Shown here: piece after piece, positions 1-64,000 of the stretch
Numbering within the stretch: the first letter of the stretch is position 1
Layout: the number at the start of each line of letters is the position of its first letter
From: an uncultured Bacillota bacterium
Lineage (GTDB): Bacteria; Bacillota; Clostridia; Peptostreptococcales; Anaerovoracaceae
DNA: 64,000 bases
Assembly (NCBI GenBank): GCA_927441425.1
Contig: CAKMKG010000032.1
Location: forward strand, 1-64,000
Reading direction: 5' to 3'
Program-made: the position numbers and the translations under genes
Notes under the pieces: generated by a model
Database searches by the model: none
What the model was told of the DNA's origin: nothing
What the model saw: the letters and a program-made list of their open reading frames with translations, nothing else

Positions 1-956
1 ATGATGCCCATATTCTCAATACTGCTATAAGCAAGCAGCTTTTTTATATTTTGCTCAATCAATGCATAAAGAACGCCGAATACCGCTGAACCCATACCAA
101 TGATCAAAATCAGAATACCCCACCAGGGGGTTTCAATCCCAAGATAGAGAAATATAAAACGCAGCAGACCGTACACAGCGGTTTTAATCATGATCCCCGA
201 CATGAGAGCGGAGACATTCCCCGGTGCGGCCGGATGGGCATAGGGCAGCCAGATATGAAGGGGCATCACGCCAGCCTTTGTAGCAAATCCGATGAGAAAG
301 AAGAGAAACATCAGATTCCTTCCCGTATCAGGGATATCATCAGACGAAGCATATAAATCCAAGGAATTTGTATAATAAAACATGAGCATAAATGCAATCA
401 TGAGAAACGCTGTGCCGAGATGTGTCATAACGATATAGATCAGTCCTGCCTGCCGGTTCTCTTCCTGCTCCGATTCAAACACTACAAGGAAATAGGAGAG
501 AACTGCCATGATTTCCCAAGCCATAAAGAAGAAGACCGCATTGTCTGCCGTGAACACGAGAACCATAGAAAGAAGAAAGGTTGAATAGAGGAAGTGGAAC
601 AGACTGACATTCCGTTTTCTGTGATAATGTGCGGTATAACCGATGGAATATATTGAAACACAAAAGGTCAGAATGCTCAGAATCAGGATAAAGAATGCAG
701 AGAGGGCGTCCATTGTCATACTGACGGATATAAAAGGTATGGATGATTCAAAGGGGTGCAGTATGATTTTTTCCTGGCCCGACAGTAGCAGCCGGACAGC
801 GGAAAAGGCACCGAGCATGGAAGCAACGATACAGCCCGCCTGAGCAAATAAGGTGCAATAATGAGGATGCTTATAAAAAATAATAGCTGCAATTGCAGCA
901 GCCAGATATGTAATCATCGAACCATATAAAAGATAATCTGGTGCAAACCAATCCAT
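1..956 (-). CDS. Hydrogenase-4 component B / NuoL-like proton-conducting membrane subunit (3' end cut off by the window)
   Basis: The reverse strand reads without interruption from ATG at 956 to the window edge (318 codons), with a GGAAGG ribosome site about 11 bases upstream. The product is a polytopic membrane protein of the antiporter-like family (NuoL/HyfB/MrpA). Its conserved middle contains MAWEIMAVLSYFLVVFE and later TKAGVMPLHIWLPYAHPAAP, the signature of the proton-conducting module. This form of the motif resembles hydrogenase-4 subunit B (HyfB) more than NuoL. Such subunits couple membrane-bound hydrogenase, formate hydrogenlyase or complex I-like enzymes to ion pumping. The rest of the gene and any partner subunits lie outside the window, so the exact complex cannot be named. 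Confidence 0.85.
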   Translation of the reverse strand, partial: MDWFAPDYLLYGSMITYLAAAIAAIIFYKHPHYCTLFAQAGCIVASMLGAFSAVRLLLSGQEKIILHPFESSIPFISVSMTMDALSAFFILILSILTFCVSIYSIGYTAHYHRKRNVSLFHFLYSTFLLSMVLVFTADNAVFFFMAWEIMAVLSYFLVVFESEQEENRQAGLIYIVMTHLGTAFLMIAFMLMFYYTNSLDLYASSDDIPDTGRNLMFLFFLIGFATKAGVMPLHIWLPYAHPAAPGNVSALMSGIMIKTAVYGLLRFIFLYLGIETPWWGILILIIGMGSAVFGVLYALIEQNIKKLLAYSSIENMGI

Positions 957-1037
957 TCTGATCAAAACCTTCCAAGAGACGTCTATTCTTAATATCAGAT
1001 TATCATTGAAACGACGTGATTGTCAAGGAATAAAGAA

Positions 1038-1084
1038 AGCCTTACTATTTCGAATATTGCAATATTGTTCGAAATAGTAAGGCT
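1038..1084 (-). terminator. Terminator hairpin of the metallophosphoesterase gene
   Basis: A perfect 17-base inverted repeat (1038-1054 with 1068-1084) has a 13-base centre that is itself nearly palindromic. On the reverse strand it is followed by a T-rich run (CTTTCTTTATT). The proximal arm overlaps the TAG stop of the metallophosphoesterase at 1083-1085. Confidence 0.8.
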
Positions 1085-1928
1085 AGTATTCACGTTCCAG
1101 AGAGATACAGGTCAACTCTGGCGTCGAAAGGAACCGATAGGGTAACTTTGTCATTCCGATGCCGGGATTGACATAAAGTTGGGATTCCCGCTCGTTGGAG
1201 AAATGATACAGCCCTTCAATATACTTCTTGCCGTAAGGGGGAAGAATGTAATCATCAAAGAATTTCAAGTTGATCTGTCTGCCGTGGGTGTGCCCGGAAA
1301 TCATCAGATCCACGTGATAATCCTGTACCTCGTCGATGACATCTGGCGCATGAGAGAGCACGATATTGAAATAGTCCGGTCTACCCCAGCTGGCAATGGA
1401 AGGTTCCCCGTAGCCGATAATGACATCATCGATACCGATGATTGCGATACCAAGCTCGTCAATTGCATGATATTCATTTTTCAGCACGGTAAAACCGCCG
1501 GCTTCCATGATGGATTCATATTCGTTTTCAGCGCCGCCGCCGTAATCATGGTTGCCGAAGATCGCAAACTTCCCGTAGGGTGCTTTGATCTCCGCCAGCT
1601 TTTCAGAAATGGCTCCGGTATCGTTGGCATAAATATCAAAATGATCGATCAGATCACCGGTGAAAACCACCATATCCGGTTTCATTTCTCCAATTGCGTC
1701 AAGTACTTTATTGAAATCCTCAGTGGAATAATAGTCGCTGAAATGGGTATCGCCAAATACGGCTATTTTTAGGTTCTCCGCTTCTACGGACAGGCTAGAG
1801 GACTTGATGCTTACATCCTTCACCTGAAGCATATGGGGCTCGATGTATCTGGCATAACAGAACAGCAGTCCCCCGGTAATCAGCACCAGTAAAAACAAGC
1901 GAAAAATAATTTTGCACAGTCTAAACAA
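1083..1928 (-). CDS. Membrane-anchored metallophosphoesterase (YkuE/YaeI-like)
   Basis: 281 residues. The start is TTG at 1928, chosen because AAGGAG lies 6 bases upstream and no ATG is near. Residues 8-26 form one membrane anchor, followed by a calcineurin-like phosphoesterase domain with all metal motifs: GDTH (59-62), GDLIDH (91-96), GNHD (125-128), SHAP (192-195) and SGHTHGRQ (211-218). Family members with one N-terminal anchor include UDP-diacylglucosamine hydrolase-like and lipid or cell-wall phosphoesterases, but the substrate cannot be read from sequence. It follows the AraC-type gene by 49 bases on the same strand and could be co-transcribed with it. A strong hairpin ends the gene. 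Confidence 0.88.
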   Translation of the reverse strand: MFRLCKIIFRLFLLVLITGGLLFCYARYIEPHMLQVKDVSIKSSSLSVEAENLKIAVFGDTHFSDYYSTEDFNKVLDAIGEMKPDMVVFTGDLIDHFDIYANDTGAISEKLAEIKAPYGKFAIFGNHDYGGGAENEYESIMEAGGFTVLKNEYHAIDELGIAIIGIDDVIIGYGEPSIASWGRPDYFNIVLSHAPDVIDEVQDYHVDLMISGHTHGRQINLKFFDDYILPPYGKKYIEGLYHFSNERESQLYVNPGIGMTKLPYRFLSTPELTCISLEREY

Positions 1929-1977
1929 TTTATACTCCTTGGATCATAATATTGTGATTGGGTCAGCAAATAAGAGT

Positions 1978-3213
1978 CTACCATATTCTTTTCTGCAATG
2001 CAAACTGGTCAATGATCTCCGCAAGGAAGGCCTCATAGTTCTTACATACTTCCGGAGGGAGCTTGCTCAGCTCCTTCGTCAAGGTTTCTGCTGATACAGA
2101 GTGAGTGGGATTACAGCCGTCCGCCTGAAACATTGCATTGTAGATCTCACCGGAAAGTAGCAGAAGGTTCCTATAATGCTGAAGCCTTGCTGCTTCTGAT
2201 TTTTGTGGCAGCTTTCCCATTTCCAGTGATTTGGAGATGGAGGATCCATTTTGGAGATCCTTTCCGGAATATTGGCTTTCATAGCGATAACTGTTCAGTA
2301 GCTTTTCCGCCTTCTTTCGGTCACAGGAAAAATATTTATGAGGCTGCTGACAGTTGATCGAGGCCGTGATCTCGCGATATTTGGAAGGAGTGGAGCCATA
2401 CCATTTTTTAAAATGGGAGATGAGGTATTTCGTGCTGGCAAACCCTACCTCAAGAGCAATTTCGGAAATAGTTTTATCCGTACTGACCAGGAGCTTTTCC
2501 GCTGACTCGGAACGTACCGCGGAAAGCCATTGCTGGAAACTCAGACCTGTGGACTGCCGGATAAAATGGGAGAGGTAATAAGTACTGAGATATTCATTTT
2601 GCGCCAGATCGCTTAGGGTAATGTTCTCTGCATAGTGGCTGTATATAAATTCCTGAACACGGTGAATCCGTTCTGCATGGATGGCATTGATATGAAATTC
2701 CTGTGGGCAGCCGTAGAAAAAATGATCGCTTCCGTCGGGCAACCATCGGAATAGCTGAAAGCTGTCCAGTAGCAGGGCGACGAGACTGCTTAAATCCTCC
2801 TTGAGCCGGTCCGTATTCGCGTACTGGTTTTCGTTAAAGTGAAAGTATATATCGGCGAAAATGCGCCGGAGCAATTGGATGCTGCTGCCCTTCTGATTTG
2901 CGCAATCACATAAGAAGGTCGTATTTTTAATTGCAGGAAAGGTTGTTTTAAGATGATCCAGATCAACATATAAGGTCAGCACACAGTTGCTCTGACTGAG
3001 ACCGGTGATGCAGTGGAGATCGGGGGGATTGAATATATGAATATCACCGTCGTTTAAAATCTGGGATTGATATGCCTCCCGTATCTCGAGAGTTCCTTCC
3101 AACACCATAATAAATTCGATGGCCTGGTGCACATGAAGGGGTATGCTTTCCACGGTGGAAAGAAAAGCGTCCACCGGCAGTCCGTTTTTAAAGTGAATGG
3201 CTTTCTTCAGCAT
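1978..3213 (-). CDS. AraC-family transcriptional regulator with cupin sensor and C-terminal extension; candidate regulator of the methylamine operon
   Basis: 411 residues, ATG at 3213 behind GAGGAGATAGG. Residues 10-80 look like an AraC-type cupin sensor (histidine-rich HVHQ, then GDIHIFNPPD). Residues about 185-283 carry the two helix-turn-helix units, ending with the hallmark EIALEVGFAS and FKKWYGSTPSKYR. Unusually, about 128 residues follow the DNA-binding domain; AraC regulators normally end there. This tail is charged and helical with no motif I recognise. The gene diverges from the methylamine methyltransferase operon across about 230 bases, which suggests it controls that operon in response to a methylated amine. 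That role is inferred from position only. Confidence 0.87.
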   Translation of the reverse strand: MLKKAIHFKNGLPVDAFLSTVESIPLHVHQAIEFIMVLEGTLEIREAYQSQILNDGDIHIFNPPDLHCITGLSQSNCVLTLYVDLDHLKTTFPAIKNTTFLCDCANQKGSSIQLLRRIFADIYFHFNENQYANTDRLKEDLSSLVALLLDSFQLFRWLPDGSDHFFYGCPQEFHINAIHAERIHRVQEFIYSHYAENITLSDLAQNEYLSTYYLSHFIRQSTGLSFQQWLSAVRSESAEKLLVSTDKTISEIALEVGFASTKYLISHFKKWYGSTPSKYREITASINCQQPHKYFSCDRKKAEKLLNSYRYESQYSGKDLQNGSSISKSLEMGKLPQKSEAARLQHYRNLLLLSGEIYNAMFQADGCNPTHSVSAETLTKELSKLPPEVCKNYEAFLAEIIDQFALQKRIW

Positions 3214-3442
3214 ATTCCTATCTCCTCTAGCAAGAATCGCAGACAGGGATAACGGGCTGGTACCCTGTGATAATCAGCAATACCTGCCGATATTATATTA
3301 AATTTTTTTTAAGATTGCAAGGAAGGAAAGGGAGGACATGCAGAAGAATACAGCAAATAAGGAATCAATAGATAGCCAATATGGAAATTAAAAGCATATT
3401 TATTTATTGTACAATTTAATTGGAAAAGAAAGGAGGGGTTCC

Positions 3443-4867
3443 ATGGCAGAATACTATACCAGAATGGGTGACGGTTTTGGCATTTATTTGTCGGAAGAGG
3501 AGATCAGAGCGGACATCCGGGAAGGCGTGAAAGATGCAGCAGATAGAGGAAAGATTCCCCCGCTTACTGAAGAGGAAATGGAACATTTGTACAAGATCAT
3601 TACGATGGAGGGTATCATTGTCGGCGTCAAACACGGTGATGAAGTGGTCTCCTCAACCGATCAGGGTGCAGACACCGTTGGCTGTGAAAGCGGGGTACCC
3701 ATCGACAGGGTAATCCAGGTCCAGATGCTGGAACGGGCATTCGGTATCGATTCCACCGACTATGGCTTCACCGATTATAACTTCAAAGCGGTAAAGCCCA
3801 TCGCGAACTACGAAGCGGCTTCAATGGAGAGAGCCCTGGAGAACAGTGTGATTCCGATTTTATATGGTGGAATGCCGAATCTGGGCTTCTATACGAAACC
3901 AGACGGCCCGGTGGACAATTGGGCAGAGCTGCTTCCCCAGGGGAAGGTCAAGGAGGCACTGGAAGCACAGGAAGCGGCGGTGGATTTGGCGGTTCATGAT
4001 ATGGTTTACGTCGCAGAGCAAATGTTTGAGGCCGGTGCGGACGGTATCAATCTCGATACCTGCGGCGCCGCAGGGGACGCAGATTTTTTGGCTGCTCTGA
4101 AGGCCTGTGAGGAGATCAGAAATAAATTTCCAACCATGGGGGTGGAAATCGGAATGGCGGGAGAGTTCGTATTGGGCATGCACGGAAGACTGAAGTATGA
4201 TGATACGCGGATAGCCGGACTGTATCCTCACAAGCAGGTGAAACTTGCAGAGAAAGCCGGAGCAACCATTTTCGGTGCAGTGGTCAACACCAACACGAGC
4301 AGATCCTTCCCCTGGAATATTGCAAGAGTCTGTACCTTTATGAAGGAATGCGTCAAGGAGGCGGGAAAGATCGCGGTACATACCAATGTGGGCATGGGTG
4401 TCGGAGGAATTCCCATGTGTGAATCCATTCCTCACGATGTGGTTTCCAGAGCAGACAAGGCGTTAATCGAGATTTGCAAAATTGATGGTTTGTAGATAGG
4501 CGAAGGAGATGTGATGGGCACAGAAATCACCCACACGGTATCCGCTTGCATGGGCGGCATGAAGACAGCCGGAGATCTGGTTCTCAGAATGCAGCTTGCG
4601 CACGGTATGAGAATCCGTGAAGCAAAGGAGTACGTCGCCGAAAAACTGGGTGTATCGGTATTCGAATTGAGCGATCCATCCGTCATGACGGAAATCCGGC
4701 AGACCTTTGGCTTGGGCGTTCAGGAGCCAAACCTGGGGGATATCACCGGCATGGCGGCCAAATTCAGAATATCCGAAAAAATGGGAATTACGATCAATTC
4801 CGTTGAAAACTTTAAAAGGAAGGCCGGATTGAAAAAGGAAGGTGCAATACATGAAGAAACCCTATGA
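3443..4867 (+). CDS. mtbB: Dimethylamine:corrinoid methyltransferase MtbB, pyrrolysine-containing (in-frame TAG at 4493-4495)
   Basis: This is one 474-residue protein read through an amber codon. ATG at 3443 is preceded by AGGAGGGG; the first in-frame stop is TAG at codon 351 (4493-4495), and the frame stays open to TGA at 4865-4867. From memory of the archaeal family, the opening EYYTRMGDGFGIYL, the middle GADGINLDTCGAAGDAD and MAGEFVLGMHGRLKYD, and the segment around the amber, IDGL-X-IGEGD, align with Methanosarcina MtbB, whose pyrrolysine is residue 356 of 467. The part after TAG (KTAGDLVLRMQ, MRIREAKEYVAEKL) is the conserved MtbB C-terminus. The enzyme would transfer a methyl group from dimethylamine to a corrinoid protein, with pyrrolysine binding the substrate. 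It overlaps mttB by 17 bases. Conventional annotation would split it into a 350-residue and a 118-residue ORF. Confidence 0.93.
4493..4495 (+). other. In-frame amber codon of mtbB, predicted pyrrolysine 351
   Basis: TAG lies between GAT GGT TTG and ATA GGC GAA, in the same frame as both halves of the MtbB homologue and at the family's pyrrolysine site. AAGGAG at 4503-4508, followed by GTG (4511) and ATG (4514), resembles a ribosome site and could in principle allow re-initiation of the C-terminal piece. Confidence 0.9.
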
Positions 4868-6311
4868 AGACTGTACCATCGGATATTCCATTCTGGAAAA
4901 GAAGGATATGGATGCGATCCATGAATCCACGCTGAAGCTCATGGGAGAATTCGGAGTGAGGGTTTACGGAGAACAGGCCCATGAAATTTACAGTGGGGCA
5001 GGCTGCAATGTTGATCAAGAAACCAATATGGTAACATTTCCGAGAAATTTGATCAATGACTGCATCGAGTCAGCCCCTGCGGAATACACGTTATATGCAA
5101 GAAACCCGGAGAAGAATGTGGAACTGGGAGGAAAGAAGGTTACCTTTACAAACTTCGGGACCGGAGTATATCTTCTTGATCCTGTCACAGGGGAACGGCG
5201 CAGCACGACAAAAGAGGATCTCTGTAAGATCGCGCGGTTCATCGATGCTGTAGATGAGGTGGACTGCATTACCATACCGGTAGCAGCGACAGATGTTCCG
5301 GAGGAAATCAAAGAGCTCCATGAAGCGGAAGCGATCTTCCTAAATACTTCTAAGCATTTTGGTCATGATACGGATGGCGGAGAGAATACAAGGCGGTTCA
5401 TCAGAATGGCTGCAGCAGTGGCGGGGGGCATGGATCAGCTGAGGGAGCGACCGATTGTTTCACTGGGTGCCTGCCCAAACAGTCCCCTTGAATTACACGA
5501 GGCTGCCACAGAGCAAATCATCGAAGCAGCCAAGGCCGGAATCCCTATGGATGTGCTTTCCATGGGACTATGCGGAGGAACAACGCCGGTTACGCTGGCA
5601 GGAACGATCCTGACTACCAACTGTGAAATTCTTTCGGGGATCATCCTTGGGCAGCTGGTCAGAAAAGGTACGCCGATGATGTATGGAAGCTCAACCAGCA
5701 TTATGGATCTCAAACTGACCACATCGCCGGTGGGCGCGCCGGAGCATGCGATGTTTGGTGCGGCAATCGGGCAGATGGGTCATTATTACGGAATCCCGAC
5801 CGATGTTGGCGGGACTTAGGGAGACAGCAAGCGCATTGATGCTCAGATCGGTCATGAGAAAACCATGACGGCAATGCTTCCCGCCTTAACGGGGAGCAAT
5901 ATGATCTACGGAATGGGCATGCTGGAAATGGGAATGACCATGAGCTATGGGCAGTTGCTGGTCGATGCAGAAATCGTTCGAATGATTCGAAGGATTATGC
6001 AGGGGATTGCGGTGGATCACTCAACACTTGCACTGGATGTGATAACAGCGGTAGGACCCGGTGGAACCTATCTGGGGCAGAGACATACTATGCAGTTCAT
6101 GCGGAAAGAATCTTCACAGGCGAAATTGATCGATCGAAAAATGTATGATGCCTGGGCCAGGTCCGGGAAGAAGGATATGGCGGAACGCGCCAATGAGGAA
6201 GCGTTGAAAATATTGGAGAATCATAAACCCATTCCTTTACCGGAGGCTGCGGGAAAGGAAATCAGAGCAATCATTGAAGAGGCGGAATACGAAATAGGAG
6301 TTAGGAAATAG
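4851..6311 (+). CDS. mttB: Trimethylamine:corrinoid methyltransferase MttB, pyrrolysine-containing (in-frame TAG at 5817-5819)
   Basis: 486 residues read through an amber codon. I chose ATG at 4851 (GGAAGG upstream) over an upstream GTG at 4842. The N-terminal 322 residues end in YYGIPTDVGGT, then TAG (codon 323), then GDSKRIDAQIGHEKTMTAML in the same frame. Archaeal MttB reads VAGT-Pyl-SDAK followed by GHEKTMTTLLPAL, so the amber sits exactly at the pyrrolysine site. The C-terminal part (ALTGSNMIYGMGMLEMGMT, VGPGGTYLGQ) is conserved. The enzyme demethylates trimethylamine to dimethylamine by methylating a corrinoid protein. The gene's final stop is also TAG (6309-6311); the next in-frame stop is TGA at 6348, so read-through there would add 13 residues. 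Confidence 0.94.
5817..5819 (+). other. In-frame amber codon of mttB, predicted pyrrolysine 323
   Basis: TAG stands between GGG ACT and GGA GAC AGC AAG. The frame is open on both sides and both sides match MttB. Pyrrolysine forms the substrate-binding site in this family, so the residue is expected to be essential. Confidence 0.92.
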
Positions 6312-6382
6312 TTTTTCTTTGTCTGGAAATGCATGAGAGGAAAAGCTTGAAGCTGAAGTTTTAAGAGAGAAAGGACACGTGT

Positions 6383-7042
6383 ATGAAGGAATTATTGAAT
6401 AAGATGAGAGTTTCTGTTTTAGAAGGGGAGGAGGAGGATGCGGTTGCCTTGGCAAAGCAGGCGCTGGCTGAAAAGCTGGACTTGAAAACTGTTATGGATG
6501 AAGGTTTTGTTTTAGGCATCCGGGAAGCGGGGCAGCTATATGCGGAAGGAGAATACTATTTGCCGGATCTAGTATGCTCGGCTGATGCGATGAAATCCGC
6601 ACTGGCTATTCTGGATGAAGCTCTGAAAAAGCCGGCAAGCGGATTTACATCTAAAGGTAAAATTGTCATGACCACGGTACAGGGAGATGTACATGACATC
6701 GGAAAAATCATCGTCGGTGCTATGCTAACCGCTGTTGGCTACGAGATTTATGATTTGGGATCCGATGTTCCAAACGTAGTAGTTTTAGAGGCCATTTATA
6801 AAATCAAACCTGATGTGGTTGGTCTTTCCGCTTTGCTGACGACGACAATGGTGGAACAGAAAAATATCATCGAAGATCTGAAGGTAGCCGGAACAAGAAA
6901 TGGTGTGAAGGTAATCGTCGGAGGCGCGCCTGTGACTCATGAGTGGGCGAATAAAATCGGTGCTGACGGCTATTCCGACGATGCAATCAGTGCGGTGGAG
7001 CTGGTCAACCGTCTGCTCCTTCGAGAGGGGATGAAGGCATGA
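6383..7042 (+). CDS. Methylamine corrinoid protein (MttC/MtbC-like)
   Basis: 219 residues. An N-terminal four-helix cap domain (about 1-85) is followed by a Rossmann-like B12-binding domain. The cobalt-ligand motif is G101-D-V-H104-D-I-G107, with SALLTTTM and VGGAPVTHEWA downstream as in other corrinoid proteins of methyltransferase systems. It accepts the methyl group from MtbB or MttB and passes it to an acceptor methyltransferase. It is the only corrinoid protein in the cluster, so it probably serves several of the four methyltransferases. It starts about 70 bases after mttB, and its stop overlaps the next start as ATGA. MttC and MtbC cannot be told apart from sequence alone. Confidence 0.93.
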   Translation: MKELLNKMRVSVLEGEEEDAVALAKQALAEKLDLKTVMDEGFVLGIREAGQLYAEGEYYLPDLVCSADAMKSALAILDEALKKPASGFTSKGKIVMTTVQGDVHDIGKIIVGAMLTAVGYEIYDLGSDVPNVVVLEAIYKIKPDVVGLSALLTTTMVEQKNIIEDLKVAGTRNGVKVIVGGAPVTHEWANKIGADGYSDDAISAVELVNRLLLREGMKA

Positions 7043-8433
7043 AATTAAGAACACAAGTGCTGTCACAAGAAGAAGTGGAACTGGTACATAAACGAACATT
7101 GGAGCTTTTAGAGCATGTCGGCGTGTGCATAAAAAGCGAACGAGCGCTTAAGGTGCTGGCTGAGAGTGGTGCAGAGGTGGATTTCAATACGCAGATCGTT
7201 AAGATTTCAGAGACCCTTCTGTGGAAATGTCTGAACACAGCCCCCAAAAGCTATGTGCTGGGTGCCAGAAACCCAAAATTTGATTTTCCTATGCCTGCGA
7301 CAAAGGTCGGTCATATTCTGGATGGGATCACCACTGGGATTATTGATATCGAAACGGGAGAAAGGAGGCCGTCTACAAAAGAGGACGTGTTTCAAACAGG
7401 CAGGGTCTTTCAGCAGATGGATATGGGCGCAGTGGCCTGGTCGGGCTGTTCGGCTTTGGATATGCCTCCCGAAACCCATAGCCTTCACGAGTTCGCAGCG
7501 ATTCTTCAGGGAACCTCAAAGCATATTCAGTTTGAATTGCGACATGGGGGAGAATCAAAATACGCCATTGAAATACTAAAGGCTGTCCTGGGATCGGAGG
7601 AAGAGGTGATCAATCGTAAGATTGCTTCTGTGCTCTACTGTCCTATTTCGCCGCTAACCCACGACGACAGCATGCTGGATGCTTATTTGGAGCTTGCGGA
7701 ATATGATGTTCCAGTGAACATCTATCCGTGTCCCATCGTAGGCTTAACCTCGCCGGCCAGCCTTTTCTCCACCGTCTGTTTGATTAATGCGGAGGTATTG
7801 TCCGGACTGGTCATCTACCAGCTGGTGAAACCGGGTCTGCCACTCATGTACGGTTCCTGTTCCGGCACGGCAGATCCAAGAACGGGAGACTACGTTGACA
7901 AGGAAGAAAGCGTTCTGATCAGCATGGCGTCCAGAGAAATGGCAAAATTCTATCATTTGCCGTCGGTCCTCTCCGGTGGAGGCTCTTCGGAAACCGTACC
8001 GCAATATATGATCGAACCTGAGCTCATTGACGGAATCGGGACGATGGATGACGGTATGACGACGGATCTGGCAGGGCTGGTGATGCAGAATGAGTTTTGC
8101 AACAGAAATATTAGAATTGCACAGGGGATTCGGGTAGATGAGGAAACAGACCTGATCGCTGACATCATTAAGCAAGGACCAGGCGGAGGGTTTCTGGGCA
8201 GCAAATCAACGAGGAAAATGTTTCGGGACAACAGTGAAATCTATATCTCAAAACACTTCCCAGACTGCTTCCGACATACTGCAAATGAGCATGCTGACAT
8301 GAGGCTGCACGCAATTGAAATCGTAAAATCAATATTAGACGGACCGGTTGAGGATGAATTGCCTCAGTCGGTACAATTAAGAATTGACGAAATTTGTAAA
8401 AATGCAGATAGAGCGCTTGGAAAAAAAGCATGA
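7039..8433 (+). CDS. MttB-family methyltransferase without pyrrolysine (MtgB-like), paralogue 1
   Basis: 464 residues, uninterrupted, translationally coupled to the corrinoid gene by a 4-base overlap. It has the MttB-family layout (RTLELLEHVGV, GERRPSTKEDV, SPLTHDDSMLDAYLELAEY, GPGGGFLGSKSTRKMF). The pyrrolysine position is replaced: where MttB has AGT-Pyl-SDAK this protein has SGGGSSETV. Pyrrolysine-free members include the glycine betaine:corrinoid methyltransferase of Desulfitobacterium (MtgB) and enzymes for proline betaine, carnitine or butyrobetaine. The substrate is probably a quaternary amine, but which one is unknown. It precedes a permease gene by 252 bases. Confidence 0.9.
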   Translation: MKLRTQVLSQEEVELVHKRTLELLEHVGVCIKSERALKVLAESGAEVDFNTQIVKISETLLWKCLNTAPKSYVLGARNPKFDFPMPATKVGHILDGITTGIIDIETGERRPSTKEDVFQTGRVFQQMDMGAVAWSGCSALDMPPETHSLHEFAAILQGTSKHIQFELRHGGESKYAIEILKAVLGSEEEVINRKIASVLYCPISPLTHDDSMLDAYLELAEYDVPVNIYPCPIVGLTSPASLFSTVCLINAEVLSGLVIYQLVKPGLPLMYGSCSGTADPRTGDYVDKEESVLISMASREMAKFYHLPSVLSGGGSSETVPQYMIEPELIDGIGTMDDGMTTDLAGLVMQNEFCNRNIRIAQGIRVDEETDLIADIIKQGPGGGFLGSKSTRKMFRDNSEIYISKHFPDCFRHTANEHADMRLHAIEIVKSILDGPVEDELPQSVQLRIDEICKNADRALGKKA

Positions 8434-8685
8434 CCATAACAGGAATTCCCTATTTTTGCAGTTGAAACCTCAGCACGCTTTGCCTTCGCCTGTGTTTTGT
8501 TAAAGAGATAAAGAGATAAAGAGGTTTCTCTGTATGGGTTCGCCCACAACTTGCTTCGCATCGGAAGGATTCCTATCGGCTGAAGCCGCGGAACTTCCTC
8601 ATTGCACCTGCCGGACATTTGCTATGCAAATGCGGCGTGTGCGCATTTAGGGCGGGCTAGTAGTAAAAGGAAAGGGTAGGATCGT
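8434..8685. other. Intergenic region with an 8-base triplicated repeat and a hairpin
   Basis: No gene is seen here. Three tandem near-copies of AAAGAGAT lie at 8502-8525. An imperfect hairpin at 8610-8636 (GCCG..CATTTGC-TAT-GCAAATG-CGGC) has no T run, so it is not an obvious terminator. It may be a processing site or a boundary between the methyltransferase and permease messages. Confidence 0.45.
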
Positions 8686-10374
8686 ATGGAAAATAATAAG
8701 AGCGGAGCTATGGTGGATACGGCGCATTTAGGATTAAAAAAGAGAAAATTGAGTGTAGCCACCATAGTTTTTATGATTTACTGCTTATGCTCGGGCGGTG
8801 CGTTCGGTATAGAAGAAATGGTGTCCTGGGCCGGACCCGGTTTAACGTTGATCATGCTGATCGTTCTTCCATTTGTATGGGGCATCCCTCTCGGACTTGT
8901 TGCCTCTGAGCTGGGTTCGGCAAGGCCCCAGGAGGGAGGATATTATAAATGGGTCCAGGAGGCACTGGGAGAGTTCTGGGGTTTTCAAGCCGGCTGGTGG
9001 AGGACTGTATCGGTATACATAGACAATACGCTATACGTGATCCTTGCTGCCGGTTACATTTCCATGGTATGGGATGTGGGACCCGTCGGATTATTTTTAA
9101 TCAAAGCGGCAATTATCTTTATCTTTACCTATATCAATCTAAGAGGGCTCGGCGATATCGGTCTTGCCAGCACGATCTTTTCCATCCTGGTAATGGTCGC
9201 GTTTGCCATGGTCACTGTCGTCGGCTTTCTGAACTGGAACCAAAGCCCTTTTCTTCCCATAACGGCCCACGGCGAGATCATGGGCTTTGCAGGTCTGGGC
9301 TTTAGTGACTGGATATACTATATTGGTACGGGGATCGCTATCGGCATGTGGATGTATTCCGGATATGAGTCCATGTCCACCGTTGCAGGAGAGGTCGAGA
9401 ACCCGCAGGTGATCCCGAAAGCTACCCTTATTTCTGTGCCACTGATCATGGCTACCTATATTCTCCCCACTTTAGCCGGAGTTGCATCCATAGGCCAGTG
9501 GGACAGCTGGAGTACCGTGGGGGTTGATTCCGTGGGATATATCACGGTGCTTTCCCAGTTCCTGCATCCGGGATTTGCCATGTTCATGGTGGTCATCGCG
9601 GTAATTTCCAACATATCGGTCTACAATACCTACATCGCATCCGGCTCCAGAGGCTTTTTCTGCCTGGCAGAGGACTATCTTGCGCCACCGGTGCTGGTAA
9701 AGGTAGATAAAAAGCACGGCATCCCATACATTTCCGTTCTAAGCGTGGCAATCGTAAATCTGGTTTTATGCAACTTCGCATTCACCGTTGTCGTCGTAAT
9801 TGATGTATTTCTATTCGTATCCGCATACGTGCTGATTTATATTTCCGCAATGATATTGAGAAAGAAGATCCCGGATGAAGAAAGACCGTTCAAAATTCCT
9901 GGCGGTTACGGATTCTTATGCCTTGTTTGCATCATGCCTATTTTGATCGCATTTTTAGGCTTTTTCATCAACGGCACCGACTATTTTATCGGAGGGATGA
10001 TCGGAATCGTTTCCGGGCCGATTTTCTACTTCATCTGGAAACGAAAATACGGCGGATTGGCAAAAAAAAGTGAGACGGAGTTTCCCGTCAATCAACATAC
10101 CGGTCTTGCCATCGGTGATTTATACCGCATGGTGATCATATTCTTCTGGTTGGGATTCATGGGCGTCATTGCATCTATATTTCTACCCTGGTTTGAAGGC
10201 AGTTGGGGAAATGACTGGTATTATGAAGTCTATGGAGTGGAGGGGATTTTTGATACCTTCCTCTTTATGATCAAGATCGGAACAGTGATCGCCTTTCTCA
10301 TAGGGATCGTCATGTACTTTGCGGCGAAGAAGCTGGAGCCGAAGCAGGAAAAGAAAGAGAGGATTGCTGTATGA
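8686..10374 (+). CDS. APC-superfamily amino acid/amine permease
   Basis: 562 residues, ATG at 8686 with GGAAAGGGTAGGA upstream. About 12 hydrophobic segments follow a short charged N-terminus. Family features visible include GGAFGIEEMVSWAGPG in helix 1, the ASELGSARPQEGGYYKWV loop, and later GSRGFFCLAEDYLAPP. It belongs to the amino acid-polyamine-organocation superfamily. Within a methylamine/betaine operon it most likely imports the methylated amine used by the flanking MttB-type enzymes. Its stop overlaps the start of the next MttB paralogue (ATGATGATG at 10371), so the two are coupled and may share one substrate. The substrate itself is inferred, not shown. Confidence 0.88.
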   Translation: MENNKSGAMVDTAHLGLKKRKLSVATIVFMIYCLCSGGAFGIEEMVSWAGPGLTLIMLIVLPFVWGIPLGLVASELGSARPQEGGYYKWVQEALGEFWGFQAGWWRTVSVYIDNTLYVILAAGYISMVWDVGPVGLFLIKAAIIFIFTYINLRGLGDIGLASTIFSILVMVAFAMVTVVGFLNWNQSPFLPITAHGEIMGFAGLGFSDWIYYIGTGIAIGMWMYSGYESMSTVAGEVENPQVIPKATLISVPLIMATYILPTLAGVASIGQWDSWSTVGVDSVGYITVLSQFLHPGFAMFMVVIAVISNISVYNTYIASGSRGFFCLAEDYLAPPVLVKVDKKHGIPYISVLSVAIVNLVLCNFAFTVVVVIDVFLFVSAYVLIYISAMILRKKIPDEERPFKIPGGYGFLCLVCIMPILIAFLGFFINGTDYFIGGMIGIVSGPIFYFIWKRKYGGLAKKSETEFPVNQHTGLAIGDLYRMVIIFFWLGFMGVIASIFLPWFEGSWGNDWYYEVYGVEGIFDTFLFMIKIGTVIAFLIGIVMYFAAKKLEPKQEKKERIAV

Positions 10375-11807
10375 TGATGCAGACCCAGGTATTGAGCCCA
10401 GAAGAGAAGAAAATGATCCATGAGGAGTCGATCCGCATTCTGGAGGAAGTTGGAATCAAATTCCCCAGTGAGCGTGCCCTTGACATTCTGGAAAAGGGTG
10501 GAGCAGTAATAGACCGGGAGAAGCAGGTGGCTTATCTATCGAGACAGATGGTGGATGCGGCTTTGAAGGTTGCCCCGAAGGAAATCACCCTGGCAGCCAG
10601 AAACGAGGCCTATGATTTCAGAATGCCATCCACTTTTACCGGTTACCATATGGACGGCTGCGGAATGAATATGGTAGACCTGGAAACAGGTGAGAGACGG
10701 TCGTCGGTTCTTCAGGATCTCGCAGATTCCGCAAGGGTTTTTGATGAGATGGAGCTGGGATATATCTATTGGCCTCCCGTGTCGCCCCTGGATGTGCCCG
10801 GCCAGGCCAGAAGCATTGCGGCAACGGCTACGGGATTGATCAACACAAGTAAGCATATTCAGGATGAAATGAAAACGGCAAAGGAGATCCCTTATGTGAT
10901 GGAATTGCTCAAAGCTGTTTTGGGCGATGATAAGCTGAGGGTCGGCAGAGACATCTACTCGGTGGTATACTGCACGGTTTCGCCTCTATGCCATGACACT
11001 GATATGCTGGAGGCTAATCTTGAGTTATGTAAATATAAGGTACCTGTTGTCGCTTTGCCAATGCCGGCAGCCGCGACGACGGGGCCGGCAAGCCTGTATT
11101 CCAACGTAGCGCTGTCCAATGCGGAGACGCTGTCGGTTCTGGTTATGTTTGAACTGACGGAGCCCGGAGTGCCGATCATTTACGCTTCCTCTCTCGGCAT
11201 CGCCAATCCCCGGAACGGGCTGTTCCAGTTTGGTATGCCGGAAACGATCATTCAATTGGTGGCAATCATTGAGATGGGAAAGTATTATGATCTTCCGACG
11301 ACCATAGCCGGCTGCGCAACGGACGCGAAAGGATACGGCGGGCAGGCGATGATGGAGAAGATGGCGACCAATCTGCCGCTTATCCTGGCGAAGCCGGATA
11401 CCCTCGTGGGTTTTGGTATGTATGAATGCAGCACGACCTTATCCTTGAGCCAGATCATCATCGATCATGAAGTAGCACGATATTGTAAAAGGCTTTGTGA
11501 AGGAATGAACATCGCACCGGAAACGGACTTCTTTGAAGATATTAAAAGTGTGGGACAGGGCGGACATTACCTGAAACAAAAAAGTACACGTGCTGCCGTC
11601 CGGTCAAAGGAGTTCTATCAGCAGGAGCTTTTAGATAAGGGCTCCTATGACGAATGGGTATCAATGGGAAGCAGGGACATGAACACCATTGCCAGAGAAA
11701 ATGCACTGCAGATTCTGGAAGCCGAACAGAAGGCTCCGCTGTCGAAAGATGTGGAAAAGGTGCTCAAAGAGATTGTGGAGGAAGCCAGCATCAAACTGGC
11801 GGAGTAG
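10371..11807 (+). CDS. MttB-family methyltransferase without pyrrolysine (MtgB-like), paralogue 2
   Basis: 478 residues. Three successive ATG codons (10371, 10374, 10377) could start it; the first overlaps the permease stop. Layout and motifs match MttB (GERRSSVLQDL, SPLCHDTDMLEANLELCKY, GQGGHYLKQKSTR). At the pyrrolysine site it reads AGCATDAK against AGT-Pyl-SDAK in MttB, so an ordinary residue replaces pyrrolysine while the surrounding loop is kept. It is closer to the uninterrupted paralogue at 7039 than to mttB. A quaternary amine such as a betaine is the likely substrate. It is the last gene of the operon and is followed by a hairpin terminator. Confidence 0.9.
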   Translation: MMMQTQVLSPEEKKMIHEESIRILEEVGIKFPSERALDILEKGGAVIDREKQVAYLSRQMVDAALKVAPKEITLAARNEAYDFRMPSTFTGYHMDGCGMNMVDLETGERRSSVLQDLADSARVFDEMELGYIYWPPVSPLDVPGQARSIAATATGLINTSKHIQDEMKTAKEIPYVMELLKAVLGDDKLRVGRDIYSVVYCTVSPLCHDTDMLEANLELCKYKVPVVALPMPAAATTGPASLYSNVALSNAETLSVLVMFELTEPGVPIIYASSLGIANPRNGLFQFGMPETIIQLVAIIEMGKYYDLPTTIAGCATDAKGYGGQAMMEKMATNLPLILAKPDTLVGFGMYECSTTLSLSQIIIDHEVARYCKRLCEGMNIAPETDFFEDIKSVGQGGHYLKQKSTRAAVRSKEFYQQELLDKGSYDEWVSMGSRDMNTIARENALQILEAEQKAPLSKDVEKVLKEIVEEASIKLAE

Positions 11808-11813
11808 AAGACA

Positions 11814-11863
11814 ATGAATAGGCCTCATATCCGAAGTGAAATTCTGGTATGAGGCTTATTCAT
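11814..11863 (+). terminator. Terminator of the methylamine operon
   Basis: Arms 11814-11832 and 11846-11863 (ATGAATAGGCCTCATATC against GGTATGAGGCTTATTCAT, one mismatch) are followed by TTTTTA. It lies 7 bases after the last methyltransferase gene. Confidence 0.85.
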
Positions 11864-11932
11864 TTTTACCCGGCGAACAATCTAAGGTGTGGACATACCG
11901 ATACTTCCAATGGTATTATAGAAGGGTAAAAA

Positions 11933-13123
11933 ATGAACAAACAGGGGAGTCGAATGAGCAGGGATAAGAAGGCAGAAAAGACCATAACGGTAATCGGAGG
12001 TGGCCCATCGGGGATGGCAGCCGCGATTTCCGCTGCCGCGCAAGGCGCAAAGGTCAGATTATTCGAGAAGAATGATATTTTGGGACGCAAGCTGCTGGCG
12101 ACAGGAAACGGACGATGCAATCTAACCAATACGAATTGCCGGGATGCGGAGGAAATCCTCCGCTTCTTTACGGAGCTTGGTCTGCTGACCAGAGAAGAGT
12201 CAGAAGGCAGAGTATATCCATATTCCGAGCAAGCCACTGCAGTACAGGAAGTGTTAATCAGCGAGCTGCGCAATCGGAAGGTTGAAATCCTTTGCGGCCG
12301 TGAGGTTCAGGCGATTGAAAGAGCGGACTCTGGGTTTCGGATTCATTTAAACAAGGATAGACTTTTGTCCGACGCGGTGATCCTTGCGACCGGAGGAAAA
12401 GCGGGTCCGCAGTACGGCTCCACGGGAGATGGTTATCGGTTTTCGAAAGAACTCGGTCATACCATCGTAAGGCCAATGCCGTCACTGGTGCAGATGGTAT
12501 CAGATCAATTGTTTTTCAAGGCGTTAAAGGGCGTCAGGGCCAAAGGACAGGTTGCGTTACTGCGGAAGAACCATGTGGTGGACGTTGAGGTCGGTGAATT
12601 ACAATTTACCGAGGATGGTCTCTCAGGAATCTGTATTTTTAATTTGAGCAAGGAATATGTGCGCGGGGACATAATAAGAATAGATTTCCTCCCGGAATAT
12701 CATCATGGGAGCTTGGAAGACATTTTGATCAATCGGGCAGCCACACTGAAAAGCAGAAGTCTGTCTGAATTTTTGAATGGAATGCTTCATAAAAAACTGA
12801 TTCCGGTGTTATTGGCGGAGCTTTCACTGAATGAAAAAAGAACTGTATCAGAATTGAAACAGGAGGATGTAGCAGCAATGGTTCAGCTCCTGAAGGGATG
12901 GAATATTCCAATCACAGGAACAAAAGGCTGGAAGGAAGCCCAGGTAACGGCCGGAGGAATCGATCTGGCGGAGGTGGACTTACACACCATGGAGTCAGTG
13001 CTGGTGCCAAACCTATATTTTGCCGGTGAGCTTCTGAATGTGGATGAAAAGTGCGGAGGTTATAATCTACATTGGGCATGGACCTCCGGGAGAGTTGCCG
13101 GGGAGTCCGCTGCTATGGCATAA
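11933..13123 (+). CDS. HI0933/YhiN-family NAD(P)/FAD-dependent oxidoreductase
   Basis: 396 residues from ATG at 11933; ATG at 11954 (GGGGAG just upstream) is an alternative that removes 7 residues. A dinucleotide-binding motif TVIGGGPSGMAAA opens the protein, followed by GRKLLATGNGRCNLTN, the hallmark of the HI0933-like flavoprotein family (B. subtilis YtfP, E. coli YhiN). The C-terminal GGYNLHWAWTSGRVAG is the second FAD-binding motif. The cellular role of the family is not established. It is 9 bases upstream of another flavoprotein gene, so the two are co-transcribed. Confidence 0.88.
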   Translation: MNKQGSRMSRDKKAEKTITVIGGGPSGMAAAISAAAQGAKVRLFEKNDILGRKLLATGNGRCNLTNTNCRDAEEILRFFTELGLLTREESEGRVYPYSEQATAVQEVLISELRNRKVEILCGREVQAIERADSGFRIHLNKDRLLSDAVILATGGKAGPQYGSTGDGYRFSKELGHTIVRPMPSLVQMVSDQLFFKALKGVRAKGQVALLRKNHVVDVEVGELQFTEDGLSGICIFNLSKEYVRGDIIRIDFLPEYHHGSLEDILINRAATLKSRSLSEFLNGMLHKKLIPVLLAELSLNEKRTVSELKQEDVAAMVQLLKGWNIPITGTKGWKEAQVTAGGIDLAEVDLHTMESVLVPNLYFAGELLNVDEKCGGYNLHWAWTSGRVAGESAAMA

Positions 13124-13132
13124 GGAGAAGGC

Positions 13133-14803
13133 ATGCTAAGAATTCATGAAATAAAACGAAAGATCGGGGAGGAAATGGATGTCATTCCTCGGCGTATCAT
13201 AAAAAAACTAAATACAAAAGAACTAGATATCGATACGTATCAATTGATCAAAGAATCTGTTGATGCAAGAAACAAGGCGGAGATCAAGCTCGTATATTCC
13301 GTGGATTTTGTTCCTTCTTTGCCCGGCAAAAAAGCTGAAGATACGGAAGCCTTCTTGCTTGATAAATGCAAGGGCATGAAACTGGAAAAATCACCGGATA
13401 TGGGGTATCATTCCATTCCTTCAGGGCAGGAGGAAATGAAGCATCGCCCCGTCATAGCAGGCTTCGGTCCCTGTGGTATGTTTGCGGGTTTGATCCTGTC
13501 GGAATTGGGCTATCAACCGATTATCATAGAAAGAGGAAAAGCCATCCCAGAGCGAGTCCGGGATGTTGACCGCTTTTGGGAAAAGGGGATTCTGGATCAG
13601 GAATCCAATGTTCAATTTGGCGAAGGCGGGGCAGGTTTGTTTTCCGACGGAAAACTGACAACCCAGATAAAAGATCCAAGAGTTCGAAAGGTTCTAGAGG
13701 AGTTTGTAGAAGCCGGCGGGGAGCAGGAACTACTATATAAGCAAAAACCCCATATCGGGACGGATGTTCTGAGGCGAATCGTATTGAGCATCAGAAGGAA
13801 GATTGTCGAAAACGGCGGAGAAATCCTGTTTCAGAGCAAGTTGTCTGACTTGATCCTTTCGGAAAATGACGGAATCAAAAAAATCCAGGGAATTCTCATC
13901 AATGGAGAAATAAAAATCGATACGGAGACTTTGATACTAGCCATCGGTCATAGTGCAAGGGATACCTTCCGAAGGCTCAACGAAACGGGCGTTGCAATGA
14001 CACAGAAGCCTTTTTCCATCGGGGTCAGGATAGAGCACCCCCAAGAACTGATTAATGAAGCACAGTATGGAGAATACTGGAGCACCTTCGGATTAGGTGC
14101 AGCGGATTACAAGCTGTCCCATCATTGTGAAAACGGGCGGGGAGTATACACCTTCTGCATGTGCCCTGGCGGTTATGTCATCGGAGCGGCCTCCCAAGAA
14201 GGTTGTGTAGTGACCAACGGCATGAGCTATCATGATAGGGGGTCATCCCTTGCCAACAGCGCGCTTTTAGTGGATGTACGGACAGAGGACTTCCTCGATG
14301 AATCTCCCCTAGCAGGAATAGATTTTCAGGAGAAATATGAGAGACTGGCTTATCAAGCAGGTGGCAGCAATTACAATGCTCCGACCCAAATGCTGAGGGA
14401 TTTTATGAGGAAGACCCAGTCCACGGCATATCACGAGCCCGACGAAACGCCTGCGGAAGCAGACCTTCGTTCTTCATTGATACCTACCTATCAGCCAGGT
14501 GTGACATGGACAGATCTTTCCAAGTGCCTGCCCAGCTTTGCTGTAGAGGCTATGCAGGAAGCAATTCCAAAGCTTGGAAGAAAAATACGGGGCTTTGACA
14601 TGGAGGAAGCTGTGATGACGGGAGTGGAAACGAGAAGTTCTTCACCGGTCAGGATTACCAGAGATCAAAATCTGATGAGTAATCTGGAAGGTCTGTATCC
14701 GGCGGGAGAGGGAGCAGGCTATGCCGGAGGAATCATGTCCGCAGCTGTGGATGGGATAAAGATTGCGGAAGAAATCATTAAGAAATATAAGGGGTTCAGA
14801 TAG
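13133..14803 (+). CDS. COG2509-type FAD-dependent dehydrogenase
   Basis: 556 residues, ATG at 13133 with AAGGAG upstream. A roughly 100-residue N-terminal domain precedes the FAD motif VIAGFGPCGMFAGLI (about 104-118) and FGEGGAGLFSDGKLTT, which mark the widespread uncharacterised FAD-dependent dehydrogenase family COG2509. The C-terminal LYPAGEGAGYAGGIMSAAVDG is the matching FAD-contact region. The sequence predicts a soluble flavoprotein with no membrane segment. Its function is unknown; pairing with the HI0933-type gene just upstream suggests a shared redox or maturation role. Confidence 0.88.
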   Translation: MLRIHEIKRKIGEEMDVIPRRIIKKLNTKELDIDTYQLIKESVDARNKAEIKLVYSVDFVPSLPGKKAEDTEAFLLDKCKGMKLEKSPDMGYHSIPSGQEEMKHRPVIAGFGPCGMFAGLILSELGYQPIIIERGKAIPERVRDVDRFWEKGILDQESNVQFGEGGAGLFSDGKLTTQIKDPRVRKVLEEFVEAGGEQELLYKQKPHIGTDVLRRIVLSIRRKIVENGGEILFQSKLSDLILSENDGIKKIQGILINGEIKIDTETLILAIGHSARDTFRRLNETGVAMTQKPFSIGVRIEHPQELINEAQYGEYWSTFGLGAADYKLSHHCENGRGVYTFCMCPGGYVIGAASQEGCVVTNGMSYHDRGSSLANSALLVDVRTEDFLDESPLAGIDFQEKYERLAYQAGGSNYNAPTQMLRDFMRKTQSTAYHEPDETPAEADLRSSLIPTYQPGVTWTDLSKCLPSFAVEAMQEAIPKLGRKIRGFDMEEAVMTGVETRSSSPVRITRDQNLMSNLEGLYPAGEGAGYAGGIMSAAVDGIKIAEEIIKKYKGFR

Positions 14804-14849
14804 AGTTTGAATGGAGTATAGTTTTATTTAATCAAAAAGGAGTAAGAAA

Positions 14850-15368
14850 ATGCTAGAGAAAGGTTATATTCAGGTGTACACCGGAAACGGGAAGGGGAAA
14901 ACCACTGCAGCGCTTGGCATCACCCTCAGAACCATTTGCGCAGGAAATAAGGTGTTTTTTGGACAATTTATGAAAGGACAGAATTACAGCGAGAAAAAAG
15001 CGTGTCAGCTTCTCGCAGGACTCACCATGGAACAATTCGGAGGAGTATGCTTTGTCAACGGCACACCCACGGAGAAGGATATTTCTGATGCTAAAGCAGG
15101 GCTTGAGAAGATGAGGACAGTGTTAACCTCGGGAGAATATGATCTGGTCGTATTTGATGAAATCAACACCGCCTTGTTCTTTCAGCTTCTAACAATAGAT
15201 GAGTTTATTGCAGTATTGGATTTAAAGCCGGAGAAAACTGAGGTGATTTTGACGGGGCGCTATGCACCACAGGAGATCATCGACCGTGCCGATCTTTGCA
15301 CAGAAATGAAAGAAATCAAACATTACTACAATGCAGGAGTTGATGCAAGAGTAGGAATTGAAAACTAG
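14850..15368 (+). CDS. cobO: Cob(I)alamin adenosyltransferase, CobA/CobO (BtuR) type
   Basis: 172 residues, ATG at 14850 behind AAGGAG. The P-loop is YTGNGKGKTTAALGI (residues 10-24), with VVFDEIN as the second nucleotide motif and the usual C-terminal HYYNAGVDARVGIEN. CobA/CobO transfers adenosyl from ATP to reduced cobalamin, making adenosylcobalamin. That cofactor would serve the class II ribonucleotide reductase further along the window, while corrinoid salvage also supports the methylamine operon. The stop TAG at 15366 is followed in the same frame by a duplicated copy of its last seven codons (see the repeat entry). Confidence 0.92.
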   Translation: MLEKGYIQVYTGNGKGKTTAALGITLRTICAGNKVFFGQFMKGQNYSEKKACQLLAGLTMEQFGGVCFVNGTPTEKDISDAKAGLEKMRTVLTSGEYDLVVFDEINTALFFQLLTIDEFIAVLDLKPEKTEVILTGRYAPQEIIDRADLCTEMKEIKHYYNAGVDARVGIEN

Positions 15369-15398
15369 GAAGTCATTGCAAGAGTAGGAATTGAAAAC
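15344..15398 (+). repeat. 22-base direct repeat, 33-base period, spanning the cobO stop
   Basis: TGCAAGAGTAGGAATTGAAAAC occurs at 15344-15365 and again at 15377-15398. The offset of 33 bases keeps reading frame, so the codons for ARVGIEN recur after the TAG, and the frame ends at TGA 15417-15419. It looks like a recent tandem duplication. Confidence 0.9.
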
Positions 15399-15415
15399 GA
15401 GAAAGGACTTTTACC

Positions 15416-17014
15416 GTGAGAAAAACGATCATTGCTAAAATTTTATACTATGTACTTTGCCTAGGGCTTATTCTCGGAATGACAGAAGTCTCCTATGGGG
15501 CAGAGAGCAAACCGGCAGCATTGAAGGATACGGTTGCTGTCAAAGAGTTGTACCGTCTGGATAGCGATGGGAACTATAGCGAATTTATCAACTATGTACA
15601 CGGCTATTCGCTCAAGGTAGATCAGATGCTACAGGTGGATATGGGATATTCCGGAGTCTGTGCTGTGCTGGAAAACGATCATAAGAGAATTGAGATCTAT
15701 AAGGAAAGCCTACCTTCAAATGTCAGTCAGCAGGCCTATATCAATTATTCCAATCAATTTCTGGCAAATACCGCCGATCATATAAAAGAGTATGAAACAC
15801 GAACTACGATTAACGGAAGAGCGGTACATATCCTCCAATGGTCCAGACAGAAGCTGAGCCGTGTTGAGAACGACAAGAATTATTATGTTTCTCTGGAAAT
15901 CCTGTCGGGATCCCAAGAAGTCTACACAATATTTGTGAAATCCGACAAACCGTTTTATCAGACAGGAGGTTATCACTATCTGTTGGATAACTTCAAGACC
16001 TTTGCTCCGACGAAATCGGCGTATATGAGAAAGTCGCAGGAAGTTTCCATAGAAACCAGAGGATGGAATCAGGAAACACAGGATTTTTATCTGCAGTACT
16101 TCAGCCCCGATAGCAAGCTGCAATGGGGACTCTTTGAGCCGAAAGCACCGGATGATTTCACACAGATGAATTATTTGGAAAAAGAGATGGAGTATTCGTT
16201 TCCGATCCTGCTGAACTATACCCATTTTAACAATACATATAAACATCCGAATCTGGAATATCGGCTGCAAAACGCATACAAGAATAACAAGACCTTGGAA
16301 CTGACGCTGCAGACTGCCTGGAAACAGCCGGGAGAAGGGAATATGGTCTACGATGTGCTGGACGGAGATTACGATGAGTTTTTGAAAGACTATGCGCAAA
16401 CCGTCAGCGATTTCGATCATCCGGTGCTGTTCCGTTTGGGTAATGAAATGAACGGAGACTGGTGCCCTTATTCCAGCTACAACACCTCCAAGGATACGGA
16501 GGTATTCAAGGAGTTCTATCGGTATATCTATCAGGTGTTTTCGGATGCCGGTGCGGATAATGTAATCTGGATATGGAATCCCAACGGGAAATCATTCCCT
16601 GATTTTCAGTGGAATCATGAGGTAATGTATTATCCCGGTGACGAGTATGTTGACATAGTCGGCCTCACCGCATACAATACGGGTACTTATTATTCCGGTG
16701 AAAAATGGACCGAATTTGCGGAGCTGTATGATTCGCTTTATGCTGAATACCAGAAGCGTTATAGCCAGCCGATGATGATCACCGAATTTGCTTCCAGTAG
16801 TGTTGGCGGTGATAAAAGCCAGTGGATCAGGAATATGTTTGCCCATATCAAATCCTATCCCGATATCAAGATAGCCATCTGGTGGGACGGCTGTGACTGG
16901 GATGCCAACGGGAATGTGGCAAGACCTTATTTCATCGATGAAACGCCTGAGATCATTAAGATTTTTAAGGAATTGCTTAACGAGAGAGATCTGTTCTGGG
17001 ATGTATACGCATAA
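15416..17014 (+). CDS. Secreted GH26-like glycoside hydrolase (beta-mannanase type)
   Basis: 532 residues, GTG start at 15416 with AAAGGA 8 bases upstream. A signal peptide (about 1-29, ending VSYGA-E) is followed by a roughly 200-residue N-terminal region of no family I recognise, then a TIM-barrel domain. The catalytic pair of glycoside hydrolase family 26 is visible: acid/base in RLGNEMNG (Glu344) and nucleophile in ITEFAS (Glu457), with IWIWNPNG and WWDGCDWD as other active-site strands. GH26 enzymes cut beta-mannans and related beta-glycans. Secretion plus the adjacent glycosyltransferase-like gene suggests remodelling of an exopolysaccharide rather than food digestion, but that is inference. 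Confidence 0.85.
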   Translation: MRKTIIAKILYYVLCLGLILGMTEVSYGAESKPAALKDTVAVKELYRLDSDGNYSEFINYVHGYSLKVDQMLQVDMGYSGVCAVLENDHKRIEIYKESLPSNVSQQAYINYSNQFLANTADHIKEYETRTTINGRAVHILQWSRQKLSRVENDKNYYVSLEILSGSQEVYTIFVKSDKPFYQTGGYHYLLDNFKTFAPTKSAYMRKSQEVSIETRGWNQETQDFYLQYFSPDSKLQWGLFEPKAPDDFTQMNYLEKEMEYSFPILLNYTHFNNTYKHPNLEYRLQNAYKNNKTLELTLQTAWKQPGEGNMVYDVLDGDYDEFLKDYAQTVSDFDHPVLFRLGNEMNGDWCPYSSYNTSKDTEVFKEFYRYIYQVFSDAGADNVIWIWNPNGKSFPDFQWNHEVMYYPGDEYVDIVGLTAYNTGTYYSGEKWTEFAELYDSLYAEYQKRYSQPMMITEFASSSVGGDKSQWIRNMFAHIKSYPDIKIAIWWDGCDWDANGNVARPYFIDETPEIIKIFKELLNERDLFWDVYA

Positions 17015-17087
17015 TGATTAAATCATAATAATAATAACATATCTGCTTTTGGTGAGATACATTATTTTGGGAAGGGAGACTTGCTCT

Positions 17088-17384
17088 ATGGTAAAAAAAA
17101 TATCATTCCTCGTTCTTTTGTCAGCATGTATGCTGATCTTCATGACAGGATGTATTCCGGGAGACGGTACTTATACGACATCTGATCCGGCAGGATTTTT
17201 CTGGGGTATCTGGCATGGCTGGATTGCACCGATCTCCTTGATCATTGGCCTGTTTGACCATAACATTCGGGTATATGAAACGATGAATAGCGGCTGGTGG
17301 TATGACCTAGGCTTTTATATTGCGATTATCAGCGGCTTTGGTGGACTGTCCTTGACCAGAAAAAGAAAGAAAAAGGAGGGTTGA
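17088..17384 (+). CDS. Small lipoprotein with two further membrane segments
   Basis: 98 residues. I start it at ATG 17088 (GGGAAGGGAG upstream) rather than the in-frame ATG 13 codons earlier, because this gives a clean lipoprotein signal: KK, a hydrophobic core, then lipobox FMTGC. The mature part is tryptophan-rich (FFWGIWHGWIAPISLIIGL), has a second hydrophobic segment and a basic tail (RKRKKK). Similar short proteins of unknown function are common in Firmicutes. It lies between the GH26 gene and the glycosyltransferase-like gene, 1 base before the latter, so it is probably translated with it. Confidence 0.75.
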   Translation: MVKKISFLVLLSACMLIFMTGCIPGDGTYTTSDPAGFFWGIWHGWIAPISLIIGLFDHNIRVYETMNSGWWYDLGFYIAIISGFGGLSLTRKRKKKEG

Positions 17385-17385
17385 T

Positions 17386-18633
17386 ATGCATGAAGGGAAA
17401 GATTTAAAAGTTGGGATCGGGTTTGCAACTGGAAGAAAGAGTTTTCAGAAAGCACTAAGAACCAATATACACAACTGGAAGGAATTCGGTTTGGTTGATA
17501 ACGATCAAATCAGTTTAAATCTCTTTGTTGCATATGATCTTAAATACAATAAAACCATAGTATCGGATTATACCAATGTACCCATGGAACTGGCCGATCA
17601 GCTTGATAGCAGCACGTTTATCGGAAGCGCTTCAATGAAAGAAGAAATGGACTATCTGATTCGAGAAAACGTGATTGATTTGAATGAAACCGGTAAAATA
17701 TTTGGGGTAGGGTATGCAGCAAAGCGTAATGCGCTGATGTACTACGCGATAAAAAACAGGATCGATTATTTGGTTTTTATAGACGATGATGAATACCCGA
17801 TGGCAGTTACTAAAAAACATAAAACTGCACTTTGGGGAGGGCAGGATATTCTGTCAAATCATATAAAACATATTGCGCAAGCAGATATCACCCACGGGCA
17901 TCACTGCGGCTATGTATCCCCTGTTCCTTACGTGGAATTTAATGACACGTTGAAGGAAGACGACTTTCGTATTTTTATTGAGGCGATCAGCAATGAAATC
18001 ATTAACTGGGAGACCCTGAAAAGCATTATGGAAAACGGTGGAGCAACCTATGCAGATGTTGACGTATTGACGAGTGATAGCGCGACAGAGGTGGAGGAAG
18101 TCAATCACGCCAAATTTATTTCGGGTGCCAATCTATGTATTAACCTTAGAAATCCTAACCGGGTATTCCCATTTTATAATCCGCCGGGAGCGAGAGGCGA
18201 GGATACGTTTTTAAGTACCTGCCTAAGCGAACGGAAAGTATTACGCGTACCGTGCTACGCATTCCACGACGGCTTTTCCACCTACAAGGATCTCTTGGAA
18301 GGTGCACTCCCCATCCGATTGAAGTTCATCAAAGCTGATAATGAACATGTTACTACTCGGTTTTACAAGGCGTGTATCGGGTGGATTCGCTATAAGCCGT
18401 TACTGCTCTATATCACACAGCCGGATAGTTATGAGGAGAAAATAAAAAAGATGCGGGAGCAGCTTTATGAGACTTTGCCAAAGGTCTGTAAATACTTTAA
18501 TGAACCGGATTTTATTCATGTTGCAGCTGAAATGGAGAAGTATCATAAAAATGTTAAAAGGCATTATGCTGAATTTATTGAAACGCAGCGTATTTGGGCA
18601 AAAATAATGGAGCACTTTGCAAAACGAATTTAA
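17386..18633 (+). CDS. Glycosyltransferase-like protein (GT-A fold suspected)
   Basis: 415 residues, ATG at 17386 preceded by AAGGAGGG. The N-terminal half has the layout of a GT-A nucleotide-sugar transferase: an opening strand KVGIGFATGRKS, then KRNALMYYAI, then the acidic cluster YLVFIDDDEYP (about 124-134), which resembles the metal-binding DxD site. Later FISGANLCINL and PPGARGEDTFLS resemble the acceptor-side loop with its catalytic acid. No signal peptide or membrane segment is visible, so it is cytosolic. The acceptor and sugar are unknown. It closes the run that includes the GH26-like hydrolase and ends at a terminator. Confidence 0.65.
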   Translation: MHEGKDLKVGIGFATGRKSFQKALRTNIHNWKEFGLVDNDQISLNLFVAYDLKYNKTIVSDYTNVPMELADQLDSSTFIGSASMKEEMDYLIRENVIDLNETGKIFGVGYAAKRNALMYYAIKNRIDYLVFIDDDEYPMAVTKKHKTALWGGQDILSNHIKHIAQADITHGHHCGYVSPVPYVEFNDTLKEDDFRIFIEAISNEIINWETLKSIMENGGATYADVDVLTSDSATEVEEVNHAKFISGANLCINLRNPNRVFPFYNPPGARGEDTFLSTCLSERKVLRVPCYAFHDGFSTYKDLLEGALPIRLKFIKADNEHVTTRFYKACIGWIRYKPLLLYITQPDSYEEKIKKMREQLYETLPKVCKYFNEPDFIHVAAEMEKYHKNVKRHYAEFIETQRIWAKIMEHFAKRI

Positions 18634-18674
18634 TTGGAGGCCGTTATTTCAATATAAAATAAAATAAAATCTTA

Positions 18675-18700
18675 GACCCCCGAAATCACCTTCGGGGGTC
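18675..18700. terminator. Bidirectional terminator between convergent genes
   Basis: GACCCCCGAA (18675-18684) pairs perfectly with TTCGGGGGTC (18691-18700) around a 6-base loop. T-rich sequence follows on the plus strand and A-rich sequence precedes it, so it can end both flanking genes. Confidence 0.88.
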
Positions 18701-18726
18701 TTATTATAAACACTGCAGGTTTCGTT

Positions 18727-19218
18727 TTATGCAGGGTTGTTATCAACAGCTAAAGCACTTAAGGTCGCATTGTTGACGGTTAATCCAGGTGTTATATCGA
18801 TGATTGAGTTGGTCGAGAGATGCACAGAATAGGTGTATAGGCCGGCAGCAACGTTATTGTCAAAGAATTGGAAGCCAAAAGCCTCTGCCTCAAGAACAGT
18901 AACCAGGGTAGAGAACGTGTAAGTCGAACCGACGTTTACAGGAGCGCCGCCGTTAAGGCTTCTTGTTAGTTCAAAGTTCAAGGTTACGGATATCCCGACA
19001 GGTAAACTGATAATGCTGCTGAACGTTAATAATACAGCAGGATCGGTCATTCCGTTCGTGTCAATTGTAACATCAACAACATTAATTGGGTCTGCTAATA
19101 AAGTCGTAATAATCGGGAGCGGACCGGCTCCGCCTGTTGAAGCATTTAATTGTACTACTTTCCTCGGCCGCGGGCAATTCCCGCCTGCAATTGGTGAGCC
19201 ATAACAATAGTTATACAT
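18727..19218 (-). CDS. Secreted/spore-type hypothetical protein, DUF4489-like
   Basis: 163 residues, ATG at 19218 with AAGGAAGAG upstream. No signal peptide or membrane helix is evident. The protein is rich in Thr, Ser, Val and Asn and looks like an all-beta domain. The segments VDVTIDTNGMTDPAVLLTFS and LNFELTRSLNGG resemble clostridial DUF4489 proteins, whose function is unknown; I make this match from memory with moderate certainty. Such proteins are abundant in spore formers and may be surface or exosporium components. It is a single-gene unit between two terminators. Confidence 0.6.
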   Translation of the reverse strand: MYNYCYGSPIAGGNCPRPRKVVQLNASTGGAGPLPIITTLLADPINVVDVTIDTNGMTDPAVLLTFSSIISLPVGISVTLNFELTRSLNGGAPVNVGSTYTFSTLVTVLEAEAFGFQFFDNNVAAGLYTYSVHLSTNSIIDITPGLTVNNATLSALAVDNNPA

Positions 19219-19354
19219 TTTTCTCTTCCTTTATTTTAAATTTAGGATATTGAATCATAAAAGTTTCCCATCTAGAGCCTTTATGATTTTAACCCCTTCG
19301 ATATATGATATGAAAAAAAGCAATTTCTGCTTCCTCTCCGACTATTAAAAAAAA

Positions 19355-19401
19355 AGAAATGCCCTTCTGGGCATTTCTGGAACACACCATCTCGGTGTGT
19401 T
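19355..19401 (-). terminator. Tandem hairpin terminator of gpmI
   Basis: Two hairpins sit just past the gpmI stop: AACACACC/GGTGTGTT (19381-19401) and AGAAATGCCC/GGGCATTTCT (19355-19378). The second is followed on the reverse strand by a run of nine T. Confidence 0.88.
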
Positions 19402-19409
19402 TTTTGCTG

Positions 19410-20951
19410 TTAACGGAGAAGCAGACTGTGGCCGGTCATTTCCGCTGGCTTATCGATCCCCATCAAATCTAGAAGGGTAGGGGCTACATCGGCTAGAATT
19501 CCTCCCTCTGAAAGGGCAATGGGATCCTTTGATATGACGAGAAGAGGGACCGGATTCAGAGAATGAGCAGTAATCGTATTTCCTGAATCATCTGCCATAC
19601 AATCTGCATTGCCATGATCTGCCGTTAAAAGTACCTGTCCATCCAGTGCTAATACGGCGTCGATCACATGTGGAATGCATTCATCAAGGGCTTCGATTGC
19701 CTTCACTGTCGCAGGAATACTGCCGGTATGGCCTACCATGTCAGGATTTGCGAAATTTAGTACGATCACATCGTAGTAATTTTCTTTTATCATTTCTATC
19801 ACTTTTTCCGTAACGAGATATGCGCTCATTTCCGGCTGCAGATCGTAGGTTGCCACCTTTGGAGAAGGAATCAGGATGCGTTCCTCTCCATTGTTCGGTG
19901 CTTCCACACCGCCGTTGAAGAAGAACGTCACATGGGCATATTTTTCTGTCTCTGCGATTCGGAGCTGCTTCAGCTCCAACTGAGATAGATACTCACCTAA
20001 TGTATTTTTCAGGGATTGCGGCGGGAATGCGACATGAACGTTGGGCATTTCCGCATCATACTGGGTCAAGCATACATAGCACAGATTGGATATCACCTTT
20101 GTTCTATTAAACCCGTTGAATTTCGGATCCACAAAGCATCTTGTGATTTCTCTTGATCTGTCTGGTCTGAAATTGAACATGATAATGGAATCGTTATCCT
20201 GAACGGTGATCGCTTCTCCGTTCTCCTTGCAGATGAGGGTCGGAAGGACGAACTCATCATTTTCACCTTTTTCATAGGAATTTTCCAGCGCAGCAGCAGC
20301 ACTTCCCGCCTTTTCTCCAACTCCAAGGGTCATTGCATCATAGAATTTCTGTACCCGTTCCCACCGATTATCTCGATCCATACCGTAATACCTGCCGGAA
20401 ATCAATACGATTTGACCAAGGCCTGCATGGATAAGGTATTCTTCCAGCAGTGCAAAGTAAGTTCCGGCACTTCGGGGAGGGACGTCTCTTCCGTCGAGCA
20501 GTGCGTGGATATACAGATTTTTGACTCCTTTTTCCTTTGCCATGTCAACTAAGGCATAAAGGTGAGTTAAATGACTGTGAACGCCGCCGTCGGAGACCAG
20601 TCCAAGCAAATGCAGTGCAGAATTATTGATCACCGCATGCTCCATCGCAGTTTCCAAGGCTGTATTATGAAAGAACAAACCTTCTTTGATTTCCTTCGTG
20701 ATTTTCGTGAGTTCCTGATAAACGACACGCCCGGCTCCCATATTAAGGTGACCGACCTCCGAATTACCCATCTGCCCCTCCGGCAGGCCTACGTCCATAC
20801 CGCTGGCACCGATAGTGGTGTTGGGATACCGGTTGAAAAGCGCATCGATATTTTTTTTATTCGCTTGATTTATCGCATTCCCATGACATTCTGAACTTAT
20901 GCCGTAACCGTCAAGGATCATTAATAGATTTGGTTTCACTCTTAACTTCAT
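19410..20951 (-). CDS. gpmI: 2,3-bisphosphoglycerate-independent phosphoglycerate mutase
   Basis: 513 residues, the usual family size. ATG at 20951 is chosen because AAGGAG lies 7 bases upstream and the protein then opens MKLRVKPNLLMILDGYG; the frame extends 29 codons further but without support. Metal and phosphoserine motifs are present: ILDGYG near the N-terminus, MGNSEVGH containing the phosphorylated serine, SGRYYGMDRD, and LLTADHGNAD. It interconverts 3- and 2-phosphoglycerate, the one lower-glycolysis step missing from the gap-pgk-tpiA-eno run at 54-58 kb. The leader contains a short hairpin (20977-20993) and TATAAT lies farther upstream. Confidence 0.95.
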   Translation of the reverse strand: MKLRVKPNLLMILDGYGISSECHGNAINQANKKNIDALFNRYPNTTIGASGMDVGLPEGQMGNSEVGHLNMGAGRVVYQELTKITKEIKEGLFFHNTALETAMEHAVINNSALHLLGLVSDGGVHSHLTHLYALVDMAKEKGVKNLYIHALLDGRDVPPRSAGTYFALLEEYLIHAGLGQIVLISGRYYGMDRDNRWERVQKFYDAMTLGVGEKAGSAAAALENSYEKGENDEFVLPTLICKENGEAITVQDNDSIIMFNFRPDRSREITRCFVDPKFNGFNRTKVISNLCYVCLTQYDAEMPNVHVAFPPQSLKNTLGEYLSQLELKQLRIAETEKYAHVTFFFNGGVEAPNNGEERILIPSPKVATYDLQPEMSAYLVTEKVIEMIKENYYDVIVLNFANPDMVGHTGSIPATVKAIEALDECIPHVIDAVLALDGQVLLTADHGNADCMADDSGNTITAHSLNPVPLLVISKDPIALSEGGILADVAPTLLDLMGIDKPAEMTGHSLLLR

Positions 20952-21099
20952 AAAAATCTCCTTAATACTTCGCCAACACTTCTTCATGAAGTGATACTTA
21001 TGTATTATATCAAAATTAAAAAATAAAATATATAGCATGGATAAAAATTTTGGTATAATAGAATGGAGTCAAAAAACGAAGGCATGTTTTGGAGGGGTT

Positions 21100-22701
21100 A
21101 TGAGTAAAAAAACATTTTTAAGGGGAGCAGCAGTTTTAGGGGTTGCAGGATTACTTGTGCAGGTAATGGGGGCAATCTTCAGAATTCCTCTCGGTAATAT
21201 CATAGGGGATGAGGGTATGGGTTATTATCAGACTGCATATCCGATTTACGTCTTTCTTCTGGTCTTTTCCACAAATGGCGCACCAGCGGCTATCTCAAAG
21301 ATGACCTCCGAGCGGGTTGCCTTGGGACACTACTCTGAGGCTCACCGAGTCTTTAAACTTTCCTTTATTCTCATGTTCGCATTAGGCATTGTTGCCTCAT
21401 CTATATTTTTCTTTGGCGCGGAATTCATCGTTAATGCTTTAAAGAATCCTGGGGCCTATTATGCAATGGTCATGATCGCGCCTGCATTGCTTTTCGTACC
21501 CCTCATGGCTGTCTTTCGTGGATATTTTCAAGGCCTGCAGCAAATGGAACCGACTGCGGTATCACAGCTCGTGGAACAAGCCGTCAGAGTAGCCATCGGA
21601 TTGACTCTGGCTGTCATTCTGGTTCCCAAGGGAATTGAGTATGCCGCTGCCGGCGCAACGATCGGGACAAGCATCGGTCCAATCGCTGGGGTGGTCATGC
21701 TGGTAATCATCTATTATATGAGGAGAAAGAAACTTCATCAGGAAATTGAAAAGAATCAGGGGGTCGAGAAGGAGCGGGCAGGAAAAATTCTGGGAACGCT
21801 TGCAGCCATCGCAATCCCTATAACCATTGGGGTATCCATTATGCCCATTATGAATATTGTCGACGTAGCTATAGTGATGCGTCGGCTGCAGGATATCGGC
21901 TTCAGCCCGGAAAATGCAAATGCACTTTATGGACAGTTGACCGGCATGGCCGGGCCTGTGATCAATGTCCCAATGGCTCTGGCCTTAAGTATCGCGCTGA
22001 GCATCGTTCCGGCGATTGCGGCGGCAAATAGTGTCGGAGATATGGATTTTCTGAACATGAACGTACGCCTCGGTCTGCGTACGGCAATGATTATTGGTGT
22101 ACCTTGTACCTTTGGACTTATGGCATTGGCAGAACCCATCATGCTTTTAATTTATCCGATGCAGGCGGAAAGCGCATCCAGCGCTGCGCCTTGCCTCTTT
22201 ATTCTTTCCATAGGGATCATATTCCTATGCGTTGCACAAACAATGGCGGGTATCCTCCAGGGACTGGGGCGGCCTTATATCGCGGTTGTCTCTCTGGGCA
22301 TTGGGGTTGTTGTGAAGGCTGTCTCAACGTTTATCTTAACAGGTATGCCGGGGCTTGATGTACAGGGTGCAGCCATTGGTAGCTCACTGGCTTTTGGCGT
22401 GATCGGAGTCCTTAACTTTATGGCAGTCAAGAAGTATACGGGAACAAAGTTCGATGCCAAATTATCTGTTTGGAAGCCATTGTTTTCAGGGATCGTAATG
22501 AGCATCGTCGTTTTGGTGATATATTATCTATGCAGAAATATCATCGGGAATAGTTTGTCAACGGCGTTGGCTATCTGCCTTGGGGCTGCTGTTTACGGGA
22601 TCATGCTTCTGAGGACGAAAGCCATCGAAGCCCGTGAAATTAAGCTTTTTCCAAAAGGGGAAAAGCTTGAACGACTTTTAACGAAATTGAAATTGATCTA
22701 A
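21100..22701 (+). CDS. SpoVB/MurJ-type polysaccharide flippase
   Basis: 533 residues. ATG at 21100 follows TTGGAGGGG; a longer frame from 21037 lacks a ribosome site. About 14 hydrophobic segments give the multidrug/oligosaccharidyl-lipid/polysaccharide exporter fold. The opening SKKTFLRGAAVLGVAGLLVQ and IFRIPLGNIIGDEGMGYYQ are typical of stage V sporulation protein B and its Firmicute paralogues, which flip lipid-linked cell wall or spore cortex precursors. Whether this copy is sporulation-specific cannot be read from sequence. addA starts 21 bases later, suggesting co-transcription. Confidence 0.88.
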   Translation: MSKKTFLRGAAVLGVAGLLVQVMGAIFRIPLGNIIGDEGMGYYQTAYPIYVFLLVFSTNGAPAAISKMTSERVALGHYSEAHRVFKLSFILMFALGIVASSIFFFGAEFIVNALKNPGAYYAMVMIAPALLFVPLMAVFRGYFQGLQQMEPTAVSQLVEQAVRVAIGLTLAVILVPKGIEYAAAGATIGTSIGPIAGVVMLVIIYYMRRKKLHQEIEKNQGVEKERAGKILGTLAAIAIPITIGVSIMPIMNIVDVAIVMRRLQDIGFSPENANALYGQLTGMAGPVINVPMALALSIALSIVPAIAAANSVGDMDFLNMNVRLGLRTAMIIGVPCTFGLMALAEPIMLLIYPMQAESASSAAPCLFILSIGIIFLCVAQTMAGILQGLGRPYIAVVSLGIGVVVKAVSTFILTGMPGLDVQGAAIGSSLAFGVIGVLNFMAVKKYTGTKFDAKLSVWKPLFSGIVMSIVVLVIYYLCRNIIGNSLSTALAICLGAAVYGIMLLRTKAIEAREIKLFPKGEKLERLLTKLKLI

Positions 22702-22722
22702 ATTACAGCAGCAGGTGAAAAA

Positions 22723-25700
22723 ATGAAATGGACAAAAGAACAACAGGAAGCAATCGAGATCAGAAGCAAGAATATCCTCGTTTCTGCGGCGGCAGGCTCG
22801 GGAAAAACGGCAGTTCTTGTTGAGAGAATCAAGCAGCTGATTCTTCTGGACCAGGTTCCCCTTGATCATATGCTGATTGTGACCTTCAGCAATGCCGCAG
22901 CATCGGAGATGCGAGAAAAGATTGTTACAGCGATCTCAAAGGAATTGGATGAATCGACAAAGAATACAGCCTTTCTGAGAGAGCAGCTCAATCTGATTCA
23001 TCGAGCCAACATTAGCACCTTTCATGCATTTTCCATGGAGGTGATCCGACGTTATTTCTATCTCCTCGATATCGAACCCAATTTTAAAATATGTGATGAA
23101 GCTCAGAAAACAATCCTGCAAGCAGATGCGATGGAACAGTTGTTCAGCAACCTGTTCGAATCCTGCAATCAGGATTTCATTGACTTTCTGAGCAAATTTG
23201 CCATGACCAAAAATGATAACGCAGTTAAGGAAATGATCTATGAGGCACACAACTTTATCCAGAGCATACCGGATTCTTTTCTATGGCTCAGAGCGCGGGC
23301 AGAAGAGCTCGCCGGTTCAAAGGAAGCCTTTGAGAAAAGCGAGGCATTTCGCGAGATAAACGGCGAAATAAATAGAAACCTTGTTCTGGCGGAGCGTTGT
23401 TTTGCAAAAGTGGGGGAGATGCTGGAGGACAAGGGTATCTCTAGTCTGGCAGCAAAATGGAAGCTTGAAAGCGAAACCCTGGAGGGCCTAAGGTACGGCC
23501 ATGAAACCTTACCATTTGACGAATTTGGCAGCTTGATCTCCGAAGTGAAATTCCAGACTTACACTGCTTCGAAAGAGGAAAAGGAAATCTATGAGGAAGT
23601 AAAGGAAGCCGTCTCTTCCCTTCGGGATCAGGGGAAGGCTATCATCAGGAAGCTGATGGCCCAATATTTCTCCAGACCGATCTCGTCTTACACAGAAGAT
23701 ATGAACAGAACCTATCCGGATGGGTTGTACCTCTGCACGTTGGTTGAAGAATTCGACAAGCTTTACAAGGAGCGGAAGCAAAATAAAGGATTGATCGATT
23801 TTAGTGATATCGAGCATTATGCCTTGGCTGTGCTTTCCAGAGAAGAGGCAGCGGCAGAGTACCGAAAAAAATTCGACTATATCTTCATTGATGAATATCA
23901 GGACAGCAATATCGTTCAGGAAACACTGATTGGAAAAATAAAGAGAACGAATAATCTCTTTATGGTAGGTGACGTCAAACAGAGTATCTATAAGTTTCGA
24001 CTGGCGGAGCCTGAAATTTTCATTGCCAAATATGAGGCCTTTCAACAGAATAAGATGGAAGAAGATATCAAGCTGGACCTGAATAAAAATTTCAGAAGTA
24101 AAGGCCGTATTATCACCGCTGTCAATGATATTTTTAGCCAGATTATGACGAAGGATCTTTCCGGTCTGGAATATGATGAAGCTGCCGCACTCTACCAAGG
24201 TCAGCCCTATGAAGGAGAGCTGGATTATCCCGTCGAACTGCAGATCGTCGATGACATGCAGCTAGACGGCTTAATCCTAGACGATGAAATCAAGGAGATG
24301 AAAAAAGCTGAAATTGAAGCATACGCTGCTGCACAGCTTATCCGGGAATCAAAGGGCCGAATGATTTATGACGGAAAAAGAGGAATGGAACGGCCCATCA
24401 CCAACAAGGATATCGTGATTCTGCTACGCAGTGCGAAAGGGTATGCAGAGATCTATTATGAAGCATTAATGAAAGAAGGGATTCCGGCGTTCATGGACAC
24501 GAGTGACGGCTATTTTGATACACTGGAAGTCGAGATTTTTTTAAACCTTCTCCGCATCATCGATAACCGGAAACAAGATATCCCATTGCTTAGCATTTTA
24601 CGTTCCCCAATGTTCGGGTATACGATGGAGGAACTGATTCAAATAAGGATTCACAGGAAAGAGGGGACCTTTTATCAGACCTTCAGGGAATATGCTGAGG
24701 AGGGAAAAGATGAATCTCTACAGAGGAAGTGTGCAGCCGCCCTTACTCAAATCGGTAAATGGAAGAAAGAAGCACCGCTGATGCCCCTTGAAGATTTCCT
24801 ATGGATGCTGATCCGTGAAACGGGATATTATGAATATATCGGCGGGATTCCCGGAGGGAGCCAGCGTCAGGCAAATCTAAGAGCACTGGTGGATAAGGCA
24901 GTGCAGTTTCAGAGTAGTCAGATGAAGGGACTTTTCGGTTTCATCAAATATATTGAAGCCATTAAGAAAAGGAACGTGCCTATGGGACAGGTGAAGCTGT
25001 TGGGTGAAAACGATGATGTAGTCAGGATCATGACGATTCATAAAAGCAAAGGGCTTGAGTTTCCGTTGGTTCTGGTAGGAGGGTTGGGGAAACGCTTCAA
25101 TCGGGACAGCGACACCTATCAGGTCAGCCTTCATAAGGACATTGGTTTTGGAATCCGGTTCGTGGATCAGGAGAACTCCTGCTATAAAAAAACCATCATA
25201 CAGACAGCCATCGATCAGAAAAAGAGAAGGGAAAGTATGGCGGAGGAGCTTCGGATTCTATATGTTGCATTTACTAGGGCAATGGACAAGCTTATTCTTC
25301 TGGGGACCATGAAGGATATTGATGCTGCCATGGAAGCCTGTTCCATCCGGGGCTGCAGTGATTTTTCCGGTGCAAGATCCTATCTTGATTTTCTGATACC
25401 GGCATTGGAGCATACGAATATCATTTATCGGAAATCAAACCGAGGAGATATCAACTATCGAAAAGAGAAAACGGAGCGAAAGAAAAATGATATCCGCCGG
25501 CTGATCCTTGGGGGAGCATGGGGGGATGCAGGCAGAGAAGATTTAAAACGGGAAATTCAAAAACGCCTTGGCTATGAATATAGCCATCCGGAAGCCCTTC
25601 AGTTGAAATCAAAGTTTTCTGTTTCCGAACTGAGCAGGCTGGCAAAAGTGCAAGGTGAGGAGCAGAATCCTGCGCAGAAGAAAGCCCGTGAATGGGAAGG

Positions 25701-26289
25701 GAAGGCTGTTACCGTCTTGGATACACCGAAGTATACTAGGCAAGGGAACAGATTTACAGGAGCTGAAAAGGGCACCATTTTACATAAGGTAATGGAACAG
25801 CTTGACTTCAGCCAAATAGCAGTAATATGGAGCTTAAACGGCGGCAACGACAAGAAAAGAGAAGCCATAGCGGGAGTTGTGGAGGATCTGGTGGAGCGGG
25901 AAATCTTGACAGAGGAAGAAGCAAGCGTTGTATCCTATCAAAAGATCATCGGCTTCTTCGATTCTGAAATCGGCAAGCGGGCCTGCAGGGCAGAAAAGAT
26001 TTACAAAGAAGTTTCCTTCAATATTAAGAAGAAGCTATCCGGTGAGACGATTATCGTTCAGGGAACCATTGACTGTTACTTTGAAGAGAGGGAGCGATAC
26101 ATCCTTCTAGACTATAAATCCAACTATGTCAGCGATGGAGAAGACGAGACGGAAATCAAGCACGTCACCGAGGGATACCGGACGCAATTAAGTTTATATA
26201 AAGAGGCGCTGGAGAAAATACGCGGTATCCGTGTGGAAGAGACGTATCTCTATTTGTTCAGCATCGGCAGAGGAATACGAATTGATTAA
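22723..26289 (+). CDS. addA: ATP-dependent helicase/nuclease subunit A
   Basis: 1188 residues, the family's usual length. It is a UvrD-type helicase: Walker A SAAAGSGKTAVL (Lys28), Walker B IFIDEYQDSN (around 387-396), VGDVKQSIYKFRLAEP, IMTIHKSKGLEFPLVL and LYVAFTRAMDKLIL. The C-terminus carries the RecB-like nuclease with GTIDCYFE and LLDYKSNYV (Asp1130, Lys1132). With AddB it resects double-strand breaks to load recombinase. AddB normally lies immediately upstream in Firmicutes, but here the upstream gene is a flippase and no addB is present in the window. Confidence 0.95.
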   Translation: MKWTKEQQEAIEIRSKNILVSAAAGSGKTAVLVERIKQLILLDQVPLDHMLIVTFSNAAASEMREKIVTAISKELDESTKNTAFLREQLNLIHRANISTFHAFSMEVIRRYFYLLDIEPNFKICDEAQKTILQADAMEQLFSNLFESCNQDFIDFLSKFAMTKNDNAVKEMIYEAHNFIQSIPDSFLWLRARAEELAGSKEAFEKSEAFREINGEINRNLVLAERCFAKVGEMLEDKGISSLAAKWKLESETLEGLRYGHETLPFDEFGSLISEVKFQTYTASKEEKEIYEEVKEAVSSLRDQGKAIIRKLMAQYFSRPISSYTEDMNRTYPDGLYLCTLVEEFDKLYKERKQNKGLIDFSDIEHYALAVLSREEAAAEYRKKFDYIFIDEYQDSNIVQETLIGKIKRTNNLFMVGDVKQSIYKFRLAEPEIFIAKYEAFQQNKMEEDIKLDLNKNFRSKGRIITAVNDIFSQIMTKDLSGLEYDEAAALYQGQPYEGELDYPVELQIVDDMQLDGLILDDEIKEMKKAEIEAYAAAQLIRESKGRMIYDGKRGMERPITNKDIVILLRSAKGYAEIYYEALMKEGIPAFMDTSDGYFDTLEVEIFLNLLRIIDNRKQDIPLLSILRSPMFGYTMEELIQIRIHRKEGTFYQTFREYAEEGKDESLQRKCAAALTQIGKWKKEAPLMPLEDFLWMLIRETGYYEYIGGIPGGSQRQANLRALVDKAVQFQSSQMKGLFGFIKYIEAIKKRNVPMGQVKLLGENDDVVRIMTIHKSKGLEFPLVLVGGLGKRFNRDSDTYQVSLHKDIGFGIRFVDQENSCYKKTIIQTAIDQKKRRESMAEELRILYVAFTRAMDKLILLGTMKDIDAAMEACSIRGCSDFSGARSYLDFLIPALEHTNIIYRKSNRGDINYRKEKTERKKNDIRRLILGGAWGDAGREDLKREIQKRLGYEYSHPEALQLKSKFSVSELSRLAKVQGEEQNPAQKKAREWEGKAVTVLDTPKYTRQGNRFTGAEKGTILHKVMEQLDFSQIAVIWSLNGGNDKKREAIAGVVEDLVEREILTEEEASVVSYQKIIGFFDSEIGKRACRAEKIYKEVSFNIKKKLSGETIIVQGTIDCYFEERERYILLDYKSNYVSDGEDETEIKHVTEGYRTQLSLYKEALEKIRGIRVEETYLYLFSIGRGIRID

Positions 26290-26291
26290 AA

Positions 26292-26323
26292 GAAAGAAAG
26301 CAGCCAAGGAACTGCTTTCTTTC
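26292..26323. terminator. Hairpin between convergent addA and gntR genes
   Basis: GAAAGAAAGCAG (26292-26303) pairs perfectly with CTGCTTTCTTTC (26312-26323). Only short T runs flank it, so it is a plausible bidirectional terminator. Confidence 0.7.
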
Positions 26324-26333
26324 GGGTTCACGA

Positions 26334-26960
26334 TTAATTGGTTTGGGCTCTCTGCTTAGCATTGTCAAGATGTATTGATACGGCTGCAATTCCTGCGTCA
26401 ACATCCTTGTTTTGAAAAGCCTCAAATATCGCACGGTGCTCCAGCAGAATGTCATCCAGATAACTTGCGGTATCGTTGAGGGAGGCTGGGCGACTTTGCT
26501 TGATATAGAGCTGGTAGGAGGAGAGGATGTGGTACAGCATTCTGTTATGTGATGCCTTGTAAATCAATTCATGAAAACTCATATTGATATTCATCATTTT
26601 ATCTACATCCTTTTTCTGTGTGTAAAACTCCATAAATTCAAAAGCTTCCTCTAGTTTGCCATATTCTTCTTTGGTGATTCGTTCGATGGCCCACTTCACC
26701 GCCAGCACTTCATAGGATTTACGAAGCGCATACATATCCTGAATATCTTGCGTAGAAAAGCCAACCACGAAAGCGCCCCGATTGGGGATCGTTTCAATAA
26801 AACCCTCCAGTTCAAGCTGACGGAACGCTTCTCTCACCGGAGTACGGCTTACATTGTATTCATCGCAGATCTGCTGCTCGGTGAGTTTTTTTCCTTGCTG
26901 CAGCTTGCCTTGCAGGATGTCTTTTCTAAGACTTGAAAAAAGGTCTGTAGAGAGTGCCAT
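26334..26960 (-). CDS. GntR-family (FCD domain) transcriptional regulator
   Basis: 208 residues. ATG at 26960 (GAGG 8 bases upstream) is preferred to the frame's first ATG 13 codons earlier. The winged helix is at residues 1-65, with CDEYNVSRTPVREAFRQLELEGFI and its GntR signature VSRTPVREA; the rest is an all-helical FCD effector domain with the usual spaced His residues (SFHELIYKASHNR). FCD regulators respond to small carboxylates or sugars. It is the third gene of the aconitase operon, 10 bases after the dehydrogenase. A perfect palindrome typical of GntR operators overlaps the operon promoter, so autoregulated repression, perhaps relieved by a tri- or dicarboxylate, is inferred. Confidence 0.9.
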   Translation of the reverse strand: MALSTDLFSSLRKDILQGKLQQGKKLTEQQICDEYNVSRTPVREAFRQLELEGFIETIPNRGAFVVGFSTQDIQDMYALRKSYEVLAVKWAIERITKEEYGKLEEAFEFMEFYTQKKDVDKMMNINMSFHELIYKASHNRMLYHILSSYQLYIKQSRPASLNDTASYLDDILLEHRAIFEAFQNKDVDAGIAAVSIHLDNAKQRAQTN

Positions 26961-26970
26961 AATAAATTCC

Positions 26971-28107
26971 TCATATTTTCGACAAAATATAATCTGCAAA
27001 CTGAGCCCCTGTGGCTCCGTCGGATCTGCCGGTAATGGTTAGTTTTTTCTCCGTAACCGAGCATTCATCCAGTGCGGTAAACAGTTGATCCGCCTTTTCC
27101 TGATATCCGATATGGGACAGCAGCATGGCACCGGCTCTGATTACGCTGGAAGGATCAGCATAGATGTCTCTGCCTTCCTCCACCATGCGCGGTGCTGAGC
27201 CATGAATCGCTTCGAACATGGAATAATGCTTTCCAAGATTTGCGCTTCCTGCAGTACCGACACCCCCTTGAAACTCTGCCGCTTCATCGGTCAGGATGTC
27301 GCCGTAGAGGTTTGGAAGAATAAGGACCTCAAACTGACTCCGTCTCTTCTCATCGATGAGCTTGGCAGTCATAATATCGATATACCAGTCATCCGTTTCG
27401 ATCTCAGGATACTCTTTCGCAACTTGCTTACAGACGTCCAGAAATTTACCGTCTGTCGTTTTTACAACATTGGCTTTTGTTACGATCGTAACTCTTTTCT
27501 TATTGTTGGCTCTTGCATACTCAAAAGCAAGTCTCGCAATTCTTTCCGTTCCGGGATTTGTTATGACACGGAAATCAAAGGCCAGATCGTCATTGATGTT
27601 GACACCTTGGCTTCCCAGTGCATAGAGGCATTCTGTATTTTCTCTGAAGAAGGTCCAATCGATTCCGAGTTCGGGAACCTTGACCGGTCTGACGTTAGCA
27701 AACAGATCAAGCTCCTTTCTCATGGCTACATTCGCACTTTCGACGTTGGCCCATTTGTCACCTTTTCTTGGCGTTGTGGTCGGACCCTTTAAGAGAACGT
27801 TGCACTTCCTGATTTCAGTCAGGACATCCTCGGGGATTGCTTTACCGGCAGCAGCACGGTTTTCAATGGTGCATCCGTTTATGACCTTGAATTCAACCTT
27901 TCCTGCCTTCATTTCGTCAGCCAGAAGCTGCTCCAGGACCCGGTGTGCCTGTGCGGTGATGGCTGGACCGATCCCGTCTCCTCCAATGACGCCGATGACA
28001 ATTTTATCAAGAGCTTGATAATTGATAAATTCTGTATCCGTTTTCATTTTTTTCACTCTCGTAAGCTGCTGCGCTACGATCGCTTCAAATGCTTTCATAT
28101 AATCCAT
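26971..28107 (-). CDS. Isocitrate/isopropylmalate dehydrogenase-family protein, probable isocitrate dehydrogenase
   Basis: 378 residues from ATG 28107; ATG codons at residues 4 and 21 are alternatives. After a roughly 30-residue leader it begins IGVIGGDGIGPAITAQ, then has FRENTECLYA, IVTKANVVKTTDG, LPNLYGDILTDEAA and EAIHGSAPRM, the nucleotide and metal-isocitrate motifs of the decarboxylating dehydrogenase family. Standing between aconitase and a GntR regulator, it most likely oxidises isocitrate to 2-oxoglutarate as part of an oxidative half-cycle toward glutamate. Family members acting on isopropylmalate, tartrate or homoisocitrate look alike, so substrate and cofactor remain provisional. 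Confidence 0.85.
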   Translation of the reverse strand: MDYMKAFEAIVAQQLTRVKKMKTDTEFINYQALDKIVIGVIGGDGIGPAITAQAHRVLEQLLADEMKAGKVEFKVINGCTIENRAAAGKAIPEDVLTEIRKCNVLLKGPTTTPRKGDKWANVESANVAMRKELDLFANVRPVKVPELGIDWTFFRENTECLYALGSQGVNINDDLAFDFRVITNPGTERIARLAFEYARANNKKRVTIVTKANVVKTTDGKFLDVCKQVAKEYPEIETDDWYIDIMTAKLIDEKRRSQFEVLILPNLYGDILTDEAAEFQGGVGTAGSANLGKHYSMFEAIHGSAPRMVEEGRDIYADPSSVIRAGAMLLSHIGYQEKADQLFTALDECSVTEKKLTITGRSDGATGAQFADYILSKI

Positions 28108-28189
28108 AAAGTTACTCTGCCTTTCTATCTATTTTTAGTTATTACTTAAAACAGTTAATTTTTTACCGGGGCAATCGCTGAGATATAAG

Positions 28190-28340
28190 AAAATCGTTGA
28201 GTACTTTTGATGCAATATCTCCTGAGGCCGACCTGGATTTTTTGATATTGGCCTATCAAACCAATAATGTGTTCCGTCACATTTTGGTTTACAAAAAATC
28301 GGGAGGTAAGGGACGATATTGCCAAAAGTACGATCGATTT
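28190..28340 (-). other. Long imperfect inverted repeat between aconitase and dehydrogenase genes
   Basis: GTACTTTTGATGCAATATC (28201-28219) pairs with GATATTGCCAAAAGTAC (28315-28331), and pairing continues inward (GATTTTTTG with CAAAAAATC). A terminal hairpin AAACCA..AATGTG/CACATT..TGGTTT lies at 28258-28290. The region occupies most of the 241-base gap inside the operon. It could be a structured RNA, a processing or attenuation element, or a small inverted-repeat element. Confidence 0.6.
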
Positions 28341-28348
28341 GCGTTAGC

Positions 28349-30274
28349 TCAGCTATTGCCTTTTATTTGATTGATTTTTCCTCCAGCCAGAATCATTTCC
28401 GTTTCCAGTTCGGTGAAATTGGCCAGCACCTTGTACTCTTTTCCTGAGTCGATATTCTTTACAATGATAGCCGAATTTTTCACTTGTTCCCGTGCTTGCT
28501 CAACTACCAGCCTCTGGCCGAGCTTGAAGTCGTCATAGTCTGCCAGATTTTCAAATACCAAAGGCAGAATTCCGCTGTTGATCAGATTGGAACGGTGAAT
28601 ACGGGCAAAGGACTTGGCAATTACAAATTTGATACCGAGATAAAGGGGCGCCAGTGCGGCATGCTCACGGCTAGAACCCTGTCCATAGTTTTCCCCGCCG
28701 ATGATAATTCCTGTCTGTGCTTCCTTACAGCGTGCTGCAAAATCCTTATCGATTTTTTCAAAGCAGTAATTGGCAAGGTAAGGAATGTTGGAACGATAGG
28801 GCAGCAGCCTTGAATCCGACGGCATGATATCATCTGTGGTGATATTGTTTCCCGCTTGGAGCACAACGGTTCCAGTAACGGTATCGGATAATTTCGTGTT
28901 CTGAGGGAATGGCTTGATATTTGGCCCCATCTCAACGAAGGTATTCTCTTTATTCGCATCCTTTGGATAAACGATGAAATGATCGTTAAAATCAAAGGAT
29001 TCCGGTTTGATCTCAGGGAGCGTATAGCCCGATTTTGATCCATCGGTCAATACTCCGGTAATGGCGGAAACGGCAGCCGTTTCCGGGCTTACCAGATAAA
29101 CATCAGCATCCAGCGTTCCGCTTCTTCCTTTAAAGTTTCTGTTAAAGGTACGAAGAGAAACCGCTCCTGATTTTGGAGACTGACCCATACCGATACATGG
29201 ACCGCAAGCATTTTCTATGATTCTAGCGCCGGCATTGATCATGGAAGCCAGCGCTCCATTTTCTGCTAGCTTACTTAAAATCCTGCTGGAACCCGGTGAA
29301 ATCACTAGACTGACATCGGCGTTAATTTTTTTACCTTTCAAAATTTCCGCAACCTTCATCAAGTCGGTATAAGAAGAGTTGGTGCAGCTTCCGATTGCCA
29401 CCTGATCCACTTTGATCGGGCCGATATTCTGAATTGAATCCACATTATCTGGGCTATGAGGCATGGCGGCGAGGGGAACCAAGCTGGATAAATCCACCTT
29501 CAGCACCTCATCGTATTCTGCATCTGCATCTGCAGACATCGGCACATAGTCCTTTTCTCTCCCTTGGGAAGCGAGGTACGCTCTTGTATTTTCATCGCTT
29601 GGGAAAAGAGATGTGGTTGCGCCAAGCTCCGCGCCCATATTGGTAATGGTCGCACGATCGGTAACGGATAAGGTTTTTACACCATCTCCTGCATATTCAA
29701 CAATTTTACCTACTCCACCTTTAACAGTTAATTGCTGCAGGACAAATAAAATGACATCCTTAGCGGAAACCCAAGGCTTCAAGCTACCTGAAAGTTCCAC
29801 CTTCAAAACCTTTGGAACGGCCAGGCTATAAGTGCCCTGTGCCATCGCAACAGCTACATCCAGACCACCCGCGCCGATTGCAATCATCCCAAGTCCTCCA
29901 CCGGTAGGCGTGTGGCTGTCGGAGCCCAAAAGTGTTTTCCCAGGAACCCCGTAATTCTCTAATTGAAGCTGATGACAGATCCCGTTTCCCGGTTTGGAGA
30001 AGAGCACACCGTGACGTTTTGCAACGCTCTTGATAAATTCATGGTCGTCAGCATTTTCGAATCCTGTCTGTAGTGTATTGTGATCAATGTAGGCGACAGA
30101 GAGCTCTGTTTTTATCTGATCCACGTCCATGGCCTCCAACTGTAGGTATACCATGGTTCCTGTGGAATCCTGTGTGAGCGTCTGATCGATTTTAATTGTA
30201 ATTTCATTCCCTGGAGCTAGAACGCCTTCCACGAGATGGTTTTCCAAGATTTTATAGGTTAATGTTTTTCCCAT
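28349..30274 (-). CDS. Aconitate hydratase
   Basis: 641 residues from ATG 30274; the frame runs 72 codons further upstream but across the promoter, so the later start is used. It has the mitochondrial-like short aconitase architecture: GKTLTYKILENHLVEG, LLGSDSHTPTGGGLGM, the cluster ligands in GSCTNSSYTD and ENACGPCIGMGQSP, and in the swivel domain GENYGQGSSREHAAL. It isomerises citrate to isocitrate with a 4Fe-4S cluster. It is the first gene of an operon with the dehydrogenase and GntR regulator. No citrate synthase is in the window. Confidence 0.93.
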   Translation of the reverse strand: MGKTLTYKILENHLVEGVLAPGNEITIKIDQTLTQDSTGTMVYLQLEAMDVDQIKTELSVAYIDHNTLQTGFENADDHEFIKSVAKRHGVLFSKPGNGICHQLQLENYGVPGKTLLGSDSHTPTGGGLGMIAIGAGGLDVAVAMAQGTYSLAVPKVLKVELSGSLKPWVSAKDVILFVLQQLTVKGGVGKIVEYAGDGVKTLSVTDRATITNMGAELGATTSLFPSDENTRAYLASQGREKDYVPMSADADAEYDEVLKVDLSSLVPLAAMPHSPDNVDSIQNIGPIKVDQVAIGSCTNSSYTDLMKVAEILKGKKINADVSLVISPGSSRILSKLAENGALASMINAGARIIENACGPCIGMGQSPKSGAVSLRTFNRNFKGRSGTLDADVYLVSPETAAVSAITGVLTDGSKSGYTLPEIKPESFDFNDHFIVYPKDANKENTFVEMGPNIKPFPQNTKLSDTVTGTVVLQAGNNITTDDIMPSDSRLLPYRSNIPYLANYCFEKIDKDFAARCKEAQTGIIIGGENYGQGSSREHAALAPLYLGIKFVIAKSFARIHRSNLINSGILPLVFENLADYDDFKLGQRLVVEQAREQVKNSAIIVKNIDSGKEYKVLANFTELETEMILAGGKINQIKGNS

Positions 30275-30318
30275 AAGATTTCCACTGCCTTTCCAATATC
30301 GTTCGTTTTTATTACCGT

Positions 30319-30338
30319 ATTGTATACAATTATACAAT
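30319..30338. promoter_or_regulatory. Palindromic operator for the GntR regulator
   Basis: ATTGTATA-CAAT-TATACAAT is a perfect 8-base inverted repeat with a 4-base spacer, of the type bound by FCD-class GntR dimers. On the reverse strand it contains the -10 box of the aconitase promoter, so bound regulator would block transcription. Confidence 0.78.
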
Positions 30339-30357
30339 CCGGCAGGAGGCAAGTCAA
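30329..30357 (-). promoter_or_regulatory. Promoter of the aconitase operon
   Basis: On the reverse strand TTGACT (30357-30352), 17 bases, then TATAAT (30334-30329): a near-consensus housekeeping promoter about 55 bases upstream of the aconitase ATG. Confidence 0.82.
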
Positions 30358-30436
30358 GCCTGATGAGCAGATTGATACGATAAAAAATGGGGGGCAATAT
30401 TACGAGCAATTTTATTCGTTTTCGGGTGAATATCCA

Positions 30437-30465
30437 TTGATAAAAGAGGTATAATACTATATAAT
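30437..30465 (+). promoter_or_regulatory. Promoter of the ribonucleotide reductase gene
   Basis: TTGATA (30437-30442), a 17-base spacer and TATAAT (30460-30465), about 42 bases before the start codon. A second TATAAT at 30450 could be an alternative -10. Confidence 0.78.
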
Positions 30466-30507
30466 GTAGCAGAAGATTGCAGAACAACAATATATGGGAG
30501 GCAAGGA

Positions 30508-32859
30508 ATGAAAACAGTTATTAAAAGAGATGGGACTCAGGTCGGTTTTCAAAGCGGCAAAATAAAAACAGCCATTGAAAATGCCATGATGGAAACAAAA
30601 ACAGGCGTGGATGTTCTTTTGGCCGGCGATATCGCAGCTGCCATTGAAAAGCAGGTGGAACGATCGGAACGTATGATCAAGGTGGAGGATCTTCAAGATT
30701 TGGTGGAAGATTTTCTCATGGCCAGCGAGAGGAAGGATGCTGCGAAGAAGTTCATCATTTATCGTTATGAGAGGGACAAGACCCGGGATGCACGGAAACG
30801 AAGAGACGGAAGACTGATCTCGGAGGAGTTCGTCAGTAAATATAAGCATACACCTTCTCCAATGAACCAACTCGGAAGCTTTGTCTATTACAGAACCTAT
30901 TCCAGATGGGTTTCGGAGGAGATGAGAAGAGAATATTGGTGGGAGACCGTACGGCGCTCTGTTGAATACAATTGCAGCCTGATACCAACCTCCAAGGAAG
31001 AGGCGGAGCGGCTGTATAAGAATGTTTTTGAATTAAAGCAATTCTTATCCGGTAGAACCTTTTGGGTGGGTAGCACGGATGTATCGAAATATTACCCCAT
31101 GTCAAACTATAACTGCTCTTTTCAGGTGATTGACAGCTTTGCCGCATTCCGAGATATCTTTTACCTGCTCATGGTAGGCTCCGGCGTCGGAGTCAGAGTG
31201 CTCATATCCGATGTTGCCAAGCTTCCGACCATCAGAACGGATATTGAGGTGATCCATGAATCCTATACTCCGATGCTGCGGACCTTGCGGCAGGACAGCA
31301 CCGCTTTGGAATTCACCCATAACGATACGGTGAAGATCACTATAGGTGACAGCAAAGAGGGATGGGTTCAATCCATGGATTATTTTCTGAAAGTGTTCTA
31401 TAGTGCGGAGTATCGAAAGATCAAAACGGTCATCCTGAATTACGATCATGTCAGATCGAAGGGTGAGAAGCTTCGAACCTTCGGGGGAACGGCCAGCGGC
31501 CATTCCAGTATGAAGAATATGTTTATTAAGATATACAAAGTCATTGAAAAAGCGAAGCATCGTTCCACCACAGCAAAGGTGAAGCTGCAACCCATCGACT
31601 GCATGGATATCGCCAACGTGATCGGAGAAAATGTCGTCGTAGGAGGCGTGCGCAGAACGGCAGAAATCGTTTTGATCGATCAGGATGACAAGGCTTGTAT
31701 TCAGGCGAAGAGCGAGCTATATAAAAAGATCGATGAAAAATGGGTCATTGATACGGAGATTGCCCATCGCCAAATGAGCAACAATTCCATTTACTATACG
31801 AGAAAGCCCACCAGACCGGAGCTTCATTGGCATCTGCAGCAGATGCGGTACTCCGGAGAGCCTGGCTGGGTCAATGAGGAAGCCGGGGCCAAACGCCGTC
31901 CGAATTTCCAGGGGGTAAATCCCTGCGCAGAGATTTTATTGGACTCCAAAGGTCTCTGCAATCTAACAACAGTCAATGTGATGGCCTTTGTCAACGATGG
32001 CGTGCTGGATCATGCAGGCTTGATGGAAGCACAGAGATTGAGTACCAGAGCCGGATACCGCATGACCTGTACCGAGTTGGAAATCCCCGAATGGAATGCG
32101 GTACAGCAGAGGGATAAGCTCCTGGGCTGCTCCCTGACCGGATGGCAGGACATGGTGAACGCCCTAGCGCTCGACAGAGCGGGCCAGGAAAACATCCTGA
32201 GAGAATTGAAGGAGACCGCGAGAAAAGCTGCTGCAGAGTATGCACGAGAACTCGGACAGCAGGAACCACTGCTGATTACCACCATCAAGCCGGAAGGGAC
32301 ACTAAGTCTGCTGCCTGTTGTATCAAGCGGTGTTCACTTTAATCATGCACCATATTATATCCGCAGAGTAAGAATCAGCAGCGACGATCCTCTGACCAAA
32401 GTATGCGAGGAGCTGGGTTATCCTGTTTATCCTGAGGTGGGTCAGGATCCCGAAACTTGTATGACCAAGGTGGTGGAATTTCCGGTCAAGGCACCCGGTG
32501 AAGTGTTCAAATCCGATGTCAGCGCCATCGAACAATTAGAAATCTACAAGATGTTCATGACCCATTACGTGGAACATAATTGCTCCATAACCATCCATGT
32601 GAGGGATGACGAATGGGAAGACGTGGAGCAATGGGTTTGGGACAACTGGGAGGATACGGTAGCGCTTTCCTTCCTTTCCTTTGAAGATAATTTCTATGAG
32701 CTGCTGCCCTTTGAAGAGATCACGGAAGATGAATACCTGAGAAGGGTGAAAGAGATGAATCCTTTTGTGCCTTCTTTGATCTCGAAGTACGAAAAGGAAG
32801 AGACGGAATATGATATTGGCGACGAGGGCTGTGAAAGCGGCGTCTGCCCAATACGGTAA
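30508..32859 (+). CDS. nrdJ: Adenosylcobalamin-dependent (class II) ribonucleoside-triphosphate reductase
   Basis: 783 residues, ATG at 30508 with GGGAGG upstream. An N-terminal ATP-cone (about 1-90: VIKRDGTQVGFQSGKIKTAI) precedes the ten-stranded reductase barrel. FGGTASGHSSMKNM and VVVGGVRRTAEIVLID match the monomeric Lactobacillus-type triphosphate reductase, and the catalytic loop is NPCAEI (Cys473, Glu475). The C-terminal CESGVCPIR supplies the redox-active cysteine pair. It makes deoxynucleotides from ribonucleotides without oxygen, using the cofactor that the cobO product makes. It is a single-gene unit with its own promoter and terminator. Confidence 0.93.
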   Translation: MKTVIKRDGTQVGFQSGKIKTAIENAMMETKTGVDVLLAGDIAAAIEKQVERSERMIKVEDLQDLVEDFLMASERKDAAKKFIIYRYERDKTRDARKRRDGRLISEEFVSKYKHTPSPMNQLGSFVYYRTYSRWVSEEMRREYWWETVRRSVEYNCSLIPTSKEEAERLYKNVFELKQFLSGRTFWVGSTDVSKYYPMSNYNCSFQVIDSFAAFRDIFYLLMVGSGVGVRVLISDVAKLPTIRTDIEVIHESYTPMLRTLRQDSTALEFTHNDTVKITIGDSKEGWVQSMDYFLKVFYSAEYRKIKTVILNYDHVRSKGEKLRTFGGTASGHSSMKNMFIKIYKVIEKAKHRSTTAKVKLQPIDCMDIANVIGENVVVGGVRRTAEIVLIDQDDKACIQAKSELYKKIDEKWVIDTEIAHRQMSNNSIYYTRKPTRPELHWHLQQMRYSGEPGWVNEEAGAKRRPNFQGVNPCAEILLDSKGLCNLTTVNVMAFVNDGVLDHAGLMEAQRLSTRAGYRMTCTELEIPEWNAVQQRDKLLGCSLTGWQDMVNALALDRAGQENILRELKETARKAAAEYARELGQQEPLLITTIKPEGTLSLLPVVSSGVHFNHAPYYIRRVRISSDDPLTKVCEELGYPVYPEVGQDPETCMTKVVEFPVKAPGEVFKSDVSAIEQLEIYKMFMTHYVEHNCSITIHVRDDEWEDVEQWVWDNWEDTVALSFLSFEDNFYELLPFEEITEDEYLRRVKEMNPFVPSLISKYEKEETEYDIGDEGCESGVCPIR

Positions 32860-32864
32860 TACAA

Positions 32865-32896
32865 AAATGGCAACAGCTCAGGGGCTGTTGCCATTT
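32865..32896. terminator. Terminator between convergent nrdJ and amidase genes
   Basis: AAATGGCAACAGC (32865-32877) pairs perfectly with GCTGTTGCCATTT (32884-32896), loop TCAGGG. T-rich sequence follows on the plus strand and a run of A precedes, so it can serve both genes. Confidence 0.85.
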
Positions 32897-32902
32897 GTTT
32901 GG

Positions 32903-34258
32903 CTAAACAAAAATTGGCATAACACGGTGACCTACGGGGGACTCCAATTGATGTGCAATTTTTAAAAGCTTGTCGTCCTGGTCAGAGCATAGACAAAGAC
33001 CATAGGGCATGCCGTCTTTATAAGTTCCGCAAGGCAAGGTAATCATAGGCAAACCTATATATTGCATGACATAATCATCCTGGCACATGATACAAACATC
33101 ATAATCCTTTATGGTATCCAGCACCTCATTTTTAACTATTTCTCTGTCATGCAGCAACTGTGTATAAGTGAGTTCACTTAAATCCCCCTTCGTGCCTTCC
33201 TCAACCTCAAGGAAAATAGACTGGCCATATTTTAGCGCTCGGTCAGAATTTGAATTGTTGAATTCAATCAAATCTTTTAGGGAGTGAATGGGGTATCTGT
33301 CCGGTAAATTTGATAAGTACTTGTTAATGGAATATTTAAATTCATAGCGTTGAATTTTTACCAATTTATCTTTTGGGATATCCGGAAGAGTCATCGACCT
33401 TAGTTTCGTACCGGATTGTTCAAGTATTTTCAAAATAGTGTGTAATAATACATGTTCTTCTGTGCTCAAATGATTGATATTCGTCTGATTCACCCCGATT
33501 GTCATATCAGCGAGATTCAGATCATCTTCACTGATATCCTTATCGGTAAGTTCCGAGTAAATTATCGTTGCATCCATTACCGTACGAGCCATTGGACCTG
33601 GGGTGTCTAAAGTAAAGCTGACAGGAATGATTCCCTTTGTACTTAGTGTCCCATTTGAAGGACAAAAGCCAACAATGCCATTCTTAATACTCGGTGAAAT
33701 AATAGAGCCAGACGTATCTGTTCCAAAGGAAGCCGCACAGAAATTAGCCGATACTGCTACTGCAGAACCGGTGCTGGAACCGGAAGGGTCTGCATTCTTT
33801 TGATATGGGGACTTAACCTGGCCTCCCCTGGAACTATATCCGGCCTTCATGCCATTCGACATTGAGTTTGAAAACTCAGTCATGTTTGTCTTGCCGATGA
33901 TTACCACACCCTTTTGCCGGAGTTTTTTTACAATATCCGCATCCTTTGCAGCATAGGAATCAGCCAAAGCAAGTGATCCGGCTGATGTATGCATTCGGTC
34001 AGCCGTATCGAAGTTGTCTTTCAATAAAACAGGTACGCCATATAACCGACTATTAAATTTTGATTTGTCTCTCTCTAAATCCTCTGCAATTTCGAGTGCC
34101 TCCGGATTTACTTCTAAAACACTATTTAGTTTACCGGTTCCTTGATCATACAGAGAGATTCTGTCTAAATAAGCGGCAACCAATTCTCTTATTGAGATTT
34201 TCTTTTTATGATACATATCTTGTATTTGAAGTATTGTTAATTCATCAATTTTAAGCAC
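32903..34258 (-). CDS. Amidase-signature family hydrolase
   Basis: 451 residues. The start is GTG at 34258 with GAGG 8 bases upstream. It contains the Ser-cisSer-Lys triad of the amidase signature family: Lys in VPVLLKDNFDT, and the glycine/serine loop DPSGSSTGSAVAVSAN with FGTDTSGSI. It is similar in layout to GatA but lacks any gatB/gatC neighbour, so a free-standing amidase or peptide amidase is more likely. No signal peptide is seen. Its leader holds a pentanucleotide repeat tract immediately before the ribosome site, which could make expression variable. Confidence 0.85.
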   Translation of the reverse strand: MLKIDELTILQIQDMYHKKKISIRELVAAYLDRISLYDQGTGKLNSVLEVNPEALEIAEDLERDKSKFNSRLYGVPVLLKDNFDTADRMHTSAGSLALADSYAAKDADIVKKLRQKGVVIIGKTNMTEFSNSMSNGMKAGYSSRGGQVKSPYQKNADPSGSSTGSAVAVSANFCAASFGTDTSGSIISPSIKNGIVGFCPSNGTLSTKGIIPVSFTLDTPGPMARTVMDATIIYSELTDKDISEDDLNLADMTIGVNQTNINHLSTEEHVLLHTILKILEQSGTKLRSMTLPDIPKDKLVKIQRYEFKYSINKYLSNLPDRYPIHSLKDLIEFNNSNSDRALKYGQSIFLEVEEGTKGDLSELTYTQLLHDREIVKNEVLDTIKDYDVCIMCQDDYVMQYIGLPMITLPCGTYKDGMPYGLCLCSDQDDKLLKIAHQLESPVGHRVMPIFV

Positions 34259-34269
34259 GATCTGAACCT

Positions 34270-34305
<36 letters not shown>

Positions 34306-34447
34306 TATAGGAAAACATTTACTGCTTATTATCTATCATTTTATAAAACATATTCAAATTAATTCTTCCAATTGATTTATAATAGATTTTTGTCGTAAAA
34401 AAAATCAAATAGGAAATAATAAAACTGAGAAAGAGAGGTTGTAAAAG

Positions 34448-34663
34448 ATGAAAAACAAAAAGATTTTTCTTATGCTTTTATTGGTTTTAACGCTTGTGAT
34501 CTTTTCTGCGACTGCATGCAGCACCAATGAATCTCCCAATGTTCCCAACGCCACAGATAACGGAACCGGTGGCGGTAATGGCGGTGGAACCGTTACGGAT
34601 AACGGAACCGGCGGCGGAGCAGGCGGTACAGGCGGTAATGGTGGCGGAACCGGAGGCACTTGA
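34448..34663 (+). CDS. Small glycine-rich lipoprotein, paralogue 1
   Basis: 71 residues, ATG at 34448 with GAGAGG 9 bases upstream. The signal sequence MKNKKIFLMLLLVLTLV runs to lipobox SATAC. The mature part is only about 47 residues, almost all Gly, Asn, Thr and Asp in short repeats (GGGNGGG, DNGTGGG), with no folded domain apparent. It closely matches the lipoprotein at 63108 in signal peptide, the SPNVPN..TDNG start, leader bases and terminator. The function is unknown; a surface-exposed flexible tether or coat is one possibility. Confidence 0.82.
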   Translation: MKNKKIFLMLLLVLTLVIFSATACSTNESPNVPNATDNGTGGGNGGGTVTDNGTGGGAGGTGGNGGGTGGT

Positions 34664-34677
34664 AAAACCGATGGAGC

Positions 34678-34711
34678 AAGGAGCACAAAGGCTTACCCCG
34701 TTGTGCTCCTT
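34678..34711 (+). terminator. Terminator of lipoprotein paralogue 1
   Basis: AAGGAGCACAA (34678-34688) pairs with TTGTGCTCCTT (34701-34711), followed by TCTTTA. The arm sequence GAGCACAA recurs in the terminator of the second lipoprotein at 63434. Confidence 0.82.
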
Positions 34712-34857
34712 TCTTTATGTCAATGCTCTCATATCATTTAGTCGGCACACTTTTTCTAAAAAGTGTGTTTGAAAAACGATTGGATTAATAGAGAAAAGGG
34801 TACTTTTGATTCATACATGAATGAAAAAATCACTTTGAATTTAAAAGGAGAAGGATT

Positions 34858-35757
34858 ATGCAAAAAATAATTCCACATCTATGGTATGACACAGAAGCAA
34901 AGGAGGCAGCACTTTTCTATATTAGCTTATTTGACCAAGCAAAGTTGTTGAACACAACTGTGATCGAGGGAACTCCTTCCGGCGATGCGGAAATGGTGAG
35001 TTTTCAATTAGAAGGTCAACAATTTAAGGCAATCAGCGCGGGACCGTATTTTAAATTCAATCCATCGATTTCGCTCATGGTTGCTTGTAGTACGAAAGAA
35101 GAAGTGAACGCAAAATGGGCAGCCCTTTCCGACGGAGGTACTGAGCTGATGCCACTGGACGAATATCCATTCAGCAAGTGGTATGGATGGATTCAGGACC
35201 GTTATGGATTATCCTGGCAATTAATGCTGGCTGAGGAAGGAACAGATGAACAAAAGATCACGCCAAACCTACTGTTTTCCAATAAGGTATGCGGGAAAGC
35301 AGAAGATGCGGCAACATATTATTGTAGTTTATTTAAAGATGCAAAGATAAACATGATCAGCTATTATGGGGAGGGCGAAGCGCAAACGCCAAATGCCAAA
35401 GTAAATTTTGTCGGATTTTCCCTCGACGGAATTGTGCTTTCTGCCATGGATAACGGGTTTGACGCAGATTTCGACTTCAACGAGGCGTTTTCACTGATCA
35501 TCAATTGTGAAGATCAAAAGGAAATCGACTATTTCTGGGAAAAACTTTCGGCAGTTCCTGAAGCGGAACAATGCGGCTGGCTGAAGGACAAGTATGGTGT
35601 TTCGTGGCAGATCGTACCCTCCAACATGGATGAGATCATGTACCATGGTGCAAAGGAAGAAGTACAGAGAGTAACAGAAGCATTTTTAAAAATGAAAAAA
35701 TTTGATTTAAAGACTTTGGAGCAGGCACGGTTAGGAAACCAAGGTATTCCTTCTTAA
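34858..35757 (+). CDS. VOC-fold (PhnB/3-demethylubiquinone methyltransferase-like) protein
   Basis: 299 residues, ATG at 34858 behind AAAGGAGAAGG. Two tandem VOC domains of about 130 residues each start IIPHLWYDTEAKEAALFYIS and ITPNLLFSNKVCGKAEDAAT, and each contains a W-G-W/W-L repeat (KWYGWIQDRYGLSWQL; CGWLKDKYGVSWQIVP). This is the PhnB-like family often mislabelled 3-demethylubiquinone methyltransferase; members bind metals or small ligands, and no activity can be assigned. It is monocistronic. Confidence 0.85.
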   Translation: MQKIIPHLWYDTEAKEAALFYISLFDQAKLLNTTVIEGTPSGDAEMVSFQLEGQQFKAISAGPYFKFNPSISLMVACSTKEEVNAKWAALSDGGTELMPLDEYPFSKWYGWIQDRYGLSWQLMLAEEGTDEQKITPNLLFSNKVCGKAEDAATYYCSLFKDAKINMISYYGEGEAQTPNAKVNFVGFSLDGIVLSAMDNGFDADFDFNEAFSLIINCEDQKEIDYFWEKLSAVPEAEQCGWLKDKYGVSWQIVPSNMDEIMYHGAKEEVQRVTEAFLKMKKFDLKTLEQARLGNQGIPS

Positions 35758-35880
35758 AAGTTAAGGACAGTTTAATAAGCAAAAAATGCATTGGTAAACG
35801 CATGCTCTGCAAAAGCCGATGCTTTTTTTATTCACATAAGGCTTAAAGCAATTCACATGGAATGCAGTTATATATCTTAA

Positions 35881-35935
35881 TATATATTCTATATAATATT
35901 AAAATTATTAATTTTAATATTAATATATTTAATTT
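35881..35935. promoter_or_regulatory. Very AT-rich palindromic stretch upstream of the DUF2089 operon
   Basis: The 35871-35950 region is almost entirely A and T. It contains ATATTAAAATTATTAATTTT and neighbouring repeats that form overlapping palindromes. It lies about 60-115 bases before the DUF2089 start and probably includes the promoter and a regulator site. Confidence 0.4.
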
Positions 35936-35996
35936 AAGTATTGATTTTTAATTTTTAAAGTGCTATAGTAGGATTACAAAAGAGGAGGGGTTGATT

Positions 35997-36368
35997 ATGG
36001 CGTATCGATTAATCAGTAAATGTCCGGTTTGTAGCAGCAAGCTCAGGGTTGTCAAATTGAAATGCGGCAAGTGCGGCACTGTGATAGAGAATGAATTTGA
36101 GTTATCCAAATTCGAGTACCTGGGGGAAGAGCAGCTGCGGTTTATGGAAACCTTTGTTATGTGCAGAGGAAACATCAAAGATGTTGAAAAAGAACTGGGG
36201 ATTTCATACCCCACTGTAAGAGCGAAGCTGGACGAGGTTATTTCGGCGCTGGGATATGTTGTGGTAAAAAAGCCCGTCATCGAAAGCAAAGAAATTATTG
36301 ATATGCTTGAAAAGGGCGAAATATCGGCCGACCAGGCCGTCAGCATGATGAAAGAAAATAAAATTTGA
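35997..36368 (+). CDS. DUF2089 zinc-ribbon/helix-turn-helix protein
   Basis: 123 residues. ATG at 35997 (AGGAGGGG 6 bases upstream) is preferred to TTG two codons earlier. An N-terminal zinc ribbon (CPVC about 10-13, CGKCG about 25-29) precedes a helix-turn-helix-like region, MCRGNIKDVEKELGISYPTVRAKLDEV. This is the DUF2089 layout, and the family is presumed to be DNA-binding regulators. The C-terminal 40 residues resemble the start of the next gene product (EIIDMLEKGEISADQAVSMM), a SHOCT-like motif. The three genes 35997-37089 form one operon and probably work as regulator plus targets. Confidence 0.85.
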   Translation: MAYRLISKCPVCSSKLRVVKLKCGKCGTVIENEFELSKFEYLGEEQLRFMETFVMCRGNIKDVEKELGISYPTVRAKLDEVISALGYVVVKKPVIESKEIIDMLEKGEISADQAVSMMKENKI

Positions 36369-36384
36369 AGGGGAGAAAAAGAAA

Positions 36385-36756
36385 ATGCAGGAAGAGATCA
36401 GAAGAATATTAAAAATGGTGGAAGAGGGGAAAATTGATTCAGACAAGGCAACAGAGCTTATTGGAGCAATCAATTTAAAGACCGATTCACAGCAGGTAAC
36501 GAAGACAGTCAACAGCGACAAGATGCTGAGAGTGAAAGTTATTTCAAGCACAGAAGACAATGTAAATGTAAATATCCCGATTAACTTTCTAAAAGCCATT
36601 GGTACTGCGGTGAACAATATTAAGATCCCAGGGGTATCCGAACAGGAGGGGATTGATATCAAAATGATCATGGAGGCCATTGATTCCGGCTTGGAAGGTA
36701 AACTCGTGGATGTGAAGAGTGCGAACGGTGATATTGTGGAAGTTACCATTGAATAA
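36385..36756 (+). CDS. SHOCT-like domain protein (YvlB N-terminal type)
   Basis: 123 residues, ATG at 36385 behind GGGGAGAAAAAG. The opening EIRRILKMVEEGKIDSDKATELI is a SHOCT-like bihelical motif found at the start of YvlB-type proteins. The rest is a beta-rich region (LRVKVISSTEDNVNVNIPINFL) without known catalytic residues. It starts 16 bases after the DUF2089 gene. The function is unknown; in Bacillus comparable genes accompany envelope-stress systems, so an envelope role is a guess. Confidence 0.75.
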   Translation: MQEEIRRILKMVEEGKIDSDKATELIGAINLKTDSQQVTKTVNSDKMLRVKVISSTEDNVNVNIPINFLKAIGTAVNNIKIPGVSEQEGIDIKMIMEAIDSGLEGKLVDVKSANGDIVEVTIE

Positions 36757-36828
36757 AGCTGGTTCCGACGGTCGTAAAGCTGAAAAAGAAGAAGAAAATC
36801 TGTCCGCTCATTGAAAGGAATGTTTACG

Positions 36829-37089
36829 TTGAGAGTTTATTTGAAGATAGAAAACGGAAGAAGGTATTTTATTCCGGCGCCCATCTGGCTTATAAAAGCA
36901 GGTCTGGGCATGGGCGGCTTTGGAGTACGAATTGCAAAAAAACACATTCCGGAGGATCAAATAGCCTATGTGGAAAGTATTGATTTCAGGAAGCTGAAGG
37001 AAGCGATCGATGTACTAAAAGAGTACAAAGGCTTGAATATGGTTGATATCAAAGCAAAGGATGGAACAGAAGTAAAAATAGTGATCTAA
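36829..37089 (+). CDS. Short conserved hypothetical related to the preceding SHOCT-like protein
   Basis: About 86 residues. The start is uncertain: TTG at 36829 has AAAGGA 9 bases upstream, while TTG 36811 and ATG 36820 are in frame but poorly placed. The sequence LRVYLKIENGRRYFIPAPIWLIKAGL, then DQIAYVESIDFRKLKEAIDVL, parallels the beta-rich half of the neighbouring protein (LRVKVIS..NVNIPINFLKA), suggesting an ancient duplication. No membrane helix or catalytic motif is clear. It is the last gene of the DUF2089 operon, followed by a strong terminator. Confidence 0.65.
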   Translation: MRVYLKIENGRRYFIPAPIWLIKAGLGMGGFGVRIAKKHIPEDQIAYVESIDFRKLKEAIDVLKEYKGLNMVDIKAKDGTEVKIVI

Positions 37090-37120
37090 TGATGATATCA
37101 TTTGATTATAAGAGTCAGTA

Positions 37121-37157
37121 AAAAGCGATTCGTTGCGAGATAAAACGAATCGCTTTT
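37121..37157 (+). terminator. Terminator of the DUF2089 operon
   Basis: AAAAGCGATTCGTT (37121-37134) pairs perfectly with AACGAATCGCTTTT (37144-37157) around a 9-base loop. Confidence 0.82.
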
Positions 37158-37320
37158 GAATTCCCATTGCTTTCCATGCAAATATGGTATATAATCAGAC
37201 GTTAAGTATGTCTATTTTTAAAATACAAATTTTATTTTTTTACAATTGAGATGATGTAATAATTTGAATAGATAAGTAAATAATATATGTAGTTATATAC
37301 ATGGTAATGAAAGGAAATGA

Positions 37321-38970
37321 ATGGATAATTTAATTTTTAAAGAGTTGAATCTTTCAAGTGAAGTGCAAAGAGCACTCAGTGAAATGGGATTTGAGGAAGC
37401 TACCCCGATACAATCAAAGGCGATACCTTATATTTTGGATGGAAGAGATATACTGGGACAAGCACAGACCGGAACGGGCAAGACGTGTGCGTTTGGCATA
37501 CCGGCAATAGAAATGATCGATCCTACGATTCATGGAGTTCAAGTTCTTGCCCTTTGCCCAACAAGAGAGCTTGCCATTCAAGTATCGGAAGAGCTGAAAA
37601 ACGTATGTAAGTATAAAAAAGGTATTAAAATTCTTCCGATATATGGCGGACAATCGATAGATCGTCAGATTATGGGTCTAAAAGGTAAGCCTCAGATTAT
37701 CGTAGGGACGCCAGGCAGAGTCATGGACCATATGAGGAGGCGGACTTTAAAATTAGCGAATCTTAAAATGTTAATATTAGATGAAGCTGATGAAATGTTA
37801 AACATGGGCTTTCGAGAGGACATTGATGTAATCCTGGAAGATCTTCCGAAAGAAAGGCAGACACTCCTTTTCTCTGCAACAATATCGAAGGAAATCAGAG
37901 AAATCACAAAATTATATCAAAGTAAACCGGAGCATATTGTAACAGTTCATAAGGAACTTACAATTCCAAGCATTGAACAGTATTATCTAGAGGTTCGGGA
38001 ATCATCGAAGCTAGAGCTACTTTGCCGTCTTATAGATGCAAAAAATATCAAGCTGGGACTGGTATTCTGCAATACGAAGAAGCGAGTCGATGAGCTTACA
38101 AGCGCCCTCCAGACAAGAGGATATTCTGCGGAAGCCTTACATGGCGATATGAAGCAAACGGAACGAGACAGGGTTATGACAAAGTTCCGGAAAGGGAATA
38201 TTGATATTCTGGTTGCTACAGATGTTGCAGCAAGAGGAATCGATGTTAATAATATTGAAGCTGTATTTAATTATGATATCCCAAGTGATGAAGAATACTA
38301 TGTTCATAGAATCGGAAGAACAGGCAGAGCCGGGAAAAAGGGCGTCTCTTATTCCTTCGTATTCGGAAGAGATATCTTTAAGCTGAAGGATATTCAAAGA
38401 TATACAAAATCAGAGATACTGCCAATGCAGCCACCGAGCATATCCGATGTTGAAGAAGTGAAACTGGATGCAGCAGTGAATCAAGTACTGAACCTTTTGG
38501 AAGAAGGCGGATATTCCAAGTATAATAAGGTAATCGAGAAGATTTTAACAGAATCTGAATCTGATGATGTGACTAGTTTGGATGTGGCTTCTGTTTTATT
38601 TAAACTGGCTTTTGATGAACTGGATCGGAATTATGAAAATTCGGACTTTGATGATGATACCACGACCTATAGAAAAGAGGGCATGGTCCGGTTGTTTATG
38701 AACGTAGGCACACTGGATAATATTCAACCTAAAAATATTGTACAGGGCATTGCCTCAAAATCTTCATTGTCCGGCAAATTGATCGGAGCAATCGATATTC
38801 ATAAACAATTTACATTCGTGGAAGTTCCTGCTGAATATGCGGATGAGGTTATGGATTCCATGAGAGATTTTAGCCATAGAGGCAGAAAAGTTTCGATTGA
38901 AAAGGCGAGCAAACGGCAAAGACCGGGAGCAAGCAAGGGAAGATCGGGCCCTACGAAAAAAAGATATTAA
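37321..38970 (+). CDS. DEAD-box RNA helicase with DbpA-type C-terminal RNA-binding domain
   Basis: 549 residues, ATG at 37321 with AAAGGAAATGA upstream. Helicase motifs in order: Q motif FEEATPIQSKAIP, AQTGTGKT, PTRELA, TPGR, DEAD, SAT, VATDVAARGIDV and HRIGRTGRAG. After a linker, the C-terminus (SSLSGKLIGAIDIHKQFTFVEVP read in parts) forms a DbpA-like RNA-binding fold and ends in a basic tail. DbpA-type enzymes act in large-subunit ribosome assembly, and CshA/DeaD types in RNA decay and cold adaptation. The mixed architecture leaves the exact role open. The 5' leader is long and very A+T rich. Confidence 0.92.
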   Translation: MDNLIFKELNLSSEVQRALSEMGFEEATPIQSKAIPYILDGRDILGQAQTGTGKTCAFGIPAIEMIDPTIHGVQVLALCPTRELAIQVSEELKNVCKYKKGIKILPIYGGQSIDRQIMGLKGKPQIIVGTPGRVMDHMRRRTLKLANLKMLILDEADEMLNMGFREDIDVILEDLPKERQTLLFSATISKEIREITKLYQSKPEHIVTVHKELTIPSIEQYYLEVRESSKLELLCRLIDAKNIKLGLVFCNTKKRVDELTSALQTRGYSAEALHGDMKQTERDRVMTKFRKGNIDILVATDVAARGIDVNNIEAVFNYDIPSDEEYYVHRIGRTGRAGKKGVSYSFVFGRDIFKLKDIQRYTKSEILPMQPPSISDVEEVKLDAAVNQVLNLLEEGGYSKYNKVIEKILTESESDDVTSLDVASVLFKLAFDELDRNYENSDFDDDTTTYRKEGMVRLFMNVGTLDNIQPKNIVQGIASKSSLSGKLIGAIDIHKQFTFVEVPAEYADEVMDSMRDFSHRGRKVSIEKASKRQRPGASKGRSGPTKKRY

Positions 38971-38983
38971 AATGAGCGATAAT

Positions 38984-39026
38984 AAAAACAGTCCAGTTGA
39001 GGATTTTTTCTCACCGGACTGTTTTT
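38984..39026. terminator. Terminator between convergent helicase and dihydropyrimidinase genes
   Basis: AAAAACAGTCC (38984-38994) pairs with GGACTGTTTTT (39016-39026), followed by T and, on the other strand, by a T-rich run. A 21-base loop lies between the arms. Confidence 0.82.
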
Positions 39027-39040
39027 TCGTTTGTTTCATA

Positions 39041-40444
39041 TTAGAGGCTTGGTCCCTTTAATTTAATTGGCTTGCATTTGATCAGCTTTCCAGCGCCCTT
39101 CTTGCCGACAAATTCGCCGTCCTTATAAACAAGATTTCCTCTGGAATAGGTAGCCACAGGATAACCTTTTACGCTGACGCCTTCCCAGATAGTATGGTCA
39201 AGATTGCCGTGCATTTCGCTATTTTTGATCGTAACGTTCTTCTTAGGATCATAGATCACGATATCTGCATCAAGTCCGGGTCTCAAAGCACCCTTTACAT
39301 GATCCAAGCCAAAGAGCTTGGATGGATTGGTTGCACAAAGTTCAATGGCCTTATTAAAAGAGATTCTGCCTTTATTTGCTTCTGAAAGAATATATGGATA
39401 CATATTTTCAATTCCGGCGCATCCATTTGGTATGGTGGTGAAGTTGCCAGGCTTGCCGTCCTTTGTTGTGATTCCCCAGTCCTTTTCTGCCTGAGTGAAT
39501 GGGCAGTGGTCGGTACCAATGGTTGCGATGTCCCCTGTCTTAATGGCTTCCCATAATGACTCCTGAGATTCCTTGCCTTTCATTGGAGGGGAGCAGACGA
39601 AGTCTCTGGCGCGTTCTCTCTTATATACTTCCTTTGTGAAGTACAAATATTGAGGACAGGTTTCCGCGAAGATCGGATAGCCTTCAGCTCTTGCCCGAAT
39701 AACAGCTTCAACACCCTGTTTGTCAGCCAGATGAACGATATATAGAGAAGTACCGGCCATTTTTGCAAGGTTGATTGCCCTTACATCGGCTTCGCCTTCT
39801 ACGTCTTCATTTTTAGCCATGTAGTGCCACCAGGCATCTGTCTTGCCTTCTGCAAGATACTGTTTCACTAAAACATTGTTTACGTCTCTGTTCTCTGCAT
39901 GTACTCCTACCAAAGCACCAATCTTAGCTGCTTTCAGGAGAACCTGATAGAAGGCACCGTCATCTACACCGAAATCATATACCATAAAAACTTTAAATGA
40001 AGGGATACCGAACTTAACGGCATCTTCCATGGAGTCTAACAATTCAGGAGTAGTAACGTCGCAAACTCCAACATGGAAAGAATAGTCAACCGCTGCATCA
40101 GGCGCTGCGATGGCATCTCTTCTTTTGATGGCGTCTACCATTTTTTCGCCTTTGCCCTGAAGAACAAAATCAAATACAGTTGTAGTACCGCCGCAGGCAG
40201 CCGATCTGGTACCGGTATAGTAGTCGTCCGATGAGATCGTTCCTCCAAACGGCATGGCCAGGTGGGTATGACCGTCAATGGCACCCGGAAGAACCAGCTT
40301 GCCTTTGGCGTCTACAACATCGGTTCCCTTTAAAGGCTTGAGATTCTGGCCGATTGACTGAATTTTTCCGTCTTTTACGGCAATATCTGCCTTATAGGTC
40401 GATTCTACGGTAACGATCATACCATTTTTGATTAATAGATCCAA
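39041..40444 (-). CDS. Dihydropyrimidinase / hydantoinase
   Basis: 467 residues. I start at TTG 40444 because AAGGAGGG lies 7 bases upstream and the product then begins like the family (LDLLIKNGMIVTVES). The frame's earlier ATG codons precede this ribosome site. Metal ligands are visible: DGHTHL, the carboxylated lysine in PSFKVFMVYD, GVHAEN, VHLADK and IGTDHCPF. The enzyme opens cyclic ureides such as dihydrouracil or hydantoins. The upstream gene on the same strand is an NCS1 transporter, which fits uptake plus hydrolysis of a pyrimidine or hydantoin. No carbamoylase gene is next to it. Confidence 0.92.
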   Translation of the reverse strand: MDLLIKNGMIVTVESTYKADIAVKDGKIQSIGQNLKPLKGTDVVDAKGKLVLPGAIDGHTHLAMPFGGTISSDDYYTGTRSAACGGTTTVFDFVLQGKGEKMVDAIKRRDAIAAPDAAVDYSFHVGVCDVTTPELLDSMEDAVKFGIPSFKVFMVYDFGVDDGAFYQVLLKAAKIGALVGVHAENRDVNNVLVKQYLAEGKTDAWWHYMAKNEDVEGEADVRAINLAKMAGTSLYIVHLADKQGVEAVIRARAEGYPIFAETCPQYLYFTKEVYKRERARDFVCSPPMKGKESQESLWEAIKTGDIATIGTDHCPFTQAEKDWGITTKDGKPGNFTTIPNGCAGIENMYPYILSEANKGRISFNKAIELCATNPSKLFGLDHVKGALRPGLDADIVIYDPKKNVTIKNSEMHGNLDHTIWEGVSVKGYPVATYSRGNLVYKDGEFVGKKGAGKLIKCKPIKLKGPSL

Positions 40445-40495
40445 TTTAAAACCCTCCTTTTTATGCATGCAATGCATATTGTCGTTAAATAAGCA

Positions 40496-40520
40496 GGAGC
40501 CCCTGGGTCACAAGGGCTCC
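40496..40520 (-). terminator. Hairpin between the NCS1 transporter and dihydropyrimidinase genes
   Basis: GGAGCCC (40496-40502) pairs with GGGCTCC (40514-40520). It lies in the 132-base gap inside the pair and is followed by CTGCTTATTT on the reverse strand, so it may be a partial terminator that lowers downstream expression. Confidence 0.65.
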
Positions 40521-40576
40521 GCATATTAAATATAGATAAAAAATAATTGGATACTAAATTGATATTGATAATTGAA

Positions 40577-42088
40577 TTATCTCTCTGTCATAGCTTCTTC
40601 TTCTTCGTCGCTGATGAAGGAAACGGTTTCGCTCTTCATCAGAAGGACGTATACTGCGAAAGCAACTACAAATCCGAAGATATATCCATTAGCAGCAACC
40701 CACTTCAGGGAAGGAACGCCAAAGTTTCCAAGGGTCGGAAGAGCAAATCCAACTACCCAAGCGATAACCGCTTTGATGTTCCAGCCGCCCTGATACCAGT
40801 ATCTGCCTTCTTTGCCCTGGAACAATGCCATTACATCGATATTTCTCTTCTTAACAATGTAGTAATCGGCAATGAAGATCGCAGCAACAGGCGCCAAGAT
40901 TCCGCCATATGTGTTCAACCATCCAAAGATATAGGAACCGGCACCGCCGAAGATCCACCAAGGACGATACAGAATAGCAAGGAGACAGGATATTGTTACA
41001 CCCATCTTGTAGCTGATTCTCTTAGGTGATACATTGGAGAATCCATTTGCAGGAGCAACTACGTTTGCAGCGATATTCGTTGTGATCGTAGCCAGGATTA
41101 CACCCAAGGATACAAGTACAGTAATAATTGGATTTCCGATTAATGGAAGTACTGCGGTTGGGTCGAACATTGCAGTACCCATAACGAGCAATGTAGACTG
41201 TGCGAATACAGCGCCGATGAAAGCACAAGCAGCCATCATGACAGGCATTCCGTATAATTGACCTCTGAACTGTGCCTTTTGATTTTTAGCATATCTGGAG
41301 AAGTCAGGAATATTCAGAGCCATGGTTGCCCAGAAAGCGATGTTTGCTGTTAATCCGCCTAGGAATACATAGACAAATCCGCCGCTGGCATTAACCGTTG
41401 TCATATCAGTGGATGCTCTCAGCAGGTCAGCAAAGCTGAAGCCGCCGCTTGCACCAAGAGCGATAGACCAGACGAATAACATGACAGTCAGAATGATCAG
41501 TACAGGAGAACCTACGGCTTCCAGATACTTGATGCTTTCTGAACCCTTTACGGTAACAAACCAAGTTAAAAATAAGAAAATTCCGAATCCGATAAACGGA
41601 GCAGCAGGCATAGCAGCGAATGATGGTACAAATGCTGCTACTAGGGATACGATAGCAGCTCCACCGATCCATGCCTGAACCGCATTCCAGCCGCAAGCGG
41701 TGAGCGCTCTGGAAAGGGAAGGGACATGAGCACCGATTGAACCGAATGCCAATCTTGCAAATACTGGGAATGGAAGACCATACTTTGTACCTGCGTGTGA
41801 GTTCAATTGGATAGGAATGAGGATGATCAGGTTACCCAAAGCTACGTTGAGTACTGCCATCCATGGGGACAATCCCAAAGCTACCAATGAAGAAGCCATT
41901 GTGAAGGAAGGGATACACACGGACATACCAACCCACAGCATTGCGATGTGGTAAGTTGACCACGTTCGAGCTGATACCGGAGTAGGTGCGAGGTCTTCAT
42001 TGTAATATTTCGATGAAGAGAGCTCAGCACGAGCAGCATCTGTTAATTCGTACAGACCGCCGATTTCTTTTTGCGTGTACTTTGACAT
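40577..42088 (-). CDS. NCS1-family nucleobase/hydantoin:cation symporter
   Basis: 503 residues. ATG at 42088 follows TGGAGGTG; an upstream ATG 19 codons earlier lies before this site. About 12 membrane helices. Family motifs include NEDLAPTPVSARTWSTYHIAMLW near the N-terminus (shared with allantoin, uracil and Mhp1 hydantoin carriers), PVFARLAFGSIG and CGWNAVQAWIGG. It imports purine/pyrimidine-related compounds with Na+ or H+. Co-direction with the dihydropyrimidinase suggests the same substrate class. A promoter with TATAAT is visible upstream. Confidence 0.92.
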   Translation of the reverse strand: MSKYTQKEIGGLYELTDAARAELSSSKYYNEDLAPTPVSARTWSTYHIAMLWVGMSVCIPSFTMASSLVALGLSPWMAVLNVALGNLIILIPIQLNSHAGTKYGLPFPVFARLAFGSIGAHVPSLSRALTACGWNAVQAWIGGAAIVSLVAAFVPSFAAMPAAPFIGFGIFLFLTWFVTVKGSESIKYLEAVGSPVLIILTVMLFVWSIALGASGGFSFADLLRASTDMTTVNASGGFVYVFLGGLTANIAFWATMALNIPDFSRYAKNQKAQFRGQLYGMPVMMAACAFIGAVFAQSTLLVMGTAMFDPTAVLPLIGNPIITVLVSLGVILATITTNIAANVVAPANGFSNVSPKRISYKMGVTISCLLAILYRPWWIFGGAGSYIFGWLNTYGGILAPVAAIFIADYYIVKKRNIDVMALFQGKEGRYWYQGGWNIKAVIAWVVGFALPTLGNFGVPSLKWVAANGYIFGFVVAFAVYVLLMKSETVSFISDEEEEAMTER

Positions 42089-42136
42089 TAAAACACCTCC
42101 ATAATAAAAATAACATGTGTAAACTATTACTTGTCT

Positions 42137-42165
42137 ATTATACAACAGTAAATTCCAAATGTAAC
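42137..42165 (-). promoter_or_regulatory. Promoter of the NCS1 transporter gene
   Basis: On the reverse strand GTTACA (42165-42160), 17 bases, then TATAAT (42142-42137), about 50 bases before the ATG. Confidence 0.65.
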
Positions 42166-42226
42166 TAGTTTTTTAAGAAAAATATGAATTATTTTTCAAC
42201 CTTCCAAATCTTCTGAAAAATCCACA

Positions 42227-42272
42227 AAACCATGGTTTCTAGCATTTATTTTGCGCCAGAAATCCATGGTTT
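42227..42272 (-). terminator. Terminator of the efflux operon (or operator of the NCS1 gene)
   Basis: AAACCATGGTTTCT (42227-42240) pairs with AGAAATCCATGGTTT (42258-42272) with one bulge. On the reverse strand a T-rich stretch (TTTTGTGGATTTTT) follows, 46 bases after the TetR gene. Confidence 0.7.
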
Positions 42273-42318
42273 ATTGTGTACTATTTGCTGATTTTTTATT
42301 CAATTCTTAATTTTATAA

Positions 42319-42942
42319 TTAAGGAGTACATTCCTTCAGACCATGCAGCAGCAGGCTGAAAAATTCTTCCTTATTCCAGGCATTCGTCTTTTGGACGGGC
42401 AGGAATTCCATAGGATCAAAGGGAGAGTAATCAAAGCTGATATAGAAGTTGATCGCTCCCATTACAGTGACGGACGCCAGCAGGGGATCCGCATTCCGAA
42501 ATTCACCGCCGTTGATCCCCTCCTCAATAATTTTATGCAATATGGAGAACTTTTTTCCAATCAGCCTGTGAATCGACTTGATCAGTTCGGGATTGCGGAA
42601 AGCATCTGATTTCATCATCAAATCCATCAAGAAATTCTTGTTGAAAGTGTATTTAGCGGCGTTTTCCAGTTCAATATCAAGGTACTCTCTGATTTTCTTT
42701 TCGCAAGAAATTTCTTTGCTCAGCAATTCTGAAAGGCTGTCGTAACCGGCTGCAACTTTTGTCTGAAATAGCTCAAAGAATATGGCATCCTTACTTTCAA
42801 AGTATTCATACACGGTGCCTTTCCCGATTCCTGCAGCATCTGCAATATCGATGATCTTGGTATCAAGATAGCCCTTACTGATGAAAAGGTGATAGGCAGC
42901 ATCCAGAATCATATCACGTTTTAGATTATTTCCCTTTGTCAT
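42319..42942 (-). CDS. TetR-family transcriptional regulator of the efflux operon
   Basis: 207 residues, start ATG at 42942 overlapping the RND stop by 4 bases, so it is translationally coupled. The N-terminal helix-turn-helix reads MILDAAYHLFISKGY then IADAAGIGKGTVYEYFESKDAIFFE, which is canonical TetR. The remaining 150 residues are a helical ligand domain. As the last gene of an adaptor-RND-TetR operon it should repress that operon; two GGGTC-type palindromes flank the operon promoter as likely binding sites. Confidence 0.92.
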   Translation of the reverse strand: MTKGNNLKRDMILDAAYHLFISKGYLDTKIIDIADAAGIGKGTVYEYFESKDAIFFELFQTKVAAGYDSLSELLSKEISCEKKIREYLDIELENAAKYTFNKNFLMDLMMKSDAFRNPELIKSIHRLIGKKFSILHKIIEEGINGGEFRNADPLLASVTVMGAINFYISFDYSPFDPMEFLPVQKTNAWNKEEFFSLLLHGLKECTP

Positions 42943-45900
42943 ACCGCTTCCCCCTGTTGTAGCTGCTGATTTCGCGCTCTCTTCTCGGCCTTGCGTGCAA
43001 TCCTTTTCAGATGACGATCATCCATAATCGAATAAAACACAGGGACGATGATCAAGGTGATGATCGTTGAGAAGATCAATCCGCCGATTACTGTAATACC
43101 CATTGGAGCCTGAATTTCTGCACCGGATCCAATACCGAAGGATAAAGGCAGCAGTCCCAGGGTTGTGGTCAGCATTGTCATTAGGATAGGACGGATTCGA
43201 AATCTTCCGGCATTCAGGATTGCTTCCTCTCTGGTTGGATAAACCAGTTTGTTTTTATTGATAAAGTCGATGAGCAGGATAGAGTTGTTTACTACGATAC
43301 CGCTCAGCATAATAATTCCGAGGAAGGCGACAAGGGACAGCGGTGTACCTGTCAGGAATAGAGCCATAAAGGCTCCGGTCAGAGCAAACGGAATTGCCAT
43401 CATGATGATAAATGGCTGCAGCAATGATTCGAATTGGGAAGCCAGTATCATGTATATAATTAGGACGGATAACAGCAGGGCATAGAATAAGCTCGTAAAG
43501 GAGTTCATCATCTCTTCCTGTTCTCCTCCGGTTTCAATTGTATAACCTGCAGGCAGCTGATACTTTGCGATCGCTTTATCGATATCCTTTGATACCGACT
43601 GAAGGTCACGGCCTGAAATGTTGGAGGAAATCGTTACCGTTCGCACCTGATCCTGCCTGGTGATCTGAGATGGGGAATTATCAAAGGCAAAATCTGCAAT
43701 TTCACCTACGGTAACCATCTGTCCCGTTGGTGCGGCAATGACAATTTGCTTTAAATTTTCCACAGATTCTTGATACGCATCATTGAGTGACAGCACGATA
43801 TCCATTTCTTCCCCGTTGGTTTTCAGCGTGGTAGCAGTGGTTCCGTTCAAAGCCGACTCAAGGGATTTGGCAAGTTGATAGGAGGTGATCCCATACTGAG
43901 CAGCATTGTTTCTCTGCAGCAGTACGCGAAGCTCCGGATTTCCTTCCGTCATGTCAGTGGCTACATTAATCGTGCCTTTTACACCCCTGACAATCTTTTC
44001 CAGCTCCAGAGAAACCTGTTTCAAAGTATCCAGATCATCACCCTTTAAAACGAGTGAAATCGGGCTACCTCCACCAGACATATCCATTGAGGAAGTTTCC
44101 GAAATTGTAATTTTTGCGCCGACGATGTTCTGCAAATCGACAGAAGCCTGATTCACAATTTCAGTCGTGCTTCTTTTTCTGTCCCGCTTTTCCACAAGAT
44201 TTACCGATACGGTTGATTCATTGGCAGCATTCAGACTAAACATATTACTGTTTCCTATGGAAATAGAGCATACCTTCAATTCCGGAATCGTTCCGATCAC
44301 ATAATCTTCTATTTCGCTTATGGCTTTATCTGTTTCTTCCAGTGAGGTGCCATAAGGCATTTCAACGGATATGGTAAAGCTTCCTTCGTCACTGGTAGGG
44401 AGCAGCTCTCCTCCAACAAAAGCAACCAGACCAGAGGAAGTGATCAGAATAATCAGCGCCCATACGACGACTTTTTTCCTATGATGCAAAGAGTATTTCA
44501 GGAATTTCAAATACTCCTCCGTAACGGAATGGAGTCCTCGTTCAAATAAGGGCAGGAACTTTAGCTCATAGGTATGTTTTCTGATTCTGATATGAGTACC
44601 TAAGTCCTTTGTATTCAGCAGCCTGGAACAGAGCATCGGCACAACGGTAAGGGCTACGAGCAAAGAGCATAGAAGTGCGAACCCAATGGTGTAGGAAAAT
44701 TCTTTAAAAATGGTTGCAGCAATTCCTTGAACAAAAACGATAGGCAGGAATACGGCAATCTTCGTCATGGTAGCCGCGAAAACAGGCATCGTGACTTCCT
44801 TTGTTCCGACAATAGAAGCTTCAAGAGCCGTGATCCCCTCATCCCGCCTTCGATAGATGTTTTCCATGACAACGATGGAGTCATCCACCAGCATACCAAT
44901 TCCAACGGCAAGCCCGCTGAGGGAAAGTACATTCATCGTCAGTCCGGTAAAATACATGAGAATAAATGTTGCAACGATAGAGGTAGGGATTGAAATTGCA
45001 ATGATCATCGTAGATGCAATGTTCCTCAGGAACAGGAAGCATATGATGACGGCAAGAAGACAACCCATCGCTGCAGTTTCTGCTACGTTGGCAATGGAGT
45101 TCTTTATGTAGTCAGCCTGATCATACGAGAAAGTAAAGCTCAGCTCTGGATGTGCGGCGCTTAATTGATCAATGGCTTCATTGACCTGTCTCGAAACCAC
45201 TACCGTATTGGCGGTAGACTGCTTGGTGATGCTGACACCGATTGCCGGAACTTCATTGACACGACCGATTGAGGTCTGTTCTTTGAGGCCTTCTTCGACA
45301 GTGGCAACGTCTTGCAGATAAATTATTTCTCTGGTCGGCAATACGAAAGGTACATGCTTTACATCATCCAGACTTTTAAATTCCCCGATGGTACGAACGA
45401 CCAGTTCCTTTGTACCTTTTTTCACATCGCCGCTGGGCAAGCTGATATTTTCCGCGGATAGCATTTGGCTGATATCGCTTAAAGTAAGACCATAACCCGC
45501 CAGTCTTTCCTGATCAAATTTAACGCTGATTTCCTTTTCCGTTCCTCCAAAGCTGTAAGCAGCCGCGACGCCTTCGCTTCTTTCAATAGCGGATATTACT
45601 TCATCCTCCACAAAAGCGTTTAACTCTTCATTCGATAAGTCCCCTGATACATAGAGCTGTGAAACAGGCATCATTGTCGGATCCATGGTGAGTATCATAG
45701 GCTCTGCTGCATTATCCGGAAGATAATCTCTGATGATATCGACCTTTTCACGCATATCCAGGGAGGCAAAGTTCATATCGGTGCCACTTTCAAATTCACA
45801 CAAAACGATTGAGCTTCCCTCCATAGAATAGGAATAGATTGCTTTAATATTTTCAACCGTTGCGATCTGTTGTTCAACGGGTCTTGTAACCAAATTCTCA

Positions 45901-46076
45901 ATTTCCGTCGGAGCCGCATTGGGGTATTGGATCATGACCATGGCATAGGGAAGCTCCATCCGGGGGTATAGGTCTATTGGCAGTCTGGTAAAGGAAACAG
46001 CTCCGAGCACAACAATAATGAGCATGAGCATGATTGTTGAGACTGGACGCATTATTGCAGTTTTAGAAAAATTCAT
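42939..46076 (-). CDS. RND-family multidrug efflux permease
   Basis: 1045 residues, ATG at 46076 with AGGAG upstream. It shows the full two-fold RND layout: helix 1, a large extracytoplasmic loop, helices 2-6, then the same again. The opening SKTAIMRPVSTIMLMLIIVVLGAVSF and the proton-relay region VGIGMLVDDSIVVMENIYRR (double Asp in helix 4) are typical of the HAE1/SwrC group. The substrate loop contains EQQIATVENIKAIYS. It exports hydrophobic drugs, lipids or bile-like compounds by proton exchange. In Gram-positive bacteria such pumps work with an adaptor but no outer-membrane channel; none is encoded here. Confidence 0.95.
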   Translation of the reverse strand: MNFSKTAIMRPVSTIMLMLIIVVLGAVSFTRLPIDLYPRMELPYAMVMIQYPNAAPTEIENLVTRPVEQQIATVENIKAIYSYSMEGSSIVLCEFESGTDMNFASLDMREKVDIIRDYLPDNAAEPMILTMDPTMMPVSQLYVSGDLSNEELNAFVEDEVISAIERSEGVAAAYSFGGTEKEISVKFDQERLAGYGLTLSDISQMLSAENISLPSGDVKKGTKELVVRTIGEFKSLDDVKHVPFVLPTREIIYLQDVATVEEGLKEQTSIGRVNEVPAIGVSITKQSTANTVVVSRQVNEAIDQLSAAHPELSFTFSYDQADYIKNSIANVAETAAMGCLLAVIICFLFLRNIASTMIIAISIPTSIVATFILMYFTGLTMNVLSLSGLAVGIGMLVDDSIVVMENIYRRRDEGITALEASIVGTKEVTMPVFAATMTKIAVFLPIVFVQGIAATIFKEFSYTIGFALLCSLLVALTVVPMLCSRLLNTKDLGTHIRIRKHTYELKFLPLFERGLHSVTEEYLKFLKYSLHHRKKVVVWALIILITSSGLVAFVGGELLPTSDEGSFTISVEMPYGTSLEETDKAISEIEDYVIGTIPELKVCSISIGNSNMFSLNAANESTVSVNLVEKRDRKRSTTEIVNQASVDLQNIVGAKITISETSSMDMSGGGSPISLVLKGDDLDTLKQVSLELEKIVRGVKGTINVATDMTEGNPELRVLLQRNNAAQYGITSYQLAKSLESALNGTTATTLKTNGEEMDIVLSLNDAYQESVENLKQIVIAAPTGQMVTVGEIADFAFDNSPSQITRQDQVRTVTISSNISGRDLQSVSKDIDKAIAKYQLPAGYTIETGGEQEEMMNSFTSLFYALLLSVLIIYMILASQFESLLQPFIIMMAIPFALTGAFMALFLTGTPLSLVAFLGIIMLSGIVVNNSILLIDFINKNKLVYPTREEAILNAGRFRIRPILMTMLTTTLGLLPLSFGIGSGAEIQAPMGITVIGGLIFSTIITLIIVPVFYSIMDDRHLKRIARKAEKRARNQQLQQGEAV

Positions 46077-46086
46077 GCGATCACTC

Positions 46087-47166
46087 CTACTCTATGATGT
46101 TAAACTCTGAAGTTTCTTCCAGATAATACTGACCTTCAATAACGACGATGTCACCGGTTTTTATCCCGCTTTTTATTTCTGCCAGTGTTCCGTTGTCCAC
46201 ACCAACGATGACCTCTCTAAAGATGACTTTATCGCCACCATCAATGGTTGCTACTACCGGTTTTCCGGATTTGATCAAAACGGCATTGGAAGGCAACGCA
46301 ATCACATTTGCTGTTTTATCGGAGGTAATAACCACCTCTGCAAACATACCCGGTTTTACTTCCGCGGATTTATTGTCAAGGGTGACCTTCATCGGGTAGG
46401 TTAAAGAACCCGCTGCCGGTGCAGGAGACAATGCGGTAATGGTTCCTGACAAAGGTGTATCGGACACAGTAGATACGAGGACCTCGACCTTGTCGCCAAT
46501 CTTTATTTTGTTGATGAGGGTTTCCGAAATGCTGGTATCGATTTCCAGCTTATCAATGTTAGCAATAGATGCAGCAGGAACACTTTGGGATGCGATTCCA
46601 CCAATATCAACATTTATGGAAGTAACATAACCGTCGATGGGTGATGTGACGACATAATTGCTCATTCCATCACCGGCGGCAGTATAGCTTTCCTTTGCAA
46701 TGGTGAATTGGGTTTTAGCCTGTTCATATTGCTGTAAGGAAACCGCCCCTTCCTGATATAGGGTTTGCATGCGGGCTAAATTGACCTGGGCATCGTTATA
46801 GGATGCCTTGGCCTGATTAAAGGAAGTAGCCATTTGTGTTTTATCAAGCTCGAATAATACGGTACCCTTCGTAACTTTTTGCCCCAACTCAACATAGACG
46901 TTGGTTACTTCCCCCATTGCCTTCGGAATCAATGTTACCTCTTCAATCGGTTCCAGACGGCCGGTGAGGGGCGAGGTGCTCTCCAAGGTAGTGATCGCAG
47001 CGGCAGTGACTTTAATATTGATCACATCGCTGCTGACGATGCCCTTATCTTCCAACCGGTTGGATACAATTCGAAAGGCGCCAAAGAGTACGAATACTAT
47101 GATGGCTACAATAACAATTTTTTTTCTTTTGCTGAATTTTTTAAAGCTGTCTAATTTTTTGATCAT
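46087..47166 (-). CDS. RND efflux periplasmic-adaptor (membrane fusion) protein
   Basis: 359 residues, ATG at 47166 with GAAGGGG upstream. One N-terminal membrane anchor (about 17-36) is followed by a biotinyl-lipoyl half motif (VELGQKVTKGTVLFELDKT), a helical hairpin (TSFNQAKASYNDAQVNLARM..EQAKTQF), the second lipoyl half (SPIDGYVTSINVDIG) and beta-barrel domains. This is the HlyD/AcrA-type adaptor. It is first in the operon, 10 bases before the permease. Its promoter lies between two palindromic operators. Confidence 0.93.
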   Translation of the reverse strand: MIKKLDSFKKFSKRKKIVIVAIIVFVLFGAFRIVSNRLEDKGIVSSDVINIKVTAAAITTLESTSPLTGRLEPIEEVTLIPKAMGEVTNVYVELGQKVTKGTVLFELDKTQMATSFNQAKASYNDAQVNLARMQTLYQEGAVSLQQYEQAKTQFTIAKESYTAAGDGMSNYVVTSPIDGYVTSINVDIGGIASQSVPAASIANIDKLEIDTSISETLINKIKIGDKVEVLVSTVSDTPLSGTITALSPAPAAGSLTYPMKVTLDNKSAEVKPGMFAEVVITSDKTANVIALPSNAVLIKSGKPVVATIDGGDKVIFREVIVGVDNGTLAEIKSGIKTGDIVVIEGQYYLEETSEFNIIE

Positions 47167-47211
47167 TTTTATTCCCCTTCTGATATGTAAAATAGTTTAT
47201 AATTGCGATAC

Positions 47212-47225
47212 TGACCCACGGGTCA
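47212..47225. promoter_or_regulatory. TetR-type operator O1
   Basis: TGACCC-AC-GGGTCA is a 14-base palindrome at about +8 to +21 of the predicted adaptor transcript, where a bound repressor would block initiation or elongation. Confidence 0.8.
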
Positions 47226-47239
47226 GAAATACAAATATT

Positions 47240-47268
47240 ATATTACATAATAAGGGAAATCATGTCAA
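47240..47268 (-). promoter_or_regulatory. Promoter of the RND efflux operon
   Basis: On the reverse strand TTGACA (47268-47263), 17 bases, TAATAT (47245-47240). A TATAAT three bases further downstream is an alternative. Operators flank it on both sides. Confidence 0.75.
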
Positions 47269-47277
47269 TAAAAATCC

Positions 47278-47289
47278 GACCCGCGGGTC
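47278..47289. promoter_or_regulatory. TetR-type operator O2
   Basis: GACCC-GC-GGGTC repeats the core of O1, with centres 65 bases apart (about six helical turns). It lies just upstream of the efflux promoter -35 box and also upstream of the divergent endonuclease III gene, so it may touch both promoters. Confidence 0.78.
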
Positions 47290-47365
47290 AAAAAAATTTC
47301 TTTTGCTGCCGTGACGTAGGGGGAAACCTGTGTTAGAATAAAAAGATGATAATGAGGAGATAAAA

Positions 47366-48028
47366 ATGACTGTACTATCGAAGAAAAAAATAAAGGAAGC
47401 TGTACAGCTTCTTGAAGAGATGTATCCCGAGGCAGACAGCGAGCTTCAGTTTGGTTCCGTGTTTCAGCTCCTGGTCGCGGTGGTGTTGTCGGCGCAGACA
47501 ACGGACAAGAGCGTGAACCAGGCGACGAAAGTGCTTTATAATCAATATCCAGATGCGGAAGCCATCTCCTCTATGAATGAGGAGGAACTGCAGCAGATCA
47601 TCAAAAGAATTGGTTTGTACAAGACAAAGTCGAGAAATGTTTTGAGGCTTGCACAGATTATCAAAGAAGAATACAACGGGCAGGTTCCCGGGGAGTATGA
47701 CAAGCTCATCCAATTGCCGGGCGTGGGAAGAAAAACAGCCAACGTCGTGCTTGCCAACGGTTTTGGAGAGCAGCGCATTGCGGTAGATACACACGTATTT
47801 CGGGTGGCCAATCGCATTGGACTGGTTGAAGAGCCGGATGTTCTGAAAACGGAGCTGTCCCTGATGGAGAGCCTACCCGAAAGTAAATGGACCCTTATGC
47901 ATCATGCGCTGATCTGGCACGGAAGAAGAGTATGCGATGCCAGACGCCCCCAATGCGATCTATGTACGCTAAACGGAATTTGTCTGTACGCGTCTGGTCA
48001 GAAGAGACAGCAAAAAGTGAAAAAGTAA
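47366..48028 (+). CDS. nth: Endonuclease III (DNA glycosylase/AP lyase)
   Basis: 220 residues, ATG at 47366 behind GAGGAG. The helix-hairpin-helix and catalytic residues are clear: LPGVGRKTANVVLANGFG holds the catalytic Lys and VDTHVFR the catalytic Asp. The C-terminal cluster loop CDARRPQCDLCTLNGIC has the C-x6-C-x2-C-x5-C spacing for 4Fe-4S. It removes oxidised pyrimidines. A weak promoter (GTGACG, 17 bases, TAGAAT at 47334-47339) lies upstream, next to efflux operator O2. Confidence 0.95.
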   Translation: MTVLSKKKIKEAVQLLEEMYPEADSELQFGSVFQLLVAVVLSAQTTDKSVNQATKVLYNQYPDAEAISSMNEEELQQIIKRIGLYKTKSRNVLRLAQIIKEEYNGQVPGEYDKLIQLPGVGRKTANVVLANGFGEQRIAVDTHVFRVANRIGLVEEPDVLKTELSLMESLPESKWTLMHHALIWHGRRVCDARRPQCDLCTLNGICLYASGQKRQQKVKK

Positions 48029-48031
48029 AGG

Positions 48032-48544
48032 TTACTTTCTCCGCTTACCCATAGGTTCCATTCTATAATATCTGCTTCTGACCTGCCTTGTAAAACCGTA
48101 ATCAATGATCATGGGCCTTCCGTTGATCTGTCCCCAATTAACAGCCCTACCCAAATCTGAGATCAACAAATTATATTTTTCCGTAACCTCTCTTAATTTC
48201 CCGACCTCATATAGTTCCTTGTTGCATCTGACATGAAAGTATTTCCAGACAAAGGATATGTCTTTGATACGATCAGCCTTATCCATGATTAAATATCGGT
48301 AATCGTCCGACACATTTAAAACTTTGGCAAACAAGCCGGAATCATCCAACAGTGCTATACTGTATTCTTCTATATTTTGTGCGACTCCTTTTATGTTTTT
48401 AGCAAATTTAACAACTTGCCCATTCCCCAGGTCATAGACAATTCTTCCGGAACCCTTGCCAATATATCGATAGTATCCATTGCTTATGTTTCTGGATATT
48501 TGCCGGAAATAAGCATCCTGAAAATCACCATAATTTTGCTTCAT
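48032..48544 (-). CDS. Small protein-kinase-fold (YrbL-like?) protein
   Basis: 170 residues from ATG 48544 (GAGG 8 bases upstream), preferred to the frame's first ATG 12 codons earlier. The sequence carries elements of a reduced kinase fold: a glycine-rich loop YIGKGSGRIVYDL, a following lysine in QVVKFAKN, a helix glutamate in NIEEYS, and near the end a metal-binding-like MIIDYGFT. No classical HRD loop is seen. This resembles the YrbL/aminoglycoside-kinase-like group. It is about half the size of typical kinases. Its substrate and activity are unknown. It is monocistronic and convergent with nth. Confidence 0.6.
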   Translation of the reverse strand: MKQNYGDFQDAYFRQISRNISNGYYRYIGKGSGRIVYDLGNGQVVKFAKNIKGVAQNIEEYSIALLDDSGLFAKVLNVSDDYRYLIMDKADRIKDISFVWKYFHVRCNKELYEVGKLREVTEKYNLLISDLGRAVNWGQINGRPMIIDYGFTRQVRSRYYRMEPMGKRRK

Positions 48545-48643
48545 GTTTTTACCTCGTATTCGTTGAATAAGTAATGACATATCGTATACTATTCAAGAAG
48601 GCTAAGTTATGTTTGACATTTCCCATGAAAAGCAAAGAAAAAA

Positions 48644-48666
48644 CAGAAGCCCATTGCAAGCTTCTG
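48644..48666 (-). terminator. Terminator of the LysM hydrolase gene
   Basis: CAGAAGC (48644-48650) pairs with GCTTCTG (48660-48666), and on the reverse strand TTTTTTCTTTGC follows. Confidence 0.85.
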
Positions 48667-48693
48667 CTTTATTTTTATGATAGAAATGCAGCC

Positions 48694-49608
48694 CTAATAA
48701 GCAAAAACCATCACGCCTATTTTAACAGCAACCTCTTTCGACAGCATAAACTGATTTGTTGTGCTGTCATCGTAATACCACAAGGCACCCTTGGTAGGAT
48801 CTACTCCATTGAACGCATCCTTTGCCGCATTGACGGAATCGGCATTGGCGGGCTTGTTAATCCAACCGTTAACAACAGGAGTAAACTGATAGTAGCCATT
48901 GATATTCTGATAAACGACACCTTTTACTGAGTCAGTAAATAAACCGCTCTGCACTCTGTTCATGACCACAGCACCGACAGCAACCTTGGCTTGATAAGGC
49001 TCCCCTTGTGCTTCGGCCATGATCAGTCTTGAAAGCACGTCTAGATCCTCCGCGGAGTATGCCGCAGTTTGCGCAGGTTTCGATACAGGAGCGGTCGCCG
49101 GTGAGTCGGCAACGGGGGCAACTACAGGGGTGCTTACTGGTGCAGGTGGAGCCGGAGCCGGAGTTACAGAAGGCGTACTTGGTTCGGCCTTCCCCTGTGT
49201 GTTTGCCGGAATGCTTCCTGATCCGGGTACCGGCACTGCCAGTCTTTGTCCAATATCCAGACTGTCGCTGTAGATGTTATTTGCTCTGCTTATCTCTGAG
49301 AGCGGCATTTTGTACTTCTGAGCAATCAGGTATAAGGAATCTCCCTTTTGAACGGTATATGTATCACCCGGGACCTTTAGTACCTTCCCAATATTCAATG
49401 AGGTGGTTTTCAGACTGTTTGCATTCATTAGATTTTCAACAGTAGTATGGAAAACCCGGCTTATCTTGAATAAGGAGTCTCCTCCGACTGCAGTGTAGGA
49501 CGCTGTTCCTGGAGTATATGCGTATACGTTGGCGGTAATGAATACCGACAGACCCAGCGTGAGACCTGCGGATAACAGAATTGTTTTCACTTTCTTCGAT
49601 CTGCTCAT
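48694..49608 (-). CDS. LysM-SleB-type cell wall hydrolase
   Basis: 304 residues, ATG at 49608 with AGGAGG upstream. A signal peptide (about 1-30) is followed by two LysM repeats (GDSLFKISRVFHTTVENLMNAN; QKGDSLYLIAQKYKMPLSEI), a Pro/Ala/Ser-rich linker, and a C-terminal hydrolase_2 (SleB/CwlJ) domain with LSRLIMAEAQGEPYQAKVAVG (catalytic Glu in MAEAQGE), VVMNRV, GYYQFTPV and ALWYYDD. Such proteins bind peptidoglycan and cleave it, in germination or growth. A c-di-AMP riboswitch lies in its leader, linking expression to osmotic and wall homeostasis. Confidence 0.92.
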   Translation of the reverse strand: MSRSKKVKTILLSAGLTLGLSVFITANVYAYTPGTASYTAVGGDSLFKISRVFHTTVENLMNANSLKTTSLNIGKVLKVPGDTYTVQKGDSLYLIAQKYKMPLSEISRANNIYSDSLDIGQRLAVPVPGSGSIPANTQGKAEPSTPSVTPAPAPPAPVSTPVVAPVADSPATAPVSKPAQTAAYSAEDLDVLSRLIMAEAQGEPYQAKVAVGAVVMNRVQSGLFTDSVKGVVYQNINGYYQFTPVVNGWINKPANADSVNAAKDAFNGVDPTKGALWYYDDSTTNQFMLSKEVAVKIGVMVFAY

Positions 49609-49621
49609 TTTTTATCCTCCT

Positions 49622-49740
49622 ATTGCCTCCCGGGTTAGTTGACGGATTAGGGTAGAGGTACCCCGCTATAAAAACTTCACCCCAGTGAATATCCCCGGTA
49701 CTCCATGTGAAGATTCGGCATAGTTCAATTTTAATCGAAA
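49622..49740 (-). ncRNA. c-di-AMP (ydaO/yuaA) riboswitch
   Basis: On the reverse strand the leader contains GCCGAATC (49719-49712), a stretch of G-rich pairing segments, and the conserved 3' half ACCCTAATCCGTCAACTAAC followed by CCGGGAGGC. These match the ydaO consensus (CCGAATCCGTCAGCTAACCTCG..GGC) as I recall it. The element ends 13 bases before the start codon. These riboswitches usually turn genes off when c-di-AMP is high and often precede cell wall hydrolases and ion transporters. The 5' boundary is approximate. Confidence 0.87.
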
Positions 49741-49805
49741 CACAGTGTGGAATCTATTGGTAAGTCTTTGGTTTCTTGGTAATAATATCCGAAACCACAT
49801 ATGAA

Positions 49806-49842
49806 AGAGGGACAAGCAGCTATGAAAGCAACTTATCCCTCT
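49806..49842 (-). terminator. Terminator of the SEC-C protein gene
   Basis: AGAGGGACAAGCAGC (49806-49820) pairs with GCAACTTATCCCTCT (49828-49842), with two G-T pairs and one mismatch. A short T run follows on the reverse strand. It separates this gene from the riboswitch leader. Confidence 0.6.
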
Positions 49843-49883
49843 TGATTTTTATAAACAGACCTTATCTAAATGATTTAGCAAGC

Positions 49884-50378
49884 CTATGCTCCACAGCATT
49901 TTTTATATTTTTTACCGCTTCCGCAAGGGCATGGATCGTTTCTTCCCGGCTCCTTGTCCTTGACTACGGTCTTGGCTTTTTTGTGTGTCTTTGTGATTTC
50001 CTGTCTCTGTTCTTCCGTTAAAATGCCGTCCCACTGGGGCAAGGTGTATAGATAGTCCGCCTTGGCTTCCAGCATATTGTAGTACAGTGCCTCATAATCG
50101 ATATCCAGATTTATTTCTGAAGCTTCATTGTAGCTCTTGAAATCCTGTTCAATTTTCAGGCTGGAATTGATCCCGTCGAGAAAACCCATAAAGATGACCG
50201 GATCGGCCTCATATTTTTCAGCCAGCTCCTGGAAGGTACCGGTAATCTTTTTCTTAGGATCATTCAGTACCTCGCTGTAAATTTTCTTTTCCGTAGAACT
50301 GTATTTTTCCCAGAAGGATGCAAAGGTTTCATCTGTCTGGTTATCGATCAGGTTTTGCCACTGCTCAAATAAAGTCAT
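49884..50378 (-). CDS. SEC-C motif protein
   Basis: 164 residues, ATG at 50378 with AGGAGG upstream. The last 20 residues, [19 protein letters not shown], are the SecA-type zinc-binding SEC-C motif. The N-terminal 140 residues are acidic and helical ([19 protein letters not shown]...) with no family I can name with certainty. SEC-C motifs bind zinc and often dock onto ribosomes or SecB-like partners. The function is unknown. It follows homoserine dehydrogenase by 77 bases on the same strand. Confidence 0.85.
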
Positions 50379-50455
50379 TGTTTGTCTCCTCCAATCCTAG
50401 ATTGTTCAATCATGAATATTGCTTATTATATTTACTCATTTGTTTTTCGATTTTC

Positions 50456-51745
50456 TTACATCACTCTGATGATGCTCCTGATCTCACTGGCATATTTTGA
50501 TGAACCGATCTTACCAAGCGCTTCATCCAGCCTCGCTCTTGTAACCTCGTGAAGAATAAAGACAAGAGGTACTTCTCTGCTTTCATTTGTATCTCTGGAA
50601 AGTTGAAGCACGGAATCAATACCGATTCCATAAGCGCCCAGTGTAGTGGATATGCTACCCAGCACGCCGGGAACATCTTTCACCATCATATTAACGTAAT
50701 ATTTGTTCTGGCCTTCGCCGACGTATCGAAGCATTTTAACGGCTTTTGTTTCGGCATAATGATCAAAGGCGGCACCTTTGGCTATTGCTCGTGCAATTTC
50801 GATGACGTCACCCATAACTGCGCTGCCCGTCGGCAGCGGACCTGCGCCTTTTCCGTAAAACATCAAATCATCCACAGCGTTTCCGGTAACGAAGATCGCG
50901 TTGAATTCGTTACTCACCGATGCCAGAGGGTGGTCTTTTGGAACGAAGGCAGGCTGTACATGGCATTCCAGCTGATTCCCGACCTTTTTCGCCGTTGCCA
51001 GCAGCTTGATTTTATAACCGAACTGGTCGGCAAGCATGATATCACTTTTCGATATTTTCGTGATTCCTGATGTTGGGATTTCATTTGGTGCGATGCGGAT
51101 GCCAAACACAAGAGAGATCAGGATGGAAAGCTTGTTTGCAACGTCAATGCCTTCTACATCTGCTGTGGGATCCGCTTCTGCAAAGCCTTTTTCCTGGGCA
51201 ACCTTTAGAACATCGGAATAGTTCAGACCATATTCCGACATTTGGGTTAAAATATAATTCGTAGTGCCATTGACGATACCAAGGATCTCTTCAAATTCAT
51301 TGGCTAGAAGAGCAGTGGTCAACGCATTCAAAATCGGGATGCCTCCGCCCACGCTTGCTTCATATCGAAACATGACCTGATTTCGTTTCGCAGCATCCAT
51401 AAACGCGTCAAAGTTTGCAGCCACTGCAGCCTTGTTCGCTGTTACAACATGCTTTTGATTCTCTAAAGCCTTCAGCATGAAGCTGCTGGCCGGTTCGACG
51501 CCGCCTAGCAGTTCGATGACGATATCGATGGATGGATCGAGAAAAATATCGTCAGGATTTTGCGTAAACTGGTCAAGAGAAACGGTAATATCTCTTTTAC
51601 GGTTGACATCCTTTTCAAGAATTTTTGTAATTTCTATAGAAACTCCGGTAGTAGACTCTATCAGCTTTCGATTCATTTCTAATGTTTTATACGTTCCGGT
51701 ACCAATATTACCAAGACCGAGAAGTCCGACTTTAATGGTTTTCAT
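50456..51745 (-). CDS. hom: Homoserine dehydrogenase
   Basis: 429 residues, ATG at 51745 with AGGAGG 8 bases upstream. An N-terminal NAD(P) fold (IKVGLLGLGNIGTGTYKTL), catalytic-domain motifs (VVTANKAAVA, GGGIPILNALTTALLANEFEEILGIVNGTTNYIL, GFAEADPTADVEGIDVANKL) and a C-terminal ACT domain (YVNMMVKDVPGVLGSISTTLGAYGI, read in parts) give the full-length regulated enzyme. It reduces aspartate semialdehyde to homoserine for threonine and methionine. The ACT domain implies feedback inhibition by threonine. No thrB/thrC is adjacent. Confidence 0.95.
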   Translation of the reverse strand: MKTIKVGLLGLGNIGTGTYKTLEMNRKLIESTTGVSIEITKILEKDVNRKRDITVSLDQFTQNPDDIFLDPSIDIVIELLGGVEPASSFMLKALENQKHVVTANKAAVAANFDAFMDAAKRNQVMFRYEASVGGGIPILNALTTALLANEFEEILGIVNGTTNYILTQMSEYGLNYSDVLKVAQEKGFAEADPTADVEGIDVANKLSILISLVFGIRIAPNEIPTSGITKISKSDIMLADQFGYKIKLLATAKKVGNQLECHVQPAFVPKDHPLASVSNEFNAIFVTGNAVDDLMFYGKGAGPLPTGSAVMGDVIEIARAIAKGAAFDHYAETKAVKMLRYVGEGQNKYYVNMMVKDVPGVLGSISTTLGAYGIGIDSVLQLSRDTNESREVPLVFILHEVTRARLDEALGKIGSSKYASEIRSIIRVM

Positions 51746-51878
51746 AACATAATCCTCCTATATTTTCAAGACAATGCGTTTATTATAATATATAATTTTA
51801 AAATTGTCTTTAAATAATTACAAAAATTTATTATGATAGTATAAGGACGCAGACAAAAGATAACAGAGGTGATTAGAA

Positions 51879-52349
51879 TTGACCATACATATTGTACTAG
51901 TAGAGCCTGAAATTCCGCCGAATACAGGAAATATCGCACGATCCTGCGCAGCAACCGGATCAAAACTCCATCTTGTGCGACCCCTTGGGTTTTCCATCGA
52001 CGACAAGACATTGAAAAGAGCCGGACTTGATTATTGGCCATATGTTGATCTGGAAGTGCACGAAAGCTTGGAGGAATTTCTTGAAAAATACAAAGACATG
52101 CCCATCTATTTGGCAACAACCAAAGGGTCCAAAAGCTATGCAGAGGTTGCTTATGAAGAGAATGCCATGCTTCTCTTCGGCAAAGAGACTGCAGGGCTTC
52201 CCAGATCATTGATCGAAGAATATAAGGACAGGACAATCCGGATCCCAATGGGTAAAGATACAAGGTTACGATCCTTGAATCTATCGAATTCGGCGAACAT
52301 CGTGCTTTTTGAAGCGCTGAGACAGCAAAATTTCCCCAATTTAGAATAA
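51879..52349 (+). CDS. trmL: tRNA (cytidine/uridine-34-2'-O)-methyltransferase
   Basis: 156 residues, TTG start at 51879 with GAGGTGAT upstream; no closer ATG exists. The SPOUT-class knot motifs are complete: VEPEIPPNTGNIARSCAATG, LLFGKETAGLP and RIPMGKDTRLRSLNLSNSAN. Members of this short SpoU group methylate the ribose of the wobble base in leucine tRNAs. It precedes the sigma-54 gene by about 170 bases. Confidence 0.92.
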   Translation: MTIHIVLVEPEIPPNTGNIARSCAATGSKLHLVRPLGFSIDDKTLKRAGLDYWPYVDLEVHESLEEFLEKYKDMPIYLATTKGSKSYAEVAYEENAMLLFGKETAGLPRSLIEEYKDRTIRIPMGKDTRLRSLNLSNSANIVLFEALRQQNFPNLE

Positions 52350-52523
52350 GTTAAATTTGACGAACTAACGGATTCGTTGATATGGAAGCGCAAATCATAA
52401 GCTTGGTATGATAAATTAATTGTTAAATATTTATTAAATATAATAAAAAGTTTAGCACAAAATGATATAGTTGTGGTATGATAATGAAGAGGTTTGTGAA
52501 AACCTCTCATAATGGGGTGCATT

Positions 52524-53981
52524 ATGAGACTCGGGTATGACTTGACAATTGAACAATCTCAAAAGCTGGTGATGACGCCTGAACTTATTCAAGCAATTCA
52601 GATCCTGCAGTTCAACACACAGGAGCTTGAGAGCTATGTGGAAGAACAATTACTTACCAATCCGATTTTAGAAATTCAGACTGCTTCTCCTTCTGAAGGG
52701 GAGGGTGAAAAATCCAGCGAAGAGTATCAGACTAAAAATGAAGATTTTCAGCCGAATCAGGATTTTGAACCGAAATTTGAGTCAAAGGAGAATACTGAAT
52801 TTGACTGGGCAGAGCATTTCAAAGAAAGGGAATACGACGACATCAGCTACAAGCAATGGGACTATAATTCTGAGAAGAGCGATTATACCTACGAGCAATT
52901 CGCTTCTTCGGAGATCACTCTGACGGAGCATTTGATGTTTCAGCTGCAGTTCGCTCCAATCAAGCACAGCTGCAGGAATATAGGACGATATATCATCGAG
53001 TCTCTTGATGCAAACGGCTATATGACGTTAAGTGTGGAAGAGATTGCCAAAGAATTGGGCGTTGGACAGGAAAAGGTGCAGATCGTTGTCGACGCGATTC
53101 AAGGCTTTGACCCAGTCGGAGTCGGAGCCAGAAATCTCAAGGAGTGCCTGCTGATACAGATTGCGCACCAAGGGAATCATAGTCCGCTGGTCACGGAAGT
53201 GGTCAACGGCTATTTGGAGGACATTGCAGGTAACCGGTTGAACAATATCGCTAAGGCATTGAACGTGACCGTGAAAGAGATTCAGGCTGTCAGCGACATT
53301 ATCAAAGGGCTTGAGCCAAAGCCGGGCAGGCAGTTCGGATCCTCCAGCGAAACCAGATATATCATTCCCGACGTAACGGTAGAAAAAGTGGATGGGGAAT
53401 ATATCGTAACCGTCAATGAAAGCAGTGCGCCAAGACTGACCATCAGCCATTATTACCAAAGGATGCTGGTGGATTCCGACAAGGAATCAAATATCTCCAA
53501 GTTTTTGACTGGAAGACTGAACTCGGCACTATGGCTCATCAAGAGCATTGAACAGAGAAGACAGACCATATTTAATGTAGTCAGTGCCGTTGTAAAGTAC
53601 CAGATCGATTTTTTCGAGGATGGTACAAAGCATTTGAAGACCCTAACATTAAAGCAGATTGCAGACGAGGTGGGTATTCACGAATCGACAGTCAGCCGTT
53701 CTATAAATGGAAAATATATGCAGAGCCCCAGAGGAATCTTTGAAATAAAATATTTCTTTACCAGCGGAGTTTCAGGAATCAGCGGGGAGGGAATTGCATC
53801 AGAAAGCATAAAAACCTTTATCAGGGAAATAGTAGAAAATGAAGATCCGAAAGCGCCGCTCTCCGACCAGACGATGGTAGAAATCCTGGCGGAAAGAGGA
53901 ATCGATATTTCAAGAAGAACGGTGGCAAAATACAGGGATGAAATGAACTTGCCGTCTTCGTCCAAGCGGAAACGATATTAA
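52524..53981 (+). CDS. rpoN: RNA polymerase sigma-54 factor
   Basis: 485 residues from ATG 52524 (GGGGTG 6 bases upstream); an ATG four codons earlier is also in frame. Region I is glutamine/leucine-rich (IEQSQKLVMTPELIQAIQILQ). An acidic region II (about 60-115) follows, then the core-binding and DNA-binding domains with GIHESTVSRSINGKYM. The RpoN box reads SRRTVAKYR where most sigma-54 proteins have ARRTVAKYR. It directs transcription from -24/-12 promoters with enhancer-binding activators. It lies upstream of gap, separated by a long structured element. Confidence 0.94.
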   Translation: MRLGYDLTIEQSQKLVMTPELIQAIQILQFNTQELESYVEEQLLTNPILEIQTASPSEGEGEKSSEEYQTKNEDFQPNQDFEPKFESKENTEFDWAEHFKEREYDDISYKQWDYNSEKSDYTYEQFASSEITLTEHLMFQLQFAPIKHSCRNIGRYIIESLDANGYMTLSVEEIAKELGVGQEKVQIVVDAIQGFDPVGVGARNLKECLLIQIAHQGNHSPLVTEVVNGYLEDIAGNRLNNIAKALNVTVKEIQAVSDIIKGLEPKPGRQFGSSSETRYIIPDVTVEKVDGEYIVTVNESSAPRLTISHYYQRMLVDSDKESNISKFLTGRLNSALWLIKSIEQRRQTIFNVVSAVVKYQIDFFEDGTKHLKTLTLKQIADEVGIHESTVSRSINGKYMQSPRGIFEIKYFFTSGVSGISGEGIASESIKTFIREIVENEDPKAPLSDQTMVEILAERGIDISRRTVAKYRDEMNLPSSSKRKRY

Positions 53982-54005
53982 TGCCTTAGTTGTCTTTATT
54001 AGGAA

Positions 54006-55178
<1,173 letters not shown>

Positions 55179-55182
55179 GAAG

Positions 55183-56370
55183 ATGAAAAAGACAGTAAGA
55201 GACATTGATACAAAGGGCAAAAAAGTGATCGTGCGCTGTGATTTCAACGTTCCTCAGGACAAAGAGGGCAAAATCACGGACGATATCCGTATCACAAGTG
55301 CCCTGCCTACAATCAGCTATCTGATTGAACAAGGGGCTAAGGTGATTCTCATGTCTCATCTGGGAAGACCTGACGGCGAAGCAAACATGAAGTACACCTT
55401 AAAACCTGTTGCAGATAGACTTTCCGAGCTGCTTGGAAAACGAGTTTTATTCATCAGTGCGCCGGAAGTCGTAAATGAAGAAGTATCCCAGGCCGCAGCC
55501 GGACTGAGCGACGGTGGCGTGATGCTTCTTGAAAATGTACGATTCCGCAAAGAAGAAACAAAGAACGGTGCGGCTTTCTCTAAGGAGCTTGCCGACCTTG
55601 CCGAAATATTTGTAAATGATGCCTTCGGAACAGCACACAGAGCACATTCTTCAACAGCGGGTGTTGCAGATTATCTGCCTGCGGTGTCCGGCTTCCTCAT
55701 CGAGAAGGAAGTGAAGTTCCTCGGCAATGCTGTGGAAGCTCCGGAAAGACCTTTTGTAGCCATCATGGGCGGTGCCAAGGTTGCGGATAAGATCCTGGTG
55801 ATCGAAAATCTGTTGACCAAGGTGGATACGCTGATCATCGGTGGAGGCATGGCATTTACATTTCTGAAAGCGATGGGTTATGAAATCGGAAAATCCATTC
55901 TCGATGCTGAAAATATTGGTCTGGCAGCTGATTTAATGAAGAAGGCTGAGGCTAAGGGTGTTAAGCTGGTACTTCCGACAGACGTGATTGCAGCGATGGA
56001 ATTCAGCAATGACGTGGAAATCCGTGAATTCGATTCCAATCGCATTCCCCAGGAATGGATGGGTCTTGATATTGGCGAAAAATCCATCGCGCTTTTCAGG
56101 GATGAACTGAAAAATGCAAAAACAGTGATTTGGAATGGACCGGTGGGAGCATTTGAAATGTCGAATTTTGCGAAGGGAACCATTGAAGTGGCAAAAGCCC
56201 TGGCAGAAATTGATGCAGTCACAATCATTGGCGGTGGAGATTCTGCTGCTGCGGTGGAACAGTTCGGACTTGCCGATAAAATGACACATATCTCTACCGG
56301 AGGAGGGGCATCTCTGGAATTCCTGGAAGGGAAGGAACTGCCCGGCATCGCGGTATTAGAAGACAAATAG
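55183..56370 (+). CDS. pgk: Phosphoglycerate kinase
   Basis: 395 residues, ATG at 55183, 4 bases after gap. Family motifs: [12 protein letters not shown] near the N-terminus, [29 protein letters not shown], and the nucleotide site [13 protein letters not shown] with [14 protein letters not shown]. It makes ATP from 1,3-bisphosphoglycerate. It ends in TAG. Confidence 0.97.
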
Positions 56371-56433
56371 ACAACTTGCAGTAGAAATCAACAAAATCAT
56401 TTTGTTGATTTCATAAACTTTGGAGGTAGCAAA

Positions 56434-57180
56434 ATGAGAAAACCCTTTATCATGGGTAACTGGAAAATGTTCAAGACAACCAAGGAAGCAGTCGCTTTTG
56501 CGGAGGAATTTAAAAAAATATTTCAGTCTTCCGATGTACAGGCCGGCGTCAGTGCACCGTTTACGCAGCTATCCGCATTGAAAGAAGCCTTTAAGGGCAC
56601 CGACATCAAGGTTGGCGCGCAGAATATGCATTTTGCGGAGAATGGTGCTTATACCGGTGAAATTTCAGCAGAAATGCTCAATGAATTGGAAATAGAATAC
56701 TGTATCATCGGACATTCGGAACGGCGCCAGTATTTCAATGAAACCGATGAAACGGTCAACAAAAAGCTCCATACCGCTTTCAAACACAACATCACACCCA
56801 TTCTATGCGTTGGAGAGGTGTTGGAAGAAAGAGATGCAGGGAAGGAATTCGATGTTGTTAAAAGGCAGACTGTCGCAGCACTTTCCAACCTGACGGCAGA
56901 GCAGGTTTCTGTATTGGTCATTGCATATGAACCGGTTTGGGCAATCGGTACCGGCAGAAACGCGACTCCGGAACAGGCAAATGAAATGTGTGGATATATC
57001 AGAAAGGTCATTGAGGACCTTTACGGCGATGAAGTTTCAGAAAATGTTATCATCCAGTACGGTGGCAGCGTAAAGCCCGCGAATGCGTCCGAACTGATGA
57101 ATATGGAGGAAATCGACGGAGCCCTTGTAGGCGGTGCTAGTCTGGTGCCTGCGGACTTTATCGAAATCGTTAATTTTTAG
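56434..57180 (+). CDS. tpiA: Triosephosphate isomerase
   Basis: 248 residues, ATG at 56434 with TGGAGG upstream. Active-site residues are present: Lys in GNWKMFKT, His in IIGHSERR, and Glu in the loop-6 motif AYEPVWAIGTG; the phosphate grip GGSVKPAN and GALVGGASL follow. It interconverts the triose phosphates. It ends in TAG, 11 bases before eno. Confidence 0.97.
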   Translation: MRKPFIMGNWKMFKTTKEAVAFAEEFKKIFQSSDVQAGVSAPFTQLSALKEAFKGTDIKVGAQNMHFAENGAYTGEISAEMLNELEIEYCIIGHSERRQYFNETDETVNKKLHTAFKHNITPILCVGEVLEERDAGKEFDVVKRQTVAALSNLTAEQVSVLVIAYEPVWAIGTGRNATPEQANEMCGYIRKVIEDLYGDEVSENVIIQYGGSVKPANASELMNMEEIDGALVGGASLVPADFIEIVNF

Positions 57181-57188
57181 GAGGATAA

Positions 57189-58490
<1,302 letters not shown>

Positions 58491-58528
58491 CTTTTTTCAA
58501 TCAGTAACTTAATTTTTCGCATATCACA

Positions 58529-58552
58529 CAGGTGCAAGTACCCTTGCACCTG
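58529..58552 (+). terminator. Terminator of the glycolytic operon
   Basis: CAGGTGCAAG (58529-58538) pairs perfectly with CTTGCACCTG (58543-58552) around TACC, followed by a modestly T-rich AGTTGTTTGG. Confidence 0.78.
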
Positions 58553-58597
58553 AGTTGTTTGGGAAAAAATCACAACAACATGTGACAAAATTAATCG

Positions 58598-58626
58598 TTG
58601 ATTAATTACAAATCATATGGTACAAT
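58598..58626 (+). promoter_or_regulatory. Promoter of secG
   Basis: TTGATT (58598-58603), a 17-base spacer and TACAAT (58621-58626), 32 bases before the secG GTG start. Confidence 0.7.
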
Positions 58627-58658
58627 ACAGAAGTCAATTTTGTATAGGAGGTGCAGAA

Positions 58659-58889
58659 GTGCAAATATTTTTAATGATATTACTTTCCATCGCCAGTTTG
58701 GTGCTGATTGCCAGTATACTGTTGCAGCACGGAAACAGTGCCGGACTCTCAGGATCCATCGGCGGCGGAGCAGAACAGCTTTTCGGTAAAAAGAAGAGCA
58801 AAGGCTATGAAGCGATTCTTAGCAAAGTCAGTACCGTTGGTGCCATCGTATTTATTTTATGCTCGCTGGTATTGACGGCTATCGAATAG
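58659..58889 (+). CDS. secG: Preprotein translocase subunit SecG
   Basis: 76 residues. I start at GTG 58659, which has AGGAGG 7 bases upstream; the longer frame from 58617 would overlap the -10 box. Two membrane helices (IFLMILLSIASLVLIASILLQ, in parts; VGAIVFILCSLVLTAIE) flank the conserved loop GNSAGLSGSIGGGAEQLFGKK. SecG aids SecYE translocation. secG is often followed by rnr in Firmicutes; here a pyrophosphatase, a transporter and a lipoprotein intervene. Confidence 0.92.
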   Translation: MQIFLMILLSIASLVLIASILLQHGNSAGLSGSIGGGAEQLFGKKKSKGYEAILSKVSTVGAIVFILCSLVLTAIE

Positions 58890-58963
58890 GACGAACTCAG
58901 TTTGTACCGTTCGGTTATGAAAAGTGAATAATACATGAATAATAGAAATTCTTTGAATTGTTT

Positions 58964-58990
58964 TAAGAGGTGCATACGCGCCTCTTAATG
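58964..58990 (+). terminator. Terminator of secG
   Basis: TTAAGAGG pairs with CCTCTTAA across a loop of about 9 bases, followed by TGTTGTTGTTGG. The exact end is approximate. Confidence 0.7.
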
Positions 58991-59064
58991 TTGTTGTTGG
59001 GGAATTCGCAAACGTTTTATTTTGTTGCTTAAATTGGCATTAGCGAGAAGGAGGAGTTATTTAA

Positions 59065-61086
59065 ATGAAGGAATTAGCTATTTTGGCGCCAGCCGCGGCA
59101 CTCATTGCATTGTTTTTTGCGTATGGCTTGTCATCATGGATTGGTAAGCAGGATGAAGGTACAGACAGAATGAAAGAAATATCTGGCTATATCAGAGAAG
59201 GGTCTATGGCGTTTCTCAGACGAGAATATAAGACGATGGTATTTGTGATCCTGGTTCTGTTTATCGTTCTTGGGTTTGGTATCAATTGGGCAACAGCTGT
59301 GATGTATGTCTTTGGTGCATTATTTTCTGTTCTGGCAGGTTTTTTTGGAATGCGAGTGGCCACAAAGGGAAATGTCAGAACGGCTTGCGCTGCCATGAAC
59401 GGAGGGATGAGCCAGGCTCTTAAGGTGGCTTTCAGAAGCGGTGCGGTTATGGGTCTATGTGTAGTGGGTCTTGGGCTCCTCGGTATCGGAGGAGTTTTTG
59501 TTGTTTTAGGGATCGAATCTGCTTCTGTGATTACAGGATTTGGACTGGGTGCTTCCTCGATGGCACTCTTTGGAAGAGTCGGCGGCGGGATCTATACGAA
59601 GGCTGCTGATGTCGGTGCAGACCTGGTAGGTAAAGTAGAAGCGGGAATACCGGAGGATGACCCGAGAAATCCAGCGGTTATCGCCGATAATGTAGGAGAT
59701 AACGTCGGTGACGTTGCGGGAATGGGTTCTGATTTATTTGAATCTTATGTTGGATCCATCATCTCTGCGATTACTCTGGCGGTTGTCACTGCATCGATCA
59801 ATCCAGCCTTTGGTCATCCCTTTGATTTGCCTGCACTCGAAGGATCTGTTTTTCCGTTGGTCTTATCGGCGGTCGGAATTATAGCATCCATTATAGGGAT
59901 TATGTTTGTCAGAGGAAAAGGAAGCAATCCTGCAGCATCGCTGAATGCAGGTACCTATATCAGCAGTGCGGTGGTGGTTGTGGCTGCTTTTATTCTAAGC
60001 TATGCGTTTTTTGGAAATTTCAACTGTGCAATTGCAATCGTATCCGGTTTGGTTGTCGGTATTGCAATTGGAAAATTGACAGAGATTTATACATCGGGAG
60101 ATTACAGACATGTTAAAAAGATAGCGGAACAATGCCAGACAGGAGCTGCTACCACGATTATTAGTGGTTATGGAATAGGTCTACTTTCTACCGTATGGCC
60201 GATCATCATGATCGTACTTGGAATTCTGGTCGCAAATGCATTCGCAGGTCTCTACGGAATTGCACTGGCTGCCGTCGGCATGCTTTCAACTACTGGAATG
60301 GTAGTAGCCGTCGATGCCTATGGACCTGTATCCGATAATGCAGGGGGAATTGCAGAAATGTCGAAGCTACCGAAGGAAGTTAGGGCGATTACGGACAAGC
60401 TTGATGCAGTCGGAAATACGACTGCGGCCATCGGAAAAGGTTTTGCTATTGGTTCTGCAGCATTAACCGCATTGGCATTATTTGCTGCCTACTCTCAGGT
60501 TGTGCAGCTAAAAACAATCAGTCTTCTTGAGCCTATGGTGATCGGAGGTTTATTCCTGGGAGCCATGTTACCGTTTTTATTCTCCGCATTGACGATGAAT
60601 TCTGTAGGAAAAGCAGCCTTCCAGATGATAGAAGAGGTGCGAAGGCAGTTTCGGGAAGATGCGGGCATTATGGCAGGTACCTCAAAGCCTGATTATGCGA
60701 GATGCGTTGATATCAGCACCAAGGCAGCTTTAAAGGAAATGGTTGCGCCGGGCTTGCTGGCGATTGTTGCTCCATTGGCTGTGGGTATCGTTATGGGTAC
60801 CGAGGCCCTCGGCGGCATGCTGGCCGGTGCATTGTCCTCAGGCGTTTTATTAGCCATCATGATGGCCAACGCTGGTGGTGCCTGGGACAATGCCAAGAAG
60901 TACATTGAAGAAGGACACTACGGCGGCAAGGGCAGTGAAGCACATAAAGCGGCAGTGGTCGGCGATACGGTGGGTGATCCCTTCAAAGATACGGCCGGTC
61001 CGTCCATTAACATTCTAATCAAGCTGATGACCATCGTAGCGGTGGTATTTGCACCGGTTTTCCTTTCCATCGGAGGATTGCTGTAA
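59065..61086 (+). CDS. hppA: Membrane-bound ion-translocating pyrophosphatase
   Basis: 673 residues, ATG at 59065 with AGGAGG upstream. About 16 helices. The pyrophosphate-binding loops are intact: [20 protein letters not shown] followed by [15 protein letters not shown], and C-terminal [14 protein letters not shown] with [15 protein letters not shown]. At the site that distinguishes K+ dependence it reads [11 protein letters not shown] (Ala), which in this family marks the K+-dependent subclass. It pumps H+ or Na+ using pyrophosphate hydrolysis; which ion cannot be decided here. It is a single-gene unit. Confidence 0.95.
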
Positions 61087-61145
61087 TAATTATTTCATGT
61101 AGTGAAATAATCATAAACATATTATATTGTATTCTAAACACAAAG

Positions 61146-61170
61146 AAAGCCCCTGTTTTTCAGGGGCTTT
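61146..61170 (+). terminator. Terminator of the pyrophosphatase gene
   Basis: AAAGCCCCTG (61146-61155) pairs perfectly with CAGGGGCTTT (61161-61170) around TTTTT, followed by TGATT. Confidence 0.85.
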
Positions 61171-61266
61171 TGATTACTTATCCTAAGACTCGACAATTTT
61201 TGTGTTAATCTAACAAGAAAACCTGATAGTATGTATATTTTTAAAACAGATTTTTATGGTTTTTAA

Positions 61267-61295
61267 TTGACATACAACCCTTGAAATACTATAAT
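61267..61295 (+). promoter_or_regulatory. Consensus promoter of the NSS transporter operon
   Basis: TTGACA (61267-61272), exactly 17 bases, TATAAT (61290-61295): a perfect housekeeping promoter. The predicted transcript starts near 61302 with an 83-base leader. Confidence 0.88.
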
Positions 61296-61302
61296 GTGGG
61301 AT

Positions 61303-61340
61303 ATATTAGTATCATGCATGTCCTATGCTGCTACTAATAT
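61303..61340 (+). promoter_or_regulatory. Inverted repeat at the transcript start of the NSS transporter operon
   Basis: ATATTAGTA (61303-61311) pairs with TACTAATAT (61332-61340); an inner GCAT/ATGC pair lies between. Its place at +1 to +39 suits either a repressor operator or a stabilising 5' hairpin. Confidence 0.65.
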
Positions 61341-61384
61341 CTGTAATTATTTTTCGCTATTATAGCTAAAGGAGGTTTTTTATC

Positions 61385-62884
61385 TTGAAAAGAGATCGTT
61401 GGAACTCTAAATTGGGCTTCTTATTGGCCGCAATCGGTTCAGCTGTCGGACTTGGAAACATTTGGCGTTTTCCTTATACCGCTGTTGAAAATGGTGGTGG
61501 TGCATTCTTGGTGCCCTATTTTTTCGCAATCATTACAGCAGGTATTCCGATTCTGATTCTGGAATATACCATTGGTAAAACCTATCGGGGAGGCGCTCCT
61601 GTTGCCCTTGCCCGTGTTAACAAAAAATTTGAATGGCTTGGCTGGTTCCAGGTCATGGTGGCATTTACGATCACCGTCTATTATTTGGCAATCATCGTTT
61701 GGGTTGTAAGCTACATAGGCTTCGCCGCTACCTCAGCATGGGGAACAGATCCTACCGGATTCTTCCTGGGGTATCTTGGAATCTCTTCCAGTGCGCTTGA
61801 ACTGGGCGGCATTCAAGGCAATTTGGTAGTTCCTTTCTTAGGTATCTGGGCCGTAACAGCATTTGTTATGTACAGAGGCATCAGCAAGGGAATCGAAATC
61901 GCTTGCAAAATCGCGCTGCCTGTTTTATTAGTATTAACGGCTATATTAGTAATAAGAGGTATTACGTTACCAGGCGCAGTAGATGGTTTGAACTATTTGT
62001 TTACGCCAAATTGGGATCGTATTTTCGATTCAAGTGTTTGGGTTGCTGCTTATGGTCAGGTATTCTTCAGCTTGAGTATCGCTTTCGCAATCATGATTGC
62101 TTACTCCAGCTATCTTCCAAAAGATACTGACGTCGTAAACAGCGCATTCATTACAGCAACTGCAAATCATGGCTTCGAGCTGTTTGCAGGCATCGGCGTG
62201 TTCAGCATCCTAGGCTATATGGCTTTCACACAGGGTGTTGGTGTAGAAGAAGTAGCAGCAGGCGGCGTAGGCTTGGCCTTCATGGTCTTCCCTGCAGCCA
62301 TCAACGCATTGCCGGCGATGAACGGATTTATCGGAGTGTGCTTCTTCGGAGCATTGCTGTTCGCAGGCTTTACATCACTGATTTCTATTATTCAGGCTGT
62401 TATTTCAGGTATTGAAGATAAATTTGAACTTGCGCATAAGAAGGCAACAACGATTGTTTTGATCCCTGCTTTCCTGATCAGCATCCTGTTTATTACAGGT
62501 GCCGGTCTCAACATTCTGGATATCATGGATGCATTTATCAACAATATCGGCGTTGCAGGTGCAGGACTGCTTGAGGTTATCCTGATTGGCTGGTTCTTCA
62601 ATACAGAAAAACTTCGCCAAGAAGCAAACCAATTCTCCAACTACAGCGTTGGAAAATGGTGGATCTATGCACTGAAAATCGTTACTGTTGTCGTACTTGG
62701 CTTCATGGTAATCTCCAATACCATCGGCTATATGATGAACGGTTATGGCGGCTATGCTAGCATTGACGTCGCGGTCTTTGGCTGGGGTACTATGCTGGTA
62801 TGTGTCATCGTAACGATCATTCTGACATTCATGAAGGGCAAAGAGGGTTATGCAGACCTGTCCAAACATAAGGAGGTTGAATAA
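61385..62884 (+). CDS. Sodium-dependent amino acid transporter, NSS (SNF) family, MetP-like
   Basis: 499 residues. The start is TTG at 61385 behind AAAGGAGG. Twelve helices; the N-terminal WNSKLGFLLAAIGSAVGLGN is the Na+/substrate site of bacterial neurotransmitter:sodium symporters, followed by IWRFPYTAVENGGGAFLVPY. It imports an amino acid with Na+. The tiny gene directly downstream encodes a MetS-like subunit, as in Corynebacterium MetPS, the methionine/alanine importer, so a methionine or alanine substrate is a reasonable guess. Confidence 0.94.
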   Translation: MKRDRWNSKLGFLLAAIGSAVGLGNIWRFPYTAVENGGGAFLVPYFFAIITAGIPILILEYTIGKTYRGGAPVALARVNKKFEWLGWFQVMVAFTITVYYLAIIVWVVSYIGFAATSAWGTDPTGFFLGYLGISSSALELGGIQGNLVVPFLGIWAVTAFVMYRGISKGIEIACKIALPVLLVLTAILVIRGITLPGAVDGLNYLFTPNWDRIFDSSVWVAAYGQVFFSLSIAFAIMIAYSSYLPKDTDVVNSAFITATANHGFELFAGIGVFSILGYMAFTQGVGVEEVAAGGVGLAFMVFPAAINALPAMNGFIGVCFFGALLFAGFTSLISIIQAVISGIEDKFELAHKKATTIVLIPAFLISILFITGAGLNILDIMDAFINNIGVAGAGLLEVILIGWFFNTEKLRQEANQFSNYSVGKWWIYALKIVTVVVLGFMVISNTIGYMMNGYGGYASIDVAVFGWGTMLVCVIVTIILTFMKGKEGYADLSKHKEVE

Positions 62885-62885
62885 C

Positions 62886-62993
62886 ATGACTACCGGAGCA
62901 ATCTTAATGATGATTATCGGATGTGGAGGCCTGTGGGGCGGATGTATCGTTGCCACCTCCATTGCTTTAAAGAATAGTAAGAAAAACGCATAA
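62886..62993 (+). CDS. MetS-like small subunit of the NSS transporter
   Basis: 35 residues (MTTGAILMMIIGCGGLWGG, then CIVATSIALKNSKKNA). ATG at 62886 lies 1 base after the transporter stop with AAGGAGG 9 bases upstream. It is a single membrane helix with a glycine/tryptophan motif and a basic C-terminus, the pattern of the methionine/alanine importer small subunit family (MetS). In Corynebacterium, MetS is needed for MetP activity. A perfect palindromic terminator follows. Confidence 0.88.
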   Translation: MTTGAILMMIIGCGGLWGGCIVATSIALKNSKKNA

Positions 62994-63010
62994 AAAAAAA
63001 TTAAAAATTA

Positions 63011-63044
63011 AAAAGGAAAGTCTGCATGCAGACTTTCCTTTTTT
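63011..63044 (+). terminator. Terminator of the NSS transporter operon
   Basis: AAAAGGAAAGTCTG pairs perfectly with CAGACTTTCCTTTT, loop CATG region, followed by TTTTA. Confidence 0.9.
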
Positions 63045-63107
63045 TATATTGCGTAAAAATTAAAATACCGCAAATAATATAACTGAGAAAGAGAGGAGAT
63101 GAAAGAA

Positions 63108-63428
63108 TTGAAAAACAGGAAGATTTTTCTTATGCTTTTATTGGTTTTAACTCTTGTGACCTTTACCGCTGCATGCAGCCCGACGGATACTCCGAATGTG
63201 CCCAACACCACAGATAACGGAGACGGTGGAATCGACGGCGGCAACGGGAATGGGAATGGGAATGGTATCGACAATACAAACGGTAACGGCGTAAACAATG
63301 ACGGAACCGGAGGTATTGGCGGAGGTGCCGGCGGAAACGGAAATACTCCCGGAACTGGAATAAATAGTGACACAGGAGTTAACGGCGTAGGCACAGGAAA
63401 CGCGATCAACAACAATGTAAATCAATAA
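63108..63428 (+). CDS. Small glycine/asparagine-rich lipoprotein, paralogue 2
   Basis: 106 residues from TTG 63108, which aligns exactly with the ATG of paralogue 1 and has GAGGAG 9 bases upstream. ATG 63099 is in frame but only 2 bases from that site. The signal KNRKIFLMLLLVLTLV leads to lipobox TFTAAC. The mature part begins SPTDTPNVPNTTDNG and continues as Gly/Asn/Thr repeats (GNGNGNG, GGIGGGAGGNG). Leader, signal and terminator match the 34448 gene, so this is a duplicated family that differs mainly in repeat length. The function is unknown. Confidence 0.8.
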   Translation: MKNRKIFLMLLLVLTLVTFTAACSPTDTPNVPNTTDNGDGGIDGGNGNGNGNGIDNTNGNGVNNDGTGGIGGGAGGNGNTPGTGINSDTGVNGVGTGNAINNNVNQ

Positions 63429-63433
63429 CTGCC

Positions 63434-63466
63434 AAGAGCACAAAGGAACCGTACCTTTGTGCTCTT
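63434..63466 (+). terminator. Terminator of lipoprotein paralogue 2
   Basis: AAGAGCACAAAGG pairs with CCTTTGTGCTCTT (63454-63466), loop of 7 bases, followed by TGTG. The arm sequence resembles that of the paralogue 1 terminator. Confidence 0.82.
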
Positions 63467-63643
63467 TGTGTATTCAGAAAAAATAGAATACCTTTTTTTT
63501 ATTATGGATAATAATATACTAAAGATAAGATTTGCAACGTCCTTGTTTAGAAGCGGAAGAATATGGTAGAATAAGAGATATTAGGTGCAAATATTGTACG
63601 CTATTCATTATGAGAGCAAAGATAGATTTAAATGGAGATAAAG

Positions 63644-64000
63644 ATGAATGTTAATACAGAATTGATCAAGAAAAAACTACACGTCAAAAAACGAAAAGAG
63701 GAACTCATCAGCGGAATCCTTTCCAAACATAAAAAGGGATTCGGTTTTGTTATCCCCGAGACAGATCAGGGTGGTGATGTTTTTATTTCTCCAAACAGCA
63801 TCAACGACGCAATGAATGGAGATTCTGTAGTGGTAAGGCTGCTTCCTCCGGGAGAAACAAGCCGAACGAGAGAAGGTGTCATTCAGCAAATTTTGACGAG
63901 AGCGGCAACGGAAATCGTTGGTACCTTTGAAAAGAGCAAGCGATTCGGGTTTGTTGTTCCCGACGATCGAAGATTCAACGATGATATTTTTATAATGAAA
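63644..64000 (+). CDS. rnr: Ribonuclease R, N-terminal part (cut off by the window)
   Basis: 119 codons from ATG 63644 (TGGAGATAAAG upstream) to the window end, frame open. The visible part contains two cold-shock-like OB folds: ISGILSKHKKGFGFVIPE then GDVFISPNSINDAMNGD, and IVGTFEKSKRFGFVVPDD. This is the N-terminal RNA-binding region of the VacB/RNase R exoribonuclease family, which degrades structured RNA 3' to 5'. The catalytic domain lies beyond the window. Confidence 0.9.
   Translation, partial: MNVNTELIKKKLHVKKRKEELISGILSKHKKGFGFVIPETDQGGDVFISPNSINDAMNGDSVVVRLLPPGETSRTREGVIQQILTRAATEIVGTFEKSKRFGFVVPDDRRFNDDIFIMK

What the first reader, a model, noticed from the sequence alone, without database searches (positions are those of the whole stretch)
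3443..4867. Dimethylamine methyltransferase with an in-frame amber codon at the pyrrolysine site
Seen: a 350-codon frame ends in TAG and continues, without shift, for 123 more codons that complete the MtbB C-terminus. Known: archaeal MtbB has pyrrolysine at this site, coded by TAG. Inferred: this bacterium inserts pyrrolysine here, so the two ORFs are one protein.
Basis: partly seen in the sequence, partly recalled or inferred. Interest (0 to 1): 0.93.

Follow-up and report, generated by a model that had tools for sequence, protein, structure and literature searches.

The report
Pyrrolysine gene with conserved RNA hairpin
This bacterium has a dimethylamine-degrading enzyme gene with a stop codon in its middle that it likely reads as the rare 22nd amino acid pyrrolysine, and just after that codon lies an RNA hairpin, preserved in relatives by matched base changes, that may help the cell do so.

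Summary
The part after the TAG is under purifying selection. Of 398 genomes sampled in the phylum, 17 have mtbB; all 34 of their genes carry one TAG, and the 16 other genomes all have pylSc. The next gene, mttB, has a second pyrrolysine TAG. So this is a genuine member of a known kind.

The surprise lies outside the finding. TAG is an ordinary stop here (60 of 305 sampled ORFs). Bacterial mtbB mRNA has a hairpin at nt 70-95, counted from the U of UAG, whose three wobble-wobble pairs covary (ranks 1, 3 and 34 of 95,824 gene-wide; about 32 inferred compensatory changes). It extends the hairpin of Rfam PYLIS_2. Passages of two reviews deny such an element, one for mtbB by name. mttB shows none. 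Whether it promotes pyrrolysine insertion is inferred and untested.

The parts
3443..4867 (+). mtbB, dimethylamine:corrinoid methyltransferase, 474 residues when TAG is read through
   Evidence: TIGR02368 481.5 bits over cut-off, Pfam Dimeth_Pyl 599.9 bits
4493..4495 (+). in-frame TAG, codon 351, predicted pyrrolysine
   Evidence: sequence; TAG in 38 of 39 aligned MtbB genes
4493..4592 (+). match to Rfam PYLIS_2 (RF02509)
   Evidence: 41.7 bits, gathering score 36
4562..4587 (+). RNA hairpin inside the coding sequence, nt 70-95 counted from the U of UAG; in this copy the stem can form from 4564 to 4585 with one C/C mismatch
   Evidence: covariation and synonymous-site tests on mtbB genes of the phylum
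4851..6311 (+). mttB, trimethylamine methyltransferase; overlaps the end of mtbB by 17 nt; ends in TAG
   Evidence: TIGR02369 650.4 bits over cut-off 525 when TAG is read through
5817..5819 (+). in-frame TAG of mttB (codon 323), second predicted pyrrolysine
   Evidence: the 34 TAG-mttB genes that were aligned share this TAG column; PYLIS_3 match 58.5 bits
6309..6311 (+). TAG used as the terminator of mttB; next in-frame stop TGA after 12 codons
6383..7042 (+). methyltransferase cognate corrinoid protein, probable methyl acceptor
   Evidence: Pfam B12-binding and B12-binding_2; TIGR02370 192.4 bits, under its cut-off of 215.3
7039..8433 (+). MttB-superfamily protein without TAG, substrate unknown
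   Evidence: Pfam MTTB; TIGR02369 323.8 bits, under cut-off 525
8686..10374 (+). amino-acid/amine permease of the APC family
   Evidence: Pfam AA_permease_2
10371..11807 (+). second MttB-superfamily protein without internal TAG, substrate unknown
   Evidence: Pfam MTTB; TIGR02369 368.9 bits, under cut-off
1978..3213 (-). divergent AraC-type regulator with cupin domain, probable operon regulator
   Evidence: Pfam HTH_18, Cupin_2

Best explanation
The two ORFs are one gene, a bacterial mtbB, whose in-frame TAG codon 351 is very likely read as pyrrolysine by the pyl machinery that the same genome encodes, giving a predicted 474-residue dimethylamine:corrinoid methyltransferase. Shown: frame, homology on both sides of the TAG, purifying selection after it, a complete set of pylT, pylSn, pylSc, pylB, pylC and pylD genes, and co-occurrence of TAG-mtbB with pylSc. 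Inferred: tRNA-Pyl(CUA) charged by PylSn/PylSc competes with release factor at this UAG; pyrrolysine would bind and activate dimethylamine in a TIM-barrel active site; the methyl group would go to a corrinoid protein such as the one encoded at 6383-7042. TAG is also a common terminator here, so discrimination is needed. Shown: the mtbB mRNA carries a hairpin at nt 70-95 (U of UAG = 1) with the signature of selection for base pairing. Inferred: it raises pyrrolysine insertion over termination, or couples read-through to the expression of the downstream genes.
Against: No expression, peptide or growth data. The pyl cluster lies on another contig of a 90% complete assembly (a binning error is possible; three same-genus genomes also have pylSc). 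The corrinoid protein misses the curated cut-offs for named methylamine corrinoid proteins. Pyrrolysine insertion without a cis-element works in E. coli (PMC8211752, PMC3639795, passages). The hairpin begins 67 nt beyond the UAG, outside a ribosome decoding it (footprint recalled). One MtbB that has lost the TAG (L017) keeps most of the stem. No such hairpin was found in mttB.
Confidence: 0.93

Rival explanations
1. Pseudogene or sequencing error: mtbB was broken by a nonsense change and only a 350-residue fragment is made.
For: TAG is a regular stop in this genome, 60 of 305 sampled ORFs.
Against: The TAG stands in one column in all 67 TAG genes of the pooled set; purifying selection after the TAG; three copies with one internal TAG each in this genome.
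Confidence: 0.01
2. Read-through by a near-cognate tRNA inserts a standard residue (for example Gln or Lys) rather than pyrrolysine.
For: In-frame stops with conserved downstream parts occur in other bacterial genes (PMC7918605, search listing with start of abstract only). Two database MtbB proteins have Gln at the site (P0045, P0123), possibly TAG called as Gln by a gene caller.
Against: A complete pyl gene set with tRNA-Pyl(CUA) is present; TAG-mtbB goes with pylSc in 16 of 16 tested genomes besides this one.
Confidence: 0.04
3. The hairpin is real but acts on mRNA, not on decoding: when ribosomes stop at the UAG for lack of pyrrolysine it folds and sets mRNA decay, pausing or expression of the downstream genes.
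For: The hairpin lies beyond a ribosome decoding the UAG (footprint recalled). mttB overlaps mtbB by 17 nt, so translation is probably coupled. L017, without a UAG, keeps most of the stem.
Against: No direct evidence. In archaeal mtmB, replacing the PYLIS lowered full-length product and raised the UAG-truncated product, as reported in PMC2933860 (passage).
Confidence: 0.35
4. The covariation marks a DNA-level palindrome (operator) or shared codon habits of related genes, not an RNA element.
For: Sequences are related; strict non-redundancy weakens the signal (75% set of 26 genes: ranks 2, 43 and 3322 of 94,472).
Against: U-G pairs are common in the stem (5, 9 and 5 of 67 at the three wobble pairs), which a DNA palindrome does not favour; gene-wide ranking shares the same relatedness; mean z -2.36 for stability against synonymous recodings; 34 mttB genes from the same set of genomes show nothing comparable near their TAG.
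Confidence: 0.07

Closest known systems
Methanosarcina MtbB (dimethylamine methyltransferase with in-frame amber codons; Paul et al. 2000, seen only in reference lists)
   Same: Same family model (TIGR02368 also rings in the control genome of Methanosarcina acetivorans), in-frame TAG, same expected reaction.
   Different: Here in a bacterium with split pylSn/pylSc and TAG as about 20% of sampled terminators; no MtmB match in the assembly. No archaeal sequence was aligned directly.
Bacterial pyrrolysine users: Acetohalobium arabaticum, Desulfitobacterium, Bilophila, marine Deltaproteobacteria (PMC7593587, PMC8318568, PMC3941956, passages)
   Same: pylSn/pylSc split, pyl clusters that may be interrupted by other genes, TAG-mttB; a TAG dimethylamine methyltransferase is also reported for the Deltaproteobacteria.
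   Different: PMC3941956 (2014) called mtbB almost exclusive to Methanosarcinales; here it is in 17 of 398 sampled genomes of the phylum, 8 of them with more than one copy.
Rfam PYLIS_2 (RF02509), predicted pyrrolysine insertion sequence of mtbB
   Same: Window matches it above the gathering score; its terminal hairpin (nt 73-92 by my count from the printed structure line) lies inside the hairpin found here.
   Different: In the bacteria the position left unpaired in Rfam (78-87) is mostly C-G, the stem reaches down to 70-95 in most genes, and pairing is supported by covariation.
mtmB PYLIS and bacterial SECIS
   Same: Proposed or proven cis-acting hairpin after a recoded stop codon.
   Different: The mtmB PYLIS was reported to show only limited covariance (PMC2933860, passage) and the mtbB structure not to resemble it (PMC3639795, section 17); bacterial SECIS sits immediately after UGA (PMC8211752, passage).

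Membership tests
MtbB, dimethylamine:corrinoid methyltransferase (TIGR02368) | match over the curated cut-off across the whole protein | tested here: met
   481.5 bits, cut-off 369.1, residues 2-460
MtbB, dimethylamine:corrinoid methyltransferase (TIGR02368) | in-frame TAG at the pyrrolysine site | tested here: met
   codon 351; TAG column shared by 38 of 39 aligned genes
MtbB, dimethylamine:corrinoid methyltransferase (TIGR02368) | cognate corrinoid protein MtbC nearby | tested here: inconclusive
   corrinoid protein at 6383-7042, but NF041607 187.6 bits under cut-off 350 and TIGR02370 192.4 under 215.3
MtbB, dimethylamine:corrinoid methyltransferase (TIGR02368) | dimethylamine demethylation activity | not testable with these tools
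   needs an enzyme assay
Pyrrolysine-decoding system | pylB, pylC, pylD, pylSc and pylSn over curated cut-offs | tested here: met
Pyrrolysine-decoding system | amber-suppressor tRNA-Pyl | tested here: met
   ARAGORN tRNA-Pyl (cta) at L006 13225-13296
Pyrrolysine-decoding system | pyrrolysine present at residue 351 | not testable with these tools
   needs mass spectrometry
PYLIS_2 (RF02509) | covariance-model score over the gathering threshold | tested here: met
   41.7 bits against 36
PYLIS_2 (RF02509) | base-paired hairpin conserved by covariation | tested here: met
   the other pairs of the Rfam structure were not tested apart
PYLIS_2 (RF02509) | effect on UAG decoding | not testable with these tools
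   needs a read-through reporter
MttB with pyrrolysine (TIGR02369), gene 4851-6311 | score over cut-off and TAG at site | tested here: met
   650.4 bits over 525; TAG in the column shared by the 34 TAG genes aligned
MttB with pyrrolysine (TIGR02369), genes 7039-8433 and 10371-11807 | score over cut-off and TAG at site | tested here: not met
   323.8 and 368.9 bits, no internal TAG; they are MttB-superfamily only

The most novel reading that the evidence does not exclude
Bacterial mtbB carries a true pyrrolysine insertion element: an mRNA hairpin at nt 70-95 from the UAG, written into the wobble positions of the code, that tips the contest between tRNA-Pyl and release factor towards pyrrolysine in cells where UAG still ends about a fifth of the genes. 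Pyrrolysine decoding in these bacteria would then be programmed gene by gene, with mtbB using a cis-element and mttB another solution, against the reviewed view that no mRNA context is involved.
Probability: 0.4. Interest if true: 0.82.

Novelty: new member of a known kind. Interest (0 to 1): 0.6.

Why it matters
Gene callers stop at the TAG, so this enzyme is mostly recorded as a fragment: in a protein search with the TAG-free MtbB of G055, 118 of the 120 relatives listed (of 1478) were 334-370 residues long, and a search with the part after the site found only 5 proteins among 261 candidates (that search needs shared five-letter words). That hides dimethylamine and trimethylamine use in the annotation of anaerobic bacteria. 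The hairpin matters more. Whether pyrrolysine needs an mRNA signal has long been argued, and the review passages seen here say that nothing like the PYLIS was seen in mtbB, or that no cis element is needed. Nested compensatory changes at synonymous sites in 67 genes say that something at the RNA level is selected, and they name the bases to change in a test.

Tried and rejected
PYLIS in mttB: the window's mttB matches Rfam PYLIS_3 at 58.5 bits, but 4 of the model's 8 pairs are marked as broken in it. In 31 non-redundant TAG-mttB genes synonymous constraint is not stronger near the TAG (17 near against 115 far columns, p = 0.34), and in 34 genes the best pair 3-15 codons apart downstream of the TAG ranks 183 of 99,885. 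I reject an RNA element there on this sample.

TAG avoidance: rejected; 60 of 305 non-pyrrolysine ORFs end in TAG. A +4-base signal was not evident: terminal TAGs are followed by A 21, G 21, C 11, T 7, and the six pyrrolysine TAGs by A or G.

Other new pyrrolysine genes: 13 TAG-ended ORFs in the 423.5 kb sample run on for 40 or more codons. Six are the known mtbB/mttB genes. The other seven were looked at by eye: four look like two neighbouring genes in one frame (pgk-tpiA, confirmed, and those in L051, L053 and L054, not searched), the rest non-coding or antisense.

MtmB: no PF05369 match in this assembly. mtbB in the plasmid, phage and viral collections: none found. Solved MtbB structure: no sequence match at E up to 1. 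MtmB is not among the 50 rows shown by Foldseek or VIA-align.

Results against the hairpin: with 75% non-redundancy (26 genes) the 78-87 pair falls to rank 3322 of 94,472. In the 27-gene replication set pair 75-90 is standard in only 19 of 27, codon +20 is GGC in only 11 of 27, codon -1 is TTA rather than TTG in 22 of 27, and several columns far from the TAG also score high. Pairs 73-92 and 74-91 are standard in only 33 and 37 of 67. In one search two of five measures do not exceed the shuffles (pairs changed on both sides, 243 of 500 as high; further pair types, 122 of 500), and these shuffles do not correct for relatedness. The window's own copy lacks pairs 70-95 and 71-94 and has C/C at 74-91; its stability z is -1.73. 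A consensus fold of 38 genes gave only five weak pairs. Serine columns were dropped from the synonymous tests, because AGY/TCN inertia inflated them; they were kept. Four TAG-mtbB genes seen are not among the 67: three for which no locus was returned and one partial gene (L134).

Full report
OBSERVATION. Window 3443-4867 reads as 350 codons, TAG (4493-4495), 123 more codons in the same frame and TGA. Read through, the protein matches NCBIfam TIGR02368 over residues 2-460 with 481.5 bits (cut-off 369.1) and Pfam Dimeth_Pyl with 599.9 bits. A long open run after a TAG is not by itself rare (4 of 60 other TAG-ended ORFs have 100 or more codons). Selection settles it: against L007, a 90% identical gene of an Eubacteriales MAG, dN/dS is 0.041 before and 0.098 after the TAG, and the TAG is kept.

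MACHINERY. PylSc lies at G000:C23 in the window's own assembly. The surrounding 19.5 kb (L006) hold, in order, a divergent PocR/AraC regulator, corrinoid protein, mttB with TAG, mtbB with TAG, RACo-like reductive activator, corrinoid protein, pylSc, pylD, an MtaA/MtbA-like methylcobamide transferase (under its cut-offs), a 241-residue protein without family, tRNA-Pyl with CUA anticodon, pylB, a CobW GTPase, pylC and pylSn. The five pyl proteins are over their curated cut-offs. No pyl gene was seen in the window operon, so it would depend on this cluster in trans.

OPERON IN THE WINDOW. A divergent AraC regulator (1978-3213, minus) faces mtbB, mttB (4851-6311, overlapping mtbB by 17 nt), a corrinoid protein, two MttB-superfamily proteins without TAG and an APC permease. 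mttB has its own TAG at codon 323 and also ends in TAG, with TGA 12 codons later, so the same codon is used twice in one gene, presumably with different meanings. The genome has three mtbB and three TAG-mttB copies, each with one internal TAG, five further MttB-superfamily genes without TAG, and no MtmB match.

HOW GENERAL. pylSc over cut-off: 4 of 9 genomes of the genus, 0 of 28 others of the family, 1 of 24 others of the order. In 398 genomes drawn from the phylum, 17 have mtbB, 34 genes, 34 with one TAG. The 16 of these besides the window's genome all have pylSc; two same-genus genomes without it, taken as controls, again lack it. In a further class sample (97 genomes) 33 of 34 matches have a TAG, six of them seen before, and the other is a fragment ending before the site. 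One exception was found in the 39-gene alignment: in G055, a genome of the same order with pylSc, one MtbB has TTG (Leu) at the site and also differs at four otherwise invariant positions. A search of 5.8 billion proteins with the region of that protein after the site found five proteins in all: itself, two with Gln, one with Glu and one that looks like a chimera; Gln may be a gene-caller artefact of TAG.

STOP OR PYRROLYSINE. TAG ends 60 of 305 sampled ORFs of at least 150 aa, the six pyrrolysine genes set aside (ORFs chosen mechanically, no gene caller). PMC3941956 (passages) says that bacteria deal with this by regulation rather than by codon avoidance. That left the question whether the mRNA helps.

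THE HAIRPIN. Positions are counted from the U of UAG as 1. A first scan for synonymous constraint in 33 mtbB genes had seven of its ten strongest columns, of 146, between codons -1 and +28 from the TAG. With a better statistic and 35, 24 or 17 non-redundant genes, the five strongest columns of 164, 145 and 141 were in each case those at -1, +2, +20, +26 and +28 codons (near-against-far p 0.0008, 0.0002, 0.001). In 27 newly fetched genes the region stood out again (p = 1.9e-5, 23 non-redundant); GGA at +26 was kept in 27 of 27 and CTG at +28 in 24 of 27, while GGC at +2 and +20 was kept in 18 and 11 of 27. The stretch GCCGGAGATCTGGT is identical in 42 of 67 genes. Among 95,824 pairs of third codon positions over the whole gene, the pair 72-93 ranks 1, 75-90 ranks 3 and 78-87 ranks 34 for standard pairing beyond shuffling; in 37 genes under 85% identity the ranks are 2, 8 and 244 of 95,128, in 26 under 75% they are 2, 43 and 3322 of 94,472. 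The three pairs are nested in one stem, and their summed score is 19.1; the best triple not overlapping it scores 9.7 of 13,466 triples. In 31 genes with Ala at codon +30, where every change at 93 is synonymous, 27 keep a standard 72-93 pair, as C-G, G-C, U-A, A-U or U-G (counted from the list). The core pairs 77-88, 78-87 and 79-86 are standard in 66, 65 and 67 of 67. The given 11-pair structure has a covariation score of 0.216 against 0.084 in shuffles (0 of 500 as high); the best slid version has 0.109; two counting measures do not stand out. Parsimony on a protein tree counts 14, 14 and 4 double changes between standard pairs at the three wobble pairs, beside 12, 13 and 7 single changes and 2, 3 and 0 other double ones. 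The 26-nt stem is matched in stability by at most 5% of 200 synonymous recodings in 48 of 67 genes (mean z -2.36); along 20 of the genes a coarser scan of 101 windows, every four codons and so not hitting the exact stem, had its lowest mean at -0.98, in the window overlapping the stem. A covariance model built from the 67 finds it only in mtbB: in seven genomes the 11 known mtbB genes hit at E below 1e-8, ten of them by construction and the eleventh being the TTG gene; nothing else was below 0.06, and the two pyl-minus genomes had nothing better than 0.158 (150 candidates scored per genome).

WHAT IS KNOWN OF IT. The upper stem is the terminal hairpin of Rfam PYLIS_2, and PMC3639795 (passages and section 17 read) predicted some structure for mtbB and none for mttB. 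PMC2933860 (passages) says nothing similar to PYLIS could be seen in mtbB; [quoted passage not shown] coli and that no specific mRNA context drives recoding. In the listings of searches I saw no paper reporting covariation or synonymous constraint in bacterial mtbB; most subscription papers are not held, and only listings and passages were read.

VERDICT. The finding is right and of a known kind. The hairpin is supported as an RNA-level signal by sequence alone; its link to pyrrolysine insertion is inference. For the link: position after the UAG, the core stem in nearly all TAG-mtbB aligned, and the reported drop of full-length mtmB product on PYLIS replacement (PMC2933860, passage). Against: its distance from the UAG, its absence from mttB, and its survival in the TTG gene.

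Noticed in passing
L041:6934-8334 (G055:C38; match L017): A full-length MtbB with TTG (Leu) at the pyrrolysine site in a genome that has pylSc and three TAG-mtbB genes; four other positions invariant in the 38 TAG genes are changed (D73E, D154N, G278S, V320M in window numbering), and no corrinoid protein was among the eight neighbouring ORFs scanned. ARAGORN found no tRNA-Pyl in the 20 kb around this genome's pylSc. A possible pyrrolysine-free MtbB.
   Followed up: partly
window 55183-57180: pgk ends in TAG and is in frame, without a stop in between, with tpiA, which also ends in TAG; pyrrolysine read-through would make a Pgk-TpiA fusion. Probably chance.
   Followed up: partly
window 6309-6350: mttB ends in TAG although it carries a TAG for pyrrolysine; 4 of the 8 TAG-mttB genes in five related genomes do so, so a 12-residue tail might appear when pyrrolysine is abundant.
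   Followed up: partly
L006:12492-13217: 241-residue protein without Pfam or NCBIfam match between the MtaA/MtbA-like gene and tRNA-Pyl in the pyl cluster.
   Followed up: no
G008:C1:2826122-2827528 (L033); G130:C1:461025-462440 (L114): Proteins over the TIGR02369 cut-off (542.4 and 623.3 bits) with no TAG; L033 lies next to a TAG-mttB in a same-genus genome.
   Followed up: no
window 49609-49730 (minus): c-di-AMP riboswitch (65.2 bits) directly upstream of a LysM/cell-wall hydrolase gene at 48694-49608.
   Followed up: no
P0045, P0122, P0123: Rare database MtbB proteins with Gln or Glu at the site; P0122 (Glu, 283 residues) is hard to explain as a mis-called TAG.
   Followed up: no
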